From assembly GCA_958295825.1 (NCBI GenBank), contig OY282375.1, forward strand, positions 2,217,489-2,281,488: DNA of 64,000 bases, given 5' to 3'. This document shows, in pieces, positions 1-64,000 of the stretch (positions are counted from its first letter, which is position 1; every line of letters starts with the position of its first letter). Origin of the DNA: an uncultured Candidatus Entotheonella sp. (GTDB lineage: Bacteria; Tectomicrobia; Entotheonellia; Entotheonellales; Entotheonellaceae). The position numbers were made by a program, and so were the translations under genes. The notes under the pieces were generated by a model, which was given only the letters and a program-made list of their open reading frames with translations, searched no databases and was not told where the DNA came from.

Positions 1-215
1 GCCAGGGAGTAGGACGCGGTCGGCTCGACCACTGCGGCTGCCAGGCAGGCGGCCACGGCGCCGTCGAAGGCGTTGCCGCCGGCCAGCAACTGCCGCATCG
101 CCGCCATGGAGGTCAGGTAGTGGCCGGTGGCGACGATACCGTTGCGACCGCGAATCACAGGTCTGCCAGTCCTGTGGTCAACCTCGGTGTGCTCGCTTTG
201 ATGATAGATTGCCAT
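1..215 (-). CDS. Gamma-glutamyltransferase-family protein, N-terminal part (cut by window edge)
   Basis: Only about 71 residues are present, read leftwards from an ATG at 215. The block GRNGIVATGHYL followed by GGNAFDGAVAA and a VVEP motif is the usual N-terminal signature of the gamma-glutamyltransferase/acylase Ntn-hydrolase family, which cleaves or transfers gamma-glutamyl groups (for example from glutathione). The nucleophilic Thr that follows autocleavage lies outside the window, so activity cannot be judged. No signal peptide is visible, so a cytoplasmic GGT-like enzyme is more likely than a periplasmic one. The start is supported by AGGAGG six bases upstream. It is divergent from sodB. 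Confidence 0.8.
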   Translation of the reverse strand, partial: MAIYHQSEHTEVDHRTGRPVIRGRNGIVATGHYLTSMAAMRQLLAGGNAFDGAVAACLAAAVVEPTASYSL

Positions 216-289
216 GGACCCCCTCCTGGTCACCTTCCGCCCGGCCCGGCAGCATGCTCGGACCCTGGATTGCGGTGCCCGTCAAGGAC

Positions 290-318
290 TTGACACCCTG
301 CGGTGCTGCGTTTACTTT
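290..318 (+). promoter_or_regulatory. Candidate sigma-70 promoter for sodB
   Basis: A perfect TTGACA at 290-295 is followed after 17 bases by TACTTT at 313-318, a weak -10 match. It lies in the divergent intergenic region about 100 bases before the sodB start. This is a consensus match only; no operator was recognised. Confidence 0.35.
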
Positions 319-418
319 CAGCACCCTATGAGTGGTTTATCAGACGGCAAGGGAACCCCTGATTGCCGGGCGCCCCCGCTTGCCGTGTTTTGCATGACGT
401 ACATTGGAGATACCCAGC

Positions 419-1000
419 ATGGCCTTCACCTTACCCGCCCTACCGTACGCCCACGATGCGTTGGAGCCGCACATTTCCCACGAAACGATTGACTTCCACT
501 ACGGCAAGCACCATCAGACTTACGTCAACAACCTGAACAATCTGACGCAGGGCAAGCCAGAGGCCGACAAATCCCTGGAAGAGTTGATTCGCACCGCCTC
601 CGGTGGCCTGTTCAACAACGCCGCGCAGGTCTGGAATCACACCTTCTATTGGAATTCCATGTCACCCCAAGGCGGCGGCGAACCCGCTGGCGACGTGGCC
701 GACGCGGTGAACCGCGCATGCGGCAGTTTCGACGCCTTCAAGGAACAATTCAGCGCTGCGGCTGCCGGGCAATTCGGCTCCGGTTGGGCCTGGCTGGTCA
801 AAGACGCTTCCGGCAACGTCAGTATCACCACGACGGCCAACGCCGGTTGCCCGCTGACGGACGGCCTCACCCCGTTGCTCACCTGCGACGTGTGGGAACA
901 CGCCTATTACATCGACTACCGCAATGCCCGCCCCGAATACGTCAAGGCGTTCTGGAACCTCGTCAACTGGGATTTCGTGGCGCAGAACCTGCGTGGTTAA
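419..1000 (+). CDS. sodB: Superoxide dismutase [Fe], SodB type
   Basis: The protein has 193 residues, the same length as E. coli SodB and very close to it along its whole length. It converts superoxide to oxygen and hydrogen peroxide in the cytoplasm. The N-terminus [20 protein letters not shown], the [10 protein letters not shown] segment with the first metal His, [13 protein letters not shown] with the second His, and [13 protein letters not shown] with the Asp and third His are all present. [14 protein letters not shown] and the GSGWAWLV region favour the iron form. ATG 419 is chosen because it gives the family N-terminus; an in-frame TTG at 404 would add five residues. The gene is monocistronic and followed by a hairpin at 1026-1053. 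Confidence 0.96.
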
Positions 1001-1025
1001 CGCGTCGCTTCCTGCGGCTTGATCG

Positions 1026-1053
1026 CACGGGCGGCGTGTCGGCTCCGCCCGTG
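1026..1053. terminator. Hairpin between convergent sodB and cytochrome c peroxidase genes
   Basis: CACGGGCGG (1026-1034) and CCGCCCGTG (1045-1053) form a perfect 9-bp stem with a 10-base loop, centred between the two convergent stop codons. There is no U-tract, so it may be a weak or Rho-assisted bidirectional terminator. Confidence 0.5.
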
Positions 1054-1092
1054 ACCCGCCCCCAACGGCTGAACCCATCACACCAACCGGCG

Positions 1093-2295
1093 TTATGGCT
1101 CCGTCGCGGCCTTGCTCTGCGCCTCCACGATCAGCGCCTCGATGTTTCCCGCCGTCAGGCTTTTCAGGAAGGCCACCAGCGCCGCCTCTTCCGCCTCGTT
1201 CAGCCGCAGGTCGCGCACCAGCGGGTCGATGCCGAAATGGCGGAAGCCGCCATCGCCGTAGTAGGCGACGACGTCTTCAAGCGTCTCGAAGGTGCCGTTG
1301 TGCATGTAGGGCGCCGTGAGCTCGACGTTACGCAGGGAAGGCGTGCGGTACCGGAACATGTCGATGAATTCCTTGGTGATCTCCATGCGGCCCATGTCGG
1401 AAGGCGTTGCGACGGCGTCGGGGTCGTGGACCGCGGTGTAGAGGGGCATGCCCCGGCGCGTTATCAGTTGTCCAGCGCCGATGTCTCGGGCCGGAATCCA
1501 GCCGATGCCGTCATCGTGGAACAGGTGGTCGGTGAACAGGGCGTCGCGGTCGTCGAGGGCGTGGCAGTTGACGCAGCCGGCCTTGCCAGTGAACAGGTCG
1601 AAACCTTGTTTGGCGATGGCGTCCAGGGCATTCTCCTGCCCGCCGTAGCGCCAGCGGTCAAAGGCGGAATCGGCGGCCAACAAAGTGCGCTCGTAGGTAG
1701 AGATGGCGTGCGCGACGGTTCGCGGGCCGGGACCCTCGCCGAATGCTGCCTCGAAAAGGCCGGCATAATCGGGCAACTGGCGGATACGGTCGATCACCAC
1801 GTCCAGCGACGGGTTGGCCAATTCGTCTGCCACGGTGAAGGGCTCAAGGGCCTGCTTTTCGAGGCTGCTCTGGCGTCCGTCGAGGAAGAACGAACGCTGG
1901 TAGGCGACGTTCAGCAGGGTCGGGGCGTTGCGCCGCAGGACCATGCCGTCATGACCGACCGGCGTGTGGCCTTTGTTGAGCGTGAACCCTTCATGGGGCA
2001 GGTGGCACGAGCCACACGACAGTTTGCCGCTATGGGACAGGCGTTCGTCGAAAAACAGCTTACGGCCGAGGCTGATCTTGGCAGCAGTGGGCGGGTTGTC
2101 GTCAGGCACGGGCACGTCCGGCAAACCCAGCGGCGGACCGGCAATACGCGCCAGCGCCGCTTGTTCGAGCTGCGTCGGCGCATCGCCGTTCAGGGTCGTC
2201 GCTTCATTCGCCGCAAGGGACGGCACGGTCAGAAGCGCCACGGCCAGCAAAGCTGCAACGGCCAGCCGCCGCGTTTTGAATAGTCTATGGATCAT
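1093..2295 (-). CDS. Di-heme cytochrome c peroxidase (CcpA/MauG family)
   Basis: The protein has 400 residues. ATG 2295 gives a clear signal peptide (basic start, then a long Ala/Leu/Val stretch ending in SLAANEA) and has GGGAGA upstream. Two heme-binding motifs are visible: CGSCH near residue 100 and CVNCH near residue 245, the layout of bacterial di-heme peroxidases that reduce hydrogen peroxide in the periplasm with electrons from small cytochromes. The blocks ELANPSLDVV and RTPSLRNVELTAPYMHNG are typical of the family. Being beside sodB suggests peroxide handling, but the two genes are convergent, so this is only context. The family also includes MauG-like protein-modifying enzymes, so the substrate is not certain. 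Confidence 0.9.
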   Translation of the reverse strand: MIHRLFKTRRLAVAALLAVALLTVPSLAANEATTLNGDAPTQLEQAALARIAGPPLGLPDVPVPDDNPPTAAKISLGRKLFFDERLSHSGKLSCGSCHLPHEGFTLNKGHTPVGHDGMVLRRNAPTLLNVAYQRSFFLDGRQSSLEKQALEPFTVADELANPSLDVVIDRIRQLPDYAGLFEAAFGEGPGPRTVAHAISTYERTLLAADSAFDRWRYGGQENALDAIAKQGFDLFTGKAGCVNCHALDDRDALFTDHLFHDDGIGWIPARDIGAGQLITRRGMPLYTAVHDPDAVATPSDMGRMEITKEFIDMFRYRTPSLRNVELTAPYMHNGTFETLEDVVAYYGDGGFRHFGIDPLVRDLRLNEAEEAALVAFLKSLTAGNIEALIVEAQSKAATEP

Positions 2296-2418
2296 GTCGT
2301 CGTCTCCCACCCAAGTCGTTGTGGTTCCAGGGATTAAGTGTTGGCAAAACACAACCCGGCGTGCGAGCGGCACACTTTACGTGATGGCCCTCGGCACTGC
2401 AAGCACGATGGGGAGCTC

Positions 2419-2820
2419 ATGGACAACATCCGGGCGGTGGCCTTCGACCTCTTCAACACCCTGATCACCGTGGACATGCCGAGCCGTTATTCGTCTGCCG
2501 ATCAAGGCTGGATGGGGTTGAGTTGCACGAGCTGTACGGCCTACCGTTCGGTACCCCAGCGAGGCGGTCCCTTACGATGCCTGCGCGCAACTGCTTGGCG
2601 CCGTCCTGCGTACCGCTCAACACGACCTGGAGCATAGCCTGGACGACAGCTTCTGGGAAGTTGCCACCTTTGTCTTCCACCAACAGGATTTCGCGGTCCT
2701 GTGCGGGCTCCTCGACATTGACCCCGATACAGCCCGGCAGGCGCAATGGACCCGCCTGACGACGATGCAACAGGAAGCCATCGCCGAACGTTGGCCGCAC
2801 GCCACGCGCGCCCTTCACTA
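2419..2820 (+). pseudogene. Broken gene: HAD-hydrolase N-terminus joined to an unrecognised C-terminal stretch
   Basis: From ATG 2419 the product begins with AVAFDLFNTLITVD, which contains the catalytic DxxxT-type motif I of haloacid-dehalogenase-like hydrolases. After about 25 residues the frame loses similarity. A different frame is then open for about 100 codons (from roughly 2520) and contains FWEVATFVFHQQ and LLDIDPDTARQ, which I do not recognise. That frame ends at a TAG whose last base is the first base of the IS left end at 2821. The gene was therefore truncated by the insertion as well as internally damaged. Confidence 0.6.
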
Positions 2821-2895
2821 GGCTCAGGACCTATAAAAGGGTATCATGGGGCCTGTGATGAGAGTCAACACGCTGACGCCACTAGGAGAGCGATC

Positions 2896-3756
2896 ATGTC
2901 CGAGCACCACTTCTGGCTGTCCGACGACCCGTTTAACCGACTCAAACCCCTGTTACCCAACAAGGGGCGCGGCGTCCCACGCGGCGATGACCGAAAGGTC
3001 ATCAGCGGCATCATCCACGTCATCCGCTATGGGCTAGAGCATTTCCGTATCTAATGGAATTATCGAGGGACCAACTCGTAAAGCACAGCAATTTCGTGGT
3101 TTCGGATGCAAGTCAATCTGCTCCGAAAGTGCTCTAATGTGGCGCGACGCGCCCGCCTGTTACGGACCCCACAAGACACTCTACAATCGCTTCGTGCGCT
3201 GGAGCAGGGCCGCGGTCTTCGACCGCATCTTCCAAGCCCTGGCTGCCGAAAGCACCGCCACCAAGACGGTCATGATCGATAGCACCCATCTCAAAGCGCA
3301 TCGTACCGCAGCCAGCTTGCTGAAAAAGGGGGGCTTTCGCGCTGCATCGGACGCACCCGGGACGGGCTGAATTCGAAGCTCCACGCCGTCTGCGACGGCG
3401 ATGGCAAGCCCGTCGTGCTGCGGTTGACGGCGGGCCAGGTCAGCGACTACCGCAGGGCTGATACGGTACTTGAGGCCCTACCGGAAGCCGCTGTCCTGAT
3501 AGCCGACAAGGGTTATGACAGCGACAGGTTGCGCGAGGCCCTTGCCGGACGTGGCATCAAGTCCTGTATTCCGGGCCGCGCCAACCGTAAAGAGCCGATT
3601 GTCTGCGACACGGAGCTTTACAAGAGCCGTAACCTCATTGAGCGCCTGTTTGGCAGGCTGAAGGATTGGCGCCGCATCGCCATCCGGTACGACCGCTGTG
3701 CGCATACGTTCTTCAGTGCCATCTGCATAGCTGCCACGGTTAGTTTCTGGTTATGA
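2896..3756 (+). pseudogene. IS5-family DDE transposase, interrupted
   Basis: Three segments make up the protein. Codons 2896-3036 begin MSEHHFWLSDDPFNRLKPLL (DUF4096 head). The segment 3137-3370 contains VMIDSTHLKAHRTAASLLKKG, with the first catalytic Asp. The segment up to 3756 contains ADKGYDSDRLREAL, with the second Asp, and RNLIERLFGRLKDWRR, with the Glu. The first break is the MITE; removing 3037-3136 restores GGG CTA ATG TGG in frame. The second break is a -1 step at the A5G6 run 3323-3333, which in this IS group is often programmed frameshifting rather than decay. The start has AGGAG upstream. As it stands the gene cannot make a full transposase. Confidence 0.85.
3037..3134. mobile_element. 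98-bp MITE-like insertion with TA target duplication
   Basis: The element begins GAGCATTTCCG and ends, on the other strand, GAGCACTTTCGGAGC, so the ends are near-perfect short inverted repeats. It is flanked by TA at 3035-3036 and TA at 3135-3136, the target duplication typical of IS630/Tc1-type elements. It has no coding capacity. It sits exactly inside the transposase gene, and precise removal of the element plus one TA repairs the reading frame. Confidence 0.8.
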
Positions 3757-3766
3757 GTCCTGAGCC

Positions 3767-3784
3767 AAATGTCAACAGGCCCTA
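3767..3784. repeat. 18-bp sequence shared with 19160-19177 (inverted copy)
   Basis: AAATGTCAACAGGCCCTA directly abuts the right end of the IS element and is the exact reverse complement of 19160-19177, which abuts an antitoxin remnant. Both copies sit at the edge of decayed material, suggesting an IS end or relict rather than chance. Confidence 0.5.
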
Positions 3785-3848
3785 ACCCTTTGCAGCAATT
3801 CAAAATCCAGCTTTATCTGCAAAAATAGCTCGCGCAGCGCCCTCAAAT

Positions 3849-3928
3849 CGTCATTCCGGCGCGCGCCGGAACCCAGTGGCCTTCGTCACCAGAAAATCTC
3901 CTGGACTCTGGCTTTCGCCGGAGTAACG
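3849..3928. repeat. REP-like dispersed repeat with nested inverted repeats
   Basis: The outer arms are CGTCATTCCGGCG (3849-3861) and CGCCGGAGTAACG (3916-3928), complementary at 11 of 13 positions. The inner part is a perfect 18-base palindrome, TTCCGGCGCGCGCCGGAA (3854-3871). This resembles the common extragenic elements reading roughly as a 'cattccggc...gccggaatccagtggc' consensus in proteobacterial genomes. The rest of 3785-4077 shows no gene. Confidence 0.6.
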
Positions 3929-4077
3929 CGACGTGGCCCCAGTGCTGTCACACCGTTTGTGGAAACCGGCGGCCGCGGCGGTTTGACAGCACCCCGACCG
4001 CCCCTTATAGTCTGCGCAACGTGTCGGCAGGCTTAAATCTGCCCGCGGCTGTCACGGGGCCACACGGAGGTTAAGAC

Positions 4078-4259
4078 ATGAGTCCTGAATTCTGGGCTAT
4101 CGTCGGCACTGCCGGGCTCGGTTGGAGAGCCTGCGGCGAGACAATGAGGGTTTGAGTGGAGAGATAGCCGCGATAAAGAAGTGCTTGGCCAGAGTCGAAG
4201 CAACGCTGGAATTGCTCGTGAAAGGCTTCCATATCGAAACCCAAGACAGGCCGCGCTAA
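4078..4259 (+). pseudogene. Small membrane/coiled-coil protein, frameshifted
   Basis: ATG 4078 follows a strong GGAGG. The first frame gives MSPEFWAIVGTAGLGW and stops at 4156. Another frame, open from about 4130 to the TAA at 4257-4259, gives LRRDNEGLSGEIAAIKKCL and continues to LLVKGF and ETQDRPR. Together they form the usual plan of a tiny protein with one N-terminal membrane segment and a charged coiled coil. A small deletion near 4120-4130 explains the break. The function is unknown, and a sequencing error cannot be excluded. Confidence 0.55.
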
Positions 4260-4320
4260 CTCCCGACGATCGTTTCGCCATCCGCGGCTAGCACGATCCT
4301 ATATCACAGAACTAGCAATC

Positions 4321-5364
4321 ATGGCCCCAGCAACCTACCTCACCGACGTGCTCGACCGGCCCATGACCAATCTGCGCCTGTCGGTCACCGACCGCTGCAA
4401 TTTGCGCTGCCAGTATTGCATGCCCGAAGAAGACTACCTGTGGCTGCCGCGCGAGGACCTGCTGACGTTCGAGGAGATGAACACCCTGGTTGGCCTGTTT
4501 ACCGAGCTGGGGGTGGAGAAACTCCGCCTCACCGGCGGCGAACCGCTGTTGCGTCGCGACCTGCCGCTGCTCATCCGCATGCTGGCCGCCAATCCCCGTC
4601 TCAACGATCTCGCGCTGACCACCAACGGCGTGCTGCTGGCTGATCAAGCCGCCGACTTGTTTGCGGCCGGTCTGCACCGCGTGACCGTCAGCCTCGACAC
4701 CCTGCGCCCGGATCGTTTCACCGCCCTGACCCGCCGCACCACGCACGCCCGCGTTCTGCAAGGCATCGAGACGGCACGGGCGGTGGGATTCAAGGGCCTG
4801 AAACTCGACACCGTGGTCATGCAAGGGTACAACGACGACGAGCTCATCGAGCTGATCGAATACGGCAAGCAGGTCGACGCTGAGGTACGCTTCATTGAAT
4901 ACATGGACGTCGGCGGCGCCACCCATTGGCGTCTGGACAAGGTGCTGACGCGCGCCGCTATCCTCAACACGCTTTCCCGTCACTACGGTCCCATCGCCTC
5001 GCTCAACGAGAACAGCCGCGCGCCCGCCGAGCGCTTCGTGCTGCCCGACAACACGGTTTTCGGCATCATCGCCTCCACCACGGCGCCGTTTTGCCGTTCC
5101 TGCGACCGCAGCCGCCTGACCGCCGACGGCATGTGGTATCTGTGCCTATACGCCACCGATGGCCTCGACCTGCGCCAACCGCTACGCGCCGGAGCCTCCC
5201 CGGAGGCGCTCAAGTCGCTGGTCACGCGCACATGGCAGGACCGCACGGACCGCGGTGCGGAAGAGCGTAAAGCCCTGGAAAGTCATGGTGGCCGTGGCGC
5301 TCTCGTTCAGCTCAAAGGATTGCGTCAGGACCCCCACCTCGAAATGCACACCCGCGGCGGCTGA
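4321..5364 (+). CDS. moaA: GTP 3',8-cyclase MoaA (molybdenum cofactor biosynthesis)
   Basis: This 347-residue radical-SAM enzyme converts GTP to the cyclic precursor of the molybdopterin pathway. The N-terminal cluster motif CNLRCQYC is at residues 26-33, and TGGEPLLRRD at 71-80 is the SAM-binding GGEP block. The C-terminal second [4Fe-4S] site uses Cys258, Cys261 and Cys275 in PFCRSCDRSRLT. The chain ends in the MHTRGG tail, whose terminal Gly-Gly is needed in the family. The preferred start is ATG 4321, although no strong ribosome site is visible. No other moa genes are nearby. An XdhC-type protein at 28.6-29.7 kb implies molybdoenzymes elsewhere in the genome. Confidence 0.97.
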   Translation: MAPATYLTDVLDRPMTNLRLSVTDRCNLRCQYCMPEEDYLWLPREDLLTFEEMNTLVGLFTELGVEKLRLTGGEPLLRRDLPLLIRMLAANPRLNDLALTTNGVLLADQAADLFAAGLHRVTVSLDTLRPDRFTALTRRTTHARVLQGIETARAVGFKGLKLDTVVMQGYNDDELIELIEYGKQVDAEVRFIEYMDVGGATHWRLDKVLTRAAILNTLSRHYGPIASLNENSRAPAERFVLPDNTVFGIIASTTAPFCRSCDRSRLTADGMWYLCLYATDGLDLRQPLRAGASPEALKSLVTRTWQDRTDRGAEERKALESHGGRGALVQLKGLRQDPHLEMHTRGG

Positions 5365-5501
5365 TAACCCCTGCGCAAACGTTTTCCATGCCGCCTCCCT
5401 CAAATTGAATTTTCCTTTCGCTTAAGACTCGTATATAGTCGGCCCTATCAACCCCTCGCTGGCCCCCGCCTGCCAGCAGCGCCACCGATCGTGGAGGGAC
5501 C

Positions 5502-7142
5502 ATGGCAAGACAACGAGCGAAGGGGGGCTTGAACTTCAAGCGGTGGTTCAAGATTCACGTGTGGAGCGCCTTGGCTACCTTCGTCCTGATCGTATTTCTC
5601 GCCATCACTGGTGTCTTCATCTACCCCCTCGATCAGTTCCGACTGCGCGACGTCCATATCCAGTCCGCCCTGCTGCCGCCGCGCTACGAGGTCAACACCT
5701 GGGGCGAACACGTCAAGTCCATCGCCGTCACCGACAAGGCTTGGTTCGCCACACACCGGCAGGGCGTCTTCCGTAGCCTCGACAAGGGGCAGACGTGGCG
5801 GGACGTGACCGACGACATCCCCGGCGACTTCGTGGCCGGAGAGGGCTTGTATCCCCCCGTACTGGCTGCCAATCCTAGCGATACGCAGATGCTGATGGTC
5901 AGCAAGGGTCGCGGCATTGCCTTATCGACGAACGGTGGTGAGGACTGGACGCCGTATGGTGAATCGTACGACGAGGACCTGTCGACCAGTGGCATCGTGC
6001 AACTCATCTTCGCGCCCCGGGGCGTGGCGGTGGCCATCGACGAGAATGGCTTCGTCTACCAACGCTTCATGCACCCGGACGAAGACGAAGGTTGGGAACT
6101 CACCTCTTTCGCTCCGCCCTATGGCGAAGCAAGCGGTGTCGGCAAGCTGGATTGGATGACCGTGGCGCTTAATCTGCACAACGGTCAGGTGTTCCTGGAG
6201 AACGATTGGTGGTGGATAAACCACGCCTTTGCGCTGCTGCTGGTCGTGCTCGCCTACACGGGCGTGACACTGTGGTGGCGCCGGACGCAGAAACGACGCC
6301 ATGCCGTGAACACACCGCGCCCGGCGAGTCACTGGTATTTCCGTCACCTGCATCGCATCGGCGGCTTGGTCAGTTGGCCGCTGCTCTACCTGCTACCGCT
6401 CAGCGGCATTCTGCTGCTGCACATCGTTGATTTCTCCGTCTTCAGCAACCACGGCCCGCCCACTGCCTGGTTCCCCGGGAGCTTCGACACGAACCGCTGG
6501 AAGGGTCCGGTCTACCTCAACTTGCGCATCCTGGCAATCAGCCGCAGCAACCCCGCCAACATGTGGGCCGGCCATACCTACGGCCTGTTCGCTACCGAGG
6601 ACGGCGGGCAAAACTGGACGCCGGTCGGCGAAACGTTCAGTACCGAGGTCCTCAAGCACGTCGATCATCTGTACGTCGGCCCCGGCTGGGTGAATTACCT
6701 GTACATCGGCAACGAGCGCGGCCTGCAGGTGAGCCGCAACTTCGGTGGCCAGTGGTCTCACCTGCTGGAACAGCCCATCGACGCCCTATACGCCGACCGT
6801 CAGGCGATGCACGTGGTTTCCGGCAATACCCTTCTATCGCAAAGGATGACCAGCCTTGTCGCCCTCAAACCTCCACCGTGGGAGGCAACGCTCCTGGCGC
6901 CGCCCTACGGCCCGCAGCACTCGGTGCGGGCCACCACGCTGTACCAGCTGCTGCACGATGCCCATAGCGGCGAGCTTTTTGGCATCTGGTTCAAGTACGT
7001 GTTGGACGTTGTCGCCATCCTCATGATGGTGCAAGCCGTAACGGGTCTGGTGTTGTGGATTGTGCCGCGCTGGCGCCGCCTGCACACCCGGCATCAGACT
7101 CGCGAAAGGAGATCCATGCATGCAACCCATGCCAGTAATTAA
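5502..7142 (+). CDS. PepSY-associated membrane protein with two BNR/sortilin-like repeat domains
   Basis: The protein has 546 residues and four membrane segments (about 19-43, 238-259, 286-310 and 498-521). The two halves repeat the same plan: a helix with KIH or HRIGG, an extracytoplasmic domain with Asp/BNR-box-like turns (DKGQTWRD, NGGEDWTP, DGGQNWTP), a PepSY-TM-like LHNGQVF or LHDAHSGELFG stretch, and an exit helix. It looks like an internal duplication of a PepSY_TM unit, a family linked to metal uptake or reduction and protease inhibition. GGAGG precedes ATG 5502. Its 3' end overlaps the next gene by 23 bases, so the three genes to 8792 are probably one operon. The substrate is unknown. 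Confidence 0.8.
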   Translation: MARQRAKGGLNFKRWFKIHVWSALATFVLIVFLAITGVFIYPLDQFRLRDVHIQSALLPPRYEVNTWGEHVKSIAVTDKAWFATHRQGVFRSLDKGQTWRDVTDDIPGDFVAGEGLYPPVLAANPSDTQMLMVSKGRGIALSTNGGEDWTPYGESYDEDLSTSGIVQLIFAPRGVAVAIDENGFVYQRFMHPDEDEGWELTSFAPPYGEASGVGKLDWMTVALNLHNGQVFLENDWWWINHAFALLLVVLAYTGVTLWWRRTQKRRHAVNTPRPASHWYFRHLHRIGGLVSWPLLYLLPLSGILLLHIVDFSVFSNHGPPTAWFPGSFDTNRWKGPVYLNLRILAISRSNPANMWAGHTYGLFATEDGGQNWTPVGETFSTEVLKHVDHLYVGPGWVNYLYIGNERGLQVSRNFGGQWSHLLEQPIDALYADRQAMHVVSGNTLLSQRMTSLVALKPPPWEATLLAPPYGPQHSVRATTLYQLLHDAHSGELFGIWFKYVLDVVAILMMVQAVTGLVLWIVPRWRRLHTRHQTRERRSMHATHASN

Positions 7143-7824
7143 CGTTCACCATTCCCTTCGCGCTCGGCTGACCCGCGCCGCCGGCCTCGCCTGTGCGGCA
7201 CTCCTGTTGGTGTCAGCCACCGCCGGCTTCGTCCACGCCGCCAGAAAGGCCGCCCCGCCGGCGCAAGCCGTCAAGGAATTCGCGGCTGCCAAAGCCAGCG
7301 GCGACGTTGCGGCCATCCTCACCCTTTACGACCAATACGCCGCACAAGACGACAAGTCGGCCGCCCTAGCGGTCCTGTATGCCGGCCTGGGGGAGACCGT
7401 GCTGCAGGACTTGGACGATCAGCAAGCCCGGCCGCTCCTCGACGCGGCGGAAACGGCGTTGCTAAACATGACGGATAAGTTCGCCCGCAAGGAAATTTAC
7501 AAGGCCGTGCGCAGACATCTCGACTGGCGGGTGCGCGCCATGCTGCTAAACGTCGCCCGCATCCGTTACCACGAGGAAAAACGGGCGGAAAAGGCCATCC
7601 TTATCGCACTCACCGATCACGTGGACGCCGTCGCCATCCGAGCCGTTGAGATCGCCATAGAACTGGAGATCAAGCGCGCCGTGCCCAAGCTCATCAAGCT
7701 CGTTATGGACAAGTGGGGGCAGCACGTTGGCGTCGGCGCCGCCAAGGCCAAGGTGGCGCTGGAGCAAATCACAGGCCACACGAAGCCGACGGCGTGGTAC
7801 GAGTGGGTCAGCCAGAACCTGTGA
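7120..7824 (+). CDS. Exported helical-repeat (HEAT-like) protein
   Basis: There are 234 residues from ATG 7120, which has AAAGGAG nine bases upstream and lies inside the end of the PepSY gene. The N-terminus has a signal peptide (RLTRAAGLACAALLLVSATA, then FVHAA). The remainder is Ala/Leu/Lys-rich and alpha-helical, with repeat-like units such as DHVDAVAIRAVEIAIELEIK and VPKLIKLVMDKWG, resembling HEAT/PBS repeats that act as binding scaffolds. ATG 7116 in the other frame belongs to the upstream gene. The stop overlaps the following GTG (GTGA), implying coupled translation. No enzyme motif is seen, so I infer a periplasmic partner of its neighbours. Confidence 0.72.
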   Translation: MQPMPVINVHHSLRARLTRAAGLACAALLLVSATAGFVHAARKAAPPAQAVKEFAAAKASGDVAAILTLYDQYAAQDDKSAALAVLYAGLGETVLQDLDDQQARPLLDAAETALLNMTDKFARKEIYKAVRRHLDWRVRAMLLNVARIRYHEEKRAEKAILIALTDHVDAVAIRAVEIAIELEIKRAVPKLIKLVMDKWGQHVGVGAAKAKVALEQITGHTKPTAWYEWVSQNL

Positions 7825-8792
7825 CGCTGTCGCTTGCTTTCCTGGGCGCTATGGCGCTCTGCGTCGCCTTCGGGTCCTCCGCCTGGGCCGACACTGGCTG
7901 GTTCGGGGAGCGCATGCCCGAGACGCTCATCACCGGCGCGACGCAGGGCGATTACGTTCACAGCGGGGACGATACCGCCATGGTATACGTGCCAGCGGGT
8001 TACTTTCTACGGGGTACTACCAAGGCAGAGGCGGATGCGTTGAGCAGGCGGTTCGGGGACTTTTTTATGGTTGAAACGCCGCAACGCTCGATTTACCTGC
8101 CGGCTTACTACATCGACAAATTCGAGGTGACGAACCAGCAATACGGCGCGTTTCTGGACGCGCTTAAACGCGGCGAACGCCACGCCATACACCCCGACGC
8201 GCCACCCGACAAGGACTACACCCCAACGTATTGGCGCGACAGCCGCCTTAACGGCCCCGATCACCCTGTTACCGCGGTGGATTGGTACGACGCCTTTGCC
8301 TACTGCCGCTGGGCCGGCAAGCAACTGCCCACTGAGGCGCAGTGGGAAAAAGCGGCGCGCGGCCCGGACGGGCTGGCGTATCCGTGGGGCGACACTTGGC
8401 AGGCGGCGTATTCCAACAACGTCGAATCGACGTTTGGGCACCCGGTTCTGGACGACCGTCAATGGGTCCTGCTGCTGGGAAATCTGGACCTCGACGCCCT
8501 GCCAGTGTTCACCTGGCCGGTGGGCAGCTTCCCGCAGGGCGTCAGTCCCTATGGCGCGCACGACATGGGCGGTAACCTCTGGGAGTGGGCCCGCGACCGC
8601 TACATCAAGGACTACTACCACGTGGCGCCGTCGCACGATCCGCCCGGACCGACGGCTTCGCCGTATCGCGTACTGCGCGGCGGCTGCTGGAGCAGCCATC
8701 GGGGTAAAATCCGCGCTGCCTACCGCAATTACGATCTGGCTGCCGACCGCCACCTGGAAATCGGCTTCCGCTGTGCCTTGGCAGCCGAATAG
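7821..8792 (+). CDS. Exported formylglycine-generating-enzyme (SUMF1/FGE-sulfatase) domain protein
   Basis: The product has 323 residues from a GTG at 7821 that overlaps the previous stop. A signal peptide (LAFLGAMALCVAFGSSAWA) precedes the domain. Family blocks are in order: YVPAGYFLRGTT, YIDKFEVTNQQYGAFL, HPVTAVDWYDAFAYCRWAGK, LPTEAQWEKAARG, YPWGD, DMGGNLWEWARD, LRGGCWSS and IGFRCAL. These match the FGE-like fold used by sulfatase activators and by many non-catalytic relatives. I do not see the paired active-site Cys arrangement of true aerobic FGE. With no sulfatase gene alongside, a binding or modification role with the PepSY and helical proteins is more likely. Confidence 0.85.
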   Translation: MTLSLAFLGAMALCVAFGSSAWADTGWFGERMPETLITGATQGDYVHSGDDTAMVYVPAGYFLRGTTKAEADALSRRFGDFFMVETPQRSIYLPAYYIDKFEVTNQQYGAFLDALKRGERHAIHPDAPPDKDYTPTYWRDSRLNGPDHPVTAVDWYDAFAYCRWAGKQLPTEAQWEKAARGPDGLAYPWGDTWQAAYSNNVESTFGHPVLDDRQWVLLLGNLDLDALPVFTWPVGSFPQGVSPYGAHDMGGNLWEWARDRYIKDYYHVAPSHDPPGPTASPYRVLRGGCWSSHRGKIRAAYRNYDLAADRHLEIGFRCALAAE

Positions 8793-8838
8793 GGCGGACT
8801 TCAATCAACGTATCCCAAAACCCACAGGAGAACCTCCC

Positions 8839-9489
8839 ATGCCAACCAAGGGCACCGGCATATTCCTCGTCTACACGGACATCGACCCGCAACACGAAGA
8901 CGAATTCAACGACTGGTACAACACCGAACACCTCGCCGAACTGCTCGCCGTGCCCGGCATTCTGGCCGCGGCACGCTACGAAGCCGTCAAAGGCGGTCCG
9001 AAATACCTCGCCGCCTACGAGATCGACAGCACCGACGTGCTGCAAACCCCAGCCTTCAAGAACCGCTCTCGGACCCCTTGGGGCGAGCGCGTGTCGCCGT
9101 CCGTCATCGGCAAGAACCTGACCCGCGTCGTCGGGCAGCAGATATTCCCTGAGCAGGTGGAAATGCCGGACCGCGGCATGGCGCCTTGCCTGCAAATCGG
9201 CCGCATGTCGGTTCCGCAGGAAGTCGACGCTGAATGGAACGCTTGGTACAGCGGCGAATACGTGCCCGGCTATCGCAAGGTGCCCGGTGTCATCTACGCC
9301 CGCCGCTACCGCGTCATCGACGGCGCCACCGGCTATGCCACGGTTTACGAGTTCGAGAACGAGAAAGTCCCCGAAACCACTGCCTGGCACGACCAGCGCC
9401 AGAATTCCTCGCCGAACTCCGAACGCATGCGGCAGGCCATGACACACGCGGAAGGCTCACCTGGCGTCTATCGCCGCATTGATCCTTAG
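8839..9489 (+). CDS. EthD-like / dimeric alpha-beta barrel domain protein
   Basis: The protein has 216 residues, ATG 8839, and CAGGAG upstream. It contains two copies of a ferredoxin-like dimeric alpha-beta barrel unit: IFLVYTDIDPQHEDEFNDWY with EHLAELLAVPGILAAARYE, then QEVDAEWNAWYSGEYVPGYR with VPGVIYARRYR. This NDWYNTEH signature occurs in small proteins near catabolic oxygenases and hydrolases (EthD and DUF4286-type), usually without proven activity. It lies 46 bases after the FGE-like gene and 64 before the lactonase-like gene, so it may belong with either. No signal peptide. Confidence 0.7.
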   Translation: MPTKGTGIFLVYTDIDPQHEDEFNDWYNTEHLAELLAVPGILAAARYEAVKGGPKYLAAYEIDSTDVLQTPAFKNRSRTPWGERVSPSVIGKNLTRVVGQQIFPEQVEMPDRGMAPCLQIGRMSVPQEVDAEWNAWYSGEYVPGYRKVPGVIYARRYRVIDGATGYATVYEFENEKVPETTAWHDQRQNSSPNSERMRQAMTHAEGSPGVYRRIDP

Positions 9490-9553
9490 GCGCTTGGGCT
9501 AGGGGCGCCGGACCGGTCCCAGCCTTGCCATTTCGTTACCCGGAGACCACTCC

Positions 9554-10573
9554 ATGCCGACCCAACTCTACGTTTCCCTGCAAGGCGACGACTGCATCCG
9601 CCGTTTCACCCTCGATGCCCCGACCGGCAAGCTGGCCCCCCTGGATCCGGTTGCTGTTCCGGGCGGACCGGCCCCCATGGCGGTCGATCCAACAGGAAAA
9701 TTCTTGCACGTGGGCCGCCGCGGCGTGTGCGAGGTGTCAAGCTTTCGCATCGATCCGCACACCGGCGATCTCATCCCCATCGGCACTGCCCCCCTCGACG
9801 CCGAGCCTTGCTACCTAGGCATGGACCGTCAGGGCAGATTTCTGTTTTCCGCCTACTACGCCGCCGGCAAGGCTGCGGTGCACCCCATTAACAACGACGG
9901 CGCCATCGGCACCCCGCCCATCGAATGGCTGGACACCGCTACCGGCGCGCATGCCTTGCAGACGGACCCGAGCAATCGATTTGCCTTTGTGCCGCACATC
10001 GCCGGCAATGGTCCCAACGCCATCTTCCAGTACCGCTTCGACGCGCCAACAGGCCGTCTGACCCCCAACACGCCCGCCCGGCTCACCCCGCCTGAGCCTG
10101 TGGGGCCGCGGCACTTCTGCTTCCATCCCCTTAGGGACATCGTGTACTTTTCCAACGAGCAGGGCTGCAGCGTCACCGCCTACGCTCTCAACTCCGCAGC
10201 GGGCACGCTGAGCGCCTTCCAAACTGTTTCCACCCTGCCGGACGATTTCGACGGCGACAACACCTGCGCTCAGATACACATGACGCCCTCAGGCCGCATG
10301 CTGTTCGCCCCGAACCGCGGCCACAACAGCTTGGCCTGTTTCACCGTGGACCCCAACACGGGCACCCTGACCCCCACCGACCGCATTGCCACCGAACCCG
10401 TGCCGCGCGCCTTCGGAATCGATCCCAGCGGCCATTTTCTCTACGCCGCCGGCCTCGAATCCGGCCGCCTTGCCGCCTACCATATCGACGCCGACAGCGG
10501 CACCCTGTACCACCTGGAAACCTATAACGTGGGCAGTACTCCCATGTGGGTGACGATTCTGTCACGTCCGTAA
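9554..10573 (+). CDS. Lactonase family beta-propeller protein (6-phosphogluconolactonase type, PF10282)
   Basis: The protein has 339 residues and no signal peptide. Repeated propeller blades each show a strand followed by DPxGKF/RFLxxxx and a TGxL turn: VDPTGKFLHVG, MDRQGRFLFSAY, MTPSGRMLFAPN and IDPSGHFLYAAG, with DAPTGKL, DAPTGRL and DPNTGTL. That is the seven-bladed Pgl/YbhE-type fold, in which some members hydrolyse 6-phosphogluconolactone or related sugar lactones. A sugar kinase and two enolase-superfamily enzymes lie in the same neighbourhood, consistent with sugar-acid metabolism, but the true substrate is not shown. Confidence 0.85.
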   Translation: MPTQLYVSLQGDDCIRRFTLDAPTGKLAPLDPVAVPGGPAPMAVDPTGKFLHVGRRGVCEVSSFRIDPHTGDLIPIGTAPLDAEPCYLGMDRQGRFLFSAYYAAGKAAVHPINNDGAIGTPPIEWLDTATGAHALQTDPSNRFAFVPHIAGNGPNAIFQYRFDAPTGRLTPNTPARLTPPEPVGPRHFCFHPLRDIVYFSNEQGCSVTAYALNSAAGTLSAFQTVSTLPDDFDGDNTCAQIHMTPSGRMLFAPNRGHNSLACFTVDPNTGTLTPTDRIATEPVPRAFGIDPSGHFLYAAGLESGRLAAYHIDADSGTLYHLETYNVGSTPMWVTILSRP

Positions 10574-10663
10574 GGTTGGCTTTGGGCTAACTGCACGGGC
10601 GGGTGCTCCTGAAGCTCTCACGTTTGGGGGGGGGTAGGGAGAGGCACAAACCGGCAGTTTCAT

Positions 10664-12148
10664 TTACAGCTCAAACACGGAGCACCACCGCTCGTATGCC
10701 TCCCGGTACGCCGGCAATGCGCTGGGCTCCGGTGCGAAGGTCGCCACTTGCAGCTGGCCGCGTAGCGCCTCAGCCGCATCGCGGTACAAACCGGCGCCAA
10801 GGCCGGCGGCGCGGGCGGCGCCTTGGGCGCCGTCGGTTTCGTACAACTCCAGGCGCGTGGCGGTGAGGGTGGCGAAAGCAGAGCAGAACAGCGGGCTGAG
10901 AAACAGATTGGCCGCGGCGGCGCGCACGGTACGGGTTCCCAGGCCAAGGCCGCGCATCATCTGCAGACCGTGATGCAGGGCGAAAACAATGCCCTCCTGT
11001 GCGGCCCGCAGCAGGTGCGCGCGGGTGTGACGGTTGAAATCGAGACCGTCGAGACGCGCGCCGGTCAGGCGGTCGTGCAGCAGGCGTTCGGCACCGTTGC
11101 CGAACGGCAGCAAGGACAGCCCGTCGGCGCCGATGGGAGCGGTGGCTGCCAGGCGGTTCATGTCGTCATAGTCCGTTCCCGCTGCCATCACCGCGTGCCG
11201 CAGCCAGCGGTACAAGCTGCCGGCGCCGTTGATGCACAGCAAGGTGCCATAGCGCGGGCGCGGGCGCTGATGGTTGACGTGCAGAAACGTGTTGACCCGA
11301 CCTTGAACATCGACCCGCGGCGTGTCGCTCACGGCATAGACGACCCCAGACGTTCCCGCCGTTGCCGCCACCTCGCCTGGCTCCAGCACGTTGAGAGACA
11401 GCGCATTGTTGGGCTGATCACCGCTGCGGTACGCCAGCGGGATGGCAGCCGACAGCCCCAACTCCATGGCGGCGTCGGACCGTAGGGTGCCCTGCACCGA
11501 GAAGACCTCCACAATGGGCGGGAAGTACGCCGCCGGAATACCGTAATGTGCCAACAGCACCTCGGCCATGCCGTCTCTCTGAAAATCCCACAAGATACCC
11601 TCCGAGAGGCCTGTGGGCGTCGTCACCGCCTCACCGGTCATGCGCAGCGCCACGTAGTCCCCCGGCAGCATCGCCTTGTGCACGCGGGCGAACACGTCCG
11701 GTTCGTTGTCCTTCACCCATTTCAGTTTCGAGGCGGTGAAATTTCCCGGCGAGTTGAGCAGGCGCTGCATGCACACGTCCTCGCCCAACGCCTCGAAGGC
11801 CCGGCGGCCGGTGTCAGCCGCGCGGCTATCGCACCACAGAATGGCCGGGCGCAGCACCCGAAGAGCGTGGTCCACCAGCACCAAACCGTGCATCTGGTAC
11901 GACAGCCCAATGGCCTTGACCGCCCGCCACGACGCCGGGTGCGCGGCGGCCAATTGCCGGGTGACCGCGCACACGTGCGTCCACCACACCTCGGGGTCCT
12001 GCTCCGCCCAACCAGGCCGTGGTGCCTGGATAGGCAACTCGTCGGCCGGCGAGACCGCCGAGCCCATTACCGCGCCGCTGTCCGCTTCAACCAGTGCTGC
12101 CTTGACCGCCGAACTGCCGAGGTCGTAGCCCAACAGGTAGCCCGCCAT
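10664..12148 (-). CDS. FGGY-family carbohydrate kinase, xylulokinase-like
   Basis: The protein has 494 residues, the typical size for the family. It phosphorylates a sugar or polyol with ATP. The N-terminal phosphate motif GYDLGSSAVKAALVE, the block PGWAEQDPEVWW, and ILWCDSRAADTGRR are diagnostic of xylulokinase-like FGGY enzymes. Later blocks GEVAATAGTSGVVYAV and LSLLPFGNGAERL correspond to the ATP-binding C-terminal domain. ATG 12148 with GGAGGAAT upstream fixes the start; the frame stays open upstream without similarity. It is convergent with the lactonase gene. The sugar specificity cannot be read from the sequence. Confidence 0.88.
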   Translation of the reverse strand: MAGYLLGYDLGSSAVKAALVEADSGAVMGSAVSPADELPIQAPRPGWAEQDPEVWWTHVCAVTRQLAAAHPASWRAVKAIGLSYQMHGLVLVDHALRVLRPAILWCDSRAADTGRRAFEALGEDVCMQRLLNSPGNFTASKLKWVKDNEPDVFARVHKAMLPGDYVALRMTGEAVTTPTGLSEGILWDFQRDGMAEVLLAHYGIPAAYFPPIVEVFSVQGTLRSDAAMELGLSAAIPLAYRSGDQPNNALSLNVLEPGEVAATAGTSGVVYAVSDTPRVDVQGRVNTFLHVNHQRPRPRYGTLLCINGAGSLYRWLRHAVMAAGTDYDDMNRLAATAPIGADGLSLLPFGNGAERLLHDRLTGARLDGLDFNRHTRAHLLRAAQEGIVFALHHGLQMMRGLGLGTRTVRAAAANLFLSPLFCSAFATLTATRLELYETDGAQGAARAAGLGAGLYRDAAEALRGQLQVATFAPEPSALPAYREAYERWCSVFEL

Positions 12149-12374
12149 GCCGATTCCTCCACTCGCAGGGTTCAGGGACGTCCTCCAGAGCATTTTACAT
12201 TCGCGGGGTATCGGCGGGGGCAGCCGTATTCGACCGCCCTGAGTTTCCTTGATTTCAGCGGGTTTTGGTCTGATAGTTTGGCCTGCTACTGAGGCGCAGC
12301 ATGTGGATCGCAAACGCAGAACGGAGGGAAGGGCATTGGGCATCAGGACGATTTCCAAAGGCAAGTTTCAAGCT

Positions 12375-13250
12375 ATGACCGTATTCTTTGCTCTGATGCT
12401 CTGGCTTGCACACGGTGTAGCGACGGGACAGGAGGGGCCATCGGTGGAGCGCGGCGCCTATGTGTTCCGGGCTGCGGGCGGCTGTAGTTGTCACACTGAC
12501 GTGAAAAACGATGGCGCCTTCATGGCAGGCGGGCGTCCGATCGCCACCCCGTTCGGGACCATCTACAGCACGAATATCACACCCGACCCGAAGACCGGCA
12601 TCGGCGCCTGGAGCGATGCGGATTTTCTGCGGGCCATGACACTGGGCGTGGGGCCGTCGGGCGAACAGTACTTTCCCGTCTTTCCTTACACCTCCTTCAC
12701 CCGCATGACCCGACAGGACGTGCTGGACTTGAAAGCCTACATCTTCTCGATAACTCCGGTTGAACAGGCCAACCGAACGCCCGAGCTGCAGGCCCCCTTC
12801 GGCTGGCGCTTCGGCGTACGGATGTGGAAGTGGCTGTACTTTCAACCTGGAACTCTGCAACCGGATCCCGGCCAATCGCCGCAATGGAATCGGGGCTCGT
12901 ATCTCGCGCAGGCCCTCGGTCACTGCGGCGAATGTCACACCCCGCGCAACCTCATGGGGGGCTTGCAGAAGGGCCGGCGGCACGCCGGCGCCGTTGACGG
13001 CCCGGACGGCGAACTGGCCCCGAACATCACGCCTGATGCGGACACCGGCATTGGCTCCTGGAGCCCTGCGGACCTCGTCTGGTTCCTCCAGCTGGGGCTG
13101 AAACCCGATGGCGACGATACCCAAGGCCTCATGAGCGAGCTCATCGAAACGGGATACAGCCATCTCAGCGAGAGCGACCTGGAGGCGATAGCGGTCTACA
13201 TTCAATCTTTACCTGCTATTCACAATGAGGTTGTCCCGCCAGAGAATTAA
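12375..13250 (+). CDS. Exported cytochrome c with two heme domains (alcohol-dehydrogenase cytochrome subunit-like)
   Basis: There are 291 residues from ATG 12375, with a signal peptide (TVFFALMLWLAHGVATGQ). Two homologous domains each carry an N-terminal heme site and an NITPD..TGIG.WS..D block: IYSTNITPDPKTGIGAWSD and LAPNITPDADTGIGSWSP. The second site is a normal CGECH. The first is GGCSCHTD, with only one residue between the cysteines. The fold resembles the cytochrome subunits of membrane-bound dehydrogenases that pass electrons to the respiratory chain, yet no dehydrogenase gene is adjacent. The frame is open further upstream, but only this start gives a signal peptide. Confidence 0.85.
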   Translation: MTVFFALMLWLAHGVATGQEGPSVERGAYVFRAAGGCSCHTDVKNDGAFMAGGRPIATPFGTIYSTNITPDPKTGIGAWSDADFLRAMTLGVGPSGEQYFPVFPYTSFTRMTRQDVLDLKAYIFSITPVEQANRTPELQAPFGWRFGVRMWKWLYFQPGTLQPDPGQSPQWNRGSYLAQALGHCGECHTPRNLMGGLQKGRRHAGAVDGPDGELAPNITPDADTGIGSWSPADLVWFLQLGLKPDGDDTQGLMSELIETGYSHLSESDLEAIAVYIQSLPAIHNEVVPPEN

Positions 13251-13277
13251 ACCGAGATCAACCACAGTATCCGCATC

Positions 13278-13305
13278 GTACAACGTCGTACAATTCGCCT
13301 TGTAC
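13278..13305. promoter_or_regulatory. Candidate operator: GTACAA repeats
   Basis: GTACAA occurs at 13278 and again at 13288 (ten bases, one helical turn apart), and TTGTAC follows at 13300. The pair 13288-13305 is a perfect inverted repeat with a six-base spacer. It lies 63 bases before the enolase-superfamily gene and resembles GntR-type operators. The regulator is unknown. Confidence 0.4.
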
Positions 13306-13367
13306 CATCCGCTATGCAAGCAAGCTCCCTTTAACCTTCATTCGCCGCGACGCCATGAAAGGTCACC

Positions 13368-14543
13368 ATGAACCACACGCCAATCATCGAACGCATCCAG
13401 CTCACCCGCTACCGTTTTCCGTTCAACAACATCGGGTACGACCTCAGCTTCGCCATGGGAGCGTTTTACGAACCCGGCCAGCAGGGCGCCCGCTCGGCCT
13501 TGGGCATCCGCATCCATACCGACGTGGGCGTGACCGGCGAATACGTCAGCATCGCGCCCGCCACCTTCGAGCAGATCAACCTGTTCGCGCCGTTCCTGAT
13601 CGGCAAGAACGCCCTCGAACGCGAGCGCTTCTACAACCAGGCCAAGGTCATCCTGCGCAAGAACGACCGCATGGGCATCGGCCCTGTCGACATTGCCCTG
13701 TGGGACTTGGCGGGCAAGATTCACCAGGCGCCGATCTACCGACTGCTCGGCGGCTACCGCGAAGACCTGCCGACTTACGCCAGCACCTACCACGCCGACC
13801 GCACTCCCGGCGGCCTCGACTGCCCGGAGGCGTTCGCCGACTTCGCCGAGCAGTGCCTTGAAATGGGCTATCAGGGGTTCAAGATTCACTCGTGGGGCGA
13901 AGGCCCCATCGCACGGGAAGTCGCCACGGTGCACGCCGTTGGGCGGCGCGTTGGCGGCAAAATGGCCCTGATGCTCGATCCGTGCTGCGCTTACAACACC
14001 TACGCCGACGCCTTGCGGGTCGGGCGGGCTTGCGACGCCGAGGGATTTTTCTGGTACGAGGACCCGCTCAAGGATGGCGGCGTGTCGCACTACGCACACC
14101 GGCAACTGCGCCGCGCCCTGACCACGCCGCTACTGCAGGGCGAGCACCTGCACCTCGTCGAAGCGCACGTTGACATGGCGGCCGCCGAGGCCACCGACTT
14201 CGCGCGCGCCGACCCTGAGTACGACGGCGGCATTACTGGTGTGATGAAAATCGCCCACGCCGCGGAAGGGTTCGGCATGGACCTGGAACTACACATCGCC
14301 GGTCCGGCGCAGCGTCACTGCATGGCGGCCATGCGCAATTCCAATTTCTACGAAATGGGGCTGGTACACCCCAAGCTGGACAACATCGTATCGCTGCCGA
14401 TCTACCAGGACGGCTACGACGACGAACTGACGAGCATCGACAAGAATGGTTGCGTGCGGGTGCCTCAGGGGCCGGGCCTGGGGGTCGCCTACGACTGGAC
14501 CGCGGCAGAGCGCTTTCGCGTAGATGAAGTGGTGATCAAATAG
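13368..14543 (+). CDS. Mandelate racemase/muconate lactonizing enzyme family protein (enolase superfamily)
   Basis: The protein has 391 residues. The capping domain is N-terminal and the barrel C-terminal. The GPVDIALWDLAGK motif, the catalytic base region FKIHSW (KxH), and metal ligands in LMLDPCCAYNTY (Asp), WYEDPLKD (Glu) and LLQGEHLH (Glu) are all present. Such enzymes abstract a proton next to a carboxylate, mostly in sugar-acid dehydration or racemisation. With KxH as first base and no obvious second-barrel Lys, an acid-sugar dehydratase-like reaction is more likely than muconate cycloisomerisation. A GTACAA palindrome upstream suggests specific regulation. A second paralogue lies at 21456. 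Confidence 0.87.
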   Translation: MNHTPIIERIQLTRYRFPFNNIGYDLSFAMGAFYEPGQQGARSALGIRIHTDVGVTGEYVSIAPATFEQINLFAPFLIGKNALERERFYNQAKVILRKNDRMGIGPVDIALWDLAGKIHQAPIYRLLGGYREDLPTYASTYHADRTPGGLDCPEAFADFAEQCLEMGYQGFKIHSWGEGPIAREVATVHAVGRRVGGKMALMLDPCCAYNTYADALRVGRACDAEGFFWYEDPLKDGGVSHYAHRQLRRALTTPLLQGEHLHLVEAHVDMAAAEATDFARADPEYDGGITGVMKIAHAAEGFGMDLELHIAGPAQRHCMAAMRNSNFYEMGLVHPKLDNIVSLPIYQDGYDDELTSIDKNGCVRVPQGPGLGVAYDWTAAERFRVDEVVIK

Positions 14544-14561
14544 GCGGGAATCTGTCGCCGC

Positions 14562-16133
14562 TCAGACGATCTGTGGCCCGGTGTACCGTTCGGCCCACGG
14601 TCCGCCGCCGCGCGCCTGCCGCATGACCGCCGACAACATCTGCAGGATATCCGACGCCACCACGCCGTCGGGGCCGGTTTCGGCAACGCCCAGGTCACCC
14701 GCCACGCCGTGTACGAAGACACCCATGCAGACCGCCTCAGGAATCGTAAGGCCCAATCCAGACATGGCTGCAATGGCGCCGGTAAGGACGTCGCCCGCTC
14801 CCGGCGTGGCCATGCCGGAATTGCCGCTCAAGTTGATGAACACCTGTCCGTCGTCGGGGGTAGCAATCAACGAGTGCGCGCCTTTCAGAACGACAAACGC
14901 TCCGAAACGCGCCGCGGTTTCCTGGACGATAGCAATCCGGTCGGATTCCACCTCGTTGACGGACCGCCCGGTCAGGCGGGCCATTTCGCCGGTGTGGGGA
15001 GTTAGAATGGTCGGCGCCTGTCGATTGGCGAGAGCCGATGGTTCACCGCCCACGGCCGTGATGCCGTCACCGTCGATCAGCAGCGGCTTGGTCAACTCGG
15101 CAGCCAGCTCGCGCACCAATTGCTGCGATTCTGTGTCCAATGACAGCCCGGGGCCGAGCACCACGAAATCTACCCGCTCGGCGAGGTCCAACAGGGCCGC
15201 CTTGTTGCCAAGACCTATACTGCCGGCCGGCGTTTCCCGTTGCGGGGCGAAGACGATCTCAGGGCCTTTGTTCGCCAGGAACGGCGTCATGGAAACGGGG
15301 GCAGCGAGGCGCGCGTAGCCGCCACCGGCTTTCAGGAACGACATGGCGGCCAAGTACGGTGCGCCGTAATAACTGCCCGCTCCGGCGATGAACAGCGCGT
15401 CGCCGAAGGTTCCCTTGTGGCCCTGCGGGTTGCGTGGCGGCAGCGGCAGGGGGGCGTTGACGGCCACCTGCAAGCCGGCCGCCTCGATCATGGATGGCGG
15501 GAAGGAAAGGGGAGAGACGTACAGGCTGCCGCAATGACCAAAGCCAGGCCACAACAAGTTGCCGCGCTTGGGCAGACCGAAGGTGATGGTCAGGTCGGCC
15601 CACACGGCAGCACCCATCACCGCACCGGTATCGCCGTGCACGCCGGACGGCACGTCGAGGCTCAGCACGGTTTTGCCGCTGTCGTTGATTCGCTCAATGG
15701 CCTCGCGTTGCAGACCCGCCACCGGACGGGACAGTCCCGTGCCCAATAGGGCATCCACAATCACGTCGCAGGCAGCAAGATCGGCGGCCAGAGGACCGAT
15801 TTCTTTGAGGGTGTCAACCTTGATCGGCAGGCGGGACAAGATTTGCCGATTTTTCATGGCGGCGCCACGAAGGCGACTCTCGTCACCGACCACGACCACC
15901 TTCAAGTCGGCCTTGGCGGCGTGAAGGCGACGCGCCACTACGAAGCCGTCGCCGCCGTTGTTGCCGACGCCACACACGATGACAAAACTTTTGCCCGCTA
16001 CGCCGACCTCGCGTCCAAGCACGGCGCAGGCCGCCTCGCCGGCGTTCTCCATGAGCAGGTCCTCGGGAATGCCGAAACTCTCGATCGCCTCGCGGTCCAG
16101 CGCCCGCATCTCTGCAACACTGCTGACGTTCAT
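14562..16133 (-). CDS. nnrD: Bifunctional NAD(P)H-hydrate epimerase / ADP-dependent dehydratase
   Basis: There are 523 residues from ATG 16133. The N-terminal YjeF (epimerase) domain shows MRALDREAIESFGIP, LLMENAGEAA and VCGVGNNGGDGFVVARRL. The C-terminal carbohydrate-kinase-like dehydratase shows VLGPGLSLDT, ILTPHTGEMARLTG and NSGMATPGAGDVLTGAIAAM. The two activities repair damaged NADH and NADPH hydrates. In-frame starts exist further upstream (ATG 16154, TTG 16181), but ATG 16133 gives the normal N-terminus. The gene stands alone and converges with the enolase-superfamily gene 18 bases away. Confidence 0.95.
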   Translation of the reverse strand: MNVSSVAEMRALDREAIESFGIPEDLLMENAGEAACAVLGREVGVAGKSFVIVCGVGNNGGDGFVVARRLHAAKADLKVVVVGDESRLRGAAMKNRQILSRLPIKVDTLKEIGPLAADLAACDVIVDALLGTGLSRPVAGLQREAIERINDSGKTVLSLDVPSGVHGDTGAVMGAAVWADLTITFGLPKRGNLLWPGFGHCGSLYVSPLSFPPSMIEAAGLQVAVNAPLPLPPRNPQGHKGTFGDALFIAGAGSYYGAPYLAAMSFLKAGGGYARLAAPVSMTPFLANKGPEIVFAPQRETPAGSIGLGNKAALLDLAERVDFVVLGPGLSLDTESQQLVRELAAELTKPLLIDGDGITAVGGEPSALANRQAPTILTPHTGEMARLTGRSVNEVESDRIAIVQETAARFGAFVVLKGAHSLIATPDDGQVFINLSGNSGMATPGAGDVLTGAIAAMSGLGLTIPEAVCMGVFVHGVAGDLGVAETGPDGVVASDILQMLSAVMRQARGGGPWAERYTGPQIV

Positions 16134-16281
16134 AGAACCTGCACCTTCTTCCATCACGCTGTCAAATGGTCTGATTGACAAATCAAGCTACCCATAGTCT
16201 GTAGACCCAAAAGCATCATCCTACCAAAGTTACGTTTCAGTCTTCGTTTCCAAGCCTCGTTTTCATACTGCCAGATACACG

Positions 16282-16539
16282 ATGAGCGACAAACGACTCA
16301 GAAAGCCAAGCCGAGAAGTAACGCAAATTCTTGCGGACAACCTCCGAACCTATAGAAAAGTGAAGCACCTCTCGCAAGAAGCACTCGCCAATATGTGCGA
16401 TTTGCACCGGACCTACGTGGGTTCGGTAGAGAGAGGGGAGCGTAACGTGACGCTCAGCACCTTGGAGATTCTAGCCACTACCCTTGGTGTGAGCATCCCG
16501 GAACTCCTGACCAAGAGAGCATTTGAGGATGACGGCTGA
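16282..16539 (+). CDS. XRE-family HTH regulator, controller-protein-like
   Basis: The protein has 85 residues with one helix-turn-helix domain: LRTYRKVKHLSQEALANMCD, then LHRTYVGSVERGERNVTLST. The size and sequence resemble the small controller (C) proteins of type II restriction-modification loci and other XRE regulators. Its stop overlaps the start of a broken restriction-endonuclease-like gene (ATG 16529), the usual C-then-R arrangement. No methyltransferase is seen here. The local sequence is less GC-rich than its neighbours, pointing to acquisition. Confidence 0.82.
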   Translation: MSDKRLRKPSREVTQILADNLRTYRKVKHLSQEALANMCDLHRTYVGSVERGERNVTLSTLEILATTLGVSIPELLTKRAFEDDG

Positions 16540-17026
16540 CGTTTACGACCCGAAGCGGTATGTTGGGGCAATCCGTCAGAGCGGCCTAGCGATCTACGCC
16601 CCTGTCGAGATGGGTGATCCTGAACTGTGGATTCCGACGCCGGAACTGGAACAACTGCTCAACGCGGCCCTGACGGGTATCTCACTTGCCGGGTTACCGC
16701 TAAGGACCCGGTCGAAAATCATCGAGGGACATGTTTGCCGGGCTCTTGGCTATCCGGTTCCATCGCCGCTTCAGGAGAACGCAACCACGTTTCCCGGGAC
16801 AGCTTCTCGATACCTACGTTCAGAAGTCGAACAATCTTCAGGTTTGGCATGAAGAACTTGCCTCCATGAGGCGTTACGTGATCATCCGGGTCGGTGAGAA
16901 TGACGTTGATCACCAAAGTGAAAGCGACTCTGGGCAACCGTCTGGCGTTGCTGGAATAGAACGGGCACGCTGACACAGAAGCATCAAGCACGCCTGACTC
17001 TTAGAGACCGGCTTCCAAGAGAGTGA
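16529..17026 (+). pseudogene. Restriction-endonuclease-like gene, broken by several frameshifts
   Basis: Starting at ATG 16529, the first frame gives YDPKRYVGAIRQSGLAIYAP, then LWIPTPELEQLLNAAL and RSKIIEGHVCRALGYP. About 16765 similarity moves to another frame (TQPRFPGQLLDTYVQKSNNL, RRYVIIRVGEND). About 16900 it moves to a third (ITKVKATLGNRLALLE), and then to TGTLTQKHQARLTLRDRLPR before the TGA at 17024. Reassembled, it is a protein of about 165 residues that I judge similar to restriction endonucleases paired with C-proteins. At least three frameshifts make it non-functional. The assignment rests on context and remembered family resemblance. Confidence 0.55.
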
Positions 17027-17125
17027 AAACAAGTATCAATTCGCTACTCATGGTCATCTTAATCACACCCGGTGATCAATTACAAAACCAAGTCCGAATC
17101 GTCCGCTCGTTCACGAGGTATATCC

Positions 17126-17956
17126 GTGACACAACAGCCGCCCATCCCCGCCAATTCCGCATCACCCCTTTTGCCTTCAGCCCTTGATTCCAGCACCCTG
17201 GCGCGCCAGTTGGAGACCAAGCGGCCCGCTGTGTTCCTGGACTACGATGGCACCCTGACCCCCATCATGGCGCGTCCCGAGCTGGCCCTTCTGGATGAAG
17301 CGGTGCGCCACACGCTCGCGGCGTTGGCCAAGCGCTGCCCGGTAGCCGTTGTCAGCGGCCGCGACCGCTCCGACGTGCAGCGTCTGGTCGACATCGACGG
17401 CCTCATCTACGCCGGCAGTCACGGATTCGACATCAGCGGTCCGGGCCTGCAAACCGAGCACGGAGCCGCGTATCTGCCGAATCTGGACGACGCCGAGACG
17501 GAACTGCGACGCTCTCTTAACCACATCCGGGGGGCACTGCTGGAACGCAAGAGGTACTCGCTCGCCGTGCACGTGCGGGGACTGCCGCCGAATGCCGCAC
17601 TCGCCGCTGAGGCTGCCGTTGACGCCGCCCTCAGCCACCATGCCCATTTGCGCAAAGGCACAGGCAAGATGGTATTCGAGTTGCTGCCGCGGCTTGATTG
17701 GCATAAAGGCCATGCCGTTCTTCACATCCTGGAAGCCCTGCGACTTTCTGCCGCCGACGTGTTGCCCATTTATGTCGGCGACGACCGTACCGACGAGGAC
17801 GCCTTCGCCGCCCTGGCCGGCCGCGGCGCCGGCATCCTGGTCGCCGAATCGCCGCGCCCAACCGCGGCCTACTATACACTACGGGATCCTGACGAAGTGC
17901 ACCGTTTCCTGAAGCGTCTGGTCGACGCTGTGGGATCTCGCGACTTGCCGTCTTGA
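17126..17956 (+). CDS. otsB: Trehalose-6-phosphate phosphatase
   Basis: There are 276 residues from GTG 17126 (GAGGT upstream); the frame remains open to GTG 17072. This HAD phosphatase removes phosphate from trehalose 6-phosphate. The motifs are FLDYDGTLTPI (nucleophile Asp and acid Asp), AVVSGRDR (motif II), KGHAV (Lys) and YVGDDRTDEDAFA (motif IV). The cap domain contains the GSHG sequence typical of OtsB. The usual partner, trehalose-6-phosphate synthase (otsA), is not adjacent. Confidence 0.93.
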   Translation: MTQQPPIPANSASPLLPSALDSSTLARQLETKRPAVFLDYDGTLTPIMARPELALLDEAVRHTLAALAKRCPVAVVSGRDRSDVQRLVDIDGLIYAGSHGFDISGPGLQTEHGAAYLPNLDDAETELRRSLNHIRGALLERKRYSLAVHVRGLPPNAALAAEAAVDAALSHHAHLRKGTGKMVFELLPRLDWHKGHAVLHILEALRLSAADVLPIYVGDDRTDEDAFAALAGRGAGILVAESPRPTAAYYTLRDPDEVHRFLKRLVDAVGSRDLPS

Positions 17957-18028
17957 TCCCGTACCGTGCTACACGTATGATGCGCCGGTTCAGCCGACCT
18001 AACACTACCGATCCAAAGGGGATTACGC

Positions 18029-19027
18029 ATGCAAATGAAGGCAGCCGTCTATCACGGGCCGCGGGACATCCGGGTGGAAGAGGTTGATCGCCCGGCAATC
18101 GGCGATCACGACGTGTTGGTGCGGGTGAAGGCGTGCGGAATCTGCGGCTCCGACCTGCACATGTACCGGCTCGGGATGTTCGAGACGCTGGGACGCCCGA
18201 TTGACGACCACCGGCGCATCATGGGTCACGAGCTGAGCGGCGAGATCGTCGAAGTGGGCGAGAAAGTCAGCGGCTTTCGGGTTGGCGACCGCATTACCGG
18301 AGTGGGGCAGGGCGGCTTTGCGGAATACGTACCGATGCCGGTCACCGAGCGCAGCCCGCACATTCTGCCGGAGCCGATCAGCTTCGAGGATGGCGCCACC
18401 CTCGAACCCTTGGCCACCTCCCTGCATGGCGTGTCGCTCGGGCAGCCTGCCGCCGGCGAGACGGTGGTGGTGCTCGGTGCCGGCATCATCGGTCTCGGCT
18501 GCATCCAGGCTATCCGAGCGACGGTCGATTGCCGTATCATCGCGGTCGACGCTTCCGAACGCCGGTTGGAGATGGCCAAATCCCTCGGCGCCGATGCTAC
18601 CGTCAACCTGACCGAAACCGATTCGGTGGAAGCGGTAATTGAGCTCACCGGCGGCGCCAAGCCAGTAGAGCGCTTCGGGGTTCGCGGCGGCAACGCCGAT
18701 GTGGTCATCGACTGCGCCGGGGCGCCGGCTTCGCCCAACCAGGGTCTGCTCATGTTGAAACAGCAGTACGGCCGCCTGGTGTGCGTCGCCCTTTTTGAGC
18801 GCCCCGCGAATCTGGATTTCAATCAAGTGGTGCGCAAGCATGTCGCCATCTATGGGTCCTGGACCTGGACCGGCGACGACTACCGCCGCGCCATTGAGCT
18901 TGTTGAAAGCGGGAAGGTCCGGCGCCAGCCCTTGATTTCCCATGCCCTCGACCTGGATGAAGCCCCCGAGGGGTTCGCCATTCAGGACCAGCCCGACGCC
19001 GCCGTCAAGGTGGTGCTGAGACCCTGA
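18029..19027 (+). CDS. Zinc-binding MDR dehydrogenase lacking the structural-zinc lobe
   Basis: The protein has 332 residues. It is a medium-chain dehydrogenase with the catalytic zinc site in KACGICGSDLHMY, GHELSGEIVEVG and the downstream Glu, and a Rossmann motif VVLGAGIIGLG. The four-cysteine structural zinc loop found in most MDR alcohol and polyol dehydrogenases is missing: GDRITGVGQGGFAEYV runs straight through the position. This variant occurs in several sorbitol/threonine-dehydrogenase-like families. ATG 18029 has AAAGGGGA upstream. It lies 72 bases after otsB in the same direction. The substrate is unknown, likely a polyol or sugar alcohol. Confidence 0.88.
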   Translation: MQMKAAVYHGPRDIRVEEVDRPAIGDHDVLVRVKACGICGSDLHMYRLGMFETLGRPIDDHRRIMGHELSGEIVEVGEKVSGFRVGDRITGVGQGGFAEYVPMPVTERSPHILPEPISFEDGATLEPLATSLHGVSLGQPAAGETVVVLGAGIIGLGCIQAIRATVDCRIIAVDASERRLEMAKSLGADATVNLTETDSVEAVIELTGGAKPVERFGVRGGNADVVIDCAGAPASPNQGLLMLKQQYGRLVCVALFERPANLDFNQVVRKHVAIYGSWTWTGDDYRRAIELVESGKVRRQPLISHALDLDEAPEGFAIQDQPDAAVKVVLRP

Positions 19028-19043
19028 GCGGCGGGCGGGCATC

Positions 19044-19161
19044 CGTAGGCTAATCGAAGCCCGGCTCGAGCACCTTGCGAAACAAACAGGCCGAAAGAAA
19101 AAGCTCATACGCCCGTGAAGCCATCCTCGAAAAAATTGAGGACGTGGAAGACATTTACCTA
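19044..19161 (+). pseudogene. Antitoxin remnant (RHH/RelB-DinJ-like), frameshifted
   Basis: One frame gives RRLIEARLEHLAKQTGRKKK. A second frame, after a break near 19100, gives SYAREAILEKIEDVEDIYL. Joined, they form the C-terminal two thirds of a ribbon-helix-helix antitoxin. No start codon remains, and no toxin follows. The 3' edge meets the 18-bp repeat at 19160, which is also found beside the IS element at 3767. The sequence from 19178 to 19465 holds nothing I can recognise. Confidence 0.6.
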
Positions 19162-19177
19162 GGGCCTGTTGACATTT
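19160..19177. repeat. 18-bp repeat shared with 3767-3784
   Basis: TAGGGCCTGTTGACATTT is an exact inverted copy of the sequence flanking the IS at 3767-3784. Here it cuts into the antitoxin remnant. I treat it as a relict transposon end; no partner end or transposase is visible in the next 290 bases. Confidence 0.45.
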
Positions 19178-19465
19178 AGGCAAGCGCCAAGCGAGAACTC
19201 ACCGCATGAACCCGAGGAGCGACTCTCAATGCCTGCATTGCGGCGCGTCATCGCGGAGTTGCCGTGCTAGGGGCGATGGAGCGGAACTGCCAACTATCGG
19301 TTCGTGATTCAGACGTCATCACGTCAATATCTGAGCAAGATTCAGGTACAATCGGGATGGACGAAACTGGATAAAATTGTCGGGATGACATTCATAACGG
19401 CATTATCGGACGACAAGAGTTACCAACAAGCGAATAGGGGGGGTATCTTCCCGCCGGAGCCCTGC

Positions 19466-20353
19466 ATGCCAACCATCCCGTTCTTCATTGTGGACGTATT
19501 CGCGGAGGAGAAATACGCCGGCAACCAGCTTGCCGTGTTCACCGAGGCCGCCTCGCTTTCCGGGTCGGACATGCAGCGACTCGCCAAAGAGATGCACTTT
19601 TCCGAGAGCACCTTTCTGCGGTCCCGCGAGCCGCGCGACGGTGGTTACGACGTGCGCATTTTCACTCCTGAGGCAGAGGTTCCCTTTGCCGGTCACCCAA
19701 CGCTGGGCACGGCGTTCGTGATTCAACAGGAGATTGTCAAAGCGCCCGTGGACAGCCTCACCCTCAATCTGCCGGTCGGCCCAATTCCAGTCACCTTTAC
19801 GTATCTGCTCGATGACCCGGACATTCTGTGGATGCGGCAGCCGGCGCCGGTGTTTGGCGCGACGTTTGCCCCCGAGTCACTGGCGCCGGTGCTCGGTCTC
19901 GACGTTACGGCGCTGGATACGCGCTTCCCGGCGCAGGAGGTGTCCACCGGCCTGCCGTTCGTCGTGGTGCCGCTGCAGAACCTGGCGGCCCTACAGCAGG
20001 TCAAGGTGGACCGGGACCGCTGCCTGACCCTGCTGGCGGACGCGCAGGCCAAGGCGCTGCTGGTCTTCAGCCCCGAGACGTATCAACGCCGCAACGACTT
20101 GAGCGTGCGGGTGTTCGCGGATTACTACGGGGTGCCGGAGGACCCGGCCACCGGCAGCGCCAACGGCTGTCTGGCGGCGTATCTGACGCGGCACCGTTAT
20201 TTCAGTTCGGACCGCATCGACATTCGTGTCGAGCAGGGCCACGCCGTTGGCCGCCCTTCCCTGCTCTACCTCAAGGCGAGCGATGACGCCGACGGCATCA
20301 CCGTTTCGGTGGGTGGCGGCGTGAAGATGATCGCCCACGGGTCTTTTCTCTGA
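19466..20353 (+). CDS. PhzF-family isomerase/epimerase-like protein
   Basis: The protein has 295 residues and the two-lobed diaminopimelate-epimerase fold. Family blocks present are IVDVFAEEKYAGNQLAVF, MHFSESTFL with the active-site Glu, FTPEAEVPFAGHPTLGTA, and EDPATGSANGCLAAYL. PhzF itself isomerises a phenazine precursor, but most homologues, like this one, are outside phenazine clusters and their substrates are unknown. ATG 19466 with GGAG upstream gives the family N-terminus, although the frame is open to 19304. It is end-to-end with the convergent DUF523 gene, with no gap. Confidence 0.9.
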   Translation: MPTIPFFIVDVFAEEKYAGNQLAVFTEAASLSGSDMQRLAKEMHFSESTFLRSREPRDGGYDVRIFTPEAEVPFAGHPTLGTAFVIQQEIVKAPVDSLTLNLPVGPIPVTFTYLLDDPDILWMRQPAPVFGATFAPESLAPVLGLDVTALDTRFPAQEVSTGLPFVVVPLQNLAALQQVKVDRDRCLTLLADAQAKALLVFSPETYQRRNDLSVRVFADYYGVPEDPATGSANGCLAAYLTRHRYFSSDRIDIRVEQGHAVGRPSLLYLKASDDADGITVSVGGGVKMIAHGSFL

Positions 20354-21322
20354 TCAGGCGTGAAGCAACCGCATCAGGTCGTCGGGGTAGGGATTCAGGT
20401 AGGTCTGCGCTTCCACGTACGGGCACGGGAAACGCCGGAAGTGATCGCGCAGCAAGTCCAGCGGCGCAGTCAGCGGCACCAGCCCTTGCCGGTAATCGTC
20501 GATGCACGCCGTCAAGGCGACTTGATCGGACTTGCCGAGGTGCTGCTTGAAATACCCCTGGACGTGGGACAGAACGTTGGCGTGCTTCTTGCGGGTCGCC
20601 CTGACCTTCAGCCCAGCCATGAACAGATCGCCGTAAGCGCCCGGAAAATCCTCGTCCAGCCCCTCGCCGCACCGCGCCACCATGCGTCCGAGCGTTTGAT
20701 AATGCGACCTGCTGTGCGCCATCAGCGACAGCTTGCTGCGCATGTGGAATTGCGCCACGTCGTGCGGCGCCGGATTCGACGCCAGGAATCCACACCAGCG
20801 GTGGTAGGCGTATACCTGCTCGACGAAATGCTCGCGTAGCCCCGGCTCCTGCAAGCGGCCTTCCTCCTCCACCGGTAGCAACGGCAGCCGCGCCATCAGA
20901 GCGCGGGCGAACAGGCCCCGTCCGCTGCGACGCGGCCTGCCCGAGGAGCCGTACACCCGCACGCCGGTCATACCGCACGATGGCGAATTCTTTTTCAGGA
21001 TGTAGCCGTGCAACCCCAACTCCGCGAGTTGCGGCACGCGCTGCGCCGCAAAGCGTTGCATGAGTGCCGTATGGTCATGCCCCGACACCGTGGCGACCAG
21101 TCTCGGCGCCGTCACGTCGCCCGCCAGGCGTATGGGCTCCCGCGGCGTGCCGAGGCCGATTTCTATCTCCGGGCAAACGGGCACCCAGCAGAAATACCGC
21201 CCCAGCGTCTCGATAATGAAAGGGTCTGCCTTGTGCCCGCCGTCGTAGCGTACCCGTTGCCCCAGCAGGCAGGCTGAAACGCCGACGCGAATTGGCGAAA
21301 CGGTGGTGTCCGGCTGATCCAT
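20354..21322 (-). CDS. DUF523 and DUF1722 (YbgA-like) protein
   Basis: The protein has 322 residues. The N-terminal DUF523 has VSACLLGQRVRYDGGHK and a KKNSPSCG block, whose cysteines suggest metal or sulfur chemistry. The C-terminal DUF1722 has KLSLMAHSRSHYQTLGRMVA and AGLKVRATRKKHANVLSHVQ. The fused form is widespread and often linked to thiouracil/thiol metabolism or photolyase neighbourhoods. No photolyase is near here. ATG 21322 is chosen over upstream in-frame codons because of AAAGG ten bases before it. The function is not established. Confidence 0.88.
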   Translation of the reverse strand: MDQPDTTVSPIRVGVSACLLGQRVRYDGGHKADPFIIETLGRYFCWVPVCPEIEIGLGTPREPIRLAGDVTAPRLVATVSGHDHTALMQRFAAQRVPQLAELGLHGYILKKNSPSCGMTGVRVYGSSGRPRRSGRGLFARALMARLPLLPVEEEGRLQEPGLREHFVEQVYAYHRWCGFLASNPAPHDVAQFHMRSKLSLMAHSRSHYQTLGRMVARCGEGLDEDFPGAYGDLFMAGLKVRATRKKHANVLSHVQGYFKQHLGKSDQVALTACIDDYRQGLVPLTAPLDLLRDHFRRFPCPYVEAQTYLNPYPDDLMRLLHA

Positions 21323-21455
21323 CACAGCTACCTTTCGCTTGCACCGCGCGGGGCCGCCGTCTGGCAACCGCCAGACCCTTCGGCTATGATGTCCGCTCTT
21401 CTCAAACCCTCAGTTCAATTATAGATGCGAACCGTTCGTCGCAAGGAGGCGAGGC

Positions 21456-22556
21456 GTGAAAATTACCGACGTAAGCGTCACCATGTTTAACTGGAACAGT
21501 GCCCAATGGCAGACGGGAAGCGGTTCTTTCGGGGGCACCAGGCTCTTGGGCGTGTTAACGGTGCATACCGACGAGGGCGTTGAGGGACACGCCTTTCTCG
21601 GCTCCTCGCGGCAGGGCGCCGACGCGCACGCAGGGCCGCTGATGGAATTCATCAAGCCGGCTATCGTGGGCGCCAACCCCCTGGACAGCGGCGCCATCTG
21701 GCAGCGCACGTGGAAGATGAACCGCTCCGTGTCCACCCATTCCATCGGCGCGGTGGACGTCGCCCTGTGGGACATCGCCGGCAAGGTGGCAGGGCTGCCC
21801 ATCCACCGCCTGCTGGGAACCTGCCGCGACCGCGTGCCGGCGTATGCCAGCTCGGCTTGGCTGCCGACCCCCGAAGCCTACGGTGAGGAAGCCTGCCACT
21901 TTCAATCCCTGGGATGGCCCGCCTACAAGATTCACCCCCACGGCGTGCCGCAGGACGACATCAAAATCTGCCAGGCAGTGCGCCGCGCCGTCGGCGACGA
22001 CATGGTGCTGATGCTGGACTCCATGTGGGCCTACGGCTATGAAGACGCCGTGCGGGTGGGTCGCGCCATCGAGGCGCTGAATTATTTTTGGTACGAAGAC
22101 CCACTCGTCGAGGAAGACATCTACAACTACGTCAAGCTGCGCGACAAAATGGACATCCCCATCATGTCCACCGAATACGCCCCCGGTCGCCTGTACGGCA
22201 TGGCGCAGTGGGTGCAGCAGATGGCCACCGACATTCTGCGCGGCGACGTGGCGGTAACGGGTGGCATCACCCCGTTGGTCAAAATCGCCCACATGGCCGA
22301 GGCGTTTCGCATGAAGTGCGAGATTCACCACGGCGGCAATTCGCTCAACAACGTCGCCAACCTGCACGTCACCATGGCCATCCCCAACTGCGATTACTAC
22401 GAGGTGTTCCCGGCCAGCGGCGCCAACAAGTTCGCGCTGGTGGAGGACATCGAGGTAGACGATCAGGGATACGTCTATGCGCCCGAGAAGCCGGGCTTGG
22501 GGTATGAGATCGACTGGGCTTTGGTGGAACGGGAAAAGGTGCAAGTCGTCAGATAG
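21456..22556 (+). CDS. Mandelate racemase/muconate lactonizing enzyme family protein (second paralogue)
   Basis: The protein has 366 residues from GTG 21456 with a strong AAGGAGG. It is an enolase-superfamily member: SIGAVDVALWDIAGKVAGLP, the base motif AYKIHPHG (KxH), and metal ligands in LMLDSMWAYGYE, WYEDPLVEED and MSTEYAPG. It also has the EIHHGGNSLNN block, where a His in the seventh strand can serve as general acid. The sequence differs clearly from the enzyme at 13368, so the two probably act on different acid sugars. No transporter or regulator is adjacent. Confidence 0.87.
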   Translation: MKITDVSVTMFNWNSAQWQTGSGSFGGTRLLGVLTVHTDEGVEGHAFLGSSRQGADAHAGPLMEFIKPAIVGANPLDSGAIWQRTWKMNRSVSTHSIGAVDVALWDIAGKVAGLPIHRLLGTCRDRVPAYASSAWLPTPEAYGEEACHFQSLGWPAYKIHPHGVPQDDIKICQAVRRAVGDDMVLMLDSMWAYGYEDAVRVGRAIEALNYFWYEDPLVEEDIYNYVKLRDKMDIPIMSTEYAPGRLYGMAQWVQQMATDILRGDVAVTGGITPLVKIAHMAEAFRMKCEIHHGGNSLNNVANLHVTMAIPNCDYYEVFPASGANKFALVEDIEVDDQGYVYAPEKPGLGYEIDWALVEREKVQVVR

Positions 22557-22565
22557 GCCGCGCGC

Positions 22566-23456
22566 CTATTCTCCCTCCGGCTCGCCGCGCTGCTCGCGCA
22601 GGTAGCGCTGCAGCTCGGCGGCCAGGTCGTCGCCGCTGACAACGTCCTCCGGCAGCAACAGAGACCCCGAATCGGCGCGTGCCTGCTGGCGTTCGAGCTT
22701 CTTCACGTGGGCGGCAATCTTGGGGTCCTGGGCAATCGCTTCGGCAACCCGCTCTTCAAACTCCCGCGTTTCCTCTTCCAGGTCCGGGAAGTCCGCCGGC
22801 AATCCAATAATTTCCAGGCCACGGCGCACCAGGGCGAGCATGCCCTTGGGGTTCGGCGTAACGGAAATATAGTACGGCATGTTGGCCCAAAGGCTGGCCG
22901 AGGCGAATTGGTTACGGCGCAACTTGTCGTGCAGGACGCCGATCATCCCCGTGGGCCCTTCGTAGCGCGAGCCGGTACCCAAGCCCAGCGCGCGCGACAG
23001 TTCGGGATCGGTCGCCGAACCGGAAAACCGCACCGGCGCCGAATACAGCACGTCTGCCCACAGCGCGCCCAGGGTGACGGTCTGGAACACGTTGCAGCGC
23101 TGCGTCAGGTCCATCATTAAGTCGGTAAACGTGCGCCACTTGAGGTGCGGCTCAACGCCGACTCCGATAATCACGTCGTGCTCAAGCTGCGGCTGGCGGC
23201 TGAGAAAGAACTCGTTCGCCGGCCAGATAATCTCACGCTGATCGTTATCATCGTACTGCGTCTGCGGCCGCTGATCGGCGAAGCTGTAGAAATCCTCCGG
23301 GTCGATCTGGGCAACGCGTTCCGCTTCCAAGTGCTCGACCAGAAAACGGCCTGCCGCGGTGGCAACCCCGGCGGCATCGCTCCAACCCGAGAAGGTCAAC
23401 AGCAGATGCGGCTGGCGCAAGCCCGACAGGTCTTCCTCAATTCTCAGCGCGTCCAT
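22566..23456 (-). CDS. PAC2-family protein (proteasome-assembly-chaperone-like)
   Basis: There are 296 residues from ATG 23456, which is preceded by AAAGGAGGG. The PAC2 fold is recognisable from LLTFSGWSDAAGVATAAGRF, DFYSFADQRPQ, GALWADVLYSAP and ASLWANMPYYISVTPNPKGM. The C-terminal 60 residues are a charged helix (EEETREFEERVAEAIAQD). PAC2 proteins are common in actinobacteria and some other phyla, often without proteasomes, and their role is unknown. It is upstream of an alpha/beta hydrolase and tmk on the same strand, but in reverse order of transcription. Confidence 0.88.
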   Translation of the reverse strand: MDALRIEEDLSGLRQPHLLLTFSGWSDAAGVATAAGRFLVEHLEAERVAQIDPEDFYSFADQRPQTQYDDNDQREIIWPANEFFLSRQPQLEHDVIIGVGVEPHLKWRTFTDLMMDLTQRCNVFQTVTLGALWADVLYSAPVRFSGSATDPELSRALGLGTGSRYEGPTGMIGVLHDKLRRNQFASASLWANMPYYISVTPNPKGMLALVRRGLEIIGLPADFPDLEEETREFEERVAEAIAQDPKIAAHVKKLERQQARADSGSLLLPEDVVSGDDLAAELQRYLREQRGEPEGE

Positions 23457-23494
23457 GACAACCCTCCTTTGTGCGTGTGGCTCTCCGACGGTTC

Positions 23495-24373
23495 TCAGGC
23501 GTTCTCCCGCAGGAAGTCCCCCGCCACCTCCAGAAATTTGTCCAGTTGATCGTGATGCACCCAGTGGCCGGCCTGCGCGATGTTCACGCAGCGGGCGTTG
23601 GGGAATGCTTGGGCGCGTCCGTCCAGCATCGGATCGCTGGCCCAACTCTCCAGGCCCCGCAGCAGCAGCGTCGGGCAGGTGATCCGGCTCCAGATGCCCT
23701 TGGCTTCTTCCAGGTTGAAGGAATAGGGCGATTGCGACCGCACGTAATTGTCGAACTTCCAGGTGTAGGTGCCGTCTTCGTTGCGGTAGGTGCCGTGCAG
23801 CGTCAGGTGATACGCTTGCTCGGCGCTCAGGTGCTTGTTCGCCTCCTGCATGCGCTGCACCGCTTCGTCGAGGCTGGGGTAGCGGCGCACGTGGCGACCG
23901 GCGAACGCCTGCATCTGGGCAATCCAGTCGTGCATGCGCTGGTGCGCCGGACCGTGGCGGATGTGCTCGGGCGGCGGGCCGAGTCCCTCGATGGAAACAA
24001 GTTGCTTGACGCGGTCGGGATAAATGCCGCTGTACTGACAGGCAATGCCGCCGCCCAGGGAGTGGCCGACGAGCGTGATGGGGAACAACTGCAAGTGCTC
24101 AAGCAGTTGCGCTACGTCGAGGACATAGTCGATGAGGGCGTATTGCCCGCCGCGCGACCATTCCGAATCGCCGTGGCCGCGCAGGTCGGGGGCGATGATG
24201 TGATATTGCTCGCGCAGTTCCTGCGCCACCCAGTCCCAGTTGCGGCAGTGGTCCCGGCCGCCGTGGATGAGCACCATCGGCGGTGCGCTGATGTTGCCCC
24301 AGTCCACGTAATGCAGTTTCAACCGCTGTGAATAGAAAACGTGTGATGTCGGCCCGATGACGCGCTCGACCAT
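23495..24373 (-). CDS. Alpha/beta hydrolase
   Basis: There are 292 residues from ATG 24373, one base after the tmk stop, so it is cotranscribed with tmk. The oxyanion region VLIHGGRDHCRNWDWVAQEL, APDLRGHGDSEWS, the nucleophile elbow LVGHSLGGGIACQYS and the C-terminal AQAGHWVHHDQ (His) define the fold. The likely acid is in the LLRGLESWASDP region, where the usual Asp follows. Its substrate is unknown; the family includes esterases, lipases and C-C hydrolases. Confidence 0.9.
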   Translation of the reverse strand: MVERVIGPTSHVFYSQRLKLHYVDWGNISAPPMVLIHGGRDHCRNWDWVAQELREQYHIIAPDLRGHGDSEWSRGGQYALIDYVLDVAQLLEHLQLFPITLVGHSLGGGIACQYSGIYPDRVKQLVSIEGLGPPPEHIRHGPAHQRMHDWIAQMQAFAGRHVRRYPSLDEAVQRMQEANKHLSAEQAYHLTLHGTYRNEDGTYTWKFDNYVRSQSPYSFNLEEAKGIWSRITCPTLLLRGLESWASDPMLDGRAQAFPNARCVNIAQAGHWVHHDQLDKFLEVAGDFLRENA

Positions 24374-24374
24374 G

Positions 24375-25010
24375 TCAGCCCCCGATTTGTGCGTGGCGTT
24401 GCAGCAGTTGCTGTATTTCCCGGCGCACCTGCGATTGCACCGCCTCCAGTTCCTGAGCCGCCGGGATGCGTCTGAGGTACGGAAAGTCCATAGCGGCGAA
24501 AATGCCGGCCACCTGCTCCAGATAACCCAGCCGTTCAAAATGCGACGGCGTGCCGCGTTGCTTCAGGCGACGCCAGCCCACCTCGGGCGGCAAATCCAAC
24601 AGCAACAGCAGGTCGGGCGGCGGCGCAAACGCCTCATTGCGCGCCTGAATGTCTTGCGGGTCATAGCCCCGGGTGCCCTGATATGCCATGGTCGAAAAAT
24701 AGTAACGATCCAGCAGGACGATTTGCTTCCGATTCAACGCGGGCTGGATACATCGATCGACGTGTTCCCGCCGGTCGTTCAGGAACCATTCCAGTTCCGT
24801 GTCTGGCGTCACGTCGCCGCGCCCGTGTAACAGGAGCTGCCGCAGTTTTTGACCCCACGGCCCCTCGGTGGGCTCCCGGAGGCGGACAACGTCTTGACCC
24901 TGCTGGCACAAGTACTCATACAAGAGCCCCAACTGCGTCGTTTTGCCCGCGCCGTCCAAGCCCTCGAAAACGATCAGCAGTCCGCGGCGCGGAGTTGCTA
25001 GTTGATTCAT
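24375..25010 (-). CDS. tmk: Thymidylate kinase
   Basis: The protein has 211 residues. It phosphorylates dTMP to dTDP. The P-loop FEGLDGAGKTTQ, the DRR/nucleoside-site motif FLNDRREHVDR, and DRYYFSTMAYQGTRG are present. ATG 25010 follows no strong ribosome site, but it gives the normal N-terminus; the upstream frame has no similarity. An alpha/beta hydrolase follows one base later. The divergent small gene at 25162 shares the upstream region. Confidence 0.93.
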   Translation of the reverse strand: MNQLATPRRGLLIVFEGLDGAGKTTQLGLLYEYLCQQGQDVVRLREPTEGPWGQKLRQLLLHGRGDVTPDTELEWFLNDRREHVDRCIQPALNRKQIVLLDRYYFSTMAYQGTRGYDPQDIQARNEAFAPPPDLLLLLDLPPEVGWRRLKQRGTPSHFERLGYLEQVAGIFAAMDFPYLRRIPAAQELEAVQSQVRREIQQLLQRHAQIGG

Positions 25011-25161
25011 GGGAATGGCGTTCCGGAATAGGACTGGAAAGCGAGCGCGGCACGCCTTGCGCCCCGGCGGGACGGTGTGGGATACTGCGCCGCCTGTCCT
25101 CTGGCCTTCGTCAGCGCGGGCCGCCGGGTGAACATCAATTTTACCGGGAGACTTGAGATAC

Positions 25162-25470
25162 GTGCTGCACAACCATTTACATCGTCTGGTCTACAGCTTA
25201 GGGATGCTGATACTGCTTGCCGGCATGCAGCCCGGCGATTGGAGCATGACGGACGAGACGACTGTTGACTTGGAACGCGCGCCGTCTGCGGCGACCACCC
25301 AATACCATCATCCGCGCGGGGCCCGGCAGTACCGCTACGATGAAACCGAAGTCGACTTGGCGACCCCAATGCCGGCGCATACGCCCGAAACACCACAAGC
25401 CATCCCGAACCCAGCGCCTGACGACATCCCCGAAACCGTTCCCGCCCCAGAGGAAGAACTGCCTGAATAG
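25162..25470 (+). CDS. Small exported proline/glutamate-rich protein of unknown function
   Basis: There are 102 residues from GTG 25162 (GGGAG upstream). A hydrophobic N-terminal helix (RLVYSLGMLILLAGM) looks like a signal anchor. The rest is acidic and proline-rich, with repeated PxP runs (PMPAHTPETPQAIPNPAPDD, then PETVPAPEEELP), likely unstructured in the periplasm. I do not recognise a family. It is divergent from tmk. Confidence 0.5.
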   Translation: MLHNHLHRLVYSLGMLILLAGMQPGDWSMTDETTVDLERAPSAATTQYHHPRGARQYRYDETEVDLATPMPAHTPETPQAIPNPAPDDIPETVPAPEEELPE

Positions 25471-25582
25471 ATTCTTGAGATGCGCGAAAAACCGCACGCG
25501 AATGAGTGGCAGCCCGTCTGTCCCGCCTGTAATGATTGACAACAAAAGTCCAGAAAACATGCAAGGTGGGTTTACTCAGATC

Positions 25583-25810
25583 TCACGCCCAACGTATCGG
25601 GACTGCTCGACCTCCCAACTCCAGCAATTGTCCATCCTGCTTTGCTTCTGACAAACGAAGTTCGCTGCCAGTGTCAGGTATTGGAGTCGCGAAGGAATGG
25701 GCAGCAGAAATGGGAAAAATTTGGCTTGAATAGTTTCCCATGACAGGTTTCATGTTGAGCAAAACGGCCAACATAACCACTCCCCAGGACAGAATACGTT
25801 GGTCAGCCAT
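25583..25810 (-). CDS. Small exported protein, function unknown
   Basis: There are 75 residues from ATG 25810, which has AAGGAG seven bases upstream. The N-terminus (ADQRILSWGVVMLAVLLNMK) is a probable signal peptide; the rest has no recognised motif. It starts immediately after the TPR-like gene, so the two are probably one transcript. The base composition is lower in GC than the flanks, which suggests a recently acquired module. Confidence 0.5.
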   Translation of the reverse strand: MADQRILSWGVVMLAVLLNMKPVMGNYSSQIFPISAAHSFATPIPDTGSELRLSEAKQDGQLLELGGRAVPIRWA

Positions 25811-25824
25811 GACATTCTCCTTCG

Positions 25825-26681
25825 TCAACGGGTTGGGAATAACTCGGCGGCGAGTTCAGGATACGCGCTTGCAAATTCTCGTTGCAAGTCGTTATCTGCC
25901 TCTAGAGCTGCGGAAAACTCTCCGCGGAATCCGGCGTTCTTAAGCCCACCTCTAACGCAGTCACCAACTCTATCCCGTTCACCTCCTCCTAGGATGAGCG
26001 ATTTAATCAAAGCCGATCGTACGACATCATCTTCAGGAGCCTTCGCCAGTGCTTCGTCGAGTATTTCAATGATTTTTTCATACTTAGAGCGTACCTGTTG
26101 ATGTGAATTTGAATCTATACTTGTTTCGATAGCACTTGCCATAATTAAGGAGGCGTCAGCGAAAGCAAGCACGTTATCATGATGTTGCATTCTTATCTCG
26201 GACGCCATAGTGAACGCTTTCTCAAGTTCTCCTCGTAGGATCAGGATTCCAGCCATATTCATTTTGGGCTCCCAATACTTAGGGTCTATCTCTGCTGCCC
26301 TTTCGAACAATGAGTAAGCCTCTCCCAAGTTTATACTCCCGCCCCCTGCATGCGATGCGAGTAAGTCCCGTCCTTCTTGGCAAAGACGCTTCGCATCCCC
26401 CGACTCACTCGAATCCGTCGTCCGTGAAGGGACAAGAGTGTCAATTGGCTCTAATTTCCGAACGTCCCACTCCACTGACATTCCATCTTTCTGGACGCGA
26501 ACCGAACCTTTCCGCCAATTACTGGGATGAGGAGAAGAGTGGCGAGGGCGATGCCACCAAGCACGCTGAGACCGGAGATCCAAGGTTGAGAATTGCCCTT
26601 GAGAATTAAGGCCCCGACGAGCCCAAGGACAAAAAAGAGGATGGCAGTTCCGTAGCGAATGTACTTTTCGTTTGACTCCAT
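25825..26681 (-). pseudogene. Membrane-anchored TPR-like protein, apparently split by a frameshift
   Basis: From ATG 26681 one frame encodes two membrane helices (YGTAILFFVLGLVGALIL and ISGLSVLGGIALATLLLI) and ends shortly after GGKVRFASRK, near 26451. A second frame continues the similarity from about 26510: VRVQKDGMSVEWDVRKLEP, then a helical TPR-like region (EAYSLFERAAEIDPKYWEPK, NMAGILILRGELEKAF) to the stop at 25825. The two parts share the K-x-x-R-x-x junction, so a single-base shift is the simplest explanation. If both frames are genuine, this is a two-gene pair instead. It is AT-richer than the flanks. Unknown function. Confidence 0.5.
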
Positions 26682-26746
26682 CCAATATGCCTCTTGCGCC
26701 CGTTTACTTTAACGTTTCCGGTGAATGGCCGCCCAAAAGTATTCGT

Positions 26747-27580
26747 TCAAGCTCCCTCCCTCATAGTCAAGCTCTCATTCATGCTGCCCGAGCGGAAACC
26801 CGCAAGGTCCACCGTGACGTAGGTGTATCCGATGGCCCTGAAATGCGCCACAAGCTCGCTGCGCAGGGGTTCCGAGCACAGGCGGAGCATGTCCTCCGGC
26901 AATACCTCGATGCGCGCCACGTTCTCATGGTGCCGCACCCGAAAAACCTGGAAATCGTGCCGCCGCAGGAATGCTTCTCCCTGCTCGACCGTGCTCAGTT
27001 TTTCGATCGTGATCAGTTGGCCATACGGCACCCGCGAGGCCAGGCAGGCAAAAGACGGCTTGCTCCAGGTCGGCAGGTCCCAGCGCTTGGAGAGGGTGCG
27101 GATTTCGTCCTTGCTGAGGTCCGCCTCATCGAGCGGCGCCCGCACCTCGTAGTCCTGCGCCGCCTGCGCCCCGGGGCGGTGGTCGCCGCGGTCGTCCATC
27201 ATGGCGCCGTATACCACGTGCTTGAAGCCCATGGAGTCGGCCAGGGGATTGAGTTTGACGAACAATTCCGACTTGCAGAAGTAGCAGCGGTTTTCGGGGT
27301 TGGCGGCGTACTGTGGGTTGTCCATTTCGTCCGTGTTCACCAGCCGGTGTTCAATGCCGATGCGTTTCGCCACCTCTTGCGCCTCTTCCAGCTCCGCCTG
27401 CGGCAGCGACGGCGACACCGCAGTGACGGCGATGGCCTTGTCGCCCAGCGCCTCATAAGCGGCCTTGGCGAGCAGCGAACTATCCACTCCGCCCGAAAAC
27501 GCCACGATAACGCTTTCCATGCCGCGCAACGTCTCCAACAGCTTGTCGAGTTTCGCCTCGATGGTCATGGTCGTGCTCAT
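26747..27580 (-). CDS. larE: LarE-type ATP-dependent sacrificial sulfur transferase
   Basis: The protein has 277 residues. The N-terminal PP-loop motif AFSGGVDSSLLAKAAYEALG adenylates the substrate. The sulfur-donating Cys lies in KPSFACLASRVPYG, the position of the sacrificial Cys in LarE, and another Cys pair is in RCYFCKSELF. LarE makes the nickel-pincer cofactor used by lactate racemase-type enzymes. larB and larC are not in the window, so this may supply cofactor for a protein elsewhere or have another role. The start ATG 27580 has GGGAGG. It lies downstream of lipA, separated by a hairpin. Confidence 0.87.
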   Translation of the reverse strand: MSTTMTIEAKLDKLLETLRGMESVIVAFSGGVDSSLLAKAAYEALGDKAIAVTAVSPSLPQAELEEAQEVAKRIGIEHRLVNTDEMDNPQYAANPENRCYFCKSELFVKLNPLADSMGFKHVVYGAMMDDRGDHRPGAQAAQDYEVRAPLDEADLSKDEIRTLSKRWDLPTWSKPSFACLASRVPYGQLITIEKLSTVEQGEAFLRRHDFQVFRVRHHENVARIEVLPEDMLRLCSEPLRSELVAHFRAIGYTYVTVDLAGFRSGSMNESLTMREGA

Positions 27581-27594
27581 AAGACCTCCCCTCC

Positions 27595-27626
27595 CCAACT
27601 CTCCCCTCAAGGGGAGGGGCAGTTGG
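27595..27626. repeat. Inverted repeat between lipA and larE
   Basis: CCAACT CTCCCC tcaa GGGGAG gggc AGTTGG forms a stem with 6 bp plus 6 bp and a four-base bulge, in the lipA-larE gap. It could be an extragenic repeat, an attenuator or a weak terminator. Confidence 0.4.
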
Positions 27627-27667
27627 AAGAAATGTGCGCCGCTCGGCAGGGTTGCGGCCAGCGCGAA

Positions 27668-28570
27668 TTATCCCGTCAAATGCAGCGCTTGGGCCGCCGC
27701 TTCCTGGTTTGACGCATGGTAAGAACTGCGTACCAACGGGCCGGACTCGACGTGCGCGAAGCCCAGCGCCTCGCCCCGGCGCTTGAGCTCGGCAAACTCG
27801 TCGGGATGATAGAACCGCTGCACCGGCAGATGCTGTAGGGACGGGCGCAGATACTGGCCGATGGTCAGCAGGTCGCAGTGGGCATCCCGTAAATCCCGCA
27901 TCGTGGCGACGATCTCCTCGGGCGCCTCCCCCAGGCCGACCATCAGGCCGGATTTGGTGCGCATGGCGGCATCGACGTCCTTCACCCGCCGCAACAGCTC
28001 CAGAGAACGCTCGTATTTGGCTTGTGGTCTGACCGTGTCGTAGAGCCGGGCGATACTCTCCATGTTGTGATTCAGGACGTCGGGACCGGCTTCCACCACC
28101 TCCGCCAGCGCCTCCCAGTTGCCCTTGAAGTCGGGAATCAGCACCTCGATACGGCACTCTGGCGCCTGCTGCCGCACGCCTCGAATGACCGCGGCAAATA
28201 TATGGCTGCCGCCATTAGCCAAGTCATCTCGGTTCACCGAGGTCACCACCGCATATCGCAGCCCCAGGGTGGCAATCGTCTCAACCACGCGCTCCGGTTC
28301 CTGCTCGTCCACGCTACCGGGCCGCCCGGTGCGCACGGCGCAAAAACCGCAACTGCGCGTGCAGGTATCGCCGAGCAGCATGAGGGTGGCGCTTCTTTGT
28401 TCCCAGCACTCGCCGATGTTGGGGCACATGGCCTCCTCGCACACGGTGTGCAGGCGGTGTTGGCGTACCAAGCTTTTGACTTCCGAATACGTCTTGCCGG
28501 TGGGTAGCTTGACGCGCAACCAGGAGGGTTTCGGCGGCTGCGGGCGGGTTTCGAGTTGTACCAATTGCAC
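27668..28570 (-). CDS. lipA: Lipoyl synthase
   Basis: The protein has 300 residues from GTG 28570 with GGAG upstream. This radical-SAM enzyme inserts two sulfurs into protein-bound octanoyl groups. Both cluster motifs are present: [12 protein letters not shown] (auxiliary cluster) and CTRSCGFC (radical-SAM cluster). The C-terminal RSSYHA Ser ligand is also present. The octanoyltransferase lipB is not adjacent. It lies 17 bases after the XdhC-type gene. Confidence 0.97.
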
Positions 28571-28587
28571 GGGTATCTCCCGGCGGC

Positions 28588-29718
28588 CTACGACGCCGCA
28601 GCCTCTGTAACGGCCTCACGGCGCTTGTCGTGGCTGCGCTTGTGGCGGGTGGCCTGCACCTTGCCGATGCGCCGCTCTCGGATGATCTCGGCCATGACGC
28701 TGATGCAGATTTCCTCGGGCGAATCGGCGCCGATGTTCAGGCCGACCGGCGCGTGCACGCGGCCGAGGTAATGACGGTCGATACCCTTGGACTCCAGGCG
28801 CTGCCACATTTTGGCGATTTTGCTCTTGCTGCCGATCATGCCGAGGTAACGAGCGTCGCAGTCGTAAATCTGCTCCAGAATATGCTGGTCGTGCTGATGA
28901 CCGCGCGTCACCAGGACCACATAGTCGTCATGGCCAAAATCAAACGCTTCGCGGACCTGGTCGAATTCCATGACGATCGTCGCGTCGGCTTCCGGGAAGC
29001 GCTCCTTGTTGGCAAAGGCGGGGCGGTCGTCGATCACCTTGGCCCGGAAACCGGCCAGCTTGGCGGCCCGCACCAGGAAAAACGACACGTGTCCGCCGCC
29101 GAATACCCAGACGGTCGGCGTGGGAAGAACGGGTTCCAGAAAAATTTGCAGGCTGTCGCCGGAAGCGGCGGCATAGGATTCGATGGCGAAGTTTTCGCCC
29201 CGCAGCACGTCCTGGGCACGCCGCACCACAAAGCTTTCGAGGTCGGGGTCGCCCAGGGAGCCAACCGTACTGCCGTCGTTGGTGAGCAGGAGCTTGCGGT
29301 GCCCCTCCGGGTAATCGGGGTGGTCGGTGAGGATCGTCGCCAGCGTGCCGCGGCGCCCGGATTCCTTGAGGTCGAGAATGGTGCGGAACACGTCCTGGCC
29401 ACGCTCCGGCAACGGCTCCGTCAGGATTTCCACCACGCCGCCGCAGTTGAGGCCGCTCTCGCCGGCGTATTTCTCCGTCAGAATGAATTTCTGGATACGG
29501 CTCTTGCCTGCCTCCATCACTTCGCGGGCCTCCGTCCACACGTCCGCTTCCAGGCAACCGCCGCCGACCGTGCCGATTATTTTCCCTTCCGGCGTCACCA
29601 GCATTTTGCTCTTTTCGCTCATCGGCAGCGACCCCTTCGACGAGATGATCGTCGACAGCGCCGCCTGCTCGCCTCTTTCAAGTATGTCGATCGCCGCCTG
29701 AAAAACGTTATCCGCCAC
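28588..29718 (-). CDS. XdhC/CoxI-family molybdoenzyme maturation protein
   Basis: There are 376 residues from GTG 29718 (GGAGGG upstream; GTG 29733 also in frame). The N-terminal XdhC_CoxI part has [32 protein letters not shown] and ESGLNCGG. The C-terminal Rossmann part has [14 protein letters not shown] and [20 protein letters not shown]. Such proteins modify or load molybdenum cofactor (sulfuration, cytosine dinucleotide form) into xanthine-dehydrogenase-like enzymes. No such enzyme is in this window, but moaA is at 4321. It is followed by lipA and larE, all sulfur chemistry proteins. Confidence 0.9.
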
Positions 29719-29933
29719 CCCTGAGCCCTCCACGCATGGGTTGTAATTTTGTGTACATCCTACTCCAGTGGTTCAAAGCAAAGCAACCACGCGGCATTGA
29801 CCCGGGGGTTCGGTTCGGAGTGACACCCTACTCTGGTGTCGTCATGTCTGATTCGTTTCGCTGGTTGCGTAGCTTTGTTGGCCCCGTGTCATCCAACGGA
29901 ATCCCCCGAATCAACTGCCCGTTTCCGGATTAA

Positions 29934-30183
29934 CGTTCTTAATGGGACGTGAAACTTTCGACCAAGTCCCGGAACGATTCGGGCTTGTATTGCTCAAAAC
30001 CCGGCTGGTCTACGTAAAAAATCGGAACTTCCTATTTCAAGGTCATTCTTCACGTCCTGAGGTTTGTGCCCCACCGCGGGCGCACCCCGCAGCTTCCACC
30101 CTTATTCGGGCTTTGCAGACTTTTTGATGCCAAACTCTTCAGCGACACGATGCCTCGCCAAGGGAATAAGTTCGCGGCTCATA
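29934..30183 (-). pseudogene. Decayed coding remnant in the intergenic region upstream of xdhC
   Basis: On the minus strand, ATG 30183 gives MSRELIPLARHRVAEEFGIK and then stops. Another frame ends with YVDQPGFEQYKPESFRDLVE just before 29939. Neither matches a family I know, and stops interrupt the join, so this looks like an old broken gene. The plus strand of 29734-29933 shows only short unsupported frames. No RNA gene was recognised. Confidence 0.25.
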
Positions 30184-30201
30184 ATGCCCAGTTGTCGCCC
30201 T

Positions 30202-31146
30202 TTACCCGGTGTGCGTCTTGACGTAGCGGGCGATGTCGGCGTGCGTGGCGAACCACACGCCGCTGTGCGAACGCATGTGGCGAATCAGTTCGTCGAGAAC
30301 GCTGAGGCGCGAGCGGTGCCCGATAATGTGCGGGTGCATGGTGAGCAGGAACAGGCCGCGTTCCGCGTAGGCGCCGTCGAATTCGCGCCGCCAGATTTCG
30401 CCCACCGACGAGGGCGCCGTGTGCGGGCGGATGGTGGTCACGCGGTCCATGCCGAAGTAGGGATAATCGTCCTTGATCCACTCCACCGGCAGTTCCACCA
30501 CGCCGGTAGGCTCGCCGTCCTGCAGGATCTCGTAAGGCTCGTCGTCGCCCATCAAGGAAGAATCGTACAGCAGGCCCATGTCGCGGATGATGCTCAAGGT
30601 GGCATCGCTGAAGTCCCAGGACGCGGTGCGCAGGCCCACGGGCGCGGAGCCGGTGAATTTTTCCAGCACCTCAGCGGCGCGCCAGGTCAGGTCGCGCTCG
30701 TCCGCCGCTTCCAACAGGCTGTTGCGTTCGTGAATCCAGCCGTGCAGCCCGATTTCATGGCCCGCCGCGGCAATGTCCGTCACGTCGTCCGGGTGCAGCA
30801 GCGCCGACACCCCGGGGACGTAGAAACTCGCCGGAATGTCGTAACGCTGCAGCAGCCGCAGAATACGCGGCAGACCGGCGCGAGAGCCGTATTCACCCTG
30901 TGCCAGGAGCGCCGGGGACGTCTTGCCATCCCGCAGCGTCAACGTCTCTTGGTCGACGTCAAACGACAACGCCACGGCCACTTGCGCACCGCCGGGCCAC
31001 GTATTGGGCCGCAGCGTCCTGCCGGCCCGCACTTGATTGACCGCCTGCCGCCAGCGCGCCTCGGGCCAGCGCCAGGAAGCGTCCGGCCCGGCGCCGGAGG
31101 CGGCGCCTTCCACGATCGCGGGTTGTTGGGGTGTGTCGTGTTGCAT
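30202..31146 (-). CDS. Polysaccharide deacetylase family protein (NodB homology)
   Basis: There are 314 residues from ATG 31146, with GGGAGGG upstream. The NodB domain shows VALSFDVDQETL with the catalytic and metal Asp, and GHEIGLHGWIHERNS with the two metal His. The C-terminal LLTMHPHIIGHRSRL motif is typical of the PuuE/allantoinase-like and peptidoglycan-deacetylase-like subgroup. Such enzymes hydrolyse an amide of a cyclic or acetylated substrate. The protein has no signal peptide, so a cytoplasmic amidohydrolase is more likely than a cell-wall enzyme. Confidence 0.88.
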   Translation of the reverse strand: MQHDTPQQPAIVEGAASGAGPDASWRWPEARWRQAVNQVRAGRTLRPNTWPGGAQVAVALSFDVDQETLTLRDGKTSPALLAQGEYGSRAGLPRILRLLQRYDIPASFYVPGVSALLHPDDVTDIAAAGHEIGLHGWIHERNSLLEAADERDLTWRAAEVLEKFTGSAPVGLRTASWDFSDATLSIIRDMGLLYDSSLMGDDEPYEILQDGEPTGVVELPVEWIKDDYPYFGMDRVTTIRPHTAPSSVGEIWRREFDGAYAERGLFLLTMHPHIIGHRSRLSVLDELIRHMRSHSGVWFATHADIARYVKTHTG

Positions 31147-31388
31147 GGTGGGGTCCCTCCCTGTTGTGAGAAAGTGCGATTGATTCTGCCTCGACATCCT
31201 GATGCCGTGCTCTGATGATTGCACCGCCGCTTTGCGGGATGCCTGAACGTCTGCCCCCATGTCCCAACCCCAGCCGCATCTTCCAGACACCTGCCTGGAT
31301 AGCTGATCGATCTCCTTCCGGCCCTGTCCCTCATGACCGATTGAGGATGACGGGGAAGCCGCAACGGTCATCGTTTTCTTCGGGTGAC

Positions 31389-34229
31389 TTATCCGTGCTT
31401 GCCCCCCAGATTGAGCGCCAGCAATTTCTGCAGCGCCGCATCGCCGGATATGGCCGCGTCCCACCCATAGGCCGCCGCCACGGCAGCGTCGAGGCCCGCG
31501 TGGGCGTCAGCAAGCCATTGCGGGCGGGTGTTGTAGAGGTTGGTCAGGGTGCGTTTCTTGAGTTCCTTGGCTGCGGCTTCGTTGCGAAGCGCCGGACGCT
31601 TGGGGTGGCCGGGAACCGGCTCGTCGATCCACTCCACCCATTCGGGCGGGTTGAGCCAGCGGTCGCGCAATTCCACCAGCCGCCGCGCGGCTTCGGCAAT
31701 GGTGATGGCGCGCGGGTCGGTCGCGTACGCCGAAGCGGGAACGTCGGGCGATAGCCCTTCGGGAAACGGGAAGGTCTCGAAGGTGGTGGTCGGCGTGTAG
31801 CGCGGGCGGTCTTCCAGGCTGGTGCCGAGCCGCAGCGACCACGCTTCGTGGAAGCGGCTGTGCAGGATGCCGAAGGTCGTGTCGTCGTCGCGGGCGATGA
31901 CGATCAGTTGATGGTCGGGGCAGACGCGGGGGTCGCACCAAACGAACAGCCGGTGCTTTGCGACCGTCGGCGTGGCGATGTAGCGCGATAGACCGTTGAG
32001 CGCCCGCCACATGGCGGGGCGCGGATTCCAATGCCTGAACCAGAACTCCCTGCTCGCTCTCTCCCGGTTTTTCTGGCGAAAGGGCTTGACGTGTTTTTCG
32101 ATATGGCCGAAAGGCGCTTCATACAACGCCGCTTCAACTTCGCTCATCGTATCGCCAAAATCGATAATCCACTTGTCCGCAGGCCGCCGTGTGAGGTCCA
32201 TGCCGTTAACCCAGGGTTTGAGCACATCGGAGTTGGGTCGTCCGTTCGGATTCACGGGCAAGCGAAGCCACTCACGGGCGAGGCCACCGGGGATGTCGAA
32301 CGGCCCACGCTTAATGTCTCCCTGAAACGCAGTGCTCTCGTTGCGCGCCAATGATCGCGCGCGGGTTAGATCAAACGTTTCCGCAGTGAGGTCTGCGCTG
32401 ATGCGGGCCGCCGCGGCCCCATTCAAGCACACAGCATGGGCGGCCTGTTTGTGTGCAAAACAAATTAGCGACACTCGAACCGCTGCCCCCTCTACCACCC
32501 AGGGCTCATCCGGCCAAACGTCGAAAATGATCGAGTCATTCAGGATTCTTTCCAACACCAACCGACTCGTACCGCCTCGTATCGAGTTAGTTGCCACCAG
32601 ACCGGCGCGGTCGGTCTTCCCTTCGGCAACCAGCCGTCCGGCCTTGGCGAACCAATAGCAAACCAGGTCCGGTTTACCGTGCACCAATCCGCTGTATGCC
32701 TGGCTCAATGCCTCGGCGTAATCATGTCCCAACTCACTTCGGAGCTTTCTGTTTCCCAAAAACGGCGGGTTGCCCACCACCACGTCCGCCGCCGGCCACT
32801 CCGGCTCGCCGCCCGCCGGCGTCAGCACCGCGTCGCGGCACTCGATGGTGTCCAGCGGCTTCAGGATCGGATCGCGCGAGCCGGCAAAGCCGTTGCGGCG
32901 CATCCACTGAATCTCGCCGATCCACACAGAAACGCGGGCCAGTTCCGCGGCATACGGGTTGATCTCGATCCCCTTGACGTTGGCCGGGCCGGTCTCGGGA
33001 AAGGCGCGGGGAAGCCCCAGCGCCTCGGCTTCCAACTGCACCCGGTGCTCCAGGTCCTTGAGCGCCTGCAGCGCCAGATACAGGAAATTGCCCGAACCGC
33101 AGGCGGGATCCAGCACCGTGAAGGCGCGCAGCCGCTTGAGGAAATCGCCCAATAGCCGCTCGGCCTCGCGGCGCCGTCTGGTCTGGGCGGACGCCGACCG
33201 AGCGGCGGTTTGCCGTTCCAGGCTGGCGGCGAGGCGGGCTTTCGCCGCCTCCCACTCGGCCAGCCACGGGCGAATCACTACCGGATCGATGATGCGCATG
33301 ATCTTGTCGCGGTCGGTGTAGTGGGCGCCGAGCTGCGAGCGTTTGCTTGGGTCGAGGCCGCGCTCGAACAGCGTGCCCAGGATGGAAGGGTCAATCTCCG
33401 ACCAGTCGAGCGCCGCTGCCTTGAGAGTGGTTTCAATCTCGGCTTTGTCCAGCGGTAAAGCGACATCGTTGTCGAACAGCCCGCCGTTGAACCACGCCAC
33501 CGCCTCGAAGCCGACGCGCCCGCCGGTGGCCATCGCCCCGAACAAGTCGCGCGCCAGCGCGGCAAAGTCCTCGGGCCGCTGGCGGGCGTGCTCCAGCATG
33601 CGCGTGAACAGGTTGCTCGGCAGCAGGCCGACGTCCTCGGCGAACATGCAGAAGACGAGCCGGTTGACGAAGTGCGCCACCGCCTGCGGTTCGTGGCCGC
33701 GGGCGCGCAACGACTGCGCCAGCGCCGCGAAGGTTGCCGCAGCGCGCTCGGTGAGCGCCTGACGGCTTTCGCCCGGCCGCAATCGTTCGGGGTCGGACAT
33801 CGCCCACTTGAGCTTGTCGCGAATGGCCGCGTCGGCGAGGTCGTCCAGGCTGAACTCGTGCGTCTCGCTGACGCTGTTGGTCCAGTTGGTGCGGATACGG
33901 AAGCGCGCCACGTCGGAGACGATGAGCAGCGGCGGGTTTTCCAGGGCGAGGGCGTACTGCCGCAGTTGATTGAAAGCGACGTCCAGGTTGGCGTGCTTGC
34001 CTTTGTATTCCCAGGCGAAGTGATGGCGTTTCCACACGTCGGCCCAGCCGTCGCCGCCACTGTCCTTGCGGGCGCCGCGCTCGAAACAATACCAGTCGCC
34101 CGTCGGATCGGCCTCGGCGGGGGTCGGCTCGTCCAGCAATCGGCACAGGTCGATGAAGTGCTCCTGCGCCGCCGAGCGCTCCTTGAGTTCCGCGGCGCGC
34201 CACTTGGCGATGAAGGCGCCCGGCGTCAT
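31389..34229 (-). CDS. MmeI-like fused DNA methyltransferase-endonuclease (type IIL/IIG)
   Basis: The protein has 946 residues. The N-terminal nuclease part has WADVWKRHHFAWEYKGK with an ExK catalytic motif. A helical spacer with the GAHYTDRDKIMRIIDPVVIR connector follows. The adenine methyltransferase part has the SAM motif LDPACGSGNFLY (374-384) and the catalytic NPPF (487-490). The target-recognition region is C-terminal, ending with the usual RRLVELRDRWLNPPEW block. In MmeI-type enzymes, modification and cleavage lie in one chain and only one strand is methylated. No partner gene is needed. It is independent of the type I locus at 47.9 kb. The start lacks a clear ribosome site. Confidence 0.88.
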   Translation of the reverse strand: MTPGAFIAKWRAAELKERSAAQEHFIDLCRLLDEPTPAEADPTGDWYCFERGARKDSGGDGWADVWKRHHFAWEYKGKHANLDVAFNQLRQYALALENPPLLIVSDVARFRIRTNWTNSVSETHEFSLDDLADAAIRDKLKWAMSDPERLRPGESRQALTERAAATFAALAQSLRARGHEPQAVAHFVNRLVFCMFAEDVGLLPSNLFTRMLEHARQRPEDFAALARDLFGAMATGGRVGFEAVAWFNGGLFDNDVALPLDKAEIETTLKAAALDWSEIDPSILGTLFERGLDPSKRSQLGAHYTDRDKIMRIIDPVVIRPWLAEWEAAKARLAASLERQTAARSASAQTRRRREAERLLGDFLKRLRAFTVLDPACGSGNFLYLALQALKDLEHRVQLEAEALGLPRAFPETGPANVKGIEINPYAAELARVSVWIGEIQWMRRNGFAGSRDPILKPLDTIECRDAVLTPAGGEPEWPAADVVVGNPPFLGNRKLRSELGHDYAEALSQAYSGLVHGKPDLVCYWFAKAGRLVAEGKTDRAGLVATNSIRGGTSRLVLERILNDSIIFDVWPDEPWVVEGAAVRVSLICFAHKQAAHAVCLNGAAAARISADLTAETFDLTRARSLARNESTAFQGDIKRGPFDIPGGLAREWLRLPVNPNGRPNSDVLKPWVNGMDLTRRPADKWIIDFGDTMSEVEAALYEAPFGHIEKHVKPFRQKNRERASREFWFRHWNPRPAMWRALNGLSRYIATPTVAKHRLFVWCDPRVCPDHQLIVIARDDDTTFGILHSRFHEAWSLRLGTSLEDRPRYTPTTTFETFPFPEGLSPDVPASAYATDPRAITIAEAARRLVELRDRWLNPPEWVEWIDEPVPGHPKRPALRNEAAAKELKKRTLTNLYNTRPQWLADAHAGLDAAVAAAYGWDAAISGDAALQKLLALNLGGKHG

Positions 34230-34401
34230 GGCAGCGTCCGCCCCGACGCGTCGTTGCCGAAGCTGGTTCCGCCACGCTTGAATCGGTCGGCGGTATTCAA
34301 TCCGTTCCCCATTTGCTATGACGTCCTGACCAAGATGCCGTACGATCCCACAGCCTGCGAGGCGAAAGGCGCACAGTGTACAGGGTCCGCACAGGCGCCG
34401 C

Positions 34402-34566
34402 GTGTGGGATGCTGTGCTCGATCTCGCCAACCAGCACGGGCTTTCCGTCTATGATGCCATGTATCTTGAACTGGCGGTGCGGATGCGGATACCGCTTGCC
34501 GCGCTGGACCGGGCACTCGCCGCCGCCGGACAAGCCGCCGGGATTGACGCTCCAAAGATGGCGTAA
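34402..34566 (+). pseudogene. VapC-type PIN-domain toxin, C-terminal remnant
   Basis: The frame VWDAVLDLANQHGLSVYDAM, continuing with LELAVRMRIPLAALDRALAA, matches the second half of a VapC toxin, including the Asp of SVYDA and the Asp of ALDRAL. The N-terminal half, with the first acidic residue, is missing, and no antitoxin is upstream. It is divergent from the MmeI-like gene. Confidence 0.65.
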
Positions 34567-34625
34567 CCTCGGGTGAACGGACGTTGTACCCGCTTCGGCA
34601 ACGGCTCTGCAGGCCCCTAACCAGG

Positions 34626-34654
34626 TTGACGACCCTGCCAAAAGCCGATACAGT
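34626..34654 (+). promoter_or_regulatory. Candidate sigma-70 promoter for the peroxiredoxin gene
   Basis: TTGACG (34626-34631) and TACAGT (34649-34654) are separated by 17 bases. The peroxiredoxin GTG is 71 bases downstream. It is a consensus match only. Confidence 0.4.
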
Positions 34655-34724
34655 TTGCGCCGTTCCAAAACAGTCCTTTTACCGCAGGCATGCGGGGAAA
34701 TCTATCCATACAGGAGGCGTGGTT

Positions 34725-35195
34725 GTGAGTGTACAGGTAGGGCAAGAGGCACCGGATTTTACGCTCAAGGACACCGAGACGCAGGATGTGGCGCTGAGCG
34801 GTTTTCGCGGTCAGAAGAACGTCGTGCTGCTGTTCGTGCCGTTCGCTTTTACGGGTGTGTGCACCACCGAGCTGTGCTCGGTGCGGGATAATCTCAATAC
34901 GTATAGCCAGCTGGACGCCGAAGTGTTGGGCATCAGCGTCGACAGCCCCTTCGCCCAGAAGCAGTGGAAAGAAAAAGAAAACCTCAATTTCACCCTGGTG
35001 AGCGATTTCAACCGCGGCGTCAGCAAAGCCTACGGTGCCCAGTTTGACGACCTGATGGGCTTTTCGGGCGTGGCCAAGCGTGCCGCTTTTGTCATCGACA
35101 AGGGCGGCAAGGTGCAGTACGCCGAAGTCCTTGAAAGCCCCAGGGACCTGCCGAACTTCGACAAGATTCAAGAAACGCTGCAGGGTCTTGCCTAA
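34725..35195 (+). CDS. Peroxiredoxin (AhpE/BCP-like)
   Basis: There are 156 residues from GTG 34725, with GGAGG upstream. It reduces hydroperoxides with a peroxidatic Cys in FAFTGVCTTELCSVRD (TxxC). The second Cys five residues later can be the resolving partner. The N-terminus VGQEAPDFTLKDTETQDVAL and SDFNRGVSKAYG are typical thioredoxin-fold peroxiredoxin blocks. It appears monocistronic, with a candidate promoter at 34626. Confidence 0.93.
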   Translation: MSVQVGQEAPDFTLKDTETQDVALSGFRGQKNVVLLFVPFAFTGVCTTELCSVRDNLNTYSQLDAEVLGISVDSPFAQKQWKEKENLNFTLVSDFNRGVSKAYGAQFDDLMGFSGVAKRAAFVIDKGGKVQYAEVLESPRDLPNFDKIQETLQGLA

Positions 35196-35317
35196 CCCGG
35201 CAAGGAGCACTTCAGCCGCATGCCTCGGCGGCCGTATCGTCATGCCCGGTCCCGCTTGGCCGCCTTTCCCATACCCGCTATCTCGCCAACTCAATAGATC
35301 GCTGCGTGAGTGCCGAT

Positions 35318-36487
35318 TCAAATGACCCGCGACTCGCGCAGTGCGGCGATTTCCTGTGCGTCGTAACCGGCGGCGGCCAGAATCTCCTCGGAGTGCTGCC
35401 CCAGAAGCGGCGCAGCGCGCCGCACCGAGCCGGGGGTGGCGCTCAGCTTGAGCGGCAGGCCGAAGAGGGACAGGGTGCCCAAGGCGGGGTGGGCGACCTG
35501 CTCAACCAATTGATTGGCCAGCACTTGCGGGTGCTCGAACAGACGGTGAATGGCGTCGGCCGCGGCGCTCGGCACGCCGGCGTCCTCCAGTTTCGCGGCC
35601 CATTCGTCGGCGCTCTTGGTTTGGAACACGGCCTCCAGCCGCTCCCGCAATTCCTGGGCGTGGGTGCTGCGCTTGCGCATGGTGTCGTAACGCGGATCGG
35701 TGGCCAGAGCGGGAAGCCCGACGGCGTCGCACAGGGCCAGCCAGAATTTCTGGACATGGGCCGAGATGTACAGGTGGCCTTCCCGGCAGGCGTACAGGCC
35801 GGAAATGCCGGTGTCCAGGTCACGCTCGTTGTCGGGCGGCTCATGCTCGCTGGCCACAAAACGCCCGGCCTGCATCGAGAGCGCCGCGGCTAGCAGCGAC
35901 GTATCGACCCGTTGCCCCTCGCCGGTACGTTCGCGCACGAACAGGGCGAGCATGACGCCGTACGTAGCGAGCATGGCGGCGAAGAAATCGACGATGGAGC
36001 CGCCGACGAGCATCGGGCGTCCCAAGGAGCGCCCCTGCGCGGCGGCGATGCCGGTCATCGTTTGCAGCACCTGGTCGAAACCGGGTTTGCCGGACAGCGG
36101 CCCGGTGGACCCGTAACCCGAAATGCCGCAGTAGATGAGCTTCGGCTGCCATTGCCGCAGGTCGTCATAGCCGATCTGCAGGCGTTCTGCGGTGCCCGGA
36201 CGGAAATTCTCGACGACGACGTCTGCCTGGCGCACCAGGCGATACACGACCTCGCGGCCCTCGGGCTGTTTGAGATCGAGCCGCAGTCCCCGCTTGTTGC
36301 GATTCACGCCCTCAAATAGTCGGCTGCCGTTGGGCATCGAGGAGGGAAAGGCGCGCGTCGGGTCGCCGCCGTGGGCTTCGATCTTGATCACGTCGGCGCC
36401 CATGTCCGCCAGCATGACGGGGCAGAACGGTCCGGCAATGTAACTGGTAAAGTCGAGAACGGTAATTCCTTCCAAAGGCGTCGGCAT
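35318..36487 (-). CDS. CoA transferase, CaiB/BaiF family (type III)
   Basis: The protein has 389 residues. Type III CoA transferases move CoA between carboxylic acids, with a catalytic Asp here in TGEGQRVDTSLLAA. Family blocks present are GITVLDFTSYIAGPFC, LADMGADVIKIEAHGGDP, NRNKRGLRLDLKQPEG, ADVVVENFRPG and ISGYGSTGPLSGKPGFDQVL. ATG 36487 has GGAGG 11 bases upstream. The donor and acceptor cannot be predicted. It is divergent from the histidine phosphatase gene. Confidence 0.92.
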   Translation of the reverse strand: MPTPLEGITVLDFTSYIAGPFCPVMLADMGADVIKIEAHGGDPTRAFPSSMPNGSRLFEGVNRNKRGLRLDLKQPEGREVVYRLVRQADVVVENFRPGTAERLQIGYDDLRQWQPKLIYCGISGYGSTGPLSGKPGFDQVLQTMTGIAAAQGRSLGRPMLVGGSIVDFFAAMLATYGVMLALFVRERTGEGQRVDTSLLAAALSMQAGRFVASEHEPPDNERDLDTGISGLYACREGHLYISAHVQKFWLALCDAVGLPALATDPRYDTMRKRSTHAQELRERLEAVFQTKSADEWAAKLEDAGVPSAAADAIHRLFEHPQVLANQLVEQVAHPALGTLSLFGLPLKLSATPGSVRRAAPLLGQHSEEILAAAGYDAQEIAALRESRVI

Positions 36488-36514
36488 CGCTGGTTTGGCC
36501 TCCTTGATAGCCCA

Positions 36515-36532
36515 CCTCCTCACGAGAGGAGG
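36515..36532. repeat. Short hairpin repeat in the divergent intergenic region
   Basis: CCTCCTC acga GAGGAGG is a perfect 7-bp stem, followed by GCCGGGGTGAGGGGG. This resembles the CCCTCACCCC..CCTCCTC-type extragenic repeats of many proteobacterial genomes. Confidence 0.4.
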
Positions 36533-36599
36533 GCCGGGGTGAGGGGGAAACGAGACGCGGCCCGCCACTGCCTTACACTAACAGGAGGACGAAGGGCGC

Positions 36600-37286
36600 A
36601 TGGCGCTGGTGATACTGATTCGGCACGGTCAAACGGATGAAAACGTCAGCGGCAAAATTTCCGGCCAGGGCGCGGCACCGCTGAACGTACGCGGACAGGA
36701 ACAGGCCCGTCTGGCCGCCGAGGTGCTGGCGCCGCTGGGGGTGACCCACCTGCTGTCGAGCCCGGTGGCGCGCGCCCGTCAAACCGCTGAGGCCATCGCG
36801 CAGCGGCTGGACAAGCCAATCGAGGAGGCGCCAAGCCTGCACGAGGTGGATTACGGCGATTGGGAAGGCTCCTTCTTCCACACCCAGCGCTCCCACCCGG
36901 CAGCGCATGCCGTGTTCCACGATCCGGTCAACGCCGCCTTTCCCAACGGCGAGAGCCTGCCCAACGTGCAACGGCGCGGCGTCGAGGCGGTTGAATCAGC
37001 CCGCCGCCGGTATCCGCAGGGCGTCGTCGCCGTCGTGTCGCATGGCGACGTGATCCGCACCACGATGGCGCATTACCTCAACATGCCGTTCAACGACTAC
37101 CGCCGCCTGAGTCTGGACAACGGCGCCCTGTCGGTGCTGGAACTGCACGACGACTGGGTGCGCGTCAAAGCCTTCAACTTCGTGCCGCAAGTCGGCAGCC
37201 TGTGGCTGCAATCCGACTTCCCCGCTTGGCAGAAGATCAAGCAGCTGGTCCCTGCCTCAAACGGCGCCTCGGCCAGCGGCCATTAG
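36600..37286 (+). CDS. Histidine phosphatase family protein (phosphoglycerate-mutase-like)
   Basis: The protein has 228 residues. The catalytic RHG motif is in LIRHGQTDENVSGKISGQG, and the second conserved His is in AVVSHGDVIRTTMAHYL. Arg in SSPVARARQTAEAI and Glu in LHEVDYGDWEG complete the active site. Family members remove phosphate from small molecules; cobalamin, sugar and nucleotide phosphates are all possible. The start follows AGGAGGACGA. Confidence 0.9.
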   Translation: MALVILIRHGQTDENVSGKISGQGAAPLNVRGQEQARLAAEVLAPLGVTHLLSSPVARARQTAEAIAQRLDKPIEEAPSLHEVDYGDWEGSFFHTQRSHPAAHAVFHDPVNAAFPNGESLPNVQRRGVEAVESARRRYPQGVVAVVSHGDVIRTTMAHYLNMPFNDYRRLSLDNGALSVLELHDDWVRVKAFNFVPQVGSLWLQSDFPAWQKIKQLVPASNGASASGH

Positions 37287-37387
37287 AGTCTGTTCCATAA
37301 GTCCGGCTATCTCTGTTGCACAATAAGTAGTTACAGGCTTAACAATTCAGACTGTGGATAATACCTTCTCTTGCAGGAGGTGACGCC

Positions 37388-37828
37388 ATGAACCTGAGCA
37401 GCCTTTTCACCAACCCGACGCGAGAATCCTGCCTTGACCATCTCGAAACCGTCCGTTGGGGCGACAACCCTGCCGGCCCATCTTGCAAGAGGCGCGCAAG
37501 AACGAACGGGACGAGGCGGGCCGTTGGAATTGCCACGCTTGCAAGTCCAGCTTCAACGTCCTGTCCGGCGCCCTCATGCACAAGACCCAGGTTCCTCTGC
37601 AAAAGTGGTTCCTGGCGATCAGCCTGCTCGTCAACGCCAAGAGAAACTGTCCAGCTGCCAGCTTTGCCCGTGACCTGGACTTGAACCAGAAAACGGCTTG
37701 GTACACGCAGACCCGTATCCGCGTTGCGATGGTGAACCGCGAGCGAAGGCATCATCGAAGCCGACGAAACCTGCTTGGGCGGCAAGCCGCGCAAAGGCAA
37801 CCGGCGCGAAGACGACAAGCCCGCCCCG
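37388..37828 (+). pseudogene. IS1595-family (ISXO2-like) transposase fragment
   Basis: ATG 37388 has AGGAGGTGA upstream. The first frame gives NLSSLFTNPTRESCLDHLET and GDNPAGPSC. A second frame gives GRWNCHACKSSFNVLSGALM and QVPLQKWFLAISLLVNAK. A third gives GIIEADETCLGGKPRKGNRR, which holds the first catalytic Asp. It has at least two frameshifts and an internal deletion, and is then abruptly joined at about 37828 to an oppositely oriented higA remnant. The left end is probably near 37287 (TCTGTTCCATAAG). Confidence 0.7.
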
Positions 37829-38002
37829 TCCCAAATAGTGTGCGAGCCGCAACGCTGGGTCGGCCGTCACACGTCGCTGGCCGCGCATGGTCATCTTAAC
37901 CCGGTTCACCGGCACGTCCAGAGCTTTCGACAGCGCACTGGCCAATAGGCCGAGCGCGTCAAGTCCTTCGCGCCATATCTCGCCCGGACGCACTGGCCGC
38001 AT
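37829..38002 (-). pseudogene. HigA-type antitoxin, 3'-truncated
   Basis: From ATG 38002 the protein reads RPVRPGEIWREGLDALGL, then LSKALDVPVNRVKMTMRGQR and RRVTADPALRLAHYLG. This is the helix-turn-helix core of the HigA family. It ends exactly where the IS1595 remnant begins, so the C-terminus was removed by the insertion. No higB toxin is intact beside it. Confidence 0.75.
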
Positions 38003-38125
38003 TCGGTTTTTCTGAACGCCGGCGCAAGCCTGACCGCTGGGGTTCGACATTCTTGAAGGCATAGCCGAACAACTCCTCGCAGACCTCGCCGGTCCATAGG
38101 AACCGAGCCTTGACAACACCCCGGG

Positions 38126-38299
38126 TCATTCGCGGTCCGGCCTTTGGTGATGGACAACCGCAACGCCGATTGCCTCCGCCGCCTCGCGCAACTGGTGGTC
38201 GAGCGTCGCCAAGGGCAGGCTGCGCCGAAAGGCAACTTCCAGATACGCTGCATCGTGCGCGGTCAATGTAAACCGGCGGGCGAGATCAAGCCAGATTTT
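38126..38299 (-). pseudogene. VapC-type PIN-domain toxin, C-terminal remnant
   Basis: The frame KIWLDLARRFTLTAHDAAYL, then EVAFRRSLPLATLDHQLREA and IGVAVVHH, is the C-terminal half of a VapC toxin, with the Asp of TAHDA and of TLDHQL. No start remains. The 118 bases between it and higA encode an unrecognised minus-strand stretch (RFLWTGEVCEELFGYAFKNV). Confidence 0.65.
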
Positions 38300-38358
38300 A
38301 CGACCAGTTTAAGCCAGTAGCAGCAAGGCGCCATAAAGGCACCGCCGAGCCTTAGCCG

Positions 38359-39174
38359 TTACACGGCGACGGGAAACCTAATGAAGGCGTGGCAGCGATA
38401 ATCCAGCAGGGCGAAGTCCTCGAAACGCAGGTCAAAGAAGGGCTTGCGGCGGATTTGGACATGGGGCAGGGGAAACGGCTCGCGCTGGAGTTGGGTTCGG
38501 AGGCCGTCTACGTGGTCGAGGTAGACGTGAGCGTCGCCGAGAGTGTGGACGAAGACGCCCGGTTGCAGGTCGCACTCCTGCGCCACCATCATGAGGAGCA
38601 GGGCGTAGCTGGCGATGTTGAACGGCACGCCGACCGCCAAATCGGCCGAGCGCTGATACACTTGCAGATCGAGCCGCTCATCGGCGACGTAGAACTGCAT
38701 CAACAGGTGGCACGGCGGCAGGGCCATGTCGGGCAGGTCGGCGACGTTCCAGGCGCTCACGACGATGCGTCGGGAGTATGGCTCGTTCTTGATGGTGTCA
38801 ATCGCCTGGCGGATTTGATCGACGTGGCTCTCCGTGAACTCGCCGGTCTCCTCATCGCGCGCATAGCGCGGCCACTTGCGCCACTGGTACCCGTAGATGG
38901 GACCCAATTCGCCGGCATCGTTCGCCCACGGGTTCCAGATGGGCGTGTGGGCCGCCAAGCCGTCGTGGATGTTGGTCGAGCCGCGCAGGAACCACAGAAG
39001 CTCTCGCAGCACGGCGTCGAACAGCACCTTCTTGGTAGTGACGAGCGGGAAGCCCTGCCGCAGGTCGTAGCGCGCTTGTAGTCCGAACAGGGACAACGCC
39101 TTCATCTGCGTGCGATTGGCCCGCTCCACGCCGTTATCCAGGACGTTGCGAATGAGTTCCAAATAGGCTTTCAC
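38359..39174 (-). CDS. thyA: Thymidylate synthase
   Basis: The protein has 271 residues from GTG 39174 (GGGGAG upstream). It methylates dUMP to dTMP with methylenetetrahydrofolate. The motifs [29 protein letters not shown] and [11 protein letters not shown], the catalytic Cys in [34 protein letters not shown] and [13 protein letters not shown] are all as in E. coli ThyA. It stands alone; tmk is at 24.4 kb. The shared gap with the DsbA-like gene contains the promoters for both. Confidence 0.97.
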
Positions 39175-39359
39175 GCCATCTCCCCAGCCACCGTCAACAG
39201 CGAAACATGGTATACTCCCCGCCATTCACGCGAGTGATACAGAACGGCGTATTTTTCCACACCCCCTGTACCTCGTCAATGCGGGTTCCCTGCGTTCGCC
39301 TCACGTACTCAAAGTCGCCCACTCTTAAACGGCCCAATCGAAATACGGAGAGTTTTGCC

Positions 39360-40394
39360 ATGACGTTACGCCCGTTTGCCGTCCCCGCCCGTTGGCTGGC
39401 CTGGTTGCCCTGGGCAATGTTGCTCATACCGTTTTGCCTGCCAGCATTGGCCGCCGACCTGCCTGAGGTGGTCGCGACGGTGCACGATCAGCCCATTTCC
39501 GCCGAAGCGCTGCGCGACTCGATGCGCGGCCAGCTCCTGCAGTTGGACATGGAGCGTTACGAGGCCATGAAGGCCCAGCTCGATGCCCTCGTCGCCGAGC
39601 GTCTCATCGCTTTGGAAGCGGCGGCACGCGGTGTGAGCGTCGAGGAATTCGAGCGTGTCGAAATCTTCGCCAAAATGGAACCCGTAACCCCCGAGCAAGT
39701 CAGAAGCTTCTACGACGCCAATAAGGAACGGCTGCCGCGTTCGTTCGAGGAGTTGGAGGGGCGTATCACGGTGCACCTGCAGCGCCAGTCGGAGGTCCAG
39801 CGCCGCGAAGCATTGGGGCGCGAATTGCGGCAACAATACCCGGTGCGCATTGCCCTGGCGCCGCCCCGCGCTGACGTCGACGCCGATGACGACCCATTTT
39901 TGGGTCCGCAGGACGCACCCGTCACCCTCATCGAATTCTCCGATTTTCAATGTCCCTACTGCCGCCGCGTACAGTCCGTGCTGAAACGGCTCATGACGGC
40001 CTACCACGGCCAACTGAAACTCGTCTTCCGCGATTTTCCGCTGCGGCAGATTCACCCGGAGGCGCAAAAGGCCGCCGAAGCCGCGCAATGCGCCAACGAT
40101 CAGGGGCAGTTCTGGCCCTATCACGACCGCTTGTTTGCCGCCACCGAGTTGGGGGTGGAGGCCCTCAAGCAATACGCCGTGGAATTGGGCCTCGACGCCG
40201 AGGGCTTCAACACCTGCCTGGATTCCCAAAAATACAGCCAGGAAGTGCAGAAAGACATTGACGATGCGCGCGTTGCCGGGGTGAACGCCACGCCGTCGTT
40301 TTTCGTCAACGGCCTGCCGATCAACGGCGCCGTGCCCTTCGAGCGCTTCGTGGAGCTGGTCGAGCTGGCGTTGGAGCGGGCCAACGGCCAATAA
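39360..40394 (+). CDS. Exported DsbA-like thioredoxin-domain protein with N-terminal SurA-like region
   Basis: The protein has 344 residues. A signal peptide (WLAWLPWAMLLIPFCLPALA) is followed by a helical SurA_N/PpiC-like segment (VVATVHDQPISAEALRDSMR). A DsbA/DsbG-like domain follows, beginning FLGPQDAPVTLIEFSDFQCP, with the redox motif CPYC. The cis-Pro is in GVNATPSFFVNG. Such fusions are proposed disulfide oxidoreductases acting on periplasmic proteins, possibly in cytochrome maturation. It is followed 38 bases later by a SirB1-like gene. Confidence 0.9.
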   Translation: MTLRPFAVPARWLAWLPWAMLLIPFCLPALAADLPEVVATVHDQPISAEALRDSMRGQLLQLDMERYEAMKAQLDALVAERLIALEAAARGVSVEEFERVEIFAKMEPVTPEQVRSFYDANKERLPRSFEELEGRITVHLQRQSEVQRREALGRELRQQYPVRIALAPPRADVDADDDPFLGPQDAPVTLIEFSDFQCPYCRRVQSVLKRLMTAYHGQLKLVFRDFPLRQIHPEAQKAAEAAQCANDQGQFWPYHDRLFAATELGVEALKQYAVELGLDAEGFNTCLDSQKYSQEVQKDIDDARVAGVNATPSFFVNGLPINGAVPFERFVELVELALERANGQ

Positions 40395-40432
40395 AACGGT
40401 GTCAGGACAAGGAGAGGGGTTGGGGAGGTAGC

Positions 40433-41263
40433 ATGGAGGTCTCAGAGGCCCGACGCCGTTTTGCGGCGTACATCGCGCGCCCGCCGGAGGACTTCCATCT
40501 GGCCGAAGGCGCGCTTCTCATTGCCCTGGAAGCCTATCCCGACCTCGACGTCGGTGCCTGTCTGCGACGCCTCGACGGCATGGCGAAAACGATCTCGGCC
40601 CACCTGGGCCTGGAGCTCGAACCCCGCCGCATCGTGTCGCACATCAACGCCTGTCTCTTTAAAGAACAGGGCTTTCGCGGCAATCGCCGGGATTACTACG
40701 ACCCCCGTAACAGCTTCCTGAACGAGGTGCTGGACCGCAAGGTCGGTATCCCGATCACCCTCTCCATCGTCTATCTCGACATCGGCCGCCGCATTGGCCT
40801 GCCGGTCAACGGCGTCGGCCTGCCGGGGCACTTCGTCGTGCAATACGGCGCCCAACCCGAGCCGTTCTACGTTGACCCGTTTCACAACGGCAAGATCCTC
40901 TCGGCGCAGGACTGCGCCGACCGCGTAGCGCAAATCTACGGCCGGGACCTGCCGTGGCAGGAGTCGTATCTCGACGCGGTCAGCGACCTGCACATCCTGG
41001 CGCGCGTGCTGAATAATCTGAAAGTCATCTACGTGCGCAAGGACGCCCACGAGCTGGCCCTCGGCGCCGTGGAGCGCCTCATTCTCCTGAAACCGGATGT
41101 TCCCTCCGAAATACGTGATCGCGGTCTGTTGCACGCTCAGCTTGGCCAATTGCGCAGAGCCCTGGAAGACCTGACCGCCTACCTGGAAGCTTGTCCCGAG
41201 GCGCCTGATGCCCCGGCTATGCGCCGCCACGTCGCGGCGTTGCAGCGGGGCCTGCGCGGCTGA
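40433..41263 (+). CDS. SirB1-family protein (transglutaminase-like core with TPR C-terminus)
   Basis: The protein has 276 residues. The core block DRKVGIPITLSIVYLDIGRR and the GVGLPGHFVVQYG segment with its conserved His are diagnostic of SirB1 and PilB-type transglutaminase-like proteins. The C-terminal part shows TPR-like helices (LHAQLGQLRRALEDLTAYLE). The SirB1 catalytic triad is usually degenerate, so a protein-binding role is likely. It is co-directional with the DsbA-like gene. Confidence 0.88.
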   Translation: MEVSEARRRFAAYIARPPEDFHLAEGALLIALEAYPDLDVGACLRRLDGMAKTISAHLGLELEPRRIVSHINACLFKEQGFRGNRRDYYDPRNSFLNEVLDRKVGIPITLSIVYLDIGRRIGLPVNGVGLPGHFVVQYGAQPEPFYVDPFHNGKILSAQDCADRVAQIYGRDLPWQESYLDAVSDLHILARVLNNLKVIYVRKDAHELALGAVERLILLKPDVPSEIRDRGLLHAQLGQLRRALEDLTAYLEACPEAPDAPAMRRHVAALQRGLRG

Positions 41264-41401
41264 ACAGACCGACGCAAGCGGCTATTTTTCGCTGGTTTCG
41301 CGCCCTCGCGCAGATATAATGAACCGCGTTTGCACCGTACCGACGGCGCCTCGCAGGAGGCCGACAAACACGCGCAGCAGCGCGCTGCAAAGGAGAGTTG
41401 C

Positions 41402-42847
41402 ATGGCGCTCAGAACGCCACAGGAATACATCGCCAGCCTGCAAGACGGGCGCGTGGTCTATTACAAAGGAGAGCGGGTGAAGGACGTGACCAGCCACCCC
41501 GCCCTGAGCGTCGCCGTCAAGCACGCCTGCATCGATTACGAAATGGCGGAGGACCCGACACACCGCGACCTCGCCGTCATCGACGACGCCCACGTCGGCG
41601 AAACCATCAGCCGCTACTACCACCTGCCCCGCGACAGCGACGACCTGCTCAAGCGCAGCAAGCTCATCGAGACCGCCACGGCCCTGGGCCGCACCTTGGT
41701 GGTGCTGATCAAGGAGATCGGCACCGACGCCCTCTTCGCTCTGCACGTGGTGGCGCGGCACCTGGACGACAACCTCAAGACCGCTTACCTGCCGCGCGTG
41801 CAGGCGTTTTACCGTCACTGCGCGACCCAGGACCTGGCCGTCGCCGTGGCCCAGACCGACGTGAAGGGCGACCGCGGTCGGCCGCCTTCGCAGCAGATTC
41901 ATCCCGATTACTACGTGCGCATCGTCGATGAAAGGCCGGACGGCATCGTAGTGCGCGGCGCCAAAATTCACACTTCGGTGATGACCAATTCCAACGAGGT
42001 GATCGTGTTGCCGACGCGCAACATGTCCGAGGCCGACCGCGATTACGCCGTGGCCTTCGCCATCCCCGTCGACACCCCCGGTCTGAAGATGATCTGCAGC
42101 CCGTACGGCGCGCCGCGGCGCGGCAACTTCGATCACCCCATCACCTCACAGCACAAAATGACCGAAACGCTGACGGTGTTCGACGATGTGTTCGTACCGC
42201 GCGAGCGGGTCTTCCTGCAAAAGGAGTGGCAATACGCCGGCGCGCTGGCCAAGACGTTCGTCGAGTTTCACCGTTTCACCGCCATTTCCTACAAACTGCC
42301 CCTCACCGATACCCTGGCGGGCGCGGCGCAACTGATCGCCGACTACAACGGCCTGCTGCGCGCCGGCCACATCCGCGAGAAGATCACTCGCCTCATCGCC
42401 TACACGCAAACCCTGCGCGCCCTCACCACGCAGGCCGCTCTGGCCTGTCGCGTGGCCGAGGAGGGCATCGCGGTGCCCAGTCCGCTGCTGGTCAACATCG
42501 CCAAGCTGCACTTCGCCGAGAATTATCACGCGATGATCGGCGCTCTGCAGGACATCAGCGGCGGCATTCTGGTCACGGCGCCCGGCGAGGAGGACCTGCT
42601 GAACCCGGAGACACGCCCCCTCATCGAGAAATACCTCGGGGGCCGGGAAGGGGTGTCGGCTGCGGACCGCCTGCGGGTGCTCAACATGATTTCGGAGTTG
42701 ACGGCGGCGGATTTCGGCGGTTATCAGGCGGTGCTGGCGATTCACGCCGAGGGGTCTATCGAGGCGGAAAAGATGACCATTCACCGCGAATACGATTTTC
42801 AGGACAGTCTCAAGCTCGCCAAATACGTGGCCGGTCTCGATACCTGA
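41402..42847 (+). CDS. HpaB-family flavin-dependent monooxygenase (4-hydroxyphenylacetate 3-hydroxylase type)
   Basis: The protein has 481 residues from ATG 41402 (AAAGGAG upstream). HpaB-like enzymes use reduced flavin and oxygen to hydroxylate aromatic rings. Blocks such as LAVAVAQTDVKGDRGRPPSQ, VRGAKIHTSVMTNSNEVIVL and FDDVFVPRERVFLQ match the family. The Cys ligands of the 4-hydroxybutyryl-CoA dehydratase iron-sulfur cluster are absent, which excludes that relative. A flavin reductase follows 65 bases later, which would supply the reduced flavin, so the pair forms a two-component monooxygenase. The substrate is unknown. Confidence 0.88.
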   Translation: MALRTPQEYIASLQDGRVVYYKGERVKDVTSHPALSVAVKHACIDYEMAEDPTHRDLAVIDDAHVGETISRYYHLPRDSDDLLKRSKLIETATALGRTLVVLIKEIGTDALFALHVVARHLDDNLKTAYLPRVQAFYRHCATQDLAVAVAQTDVKGDRGRPPSQQIHPDYYVRIVDERPDGIVVRGAKIHTSVMTNSNEVIVLPTRNMSEADRDYAVAFAIPVDTPGLKMICSPYGAPRRGNFDHPITSQHKMTETLTVFDDVFVPRERVFLQKEWQYAGALAKTFVEFHRFTAISYKLPLTDTLAGAAQLIADYNGLLRAGHIREKITRLIAYTQTLRALTTQAALACRVAEEGIAVPSPLLVNIAKLHFAENYHAMIGALQDISGGILVTAPGEEDLLNPETRPLIEKYLGGREGVSAADRLRVLNMISELTAADFGGYQAVLAIHAEGSIEAEKMTIHREYDFQDSLKLAKYVAGLDT

Positions 42848-42912
42848 GACGCGCCGCGCACGAGTCCTGGCATCGCCCAGGCCCTCGTTCCTAAGTCCAG
42901 AAGGAAAACGCT

Positions 42913-43413
42913 ATGCCATTTGATCCAGCGCTGTTTCGTCAGGTGCTCGGCCGCTTCGCTACGGGTGTGACGGTGATTACCACCCGCAAGGGAGATTCCA
43001 AGCACGGCATGACGGCGAACGCCTTTACGTCCGTGTCTCTTGACCCGCCGCTGATCCTCGTGAGCGTCGACAAAAAGGCCGACATGCACAACTGGCTGAT
43101 GGACTCGGGCGTCTTTTGCGTCAATATCCTGCCGGAGCACCGTCGCGCCTGGTCCGATTGGTGGGCCGGCAAGGCGCCCAAGGACGGCGATCAGTTCGCC
43201 GACATACCCCACGGCGCGAAGGAGACCGGCAGCCCGGTGCTGGACGAATGTCTCGGCTTCCTTGATTGCCAGGTCTGGGCGCGCTACGAGGGCGGCGACC
43301 ACACCCTGTTCCTGGGCGAGGTGCAGGAGGCCGCGGTGAGCGAGGACGAAAGCCTGCGGCCGCTGCTCTTCTTTGCCAGCAAGTACGGCAAGTTGCAGGC
43401 GGAAGAAGGGTAG
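42913..43413 (+). CDS. Flavin reductase (FMN-binding split-barrel family)
   Basis: The protein has 166 residues. The block LGRFATGVTVITTRKG, GMTANAFTSVSLDPPLILVS and the His in GGDHTLFLGEV are typical of HpaC-like NAD(P)H:flavin reductases. It lies directly after the HpaB-type oxygenase and supplies its reduced flavin. The acyl-CoA-dehydrogenase-like gene follows after 35 bases, so the three are probably transcribed together. Confidence 0.92.
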   Translation: MPFDPALFRQVLGRFATGVTVITTRKGDSKHGMTANAFTSVSLDPPLILVSVDKKADMHNWLMDSGVFCVNILPEHRRAWSDWWAGKAPKDGDQFADIPHGAKETGSPVLDECLGFLDCQVWARYEGGDHTLFLGEVQEAAVSEDESLRPLLFFASKYGKLQAEEG

Positions 43414-43448
43414 GGTGGCGGCGCTGCGCCTGGTGGAACGGGCCGGGT

Positions 43449-44633
43449 ATGTTTGAGCTGACGGAAGCGCAACAGGGGGTGCGGAGTAGCATGGGCCGCT
43501 TCGCCCGGCGCGAATTGCGCTGGCGGGCCGGCAAGCTGGACGCCGCGCCGCCGGGCTCGCTGGACGCAGATTTGCTGGCGCTGTGTTGCGACGTGGGTCT
43601 GCTGTCGGCGCAATTGCCCGCCGATTACGGCGGCACCATGGACGGCCTCAGCGCCGCCATCGCGGCTGAAGAGATAGCCTGCTGGGATGCGGGTACTGCG
43701 GCGCTGCTGATGGCCAACGGCCAGGCGCAAGCGGCGGTTTCGCTGTCGGGCAACCATCGCCTCATGGACCTGATGTTTCCCGAAATCGTGGCTGCCGAAA
43801 GCGCTCGTCAGTCGGCGCTGTGCGCTCTGGCTCTGAGCGAGCGGCACGTGGGCAGCGACCTGCAGCACCCCGACGCGCCGGCCACCGGGCGCATGATGGT
43901 GACCGCCAAGCGACGCGGCGGCGGTTACGCGCTGTCGGGCCGCAAGTCTTATTGTGCTGCCGGCAACGCCGCCCGTTGGATCGCCGTCTTCGCCACCCTG
44001 AGCGAGGATCGCAGCCCCGAAGGGCTGACCGGTTTCCTTATTCCCACCGATGCCCCCGGTTTCCACGTCAGCGAGGTGTTGCCGACCATGGGCCTGCGGG
44101 CCTGCCCGCTGGTGGAGTTCTACGTGGAGAACGTCCGGGTGCCGCGCGAGCATCTGCTGACGGTCGAGGGCGGCGGGGCTGACCTGGTGCGTAAGTTGAT
44201 CGCCCGTGGCCGCGCGCAGGCCGCTGCCGTCGCAGTGGGGATCGCGCGCGGCGCTTACGAATTGGCGCACCGGCACGCGGTCGGGCGGGTGCAGGGCGGT
44301 GGGCCGATCCTGGGTCACCAGATGGTGCAGGGCGCTCTGGCCGACATGACCATGCGGGTCGAGGCGGCGCGTCTGCTGGCCTACAAGGCGGCGCTGTGCG
44401 ACCCGCCGCAATTGGCTCTGAGCTCCATGGCCAAGGTGTTTGCCAGCGAGGTCGCCGTGCAGGCGGCCGGCGACGCCGTGCAGCTGCTCGGCGCCTACGG
44501 CACGACCCGCAAGTCGGGGGCCGAGAAGATTTACCGGGACGCCAAGATGACACAGATCCTCGCCGGCACCAACGACATCTGCCGCCTTGCGGTGACCGCC
44601 CCGCTGCGGCAATCCGCCGGCGGAGCGACGTAG
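43449..44633 (+). CDS. Acyl-CoA dehydrogenase-fold flavoprotein
   Basis: The protein has 394 residues. The ACAD fold is clear (LCCDVGLLSAQLPADYGG, CALALSERHVGSDLQHP, LSGRKSYCAAGNAARW, LPTMGLRACPLVEFYVENV, AGTNDICRLAVT). In the usual C-terminal catalytic block, EGT..I.R, the Glu is Ala (LAGTNDICR), as in isovaleryl-CoA dehydrogenase. The alternative base position in helix G also lacks Glu (DLVRKLI). The protein may therefore not be a classical dehydrogenase; ACAD-like monooxygenases are one option. It is in a block with an HpaB-type oxygenase and flavin reductase. Confidence 0.85.
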   Translation: MFELTEAQQGVRSSMGRFARRELRWRAGKLDAAPPGSLDADLLALCCDVGLLSAQLPADYGGTMDGLSAAIAAEEIACWDAGTAALLMANGQAQAAVSLSGNHRLMDLMFPEIVAAESARQSALCALALSERHVGSDLQHPDAPATGRMMVTAKRRGGGYALSGRKSYCAAGNAARWIAVFATLSEDRSPEGLTGFLIPTDAPGFHVSEVLPTMGLRACPLVEFYVENVRVPREHLLTVEGGGADLVRKLIARGRAQAAAVAVGIARGAYELAHRHAVGRVQGGGPILGHQMVQGALADMTMRVEAARLLAYKAALCDPPQLALSSMAKVFASEVAVQAAGDAVQLLGAYGTTRKSGAEKIYRDAKMTQILAGTNDICRLAVTAPLRQSAGGAT

Positions 44634-44648
44634 ATTCGGAGTGATCCC

Positions 44649-45407
44649 GTGGCAAAGACGGCCGGCATCGTGGTGATTGGCAACGAGATTCTCTCCGGCA
44701 AGGTGGTGGACGCCAATTCGCCCTACCTGTGCCAGGAACTGCGCCCGCTAGGGGTGGACGTGCGGTGCATCGTGGTGCTGTCGGACGACGTCAAGGTGAT
44801 TGCCGAGCACGTCGCAGCGTTCGCAGCTGCCTTCGACTACGTGCTGACGACCGGCGGTGTCGGCCCGACGCACGACGACGTTACCATCGAGGCGGTGGCC
44901 CGGGGGCTGGGCCGGCAAGTGGTCATCCACCCCGAGTTGAGCGCCCTGTTGCAGGAACATTGGACGGAGCGGCCCGCCGCGGTGCGGGACAAGATGGCGA
45001 GTGTGCCGGAGGGTACGCAGTTGCTGATGGAGCCCAGCCTGCCCATCCCGGTTTTGCTGGTCGGCAACGTGTACGTTTTTCCGGGCATCCCGAAGCTGTT
45101 CCGGCGGCTGTTTGACGACATCAAGGAGCGCTTCCGCGAATCGCCGTATCACGTCCGCCACGTGTACGTGCGGGCCAGGGAGAGCACCTTTGCCCATCAT
45201 CTGGAAGCCGTGATGACGGCGTTTCCCGACCTGATGCTGGGCTCCTATCCCGAGGTGGACAACCCGGCGTACCGGGTCAAGCTGACCCTGGAATCCAAGG
45301 ATCCGGCCTACCTGAAGCGGGCGCACGAGCACTTGCTGGCATTGCTGCCCGCGGATGTCGTGGCCGACGTGGTGGCGCCCCAGTCGTGTGAAGGAGATGA
45401 GGCGTGA
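44649..45407 (+). CDS. CinA-like molybdopterin-binding domain protein
   Basis: The protein has 252 residues from GTG 44649 (GGAGTGA upstream). The MoCF/CinA N-terminal domain is visible in VVIGNEILSGKVVDANSPYL, DYVLTTGGVGPTHDDVTIEA and VYVFPGIPKLF. The C-terminal nicotinamide-nucleotide amidase domain of full CinA is absent. The chain resembles the short competence/damage-inducible CinA-like proteins with pyrophosphatase activity. Its stop overlaps the pduO-type start by four bases, so the two are translationally coupled. Confidence 0.9.
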   Translation: MAKTAGIVVIGNEILSGKVVDANSPYLCQELRPLGVDVRCIVVLSDDVKVIAEHVAAFAAAFDYVLTTGGVGPTHDDVTIEAVARGLGRQVVIHPELSALLQEHWTERPAAVRDKMASVPEGTQLLMEPSLPIPVLLVGNVYVFPGIPKLFRRLFDDIKERFRESPYHVRHVYVRARESTFAHHLEAVMTAFPDLMLGSYPEVDNPAYRVKLTLESKDPAYLKRAHEHLLALLPADVVADVVAPQSCEGDEA

Positions 45408-45952
45408 AGATTTACACCCGGACGGGTGACGCAGGCGAGACCGGGTTGTTCGACGGCACGCGGGTGCCGAAAGACGCCGCACGGGTGGCGGCCTACGGGG
45501 ACGTGGACGAGCTGAACGCCGTGCTGGGCCTCGCCTTGGCTTTCGTGCGCGAGGACGACGACCTGTGCCCGTGCCTGCTGACCATCCAGCGCGACCTGTT
45601 CACGGTCGGTGCCCAGTTGGCCGATCCGAGCGCGCGGGTCGAGGCCAAGCGCGGCGCCAAGGCCGCCTTTACGGAAGACAAGGTGAGCCAATTGGAAGAA
45701 TGGATCGACCGGTTCGAGGCGCAATTGCAACCGCTGCGACAGTTCATCCTGCCCGGCGGCTCGAAGGGTGGGGCCACCTTGCACCTCGCCCGCACCGTGG
45801 GACGCCGGGCCGAGCGGCGCATCGTTGCGTTGTCGCACGAGGTGGAAATTGACCCCATTATTGTGCGGTATATGAATCGGCTGTCGGATTTCCTGTTCGT
45901 CGCGGCACGGCTGGAGAACCTGCACCGCCGCCATGAGGAAATTCCCTGGTGA
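45404..45952 (+). CDS. Cob(I)alamin adenosyltransferase, PduO type
   Basis: The protein has 182 residues from GTG 45404, overlapping the CinA-like stop. It transfers an adenosyl group from ATP to cob(I)alamin. The ATP-binding motif TRTGDAGETGLFDGTRVPK, AAYGDVDELNAVLG, and the C-terminal MNRLSDFLFVAARLEN with the cobalamin-site Phe are all present. Other cobalamin genes are not in the window. Confidence 0.95.
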   Translation: MKIYTRTGDAGETGLFDGTRVPKDAARVAAYGDVDELNAVLGLALAFVREDDDLCPCLLTIQRDLFTVGAQLADPSARVEAKRGAKAAFTEDKVSQLEEWIDRFEAQLQPLRQFILPGGSKGGATLHLARTVGRRAERRIVALSHEVEIDPIIVRYMNRLSDFLFVAARLENLHRRHEEIPW

Positions 45953-45967
45953 AGAGGGCGACAAGAC

Positions 45968-46042
45968 ATGGCTGACGAGTTTGTCAGGGTCGAACAGTTC
46001 GCTGAGCTCATGAAGCGCATGGAGCAAAGGAGCGTAAATTGA
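45968..46042 (+). CDS. 24-residue small ORF overlapping the def start
   Basis: ATG 45968 opens a frame of 24 codons (MADEFVRVEQFAELMKRMEQ and four more) that ends in TGA at 46040-46042. It overlaps the def TTG start (46039) as A-TTG-A, a classic coupling arrangement. A GAGGG lies before it. No homology is known to me. It may be a leader, a small peptide, or a chance frame. Confidence 0.35.
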   Translation: MADEFVRVEQFAELMKRMEQRSVN

Positions 46043-46569
46043 TTCTCAAGGTAGCTCGATTGGGGCACCCGGTGCTGCGGCAGGTTGCCGAGCCGGTGCC
46101 GCCGGATGAGATCACGTCGCCGGAGGTGCAGCAGCTCATCGACGACATGATCGAGACCATGTATGAATACGACGGCGCCGGGCTGGCCGCCCCGCAGGTG
46201 CATGTGTCACGGCAGATCGTGGTGATGGAGGTGGCGCAGAACCCGCGCTATCCGAACGCCCCGGACATTCCGCTGAAGATCTACGTCAACCCGGAAGTCA
46301 CGCCGCTCACCGATGAGAAGGTGGAGGACTGGGAGGGCTGCCTGAGCGTGCCGGGCATGCGCGGACGGGTGCCCCGGCACACGCGGATTCGCCTGCAGGC
46401 GTACGACCGCGAGGGGCAGCGGCTGGACTTCGTGGTGGAGGGGTTTCACGCCCGCGTCATTCAGCACGAGTGCGATCACGTGCAAGGCAAGGTGTACCTC
46501 GACCGCATGACGAGCATGGAGTCGCTGACCTTCACGGAAGAATTCATCAAGTACGGGATGGGCGAGTAG
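46039..46569 (+). CDS. def: Peptide deformylase
   Basis: There are 176 residues from TTG 46039 (AAAGGAGC upstream). It removes the formyl group from nascent N-termini. All three metal-site motifs are present: GAGLAAPQV, EGCLSVPG and QHECDHVQG. The beginning ILKVARLGHPVLRQVAEPV is normal for the family. A 24-codon frame ends across the start codon. The last 23 bases overlap the convergent queG stop region. Confidence 0.96.
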   Translation: MILKVARLGHPVLRQVAEPVPPDEITSPEVQQLIDDMIETMYEYDGAGLAAPQVHVSRQIVVMEVAQNPRYPNAPDIPLKIYVNPEVTPLTDEKVEDWEGCLSVPGMRGRVPRHTRIRLQAYDREGQRLDFVVEGFHARVIQHECDHVQGKVYLDRMTSMESLTFTEEFIKYGMGE

Positions 46570-47635
46570 GGGCTGGGTCCGCTGGCCGGGCCGGGGCGTC
46601 GCGCAGTTGGTCGAGGGCCCAGGCGGCGTGTTCGCGTATCAGCGGTTCCTTGTCCTGCAGCAGGTCTTCGAGCACGGGGATGAAGGCGCGATTGCCGGAG
46701 TTGCCCATCGCCACGCAAACGTTGCGCAGCAGGCCGCGTCGTTTGGGGCGTTCGAGGGCGGCGCCGCGGAAGCGTTGCCTGAAGGCTTCGAGAGTCAGAC
46801 GGGCCAGTTCTTCGAGGTCCGGATGCATGTGCTGCGGACGAGGTTGCAGGCTGGGCTCGGCGGTGAAATGGCGTTTGCGGTTCCAGGGGCAGACGTCCTG
46901 GCAGATGTCGCAGCCCAGTACGTGGCTGCCCATTGGCGCGCGCAGGTCCTCGGGAATCGCGGTCTTGAGCTCGATCGTCAGGTAGGAAATGCAGCGCCGC
47001 GCGTCGAGGACGTACGGTTCGGGGAACGCCTCGGTGGGGCAGGCGTCCAGGCAGCGGGTGCAGGTGCCGCAATGGTCGGGCGTCGGGTGGTCGATGTCCA
47101 GCGGGACTGTCAGGACGAGGACGCCGAGCAGCAGCCAGGAGCCGAGACGCTTGTTGAGCAGGCAGGTGTTCTTGCCGAACCAGCCGAGGCCGGCGTATTT
47201 CGCATAGACCCGCTCGACCACCGGCCCGGTATCCACGTACAGCTTGCTGGCTGCCTCCAATGGTAGCAGGGTGGCCGCGAAGTCCCGCAGTCGTTGCAGC
47301 TTGTCCTCAAGCACCCCGTGGTAATCCTCGCCCCAGGCGTAACGCGCCACCCAACCCCGCCTTGAGTCATCGTGGTCGGTGGAATAGGGATAAGGCGTGT
47401 CGTAGTTCAGCCCGCACACCACGACCGACCGCGCTCCCGGCAGCACCTTCTGCAAGTCGCTGCGACGCTCCTGAGTGCGGGACAGGTAGTGCATGTCCCC
47501 GGCATAGCCCGCCGCCAGCCATTTCTCATAGAAGTCCAGCTCCGGGCTGCCCTGCGCCGGCGCCACCCCCACGAGATCGAATCCCAGCTCCAGGGCGTGC
47601 TGCTTGATGCGTTGGGTCAGTTCGTGCCGGGACAT
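46547..47635 (-). CDS. queG: Epoxyqueuosine reductase QueG
   Basis: There are 362 residues from ATG 47635; ATG 47665 is in frame but gives a longer N-terminus than usual. This cobalamin-dependent enzyme performs the last step of queuosine synthesis in tRNA. The two [4Fe-4S] motifs are CGTCTRCLDACPTEAF and GCDICQDVCPWNRK. YVDTGPVVERVYAKYAGLGW is a conserved cobalamin-site block. The C-terminal HEAT-like repeats (IREHAAWALDQLRD) are as in other QueG proteins. tRNA-Asn, a queuosine substrate, lies just upstream. Confidence 0.95.
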   Translation of the reverse strand: MSRHELTQRIKQHALELGFDLVGVAPAQGSPELDFYEKWLAAGYAGDMHYLSRTQERRSDLQKVLPGARSVVVCGLNYDTPYPYSTDHDDSRRGWVARYAWGEDYHGVLEDKLQRLRDFAATLLPLEAASKLYVDTGPVVERVYAKYAGLGWFGKNTCLLNKRLGSWLLLGVLVLTVPLDIDHPTPDHCGTCTRCLDACPTEAFPEPYVLDARRCISYLTIELKTAIPEDLRAPMGSHVLGCDICQDVCPWNRKRHFTAEPSLQPRPQHMHPDLEELARLTLEAFRQRFRGAALERPKRRGLLRNVCVAMGNSGNRAFIPVLEDLLQDKEPLIREHAAWALDQLRDAPARPADPAPTRPSRT

Positions 47636-47715
47636 GTGCCTGTTGTCCTCGTGTTGGAAGCCCATTTTTGTTCTGGACGAATAGCCAAGCCGCAGTATAA
47701 TACATGCCTCACGAT

Positions 47716-47788
47716 TCCCCGGTAGCTCAGCAGGTAGAGCGGTTGGCTGTTAACCAATTGGTCGCTGGTTCGAGTCCGGCCCGGGGAG
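47716..47788 (+). tRNA. tRNA-Asn(GTT)
   Basis: The gene has 73 bases. The acceptor arms TCCCCGG (47716-47722) and CCGGGGA (47781-47787) pair fully, with G at 47788 as discriminator. The D-loop GTAGCTCAGCAGGTAGAGC, anticodon loop CTGTTAA (GTT) and T-loop GGTTCGAGTCC are present. CCA is not encoded (the next bases are CCT). A terminator-like hairpin follows at 47833, and the restriction island begins at 47930. Such a position is a common integration site, but I see no copy of the tRNA 3' end at the far edge of the island. Confidence 0.96.
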
Positions 47789-47832
47789 CCTGAAGCGAGC
47801 CCGCCCATTCCGGCGCCTCCTTACATGACGCG

Positions 47833-47868
47833 AGACCCCGAGAGGTGATCTTCTCGGGGTCTTGTTGT
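47833..47868 (+). terminator. Rho-independent-type terminator after tRNA-Asn
   Basis: AGACCCCGAGA (47833-47843) and TCTCGGGGTCT (47852-47862) form a perfect 11-bp stem with an eight-base loop, followed by TGTTGT. The U-run is short. Confidence 0.7.
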
Positions 47869-47929
47869 ATCTGGTGACAGGAAGGTTTCATCCATTTGCC
47901 GACGCCTCGGAACCAGTGAGGAATGAAAA

Positions 47930-50374
47930 ATGGCCCTCAAAAAGTCCCAACTCTACGCCTCGCTCTGGCAAAGCTGCGACGAGCTTCGCGGCGGCATGGA
48001 TGCCTCGCAGTACAAGGACTACGTTCTTACCCTGCTGTTCATGAAGTATGTGTCGGACAAAGACGCCGGCAGGCCGGACGCGCTTATCGACGTGCCCGAC
48101 GGCGGCGGTTTTGCCGACATGGTGCGGCTCAAGGGCGACAAGGAGATTGGCGACAAGATCAACAAGATCATCGCACGGCTCGCCGAGGCCAATGACCTCA
48201 AGGGTGTCATCGACCAGGCCGACTTCAACGACGAGAGCAAGCTCGGCGCCGGCAAGGAGATGCAGGACCGGCTCTCCAGGCTGGTGGCCATTTTCGACGG
48301 TCTTGACTTTCGCGCCAACCGTGCCGAGGGCGACGACCTGCTCGGCGACGCCTACGAATACCTGATGCGCCACTTCGCCACCGAGTCCGGCAAGAGCAAG
48401 GGACAGTTCTACACCCCGGCCGAAGTATCGCGCATCATGGCCAAAGTGATCGGCATCGACGCCGACACCCGCCAGGACCAGACGATCTACGACCCCACCT
48501 GCGGCTCCGGCTCGTTGCTGCTCAAGGCCGCCGACGAGGCGCCTCACGGCATCACCGTCTATGGCCAGGAGATGGACAACGCCACTTGGGCGCTGGCGCG
48601 AATGAACATGATCCTGCACGACCATTCGACCGCCGAGTTGTGGCGCGGCAACACGTTGGCCGCTCCCTATTTCAAGAACCCGGACGGTCGTCTCAAGACG
48701 TTCGACTTCGCCGTTGCCAATCCCCCTTTCTCAGCCAAGGCGTGGTCCAGCGGTCTCGATCCCGCCCACGACGAATTCAGGCGTTTCGAGCATGGGATTC
48801 CCCCGGCCAAGAACGGCGATTACGCCTTTCTCCTGCACCTCATCGCGTCGCTGAAGAGCAAGGGCAAGGGCGCCATCATTCTGCCTCATGGCGTGCTGTT
48901 CCGCAGCAATAGGGAGGCCGACATCCGCAGGAAGCTCATACAGCACGGCCTGATCAAGGGCATCATCGGCCTGCCCGCCAATCTCTTCTACGGCACCGGC
49001 ATCCCCGCCTGCATCCTGGTCCTCGACAAGGAACACGCCGAGGCCCGCGCCGGTATCTTCATGATCGACGCGAGCAAGGGCTTCCTCAAGGACGGCAACA
49101 AGAACCGTCTGCGCGCCCAGGACATCCACCGCATCGTGGACGTGTTCACCAAGCAGACCGAATTGCCGCGTTATTCCCGCATGGTGCCGGTGGCCGAGAT
49201 CGCCAGTCCTGCCAACGACTACAACCTCAACATCCCGCGCTACGTCGACTCCAGCGAACCGGAAGATCTGCACGACCTCGACGCGCATCTGCACGGCGGC
49301 ATCCCCAATCGCGACCTTGACGCCCTGAGTGCCTACTGGTCTGTCTTTCCGTCCCTGCGCCAAGCGTTGTTCGCAGACAACGGGCGAACGGGCTACAGCG
49401 AGGCCCGGACCGAGACGCAGCAGGTGAAAGACGCCATCCACGGGCACGACGAGTTCGAGTCCTACCGGGAGCGGACCGCCGCCATCTTCGACGGCTGGCG
49501 TCAGAGCCATGAACCGCTTCTCAAGGGAATCGAGACGGGCGCCAATCCGAAAAACGTCGTCCACGCCCTGGCGGAAGACCTGCTCGCGCGCTTTTCCGCC
49601 CTGCCGCTGCTCGACCCCTATGATGTCTACCAACGGCTTTTGGACTACTGGGACGAGACGATGCAGGATGACGTGTACCTCCTCGTCGCCGATGGCTGGG
49701 TCGAGGCGGCCAAACCGCGCGACATCATCGAGGACAAGGGAAGGAAACTCAAAGAGACGCCGGACCTGACCATCGGTCGCAAGAAGTACAAAATGGACTT
49801 GATTCCCCCGGCCTTGGTTGTTGCGCGTTACTTTGCTGCCGAGCACGCCGCCCTTGAGAGATTCCAGGCCGGGCTGGACGCGGTCGCCCGCGAGCGGGAG
49901 GCGGTCTATGAGGAGGAGCTCACCGGCGACGAAGGTCTGCTGGCCAACGCGGTCAACGACAAGGGCAAGGTCACCAAGACAGGCGTGAAGGACCGGCTCA
50001 AGACCATTCAGCACGAGCCGGAAAGCGTCGTGGAATGGGCATTTCTCATGTGCTGCCTTGCCCTGATCGAGGCTGAATCCAGCGTGGGCAAGGCCGTCAA
50101 GGGCGCCCAGGCCGAGCTGGATCAACGGGTGCTGGCCCGCTATGCCACGCTCACCGAAACCGAGATCAAGACGCTGGTGGTCGAGGACAAATGGTTCGCT
50201 ACTATTCGGGAGGCTGTCGAGGGCGAAATGCAGCGGTTGACCCAGCAGCTTGCCGGGCGCGTCAAGGAGTTGGAAGGGCGCTACGCCCGGCCGCTGCCGG
50301 AGTTGGAGCAGGAGGTGGAAGCATTTGGCGCCAAGGTCGAGGGACACTTGAAGCGGATGGGCCTCTTTCTATGA
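47930..50374 (+). CDS. hsdM: Type I restriction-modification DNA methyltransferase subunit HsdM
   Basis: The protein has 814 residues. N6-adenine methylation motifs are DPTCGSGSLLL (188-198; SAM) and ANPPFSAKAW (NPPF at 264-267). The N-terminal helical domain (ALKKSQLYASLWQSCDELRG) and the GQFYTPAEVSRIM segment are HsdM-specific. It is longer than the classical ~500-residue form, with a C-terminal extension containing a coiled coil (QQLAGRVKELEGRYARPLPE). The extended form occurs in several type I subgroups. It leads a co-directional island; hsdS is separated from it by four small genes. Confidence 0.95.
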   Translation: MALKKSQLYASLWQSCDELRGGMDASQYKDYVLTLLFMKYVSDKDAGRPDALIDVPDGGGFADMVRLKGDKEIGDKINKIIARLAEANDLKGVIDQADFNDESKLGAGKEMQDRLSRLVAIFDGLDFRANRAEGDDLLGDAYEYLMRHFATESGKSKGQFYTPAEVSRIMAKVIGIDADTRQDQTIYDPTCGSGSLLLKAADEAPHGITVYGQEMDNATWALARMNMILHDHSTAELWRGNTLAAPYFKNPDGRLKTFDFAVANPPFSAKAWSSGLDPAHDEFRRFEHGIPPAKNGDYAFLLHLIASLKSKGKGAIILPHGVLFRSNREADIRRKLIQHGLIKGIIGLPANLFYGTGIPACILVLDKEHAEARAGIFMIDASKGFLKDGNKNRLRAQDIHRIVDVFTKQTELPRYSRMVPVAEIASPANDYNLNIPRYVDSSEPEDLHDLDAHLHGGIPNRDLDALSAYWSVFPSLRQALFADNGRTGYSEARTETQQVKDAIHGHDEFESYRERTAAIFDGWRQSHEPLLKGIETGANPKNVVHALAEDLLARFSALPLLDPYDVYQRLLDYWDETMQDDVYLLVADGWVEAAKPRDIIEDKGRKLKETPDLTIGRKKYKMDLIPPALVVARYFAAEHAALERFQAGLDAVAREREAVYEEELTGDEGLLANAVNDKGKVTKTGVKDRLKTIQHEPESVVEWAFLMCCLALIEAESSVGKAVKGAQAELDQRVLARYATLTETEIKTLVVEDKWFATIREAVEGEMQRLTQQLAGRVKELEGRYARPLPELEQEVEAFGAKVEGHLKRMGLFL

Positions 50375-50457
50375 GTCAAGCGTTTAACGTTGAAATTAGC
50401 TTCGAATCACGCCTGTGAACCTACGGAGAACATGACGTTTGATCGTCGGGGGAATCG

Positions 50458-50823
50458 GTGAAGTTACCCAATGCGAGTCAAGCTCGTGTCGATGCCGCCA
50501 AGATTGTCGATTACCTGCTTTCGACAAGCCATTCTGACGGTCGGAGCAAAGCCGTCTTCTTCTCGAACTTTGGGTTTAATGTAGAGCAATGGCAAAGCTT
50601 TGCCATTGCATTGCGTGATCACGGAACGAAGCAACGAAGCAATGAAGTCTCTGGAATCGTGACATCGGACTATGGTGTACGTTACAGCGTGGATGGCATA
50701 ATCAAAACACCCGATGGACGTAACCCACACGTGAGAACCGTGTGGATCATTGACAAAGAGGGCAGCCAACCACGGCTCGTTACCGCACGTCCGCTCAGGA
50801 GGGAAGATGCTCGAAGAACATGA
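50458..50823 (+). CDS. DUF6883-family protein
   Basis: There are 121 residues from GTG 50458 (GGGGGAA upstream). The pattern KLPNASQARVDAAKIVDYLL, the SHSDGRSKAVFFSNFGF stretch and the ending TVWIIDKEGSQPRLVTARPL match the DUF6883 family. These proteins are often followed by a DUF4926 protein, as here, where the frames overlap by 17 bases. The pair behaves like a toxin-antitoxin or toxin-immunity unit by context, but no activity is known to me. Confidence 0.75.
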   Translation: MKLPNASQARVDAAKIVDYLLSTSHSDGRSKAVFFSNFGFNVEQWQSFAIALRDHGTKQRSNEVSGIVTSDYGVRYSVDGIIKTPDGRNPHVRTVWIIDKEGSQPRLVTARPLRREDARRT

Positions 50824-51034
50824 TCGCATTGTGCTCACGGACGATATTTCCGACTCTGGTTTGAAGGCGGGAGACGTTGGAACGATCGTCCACACGTATC
50901 CCAATGGAGAGGCTTTCGAGGTGGAGTTTCTGACCCTTGATGGCAACACGGCGGCATTGGCCTCGGTTCTGCCGTCACAAGCGCGTCTGGTAACTCGCAC
51001 GGACATCACTCATACGAGAGAGATCACCGACTAA
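50807..51034 (+). CDS. DUF4926-family protein
   Basis: There are 75 residues from ATG 50807 (AGGAGGG upstream), overlapping the DUF6883 gene. The small beta-barrel-like pattern LTDDISDSGLKAGDVGTIVH, then YPNGEAFEVEFLTLDG, is diagnostic of DUF4926. It is the usual second gene of the DUF6883-DUF4926 pair. The lack of a signal peptide indicates a cytoplasmic partner or immunity-like protein. Confidence 0.8.
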   Translation: MLEEHDRIVLTDDISDSGLKAGDVGTIVHTYPNGEAFEVEFLTLDGNTAALASVLPSQARLVTRTDITHTREITD

Positions 51035-51189
51035 ACGGCTGAGCGTCAATGACCATGATCCCTTGTACAGGAATCGCCATGGCCCGCAGGCCACACAAGA
51101 GCCATGAAAACCAGGGCCGTCACTTGGGTGCATTGGCTAGCCCGGCAACCCCTGCTATCGCTGAAGTCGTTTGCCTCGGAGGGGTAGAA

Positions 51190-51324
51190 ATGCCGGATTT
51201 GTGTTTGCGTGACGCGACGGAATCCGCGGCATCACTTCGGGACACGATGCTGGAAATCAACCGTAACGCGCAACGGCGCGGTCTGACCCCCGATATTTTG
51301 CAATCCATCCTGGCCAACGAATGA
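51190..51324 (+). CDS. Small antitoxin-like protein upstream of a PIN remnant
   Basis: From ATG 51190 (GGAGGGG upstream) the frame encodes 44 residues ending DTMLEINRNAQRRGLTPDIL and QSILANE, the typical C-terminal part of antitoxins paired with PIN toxins (COG1569 type). An open frame extends upstream to 51049 without clear similarity, so the start and the N-terminus may be damaged. Its stop overlaps the start of the PIN fragment (ATGA). Confidence 0.5.
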   Translation: MPDLCLRDATESAASLRDTMLEINRNAQRRGLTPDILQSILANE

Positions 51325-51400
51325 CCCGCTTCGTCTTCGATACAATCGTCATTGTCAGCGCGTTACTCTTCAACGACTCCCTGCCAGCACGGACGTTCAT
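51321..51400 (+). pseudogene. PIN-domain toxin, N-terminal remnant
   Basis: ATG 51321 gives MTRFVFDTIVIVSALLFNDS, the typical start of COG1569-type PIN toxins (usually FDTNVIVSALL; the Asn is Ile here). After 26 residues similarity ends at the repeat element 51408-51498, and the remaining three quarters of the toxin are missing. The toxin is therefore inactive. Confidence 0.65.
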
Positions 51401-51407
51401 CCCATGC

Positions 51408-51498
51408 AACCCCCCTTGTCAGGGGGGCTTTTGGAGGGCCGTCTTGGTTACTCGGGGCTTTTGACCTATCCCCCCTGATAAAGGGGGGCAAGGGGGTT
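51408..51498. repeat. Inverted-repeat element upstream of hsdS
   Basis: AACCCCCCTTGTCAGGGGGGC at the left edge and its near reverse complement at the right (GCAAGGGGGTT, preceded by CCCCCCTGATAAAGGGGG) make an element of about 90 bases with nested G/C-run hairpins. It lies where the PIN toxin is truncated, so it is probably a small mobile or extragenic repeat unit. Confidence 0.5.
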
Positions 51499-51577
51499 AT
51501 GTCCCTGCAACCCATGCGTAACGTCAGGTCTTTGGATGGGCGATTTTGGCTGCCTGCAATTGCAAAGGAAAAGTAAC

Positions 51578-52831
51578 ATGCCCACCCCCAAACCTCGGTA
51601 CAGCAAAGCGGAGTTCGCTCGCCGCGGAGATGAGATTTATGATCGAGACATAAGCCCCCATGCTGGACCCGCTGATGAAGGCAAGTTTGTGGTTATCAAT
51701 ATCGAGGGGGCGTGGGAGACGAAGCGGTTGGAGCACGTCACCGACTGCTTTGACCACGTTCGTATCCCTTTGAATGAAATTCAACGAGTCAACAGGCCGG
51801 GGCCTTATCCGTATTGTGGTGCAAACGGTGTCTTAGATTATGTGGACGACTTCGTTCTTGATGATGATGTAATTTTGATCGCTGAGGACGGAGGATATTT
51901 TGACGAATATGCTTATCGTCCTATAGCTTACCGGATGTCGGGAAAAATCTGGGTGAATAATCATGCACATATCCTTAAAGCTAAATTTGGCTATAGCCAA
52001 GGATTTCTATTTTATTCTCTGGTGCATAAGAACATACTCCCGTACTTAGCTAGCGGTACTCGTGCGAAACTCAACAAGTCCGAAATGAATAAGATTGAAA
52101 TATATATCCCACTTGATAGCGATGAACAAGAAACCATCGCTGCCGTCCTCTCCGACGTCGATGGATTGATCGGGGCGTTAGAGAAGTTGATTGCCAAGAA
52201 GCAGGCCATCAAGCAGGCTGTCATGCAACAACTTCTTACCGGCAAGACGCGCCTACCGGGCTTCGGCGGGGCGTGGGAGACGAAGCGGTTGGAGCACGTC
52301 ACCGACTGCTTTGACCACGTTCGTATCCCTTTGAATGAAATTCAACGAGTCAACAGGCCGGGGCCTTATCCGTATTGTGGTGCAAACGGTGTCTTAGATT
52401 ATGTGGACGACTTCGTTCTTGATGATGATGTAATTTTGATCGCTGAGGACGGAGGATATTTTGACGAATATGCTTATCGTCCTATAGCTTACCGGATGTC
52501 GGGAAAAATCTGGGTGAATAATCATGCACATATCCTTAAAGCTAAATTTGGCTATAGCCAAGGATTTCTATTTTATTCTCTGGTGCATAAGAACATACTC
52601 CCGTACTTAGCTAGCGGTACTCGTGCGAAACTCAACAAGTCCGAAATGAATAAGATTGAAATATATATCCCACTTGATAGCGATGAACAAGAAACCATCG
52701 CTGCCGTCCTCTCCGACATGGACGCCGAAATTGCCGCACTGGAACGCCGCCGGGACAAGACCCGCGCCATCAAGCAGGGCATGATGCAGCAACTCCTCAC
52801 CGGCCGAGTTCGGCTTGTGAAGCCGGAGTAG
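51578..52831 (+). CDS. hsdS: Type I restriction specificity subunit HsdS, chimeric with duplicated TRDs
   Basis: There are 417 residues from ATG 51578 (AAAGGAAAA upstream). Residues 1-43 (TPKPRYSKAEFARRGDEIYD, then DEGKFVVINIE) are not HsdS but match the start of a small family of ~90-residue proteins. From residue 44 HsdS begins at GAWETKRLEHV. Two target-recognition halves of 150 residues are identical, each followed by a conserved helix: DVDGLIGALEKLIAKKQAIK with QQLLTGKTRLPGF, and DMDAEIAALERRRDKTRAIK with LLTGRVRL. Identical TRDs would favour a palindromic bipartite target, if the protein is active. The repeats are visibly AT-richer than the rest of the island. Confidence 0.88.
   Translation: MPTPKPRYSKAEFARRGDEIYDRDISPHAGPADEGKFVVINIEGAWETKRLEHVTDCFDHVRIPLNEIQRVNRPGPYPYCGANGVLDYVDDFVLDDDVILIAEDGGYFDEYAYRPIAYRMSGKIWVNNHAHILKAKFGYSQGFLFYSLVHKNILPYLASGTRAKLNKSEMNKIEIYIPLDSDEQETIAAVLSDVDGLIGALEKLIAKKQAIKQAVMQQLLTGKTRLPGFGGAWETKRLEHVTDCFDHVRIPLNEIQRVNRPGPYPYCGANGVLDYVDDFVLDDDVILIAEDGGYFDEYAYRPIAYRMSGKIWVNNHAHILKAKFGYSQGFLFYSLVHKNILPYLASGTRAKLNKSEMNKIEIYIPLDSDEQETIAAVLSDMDAEIAALERRRDKTRAIKQGMMQQLLTGRVRLVKPE
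51707..52156 (+). repeat. Perfect 450-bp direct repeat, copy 1 (hsdS TRD)
   Basis: Compared base by base with 52268-52717, no difference was seen over 450 bases. The period is 561 bases (187 codons), so recombination between copies would keep the frame. The left edge coincides with the end of the foreign N-terminal segment. Confidence 0.93.
52268..52717 (+). repeat. Perfect 450-bp direct repeat, copy 2 (hsdS TRD)
   Basis: This is the second copy of 51707-52156. It begins within LPGFGGAWETK, the usual entry to the second HsdS recognition domain, and ends within TIAAVLSD at the start of the C-terminal helix. Confidence 0.93.
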
Positions 52832-52834
52832 ACT

Positions 52835-53002
52835 GTGGCAGTAATCTACTCGGACCAGAAGATCGAATCGTTGGTGCGGGAGCGCAAGCCTTTGCCGTCC
52901 AGTCGCTACGGCGACTTTCTCGGCACCCTTCGGCGCCTGATCGCCGATGCCAGTTTAGAGGTCCCACCTGATCCGCAGGGCCACCTTTTCGAGGAGGGAT
53001 AG
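52835..53002 (+). CDS. 55-residue small ORF between hsdS and the DUF1828 gene
   Basis: From GTG 52835, three bases after the hsdS stop, the frame gives AVIYSDQKIESLVRERKPLP and SRYGDFLGTLRRLIADASLE, ending in HLFEEG. It ends three bases before the DUF1828-type start. The placement and codon use look genuine, but I do not recognise a family. Confidence 0.5.
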   Translation: MAVIYSDQKIESLVRERKPLPSSRYGDFLGTLRRLIADASLEVPPDPQGHLFEEG

Positions 53003-53005
53003 GCG

Positions 53006-53821
53006 ATGGCCATCGAGACCGTGGAGCGAGACTTTCACGACAAGGTCTCGACGAAGATTCGGCTCGCAGCCGAGGGCATGGAACGCTTCCGCGTGTTGAC
53101 GCCCTTCCTGTTCGAAGACGGCGACCATTTGTCCATCGTCCTGAAGAAGGAAGGCGCCCGGTGGGTGCTATCCGACGAGGCGCACACGTACATGCACCTT
53201 ACCTATGACCTGGACGAGAGAGACCTCCATACCGGCACACGCCAGAAGATCATCGCCAACGCGCTGTCTGTTTTCCAGGTCGAAGACCGGGACGGAGAGT
53301 TGGTACTCGAGGTGCCGGATGAGCGCTACGGCGACGCGCTCTATTCATTTGTTCAGGCGCTTCTCAAGATCACGGACGTCTCGTACCTGTCGCGGGAGCG
53401 GGCTCGGTCCACTTTCATGGAAGATTTCCGGGCGCTGCTGAGCGAGGCTGCTCCCGAGGAACGCCGGGTTTTCGATTGGAGCGACCCCGACCACGACCCG
53501 CGTGGAATTTATACGGTGGACTGCCGAATCAACGGTATGCCGCGCCCTCTTTTTGTTCATGCCTTGACGGGTGACGGGAGAACCCGCGATGCCACGATCG
53601 CGCTGCACCAGTTCGAGAAGTGGGGCATCGCGTTCCGTTCCCTGGCCATTTTCGAGGACCAGGAATCGATCAATCGGAAGGTGCTCGCGCGCTTCAGCGA
53701 CACGTGCGAGAAGCAGTTTTCCAGTCTGGCCGCGAACCGCGACAGGATCATGCACTTTCTGGGTGCAAGTATTTCGGGGGAGGGGAGGGAAGCCCGCGGT
53801 GAAGCACCTGAAATTGGGTAA
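53006..53821 (+). CDS. DUF1828 domain protein (island accessory gene)
   Basis: The protein has 271 residues. The N-terminal DUF1828 is recognisable from RVLTPFLFEDGDHLSIVLKK, RWVLSDEAHTYMHLTYD and KIIANALSVFQVEDRDGELV. The C-terminal part (IYTVDCRINGMPRPLFVHAL, IALHQFEKWG) resembles the DUF1829 companion domain. These proteins occur in defence and mobile regions, but no activity is known. The start is preceded by GGAGGGA and lies four bases after the small ORF. Confidence 0.72.
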   Translation: MAIETVERDFHDKVSTKIRLAAEGMERFRVLTPFLFEDGDHLSIVLKKEGARWVLSDEAHTYMHLTYDLDERDLHTGTRQKIIANALSVFQVEDRDGELVLEVPDERYGDALYSFVQALLKITDVSYLSRERARSTFMEDFRALLSEAAPEERRVFDWSDPDHDPRGIYTVDCRINGMPRPLFVHALTGDGRTRDATIALHQFEKWGIAFRSLAIFEDQESINRKVLARFSDTCEKQFSSLAANRDRIMHFLGASISGEGREARGEAPEIG

Positions 53822-53830
53822 CGTGAAACC

Positions 53831-53938
53831 ATGAGTACGATCGGGGAACGGGAAATTCGCACCCAGCAACGTGTTGTTGCATTCTTCCAGGCGGCACTCG
53901 GCCGCGTCGACCTCGGCGCCATTGAGAAATCGACGTGA
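53831..53938 (+). pseudogene. Truncated duplicate of the hsdR 5' end
   Basis: ATG 53831 gives STIGEREIRTQQRVV and then FFQAALG, the same start as hsdR at 55694. The first 48 bases are identical; three differences follow over the next ~24. After about 72 bases the similarity stops and the frame ends at 53938. It precedes the ATPase gene, so the ATPase was placed between an old and a new hsdR start. Confidence 0.85.
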
Positions 53939-53951
53939 AGGAGCGGCGTTC

Positions 53952-55499
53952 ATGATCGAGAAGCGTTTCAGAGACCTCTGGGAGCGGTTGCAGGGCAAGA
54001 AACCCCATTTGCCGCATTTTCTGGCGGAAATCCACCTGGAGGGCATTCGCGGCATCGACGATATCCGGGTGGTGTTCGATTACCCGGTGAGCGTCATCGC
54101 CGGCGGCAATGCCAGCGGCAAGTCGACCGTGCTCTTTGCGGCTGCCTGCGCCTACAAGGTGCCGGGAGCGGGCGTCAAGGACTTCGTGCCGTCCACGCTT
54201 TTTCCCGATTACCGGCCCAAGCTGGGAGAACGCGAGGATGAGAAGCATGCAATCGTTCTTGAGTTCGACTATTCGACGCCCGATGGGCGGCAGTCCATGC
54301 GGTGGCGGCGTGCCAAGGGTTGGAATCGCAGCTTCCTCGGTCGTAAGAACGCCAGCCAGCCGGAACGGTTGCTCTATCTCAGGACACTCAGCAATCTCAG
54401 CAATCCGGCCGAGGTTCGCGGTGTACTCAGCATGTCTCGCCTGAGTTCCGAGCCGCTGGAATCTCCTTTGACAGCGTCACAGATCGAGTTCGCGCAGCGG
54501 ATGCTTCCTTTCCGGTATTCAGAAGTCGTCCACCTGTCCAGTGGCGGCAAGAACTTGCTCTTTGCCGCTCAGGAAGGTGGCGCGTCATACTCCGAATTGC
54601 ACATGGCCGCTGGCGAGCGCGCCATCTTGCGGCTGTCGCGGGAAATCGCCCAGCTCGAAGACGCGCTGGTTCTGATTGACGAAGTGGAAGCTGGCCTGCA
54701 CCCGTGGATCCAGCAACTTCTCATGTTGCAACTACAGCAACTTGCCCTGCGTAACGACCTGCAGATCATCGTAACCTCTCACAGCCCGGTCGTGCTCGAC
54801 TCGGTGCCTGCGCACGGACGCATCTTTCTCGAACGTGACGAAAAGGGCCGGGTTGCGGTACGCCCGGCGTATCGCGATGTGGTCCAGGACGCCCTGTACG
54901 GGCGCTCCGGCGACGCGCTCAACCTGCTATGTGAAGACGATGCGGCCGAAGGCGTTCTGCACGGCATTTTTGACGTTTTGCTACCCCGACAGAGAATCAG
55001 GAGGGAATCGGTTCGCATCGGGCGGGACACAGGTGCCGGCGAGTTCCCGGCGCATGCCGCGGCTTTCAGGAAATTCGGCCAGTTCCAAAACGTCGTCTTC
55101 ATTCTCGATGGCGACAAGCGGGGCTGCGACATTGAACGAAAGATACAAGAAGGCGCCGGGAGTGAAGTCCCCGTATTGTTTCTTGCCGGCCGTGCCGCGC
55201 CGGAAGTCTGGGTGTGGGATCGGTTGCGGCAGAGCTCGGAGGGCGCCAGGGAATTGAGCATTGATCCCGCCGAACTGTTCGAACGGATGAATCGGCTGGA
55301 CTCGGTCTACGACTCGGCGTCCGACCACCCGTCACAGATCGCCAAGACCAAACTTCGCGGTCTGTCCGAACCCCTGGGTTGGGACCCCCCGGATATTTGC
55401 CGGGTCGTTGCCCGGCTGGAGGCCAGCCGGAAGGAAAGCGATATTCAGCCTTTGGTGGAAGGGTTGGCGAATGCGCTGCTGCGGTGGCGCGCAAATTAA
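53952..55499 (+). CDS. OLD-like AAA ATPase with TOPRIM-type domain
   Basis: The protein has 515 residues from ATG 53952 (AAGGAGC upstream). The ABC/SMC-like ATPase has a Walker A in VIAGGNASGKSTV (51-59), a Walker B in LVLIDEVEAGLHP (239-251) and a His switch in IIVTSHSPVVLDS. The C-terminal third carries a TOPRIM-like acidic set: LLCEDDAAEGVL (Glu near 328) and VFILDGDKRGCD (DxD near 386-388). OLD-family nucleases and related defence ATPases share this plan. It interrupts the hsdR region together with a truncated hsdR start and probably acts as an accessory defence gene. Confidence 0.82.
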   Translation: MIEKRFRDLWERLQGKKPHLPHFLAEIHLEGIRGIDDIRVVFDYPVSVIAGGNASGKSTVLFAAACAYKVPGAGVKDFVPSTLFPDYRPKLGEREDEKHAIVLEFDYSTPDGRQSMRWRRAKGWNRSFLGRKNASQPERLLYLRTLSNLSNPAEVRGVLSMSRLSSEPLESPLTASQIEFAQRMLPFRYSEVVHLSSGGKNLLFAAQEGGASYSELHMAAGERAILRLSREIAQLEDALVLIDEVEAGLHPWIQQLLMLQLQQLALRNDLQIIVTSHSPVVLDSVPAHGRIFLERDEKGRVAVRPAYRDVVQDALYGRSGDALNLLCEDDAAEGVLHGIFDVLLPRQRIRRESVRIGRDTGAGEFPAHAAAFRKFGQFQNVVFILDGDKRGCDIERKIQEGAGSEVPVLFLAGRAAPEVWVWDRLRQSSEGARELSIDPAELFERMNRLDSVYDSASDHPSQIAKTKLRGLSEPLGWDPPDICRVVARLEASRKESDIQPLVEGLANALLRWRAN

Positions 55500-55693
55500 G
55501 CCAGCAAAAATGGCGGAGATATGGAAGAAGCCATGACACGACAACCGAACGGACGGAGCCGAACGCCCCGAGTCTGTTCTGTCGCAGATGACCGCTTGCG
55601 CAGGCGTGCCGTCCAGCCCCGCAGACCCGTCCGACGGCAACGGCGTGCGGGTGCGGGTCTGTCGGCATCCTTGAGGCGGGGGCTCGCGGCGTC

Positions 55694-58600
55694 ATGAGTA
55701 CGATCGGGGAACGGGAAATTCGCACCCAGCAACGTGTTGTTACGTTCTTCCAGGAGGCACTCGGCTATGCCTACCTCGGTCACTGGAAAGATCGCGACGG
55801 CAACAGCAACATCGAGGAAACGTTGCTTACGGACTGGCTGACGCGCCAGGGTTACAACGACAAGATCATCGCCAAGGTGCTGTCTGAACTGGATAAGGCC
55901 ACGGCACTCGGCGGCAGCAAGACCCTCTACGACGCCAACCGGCAGGTCTACGGCCTGCTGCGTTACGGCGTGAAAATCCAGCCGGACGTGGACGAGCAGA
56001 ACATGACCGTCTGGCTGATTGACTGGGCGAATCCCGACCATAACGACTTCGCCCTTGCCGAAGAGGTGACGGTTGCGGGGGAGAATACCAAGCGGCCCGA
56101 CCTCGTGCTCTACGTCAACGGCATCGCCTTGGGCGTGCTGGAGTTGAAGCGCTCGACCGTATCGGTGAGCGAGGGTATCCGCCAGAATCTCGACAGCCAG
56201 AAGAAGATGTTCATCCAGCCGTTCTTCACCACGGTGCAACTCCTGATGGCGGGTAACGACACCGAGGGGCTGCGCTACGGCGTGATTGAAACGCCGGAGA
56301 AGTACTGGCTGCGCTGGAAGGAAGCCGAAGCCCACCCAGCCGCGGAAGATAACCCGCTGCTACGGGAACTGGGCCAACTGTGCGGCACGGAGCGGCTGCT
56401 GGAAGTCGTGCACGATTTCGTCGTCTTCGACGCCGGCGTCAAGAAAATTTGCCGCCATAACCAGTACTTCGGGGTGCGGGCGGCACAGGCGCGTGTGCAG
56501 CGCCGCGAAGGCGGCATCATCTGGCACACGCAAGGCAGCGGCAAGAGCCTGACCATGGTCTGGCTGGCGAAATGGATCCGCGAGCACGTGACCGGCGGGC
56601 GAGTGTTGGTCGTCACCGACCGTACCGAACTGGACGAGCAAATCGAAAAGGTGTTCAAGGGCGTCAGCGAGGATATCCACCGCAGCAGCAGCGGCGCCGA
56701 TTTGGTGCAGGCGTTGGGCACCGGCAATGAATGGCTGATCGGCTCGCTGGTCCACAAATTCGGCGCCTCAGAGGAAATGAGTGAAAGGGATATCGAGACC
56801 TACGTCGAGGAGATCAGGAAAAGCCTTCCCAAGGGGTTCCACGCCAAGGGCGAGATATTCGTCTTCGTGGACGAATGTCACCGCACGCAATCCGGGAAGC
56901 TCCATCATGCGATGAAAGCGCTGTTGCCGCGGGCGACGCTGATCGGTTTCACTGGAACGCCGCTCCTCAAGGACGACAAGCGCCGGAGCATTGAGACCTT
57001 TGGGCCGTACATCCACACCTACAAGTACGACGAGGCGGTGGACGACGGGGTGGTGTTGGACCTGCGCTACGAGGCGCGCGACATCGACCAGAACCTGACC
57101 TCGCAGGCCAAAATCGACCAGTGGTTCGAGCTCAAGACCCGGGGCCTGACCGACGTGGCAAAGGCCCAACTCAAGCAACGGTGGGGCACGCTGCGGAGCG
57201 TGCTGAGTTCGCAGGACCGATTGGGCAAGATCGTTGATGACATCCTGATCGACATGGAGACGCGCGATCGTCTCAAGAGTGGCCACGGCAACGCGCTGCT
57301 GGTCTCCGACAGCATCTACTCGGCGTGTCGCTTCTTCGACATGTTTCGCCAGACTGATCTGGCGGGTAAATGCGCCATCGTGACCTCCTACAAGCCGTCC
57401 CCGGCGAGCATCAAGGGGGAAGCGAGCAACGAGGGGCTGACCGAGAAACTGCGCCAGTATGACATCTACCGAAGAATGCTCGCGGCGCACTTCGACGAGC
57501 CGGAAGACTCGGCCATGCACAAGGTGGAACGTTTCGAGCAGGAGGTCAAAAAACGCTTCATTGACGAGCCGGGACGGATGAAGCTCCTCATCGTGGTCGA
57601 CAAACTGTTGACGGGCTTTGACGCGCCGCCGGCGACCTGTCTGTACATTGACAAGCCGATGCAAGACCACGGCCTGTTCCAGGCCATCTGCCGGGTCAAC
57701 CGCCTCGACGGCGAGGACAAGGAATACGGGTACGTCATCGACTACAAGGACCTGTTCCGGTCGTTGGAGCGGTCTATCAAGGATTACACTGGCGAGGCTT
57801 TCGATGGCTACGACAGGGACGACGTGCAGGGTTTGCTGAAGGACCGGCTGGCGCAGGGCCAGGAGCGATTGGAGGCAGCGCGCGAGGCGGTAAAGGCGCT
57901 GTGCGAGCCGGTTGAGCCGCCGTGCGATGCCGCTGCCTACCGGCGTTTCTTCTGCGCCGCCGAGAGCGGCAATGCCGAGCAGCTGAAGGACAACGAAGCG
58001 AAGCGCGTAACCCTCTATCGGCTGGCCGCCGCATTCCTGCGGGCTTATGCCAACTTGGCCAACGAGATGCGCCAGGCTGGCTATTCCGACGCCGAGGCGC
58101 AGCGGATCAAGGCCGAGGTGGATCATTACGAAAAGGTGCGCCAGGCGGTCAAGCTCGCCAGCGGCGATTACATCGACCTGAAAATGTATGAACCGGCCAT
58201 GCGGCATCTGCTCGACACGTACATCCGGGCCGAAGAGAGCGAGCAACTCTCTGCTTTCGACGACTTGACGTTGATACAGCTGATCGTTGAGCGCGGCGAA
58301 GCAGCGATCGATGCGTTGCCCGAGGGCACCCGCAAGAACCCCGAAGCGGTGGCCGAAACGATTGAGAACAACGTCCGGCGGCTCATCATCGACGAGATGG
58401 CCGTCAACCCCAAGTATTATGAGAAGATGTCGGAATTGCTGGATGCCCTGATTCGCCAGCGCAAGCAGGAAGCCTTGGACTACAAGGCCTATCTGGCCAA
58501 GATCGTCGCGTTGACCGGGAAGGTCAGTCAGCCGGAAACCGCTACGTCCTATCCTGCGAACATCCAAAACGCCACCCTACGGGCGCTTTACGATAATCTG

Positions 58601-58846
58601 CAAGAACCAGAGGTCTCGGTCGTGCGCGACCCGATGACGCAATATGGTGGCACGCCGACTTCTGACGCCAGGGAAGGGCGAGTTCTTGCCCTGGATCGTG
58701 CCATCCGTCGTGTAAAGAAGGCAGACTGGCGCGGGAACAGATTCAAGGAACGCGAGGTTCGCAACGCTATCAAGTCAGTGCTCGGCGACGACGAGGGCCT
58801 GGTGAGGACGATATTCGAACTCGTGAAGGCACAGCGTGACTATTGA
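55694..58846 (+). CDS. hsdR: Type I restriction endonuclease subunit HsdR
   Basis: The protein has 1050 residues. The nuclease domain carries a PD-(D/E)xK motif: RPDLVLYVNGIALGVLELKR (Asp136, Glu150, Lys152). The SF2 translocase follows, with motif I in WHTQGSGKSLTMVWLAKW (281-285), DECH at 393-396 in VFVDECHRTQSG, motif III FTGTPL and motif VI QAICRVNRLDG. The C-terminal helical domain binds HsdM. The 194 bases upstream of ATG 55694 hold no recognisable gene except a basic 58-codon frame. It is followed by the YgjP-type gene with an 11-base overlap. Confidence 0.96.
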   Translation: MSTIGEREIRTQQRVVTFFQEALGYAYLGHWKDRDGNSNIEETLLTDWLTRQGYNDKIIAKVLSELDKATALGGSKTLYDANRQVYGLLRYGVKIQPDVDEQNMTVWLIDWANPDHNDFALAEEVTVAGENTKRPDLVLYVNGIALGVLELKRSTVSVSEGIRQNLDSQKKMFIQPFFTTVQLLMAGNDTEGLRYGVIETPEKYWLRWKEAEAHPAAEDNPLLRELGQLCGTERLLEVVHDFVVFDAGVKKICRHNQYFGVRAAQARVQRREGGIIWHTQGSGKSLTMVWLAKWIREHVTGGRVLVVTDRTELDEQIEKVFKGVSEDIHRSSSGADLVQALGTGNEWLIGSLVHKFGASEEMSERDIETYVEEIRKSLPKGFHAKGEIFVFVDECHRTQSGKLHHAMKALLPRATLIGFTGTPLLKDDKRRSIETFGPYIHTYKYDEAVDDGVVLDLRYEARDIDQNLTSQAKIDQWFELKTRGLTDVAKAQLKQRWGTLRSVLSSQDRLGKIVDDILIDMETRDRLKSGHGNALLVSDSIYSACRFFDMFRQTDLAGKCAIVTSYKPSPASIKGEASNEGLTEKLRQYDIYRRMLAAHFDEPEDSAMHKVERFEQEVKKRFIDEPGRMKLLIVVDKLLTGFDAPPATCLYIDKPMQDHGLFQAICRVNRLDGEDKEYGYVIDYKDLFRSLERSIKDYTGEAFDGYDRDDVQGLLKDRLAQGQERLEAAREAVKALCEPVEPPCDAAAYRRFFCAAESGNAEQLKDNEAKRVTLYRLAAAFLRAYANLANEMRQAGYSDAEAQRIKAEVDHYEKVRQAVKLASGDYIDLKMYEPAMRHLLDTYIRAEESEQLSAFDDLTLIQLIVERGEAAIDALPEGTRKNPEAVAETIENNVRRLIIDEMAVNPKYYEKMSELLDALIRQRKQEALDYKAYLAKIVALTGKVSQPETATSYPANIQNATLRALYDNLQEPEVSVVRDPMTQYGGTPTSDAREGRVLALDRAIRRVKKADWRGNRFKEREVRNAIKSVLGDDEGLVRTIFELVKAQRDY

Positions 58847-59567
58847 TGACAGAGGCCACCAAATCGACGTGCGGGGTACAACCGTGGAGATCGTCCACAG
58901 GGACATCAAGAACCTCCACGTGGGTGTCTATCCGCCAAGCGGTCGGGTGCGGGTGGCCGCGCCGTTGCGCCTTGATGAGGATGCCGTGCGTCTGGCCGTT
59001 ATTTCGCGCCTTGGATGGATTCGCCGTCAACAGGCCGGATTCCAGCAGCAGGCTCGCCAGTCCCAGCGGGAGTTCGTCACCGGCGAGAGTCATTACGTTG
59101 AAGGCCGGCGCTACCGGCTTGGCGTAACCGAACACGATGGCCCGCCAACTGTTCGTCTGCTTAACAATACGACGTTAGCTTTAACCGTTCGTCCTGACAC
59201 CAGCCGCGACAAGCGGGAGGCTGTGCTTTACCGGTGGTATCGCCACCGGCTCCGAAGCCGTCTGCCCGCGCTTCTTGCAAAATGGGAATCGAGGGTTGGA
59301 ACGCGGGGTACTGAAACGCGCATCAAGAAGATGAAAACCCACTGGGGAACGTGCAACGCGGATGCCCGCCGTATCTGGCTAAATCTCGAATTGGCGAAGA
59401 AACCGGTGTTGTGCCTTGAGTACATCCTGGTGCATGAGATGGTCCACCTGATTGAGCGTAATCATACCGACCGGTTTCGGCAATTGATGGACACACTCAT
59501 GCCGCAGTGGCGCGTTTATCGGGATGAGTTGAATCAGAGCCCACTGGCGCATGAAGCCTGGCGTTAG
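58836..59567 (+). CDS. YgjP-like (DUF45) zinc metallopeptidase
   Basis: There are 243 residues from GTG 58836, overlapping hsdR by 11 bases. The zinc motif LVHEMVHLIERNHTDRF (HExxH plus a downstream His) and the MKTHWGTCN block are typical of the family. YgjP-like genes often follow hsdR in type I loci, a recurring association whose role is unknown; proteolytic control of HsdR is one hypothesis. The protein has no signal peptide. Confidence 0.9.
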   Translation: MTIDDRGHQIDVRGTTVEIVHRDIKNLHVGVYPPSGRVRVAAPLRLDEDAVRLAVISRLGWIRRQQAGFQQQARQSQREFVTGESHYVEGRRYRLGVTEHDGPPTVRLLNNTTLALTVRPDTSRDKREAVLYRWYRHRLRSRLPALLAKWESRVGTRGTETRIKKMKTHWGTCNADARRIWLNLELAKKPVLCLEYILVHEMVHLIERNHTDRFRQLMDTLMPQWRVYRDELNQSPLAHEAWR

Positions 59568-59731
59568 CGAAGAAAATTCCATTCCCGAGAATCCGGATTG
59601 CCGGTTTCCGATTCCCATTTGGATGAACGCCTGCCTTTCAGCTTCATGACTTCCCCGTTGGTTCATTCTGAACCAAGCCGTGATCCAGGGGTTCGTATTC
59701 CCACAACCCCAACGTTCCCAGGAGACATGAC

Positions 59732-62368
59732 ATGAACGCCACAGAGCCGATCCCAATGACTGCGTTGCGGCCAACGGGCGCGGTGTTTCATCGCTGCGCC
59801 TTGCACGTGAATCCGCACCACGACGGCGCCGCGGCGATCGTAGCCAAGGCCGTCGAGCTCGGCGTGTCCGTGCTTGCCGTTTCCGACCCTGGTGGCGTGG
59901 CAGCGTTTCGTACCGCGGCTGCGGGCCAGGGCATCACCCTGTTCCCCGGCCTTGAGTTAACGTCCGCCGAGGGCATTCATGTTCTTTGCATCTACCCGCC
60001 GGACACGGACGAGAGGAAACTTGAACGATTCCTCGGCCAGCTCGGAGTTGACCGTCCCGCATCTTCCGTCGGCGAGGCAAGCGCGTCGTTCGAGAACGTT
60101 CTGACGCGGGTCCGCGTACAGGGCGGCGTGGTGATTGCCGCACATGCGACGCCCGACGGTGGCCTGTTCGATGGCCTGTCGGCCCAGACGTGGCGCAGCG
60201 AAGACCTGCTCGCCGTCCGCATTCCCGGACCCATCGAGGAGCTTCCTGAAGACACGCGCCGTATCCTCGAAAACCGGAACGCGGACTACCGGCGCGTCCA
60301 TCCCGCGGGCGACAAACAGGCGGTGGCCGTGATCAACGCAAACGACGTTACGATCGCTGCGGACCTCGAACACCCCGCCGCTACCTGCCGCATCAAGATG
60401 TCCGAGGTGAGCATCGAGGGCTTGCGGCAGGCGTTTCTGGATCCAGACTCGCGCATCCGCCTCAATCGTCAGGACGGCGAATCGGAAGCCGAGGCGCACA
60501 CCGAGTTGATGGGCCTTGCGTGGGAGGGGGGCTTTCTGGACGGCGCCAGCATCTCGCTGAACCCCAACCTCAACGTCCTGGTCGGCGGGCATGGCGCCGG
60601 CAAGTCAACGATCATTGAAAGCCTGCGCTACGTGCTGGCTCTGGCCCCCGTCGGCGAAGAGGCGGGCAAGGCCCACCAGGGTATCGTGCGCCACGTGCTG
60701 CGCAGCGGCACCAAGGTCTCGCTGCGCGTGCGCTGTTATCGCCCGGCGAGGCGCGAGTACCTGATCGAGCGCACCGTCCCCAATCCGCCCGTGGTCCGCG
60801 ACGAAAACGGCTTGGTCTCCAACCTGCTGCCCAGGGACATCCTGCCCCGCGTCGAGGTGTACGGCCAGCACGAGATCTCGGAGCTCGCCCGCAGCGGCGA
60901 GAAGCTCACCCGCTTGCTCGACCGCTTTGCCCAGTCCGACCCGTCGATGGCCAGGCGCAAGGCCGACCTCCGCCGCGATCTCAGGAAGACGCGGGAAGCC
61001 CTGTTGGACGCGCAGGCGGAGTTGCGGCACATCGCAGAGCGGCTGGCGGCTCTGCCCAGCCTGGAAGAGACCCTCGAACGCTTCCGGGAAGTCGGGCTTG
61101 AGGACCGCTTGCGCGGGCGTAGCCTGCTGGTGCGCGGGGAGCAGGTGATGGACTCGATTCCCGAACGCCTGCGCACCTTCCGCGACGGCCTGGAAACCAT
61201 GCGGCAGGAACTTCCCCTCAATCGCGTGTTCCTGTCGCCCGAAGCGCTTGAGGACCTGCCGGGCCGGGACATCCTCGGCGGCGCGGACCGCGTGCTGGAG
61301 CGCCTGAGCAACGATCTCCAATCCATCGTGCGTCAATTGGACGAAGCGCTGGCGCGCGCCGACGACGGCATCACCGAGGTGCGTTCCCGCTGGGACAGGC
61401 ATCGGCTGGAGGTGCAGAACGCGTACGAAGAAATTCTACGTGAGCTGCAGCAGGCGGCGGTGGACGGTGAGGAGTTCATCCGCCTGCGGGGCGAGATTGA
61501 GGGGCTGCGCCCGCTGCAGGATCGCCAGTCGCTGTTGCAGCAGCAGGAAAGCGAATACCTGAACCGCCGCCGGGCGCTGCTGGCCGAGTGGGAGGACGTC
61601 AAGGCCGAGGAGTTCCGCGCCCTCGACCGGGCCGCGCAGAGCGTCAGTAGCAGGCTGACCGGCCGCGTTCAAGTGGAGGTCACGGCCGCGGGGAATCGAG
61701 AACCGCTGGCCGCGCTACTGCGTAACCGGGTCGGCGGCAACCTCAAGAGCACGGTCGAAAAACTGGCGGGGCTGGGCACGATGTCCCTGGTCGATCTGGC
61801 CGCCGCTTGCCGCGACGGCGCCGACGCCTTGGTCGACGCCTACGGCCTGACTCGGGGCCAAGCGCGAAACATCGCCGAGGCCGGGCCGGATATTGCCCTG
61901 CGCATCGAGGAACTGGAACTGCCGCCCACGACCACCATCCGGCTCAACACCGCGCCGCCCGGTGCAGCGCCGTCGTGGCAGGCGCTCGACGCGCTCTCGA
62001 TCGGCCAGAAGGCCACCGCGGTGCTGCTGCTCCTTCTTCTCGAATCCGACGCGCCGCTGATTGTGGATCAGCCCGAAGGCGACCTCGACAACCGCTCCAT
62101 TACCGAGGGCATCGTGCCCCGGATGCGTGAGGAAAAGCAACGGCGGCAGTTCATCTTTTCGACCCACAACGCCAATATCCCGGTGCTCGGCGACGCCGAA
62201 CTGATCCTCGGGCTGACCGCCTCGGGCGAGACCGGCGGCGGACAGGGGCGCATCGCGCCGGAGCACCTGGGCTCGATTGATACCCAACTGGTGCGCGCGT
62301 TGGTGGAGGACATTCTCGAAGGCGGCAAAGATGCCTTTGAGACGAGGCGGCTGAAGTACGGCTTCTGA
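59732..62368 (+). CDS. TrlF-like PHP-SMC ATPase
   Basis: The protein has 878 residues. The N-terminal PHP-like domain is followed by an SMC/ABC ATPase with Walker A VLVGGHGAGKST (about 283-292), a long coiled coil (about 395-640), and a C-terminal ABC signature region ALSIGQKATAVLLLLLLESD with Walker B LIVDQPEGDLDN and the FIFSTHNANIPVLG switch. The PHP metal motifs appear altered (ALHVNPHH rather than the usual DxHxH, and SDPGG rather than TDHN), so catalysis is uncertain. TrlF-type ATPases are typical island genes beside type I loci. It is separated from YgjP by 164 bases. Confidence 0.82.
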   Translation: MNATEPIPMTALRPTGAVFHRCALHVNPHHDGAAAIVAKAVELGVSVLAVSDPGGVAAFRTAAAGQGITLFPGLELTSAEGIHVLCIYPPDTDERKLERFLGQLGVDRPASSVGEASASFENVLTRVRVQGGVVIAAHATPDGGLFDGLSAQTWRSEDLLAVRIPGPIEELPEDTRRILENRNADYRRVHPAGDKQAVAVINANDVTIAADLEHPAATCRIKMSEVSIEGLRQAFLDPDSRIRLNRQDGESEAEAHTELMGLAWEGGFLDGASISLNPNLNVLVGGHGAGKSTIIESLRYVLALAPVGEEAGKAHQGIVRHVLRSGTKVSLRVRCYRPARREYLIERTVPNPPVVRDENGLVSNLLPRDILPRVEVYGQHEISELARSGEKLTRLLDRFAQSDPSMARRKADLRRDLRKTREALLDAQAELRHIAERLAALPSLEETLERFREVGLEDRLRGRSLLVRGEQVMDSIPERLRTFRDGLETMRQELPLNRVFLSPEALEDLPGRDILGGADRVLERLSNDLQSIVRQLDEALARADDGITEVRSRWDRHRLEVQNAYEEILRELQQAAVDGEEFIRLRGEIEGLRPLQDRQSLLQQQESEYLNRRRALLAEWEDVKAEEFRALDRAAQSVSSRLTGRVQVEVTAAGNREPLAALLRNRVGGNLKSTVEKLAGLGTMSLVDLAAACRDGADALVDAYGLTRGQARNIAEAGPDIALRIEELELPPTTTIRLNTAPPGAAPSWQALDALSIGQKATAVLLLLLLESDAPLIVDQPEGDLDNRSITEGIVPRMREEKQRRQFIFSTHNANIPVLGDAELILGLTASGETGGGQGRIAPEHLGSIDTQLVRALVEDILEGGKDAFETRRLKYGF

Positions 62369-62383
62369 GAACAAGGAAGAACC

Positions 62384-63103
62384 ATGTGCGGTCGTTTCAC
62401 CCAGCAACTGACCGAAGGCGAAATGCACGACCTGTACGGTGTGACGCAACCGACCCTGCCGCTGGATTTGCCGCCGCGCTACAACGGTGCGCCGACGCAG
62501 GACTTCTCAGCGTGTCGGCTCGATGAGACGGGGCGCCGTGTCGTCACCAGGTTGCGTTGGGGACTGGTGCCGTTCTGGGCGAAGGACGTCGGGATAGGGG
62601 CGCGGTTGATCAACGCGCGGGCGGAGACGGTGAGCGACAAGCCGGCGTACCGGGCAGCCTTTCGCGCGCGCCGGTGTCTGGTGCCGGCCAATGGCTGGTT
62701 CGAGTGGCAGCGCGCCGGGCGTGGCAAGCAGCCGTGGTTTGTCGCCCTGGCGGACGGTTCACCAGTCTCGTTCGCGGCGTTGTGGGAACGCTGGGACAAG
62801 GCGGGCGATGGTCTGGAAACCTTCACCATCATCACCACGGAAGCCTGCGAGAGTCTGACGGATATCCATCACCGGCAACCCGCGATCATCCACCCCGACC
62901 ATGTTGCCGATTGGCTCGATCCCACTTTGCGGCTCGAGCAACTCCTCGATCTGGTGCGTGAACCTTGCACCGGCCCCTTCGAGAAACGCCCCCTCAGCAC
63001 CCGGGTGAACAGCGTTACCAACAACGACGCAGCCATCCTGACCCCGGCGCGGCTGGCCACGTCGCACAGTCCTGCGGAGCCAGGGTTGTTTGACCGGATG
63101 TAG
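62384..63103 (+). CDS. SRAP-domain protein (YedK/HMCES)
   Basis: The protein has 239 residues. The catalytic Cys2 of MCGRFTQQL forms a DNA-protein crosslink at abasic sites. The Asn in PRYNGAPTQD, Glu in GWFEWQRAG and His in IHHRQPAIIHP complete the SRAP active site. The protein protects abasic sites in single-stranded DNA. It lies 15 bases after the TrlF-like gene, so it may be cotranscribed with the island, though it also occurs outside islands. Confidence 0.95.
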   Translation: MCGRFTQQLTEGEMHDLYGVTQPTLPLDLPPRYNGAPTQDFSACRLDETGRRVVTRLRWGLVPFWAKDVGIGARLINARAETVSDKPAYRAAFRARRCLVPANGWFEWQRAGRGKQPWFVALADGSPVSFAALWERWDKAGDGLETFTIITTEACESLTDIHHRQPAIIHPDHVADWLDPTLRLEQLLDLVREPCTGPFEKRPLSTRVNSVTNNDAAILTPARLATSHSPAEPGLFDRM

Positions 63104-63188
63104 GTTGGACAGCCGCAGGCGTAATCCAACAGCAGAAGGCCGCGTGACGCGGTGGAATGTCGGATTACGCGGCGCTGATTCGACCTAC
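63100..63188. repeat. Extragenic repeat after yedK
   Basis: GTAGGTTGGA (63100-63109) and TTCGACCTAC (63179-63188) are inverted arms around GGCGTAATCC and GGATTACGCGGCGC segments. This resembles the common GTAGGTTGGRTTAGCG-type extragenic repeat of proteobacteria and may end transcription of the island. The remaining 63189-63246 shows nothing. Confidence 0.6.
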
Positions 63189-63246
63189 AGTTCTGCTTCG
63201 GGTTTTGTCTCAGGTTGTAGTCATTTCATTAGATCAGACAGGGAAC

Positions 63247-64000
63247 TCACGGGTTCAGCGCCGCCGCCATGGCCAGCACGCGCTGGGCGGATTCGACGAT
63301 GGGGTAGTCGATGAACTGACCGTCGAGCTGGATGGAGGCGAGACCGTCGGCTTCGGCTTGGGTAAAGGCATCGACGACGCGGGTGGCGAAGGCGATTTCG
63401 GCGGCCGAGGGGGAGAAGACGGTATTGATCGGCTCGACCTGGCTGGGGTGGATAGCCATCTTGCCCTGAAAACCGAGTTGCTTGGCGGTGCGGGCGCTGC
63501 GGGTAAGACCGCGTGGGTCGCGCAGGTCGACCCAGACGGTGTCGAGGGGCGGTTCGAGGCCGGCGGCACGGGAGGCGACGACGAGGGCCGAGCGGGCGTA
63601 CTGGCTTTCGATTTCGCGCCGCGACCAGGCGACGCCGATGTCGCGGGTGAAATCGCCGGCGCCGAAGGCGAGGCGTTTGACGCGCGCGCCGGAGGCGGCG
63701 ATGTCGTAAGCGCGCTGCACGGCGAGAGCGGTCTCGATAATGGGAATAGCGTCAACGCTGCCGGGCGCGAGGCCGTGCTGCACTTCCAGCTCTTGCAGCA
63801 GGGTGTCGGCGCGGCGCAGGTCGGCGGGCGATTCCACCTTGGGCAGGATGATGCCCGCCAGACCGGCCCGCACCACCGCGGCCAGGTCCGCCTCACCGAT
63901 GGGCTGTGAGAATCCTGCCGTGGCCACCAACGGGTTGACGCGCACGTACACGGGGCACGTGTCGATAGCGCCGACCGCGTCGCGCACCGCTTGCCGGGTG
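63247..64000 (-). CDS. HpcH/HpaI-type CoA-ester lyase (citrate-lyase beta-like), partial
   Basis: The frame reads from the window edge to a stop at 63247, so the start lies outside the window. Blocks present are PVYVRVNPLVA, GIILPKVESPADL, AIPIIETALAVQRAY, RLAFGAGDFTRDIGVAWSRR and KMAIHPSQVEPIN. These define the beta-methylmalyl-CoA/citrate-lyase-beta family, which cleaves CoA thioesters such as malyl-CoA. The metal-site Glu in PKVES and Asp in GAGDF are present. The substrate is uncertain. Confidence 0.88.
   Translation of the reverse strand, partial: TRQAVRDAVGAIDTCPVYVRVNPLVATAGFSQPIGEADLAAVVRAGLAGIILPKVESPADLRRADTLLQELEVQHGLAPGSVDAIPIIETALAVQRAYDIAASGARVKRLAFGAGDFTRDIGVAWSRREIESQYARSALVVASRAAGLEPPLDTVWVDLRDPRGLTRSARTAKQLGFQGKMAIHPSQVEPINTVFSPSAAEIAFATRVVDAFTQAEADGLASIQLDGQFIDYPIVESAQRVLAMAAALNP

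Follow-up and report, generated by a model that had tools for sequence, protein, structure and literature searches.

Known HsdS proteins place their two target recognition domains (TRDs) in inverted orientation by means of antiparallel helices (PMC3320862, PMC3874165). Symmetric targets have been described for EcoR124INT (GAAN7TTC), EcoDXXI truncations, NgoAV and BstXI (PMC3320862, PMC3874165). Passages of a study of Helicobacter pylori (PMC3077401) describe two alleles with a repeated TRD: HPV225_1544, a Type IIG S allele with the same TRD as TRD1 and TRD2, and jhp1422, a Type I S gene in which the duplication of TRD2 is put down to unequal recombination. The same passages ascribe the movement of H. 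pylori TRDs to recombination at flanking repeats, termed domain movement (DoMo). Here we compare these systems with a Type I hsdS gene found in a 64-kb window (the whole stretch of DNA analysed, 64,000 nucleotides) of an uncultured Candidatus Entotheonella sp. genome, referred to below as G000.

Two identical TRDs in one hsdS gene

The locus has the gene order hsdM, DUF6883, DUF4926, a third small ORF, a PIN-like remnant, hsdS, DUF1828, AAA-ATPase, hsdR and YgjP-like peptidase. Its features are listed below by position in the window; G001 is a genome of the same genus.

47930-50374, plus strand: hsdM, 814 aa, intact; N6_Mtase and HsdM_N domains, MTase_I in PADLOC
50458-50823, plus strand: small DUF6883 gene (PF21814) between hsdM and hsdS, conserved in G001
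50750-51034, plus strand: small DUF4926 gene (PF16277), conserved in G001
51321-51402, plus strand: 5′ remnant of a PIN-toxin-like gene, frame MTRFVFDTIVIVSALLFNDSLPARTFI; the alignment with G001 ends at 51402
51403-51706, plus strand: 304-bp stretch holding a GC-rich inverted-repeat element and a truncated small gene, absent from the orthologous locus of the same genus
51410-51487, no strand: GC-rich inverted repeat CCCCCCTTGTCAGGGGGG / CCCCCCTGATAAAGGGGG
51578-52831, plus strand: hsdS, 417 aa, an uninterrupted frame lying between intact hsdM and hsdR
51578-51706, plus strand: first 43 codons of a gene for a small standalone protein, in frame with hsdS and likely supplying its start
51707-52156, plus strand: TRD copy 1 (first slot), the same as copy 2 at 450/450 bases
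52157-52267, plus strand: CR1, central conserved linker (VDGLIGALEKLIAKKQAIKQ...TGKTRLPGFG), 83% identical in amino acids to CR1 of L028
52268-52717, plus strand: TRD copy 2 (second slot, the probable ancestral position); the closest relatives, L028, L029, L030 and L057, have it here only
52718-52831, plus strand: CR2, distal conserved region (MDAEIAALERRRDKTRAIKQ...TGRVRLVKPE), 82% identical in amino acids to L028 and 82.5% to G001
55694-58846, plus strand: hsdR, 1050 aa, intact; HSDR_N, SWI2_SNF2 and TIGR00348, REase_I in PADLOC
58836-59567, plus strand: YgjP-like metallopeptidase (PF01863), found after hsdR in many relatives (L029, L031, L033, L034 and others)

The hsdS open reading frame spans 51536-52831, or 51578-52831 when counted from the second ATG. 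Alignment of the two TRD copies confirmed the exact identity, edges, separation and frame given in the original prediction: all 450 bases agree, the spacer is 111 bp, and the offset of 561 bp (187 codons) keeps the copies in frame. Outside both edges of the repeat, identity drops abruptly to background. Chance is far too weak an explanation for this agreement. Zero differences in 450 bases place a 95% upper limit of 0.66% on the divergence of the copies, which are therefore either young or held equal by ongoing conversion. The spacer and the linker downstream of copy 2 are not identical, with 78% identity in the best 49-bp stretch. Each copy scores 61.8 bits against PF01420 (Methylase_S). The GC content of the TRD is 44.7%, against 62.3% for the window, and the TRD likewise falls below the locus average in the relatives checked. 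The single-contig genome (4,286,367 bases) contains no third copy or silent cassette of the TRD block.

As expected for a Type I HsdS, the protein has an HsdS fold and a pair of Methylase_S TRDs kept apart by conserved helical regions, and its gene is linked to intact hsdM and hsdR genes. An AlphaFold model (mean pLDDT 85.6, pTM 0.77) contains two equal sets of TRD secondary-structure elements and two long helices (residues 181-220 and 368-406), and Foldseek matched it to the solved HsdS structures 1yf2 (E 3.9e-19) and 1ydx (E 4.6e-18). Assignment as a Type 1 1/2 (AhdI-like) methyltransferase, which has a single-TRD S subunit, was considered and rejected, as both TRDs lie in one chain.

A small-gene start fused to hsdS

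In most close family members the first TRD begins approximately with GYKQTEVGVIPEDWE and the second with TRLPGFxGxWE. Neither stretch opens TRD copy 1. In frame ahead of it stands MPTPKPRYSKAEFARRGDEIYDRDISPHAGPADEGKFVVINIE, 51% identical to the first half of a small protein of 91 aa that is encoded on its own in L110. The match ends with ...IDIE, immediately before TGDFEL, and this junction between small gene and hsdS coincides exactly with the left edge of TRD identity. The sequence AGGA, a few bases 5′ of the fused ATG (51578), is a plausible ribosome-binding site; no sigma-70-like promoter was found near hsdS. Residues 1-39, the fused tail, have pLDDT values below 50 in the model and are predicted to be disordered, and loss of the usual start (...GYKQTEVGVIPEDWE) might impair folding or expression. 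Members of the small-gene family were not found on the plasmids searched. The 304-bp stretch that carries the fused segment is single copy in G000, and in G001 its inverted-repeat part alone has matches. Parts of that element (51410-51487) match 27 places in G001 but only this one in G000 at the search threshold.

Direction of copying and proposed origin

The closest relatives of the TRD (L029, 82%; L057, 80%; L028, 79%; L030, 77%) all have it in the second slot. In L028, L029 and L057 the first slot is filled by a different TRD; in L030 there is no first TRD. Phylogenetic analysis placed the two copies and these relatives in a six-row clade (support 98/97) in which all other rows are slot 2 domains. 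Copy 1 ends in EQETIAAVLSD, as does copy 2, and then continues into the first-slot linker VDGLIGALEKLIAKKQAIKQ; copy 2 continues into the distal MDAEIAALERRRDKTRAIKQ. Given the slot 2 relatives and the TRD2-type end of copy 1, comparison of the sequences points most likely to movement of TRD material from slot 2 to slot 1. The proposal that hsdS had undergone a recent duplication or gene conversion is borne out by the absence of differences, by TRD2-type ends on both copies and by single-copy relatives with another partner; L028, L029 and L057 provide the single TRD with a different partner, and in its own genome the TRD occurs as these two copies only.

As expected for domain movement, the same TRD family occupies both slots among relatives: slot 1 in L038, L039 and L042, and slot 2 in L028, L029, L057 and others. 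The right edge of the moved block lies in the conserved LSD motif; the left edge is the small-gene junction, not a flanking repeat. Searches for a recent donor revealed none, with homologues of at most 43% identity in viral contigs and 48% in plasmids. In L030 (positions 3-2501, a Poribacteria MAG), hsdM runs in frame into one second-slot TRD of this family, similar to an engineered M-half-S fusion (PMC6158711); the contig comes from short reads, and the fusion is possibly an assembly effect.

We consider it probable that the second TRD was duplicated inside a Type I hsdS by unequal recombination, followed by a deletion that supplied the small-gene start, yielding a reader of palindromic sites; the order of events, the activity and the target are what we infer. 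Unequal recombination at the conserved LSD motifs behind each TRD would duplicate the CR1-TRD2 unit, producing a three-TRD gene, TRD1-CR1-TRD2-CR1-TRD2-CR2. A deletion would then take out the 3′ part of the small gene together with the normal start of hsdS, the original TRD1 and the first of the two CR1 linkers, so that the small gene's first 43 codons run in frame into the first TRD2 copy and provide a new start. Such a deletion would make the left identity edge and the fusion junction one and the same, with no coincidence required, and the TRD2-type end of copy 1, joined to CR1, matches the expected product at the right edge. The route is a reconstruction, and no strain was found with either the three-TRD intermediate or the old TRD1.

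The main rival, which we regard as unlikely, is a one-step gene conversion of TRD1 by TRD2, with homologous resolution at LSD and illegitimate end-joining into the small gene. This would reach the same end product in one event, not two, and the right edge does lie in a motif common to both slots, but it requires one-sided homology, and the published parallel, a Type I S gene with TRD2 in duplicate, is ascribed, in the passages of PMC3077401 cited above, to unequal recombination.

The locus and its same-genus counterpart

The orthologous locus in G001 has an ordinary hsdS with two different TRDs. Blastn comparison of the window with this locus gave no match from 51403 to ~52695; in a local alignment, the linker around CR1 can still be seen to be related. 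The hsdM gene is 95%/82% identical to its G001 orthologue, which is itself split at codon 416/417; over the first 416 codons the two differ by 9.1%, and by 25% at fourfold sites. The G001 Type I locus (L127, reverse complement) looks broken, with hsdM split at this codon and transposase genes in hsdR at ~codon 662.

The remnant at 51321-51402, which from its motif we take to be PIN-like, follows an antitoxin-like ORF, and G001 has the same gene truncated differently. Because the truncations differ, the gap between hsdM and hsdS looks like a hot spot for the gain and loss of small genes. Positions 53006-55499 hold the DUF1828 gene (PDC-M24B in PADLOC) and the AAA ATPase gene (HEC-04-like), and a TrlF-family ATPase gene lies 3′ of YgjP at 59732-62368. 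The restriction locus appears to be part of a defence island.

The gene remnants between hsdM and hsdS, and the broken state of the same-genus locus (hsdM frame split, insertions in hsdR), could indicate that hsdS too is decaying, its fused and truncated N-terminus making a non-functional S subunit and the duplication being debris. We judge this improbable: no stop interrupts the 417 codons, the 561-bp unit preserves the frame, hsdM and hsdR are intact, the model is confident beyond the first 39 residues, and the fused start is preceded by a plausible ribosome-binding site.

Twin TRDs in other HsdS proteins

We scored TRD identity within HsdS proteins by aligning each half against the other. 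Three of the seven HsdS in G000 proved to be twins, at 100% (DNA), 98.6% (DNA) and 76% (protein). The second (G000:C1:3106438-3107838; L022; L192 10364-12160, minus strand) encodes 598 aa; its halves share 508 of 515 core bases, and the identity starts and stops sharply near ORF positions 191 and 733. The third (~2472954-2474102; L024; L193 10955-12103) encodes 382 aa with halves 76% identical in protein and lies in a Type I-like locus. An open frame of 71 aa at G000:C1:3869158-3869310 matches part of a TRD and may be an hsdS remnant. Outside G000, L171 (G002:C11, same family, sister genus) has a twin HsdS with halves 74% identical in a frame that is short at the 5′ end; its TRDs are 35-44% identical to those of L024, making this an independent case.

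Among 85 HsdS of at least 300 aa that match the protein studied here, it is alone in having fully identical TRDs. The halves of L027, L104 and L067 agree at 66-68%; below these, the best long matches reach ~43-44%. In the tree, TRD1 and TRD2 of L027 are mutually nearest (94/85), as are those of L104 (98/74); although the support is moderate, this pairing suggests that these twins are independent duplications. The wider comparison set comprised 92 HsdS from other genomes, collected by Pfam search, of which 89 were from outside this family. Half-to-half identity is at least 65% in two of these 89 (69% and 68%) and reaches 85% in none. Fisher's test of 3/7 against 2/89 gives p = 0.002 in what is a small post hoc comparison of automatically picked ORFs, driven by one genome.

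Diverged twins such as that at 76% imply that twin subunits last long enough to diverge, and the arrangement here looks persistent and recurrent, not merely transient. The suggestion that the gene is a transient intermediate is accordingly weakened by the two further G000 twins (98.6% DNA and 76% protein) and by the diverged twins of other genomes. It is a tentative and rather doubtful idea that the host lineage repeatedly homogenises Type I S TRDs and retains them, palindromic specificities being favoured or readily made.

A switching intermediate of a phase-variable hsdS locus is very unlikely. The 450-bp in-frame direct repeats are able to recombine, and a gene that had lost one 561-bp unit would encode a single-TRD subunit of 230 aa. 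A phase-variable inverting locus would be expected to have silent hsdS cassettes, inverted repeats or a recombinase; the genome has no further copy of this TRD, the neighbouring genes that were identified include neither another hsdS nor a recombinase, and the other G000 twins have already diverged. Least probable of all is that a single TRD was assembled twice: exact repeats are a classic assembly problem, but the copies have distinct canonical downstream flanks (CR1 and CR2), the reading frame is preserved, the contig extends over 4.29 Mb, and an assembler would not invent the independent, slightly diverged twin elsewhere in the genome.

Predicted specificity

Since antiparallel helices invert the two TRDs, two equal TRDs are expected to read an interrupted palindrome, and by this analogy the product of duplication and deletion in hsdS should act as a covalent, homodimer-like S subunit with such a target. 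The folded subunit, with two equal TRDs in inverted orientation and two HsdM, would direct methylation of the interrupted palindrome, and HsdR would cut unmethylated DNA carrying it. No solved structure resembles the TRD in sequence at E ≤ 0.01, and the half-site can therefore not be transferred from a known enzyme. The open-access literature searched held no additional example of a natural palindromic Type I methylome. If one 561-bp unit were lost, the frame would be kept and the remaining single-TRD subunit would have an unchanged predicted half-site, so that one recombination step would link the fused and the split (AhdI-like) forms.

Discussion

Of the original prediction, the duplication stands, the palindromic target is a sound expectation, and the transience is weakened; the replaced N-terminus and the already described alleles had been overlooked. 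Domain movement is the established name for this kind of event, and precedents exist. What goes beyond it is the fusion to a foreign start and the concentration of several twins in one genome. If active, this would be a naturally occurring Type I enzyme whose specificity chain carries two letter-identical TRDs and is expressed from a foreign start codon. The graded twins of G000 (100%, 98.6% and 76%) form a series in which to ask about drift into or out of palindromic specificity, about the lifespan of twin alleles and about a possible benefit of symmetric Type I targets.

Judged from the passages of PMC3077401 cited above, HPV225_1544 resembles the present hsdS in having the same TRD in both slots and differs in belonging to a Type IIG system; those passages do not report a foreign start fusion for it. 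In the same passages jhp1422 retains TRD1 and so has three TRDs, whereas hsdS here has two. NgoAV, EcoR124I delta50 / EcoR124INT and M.AhdI likewise derive symmetric specificity from two equal TRDs (PMC3874165, PMC3320862), but in two separate single-TRD subunits in place of one fused chain. In pneumococcal spnIII of strain G54, rearrangement at a Type I locus has given two copies of an identical TRD (PMC6620402, PMC7557576); these sit in separate hsdS genes of a phase-variable locus, in contrast to the single gene described here. The S subunit of M.BstXI also joins two TRDs in one chain; they read the same half-site of a symmetric target, but are similar, not identical, and belong to a Type II system (PMC3874165).
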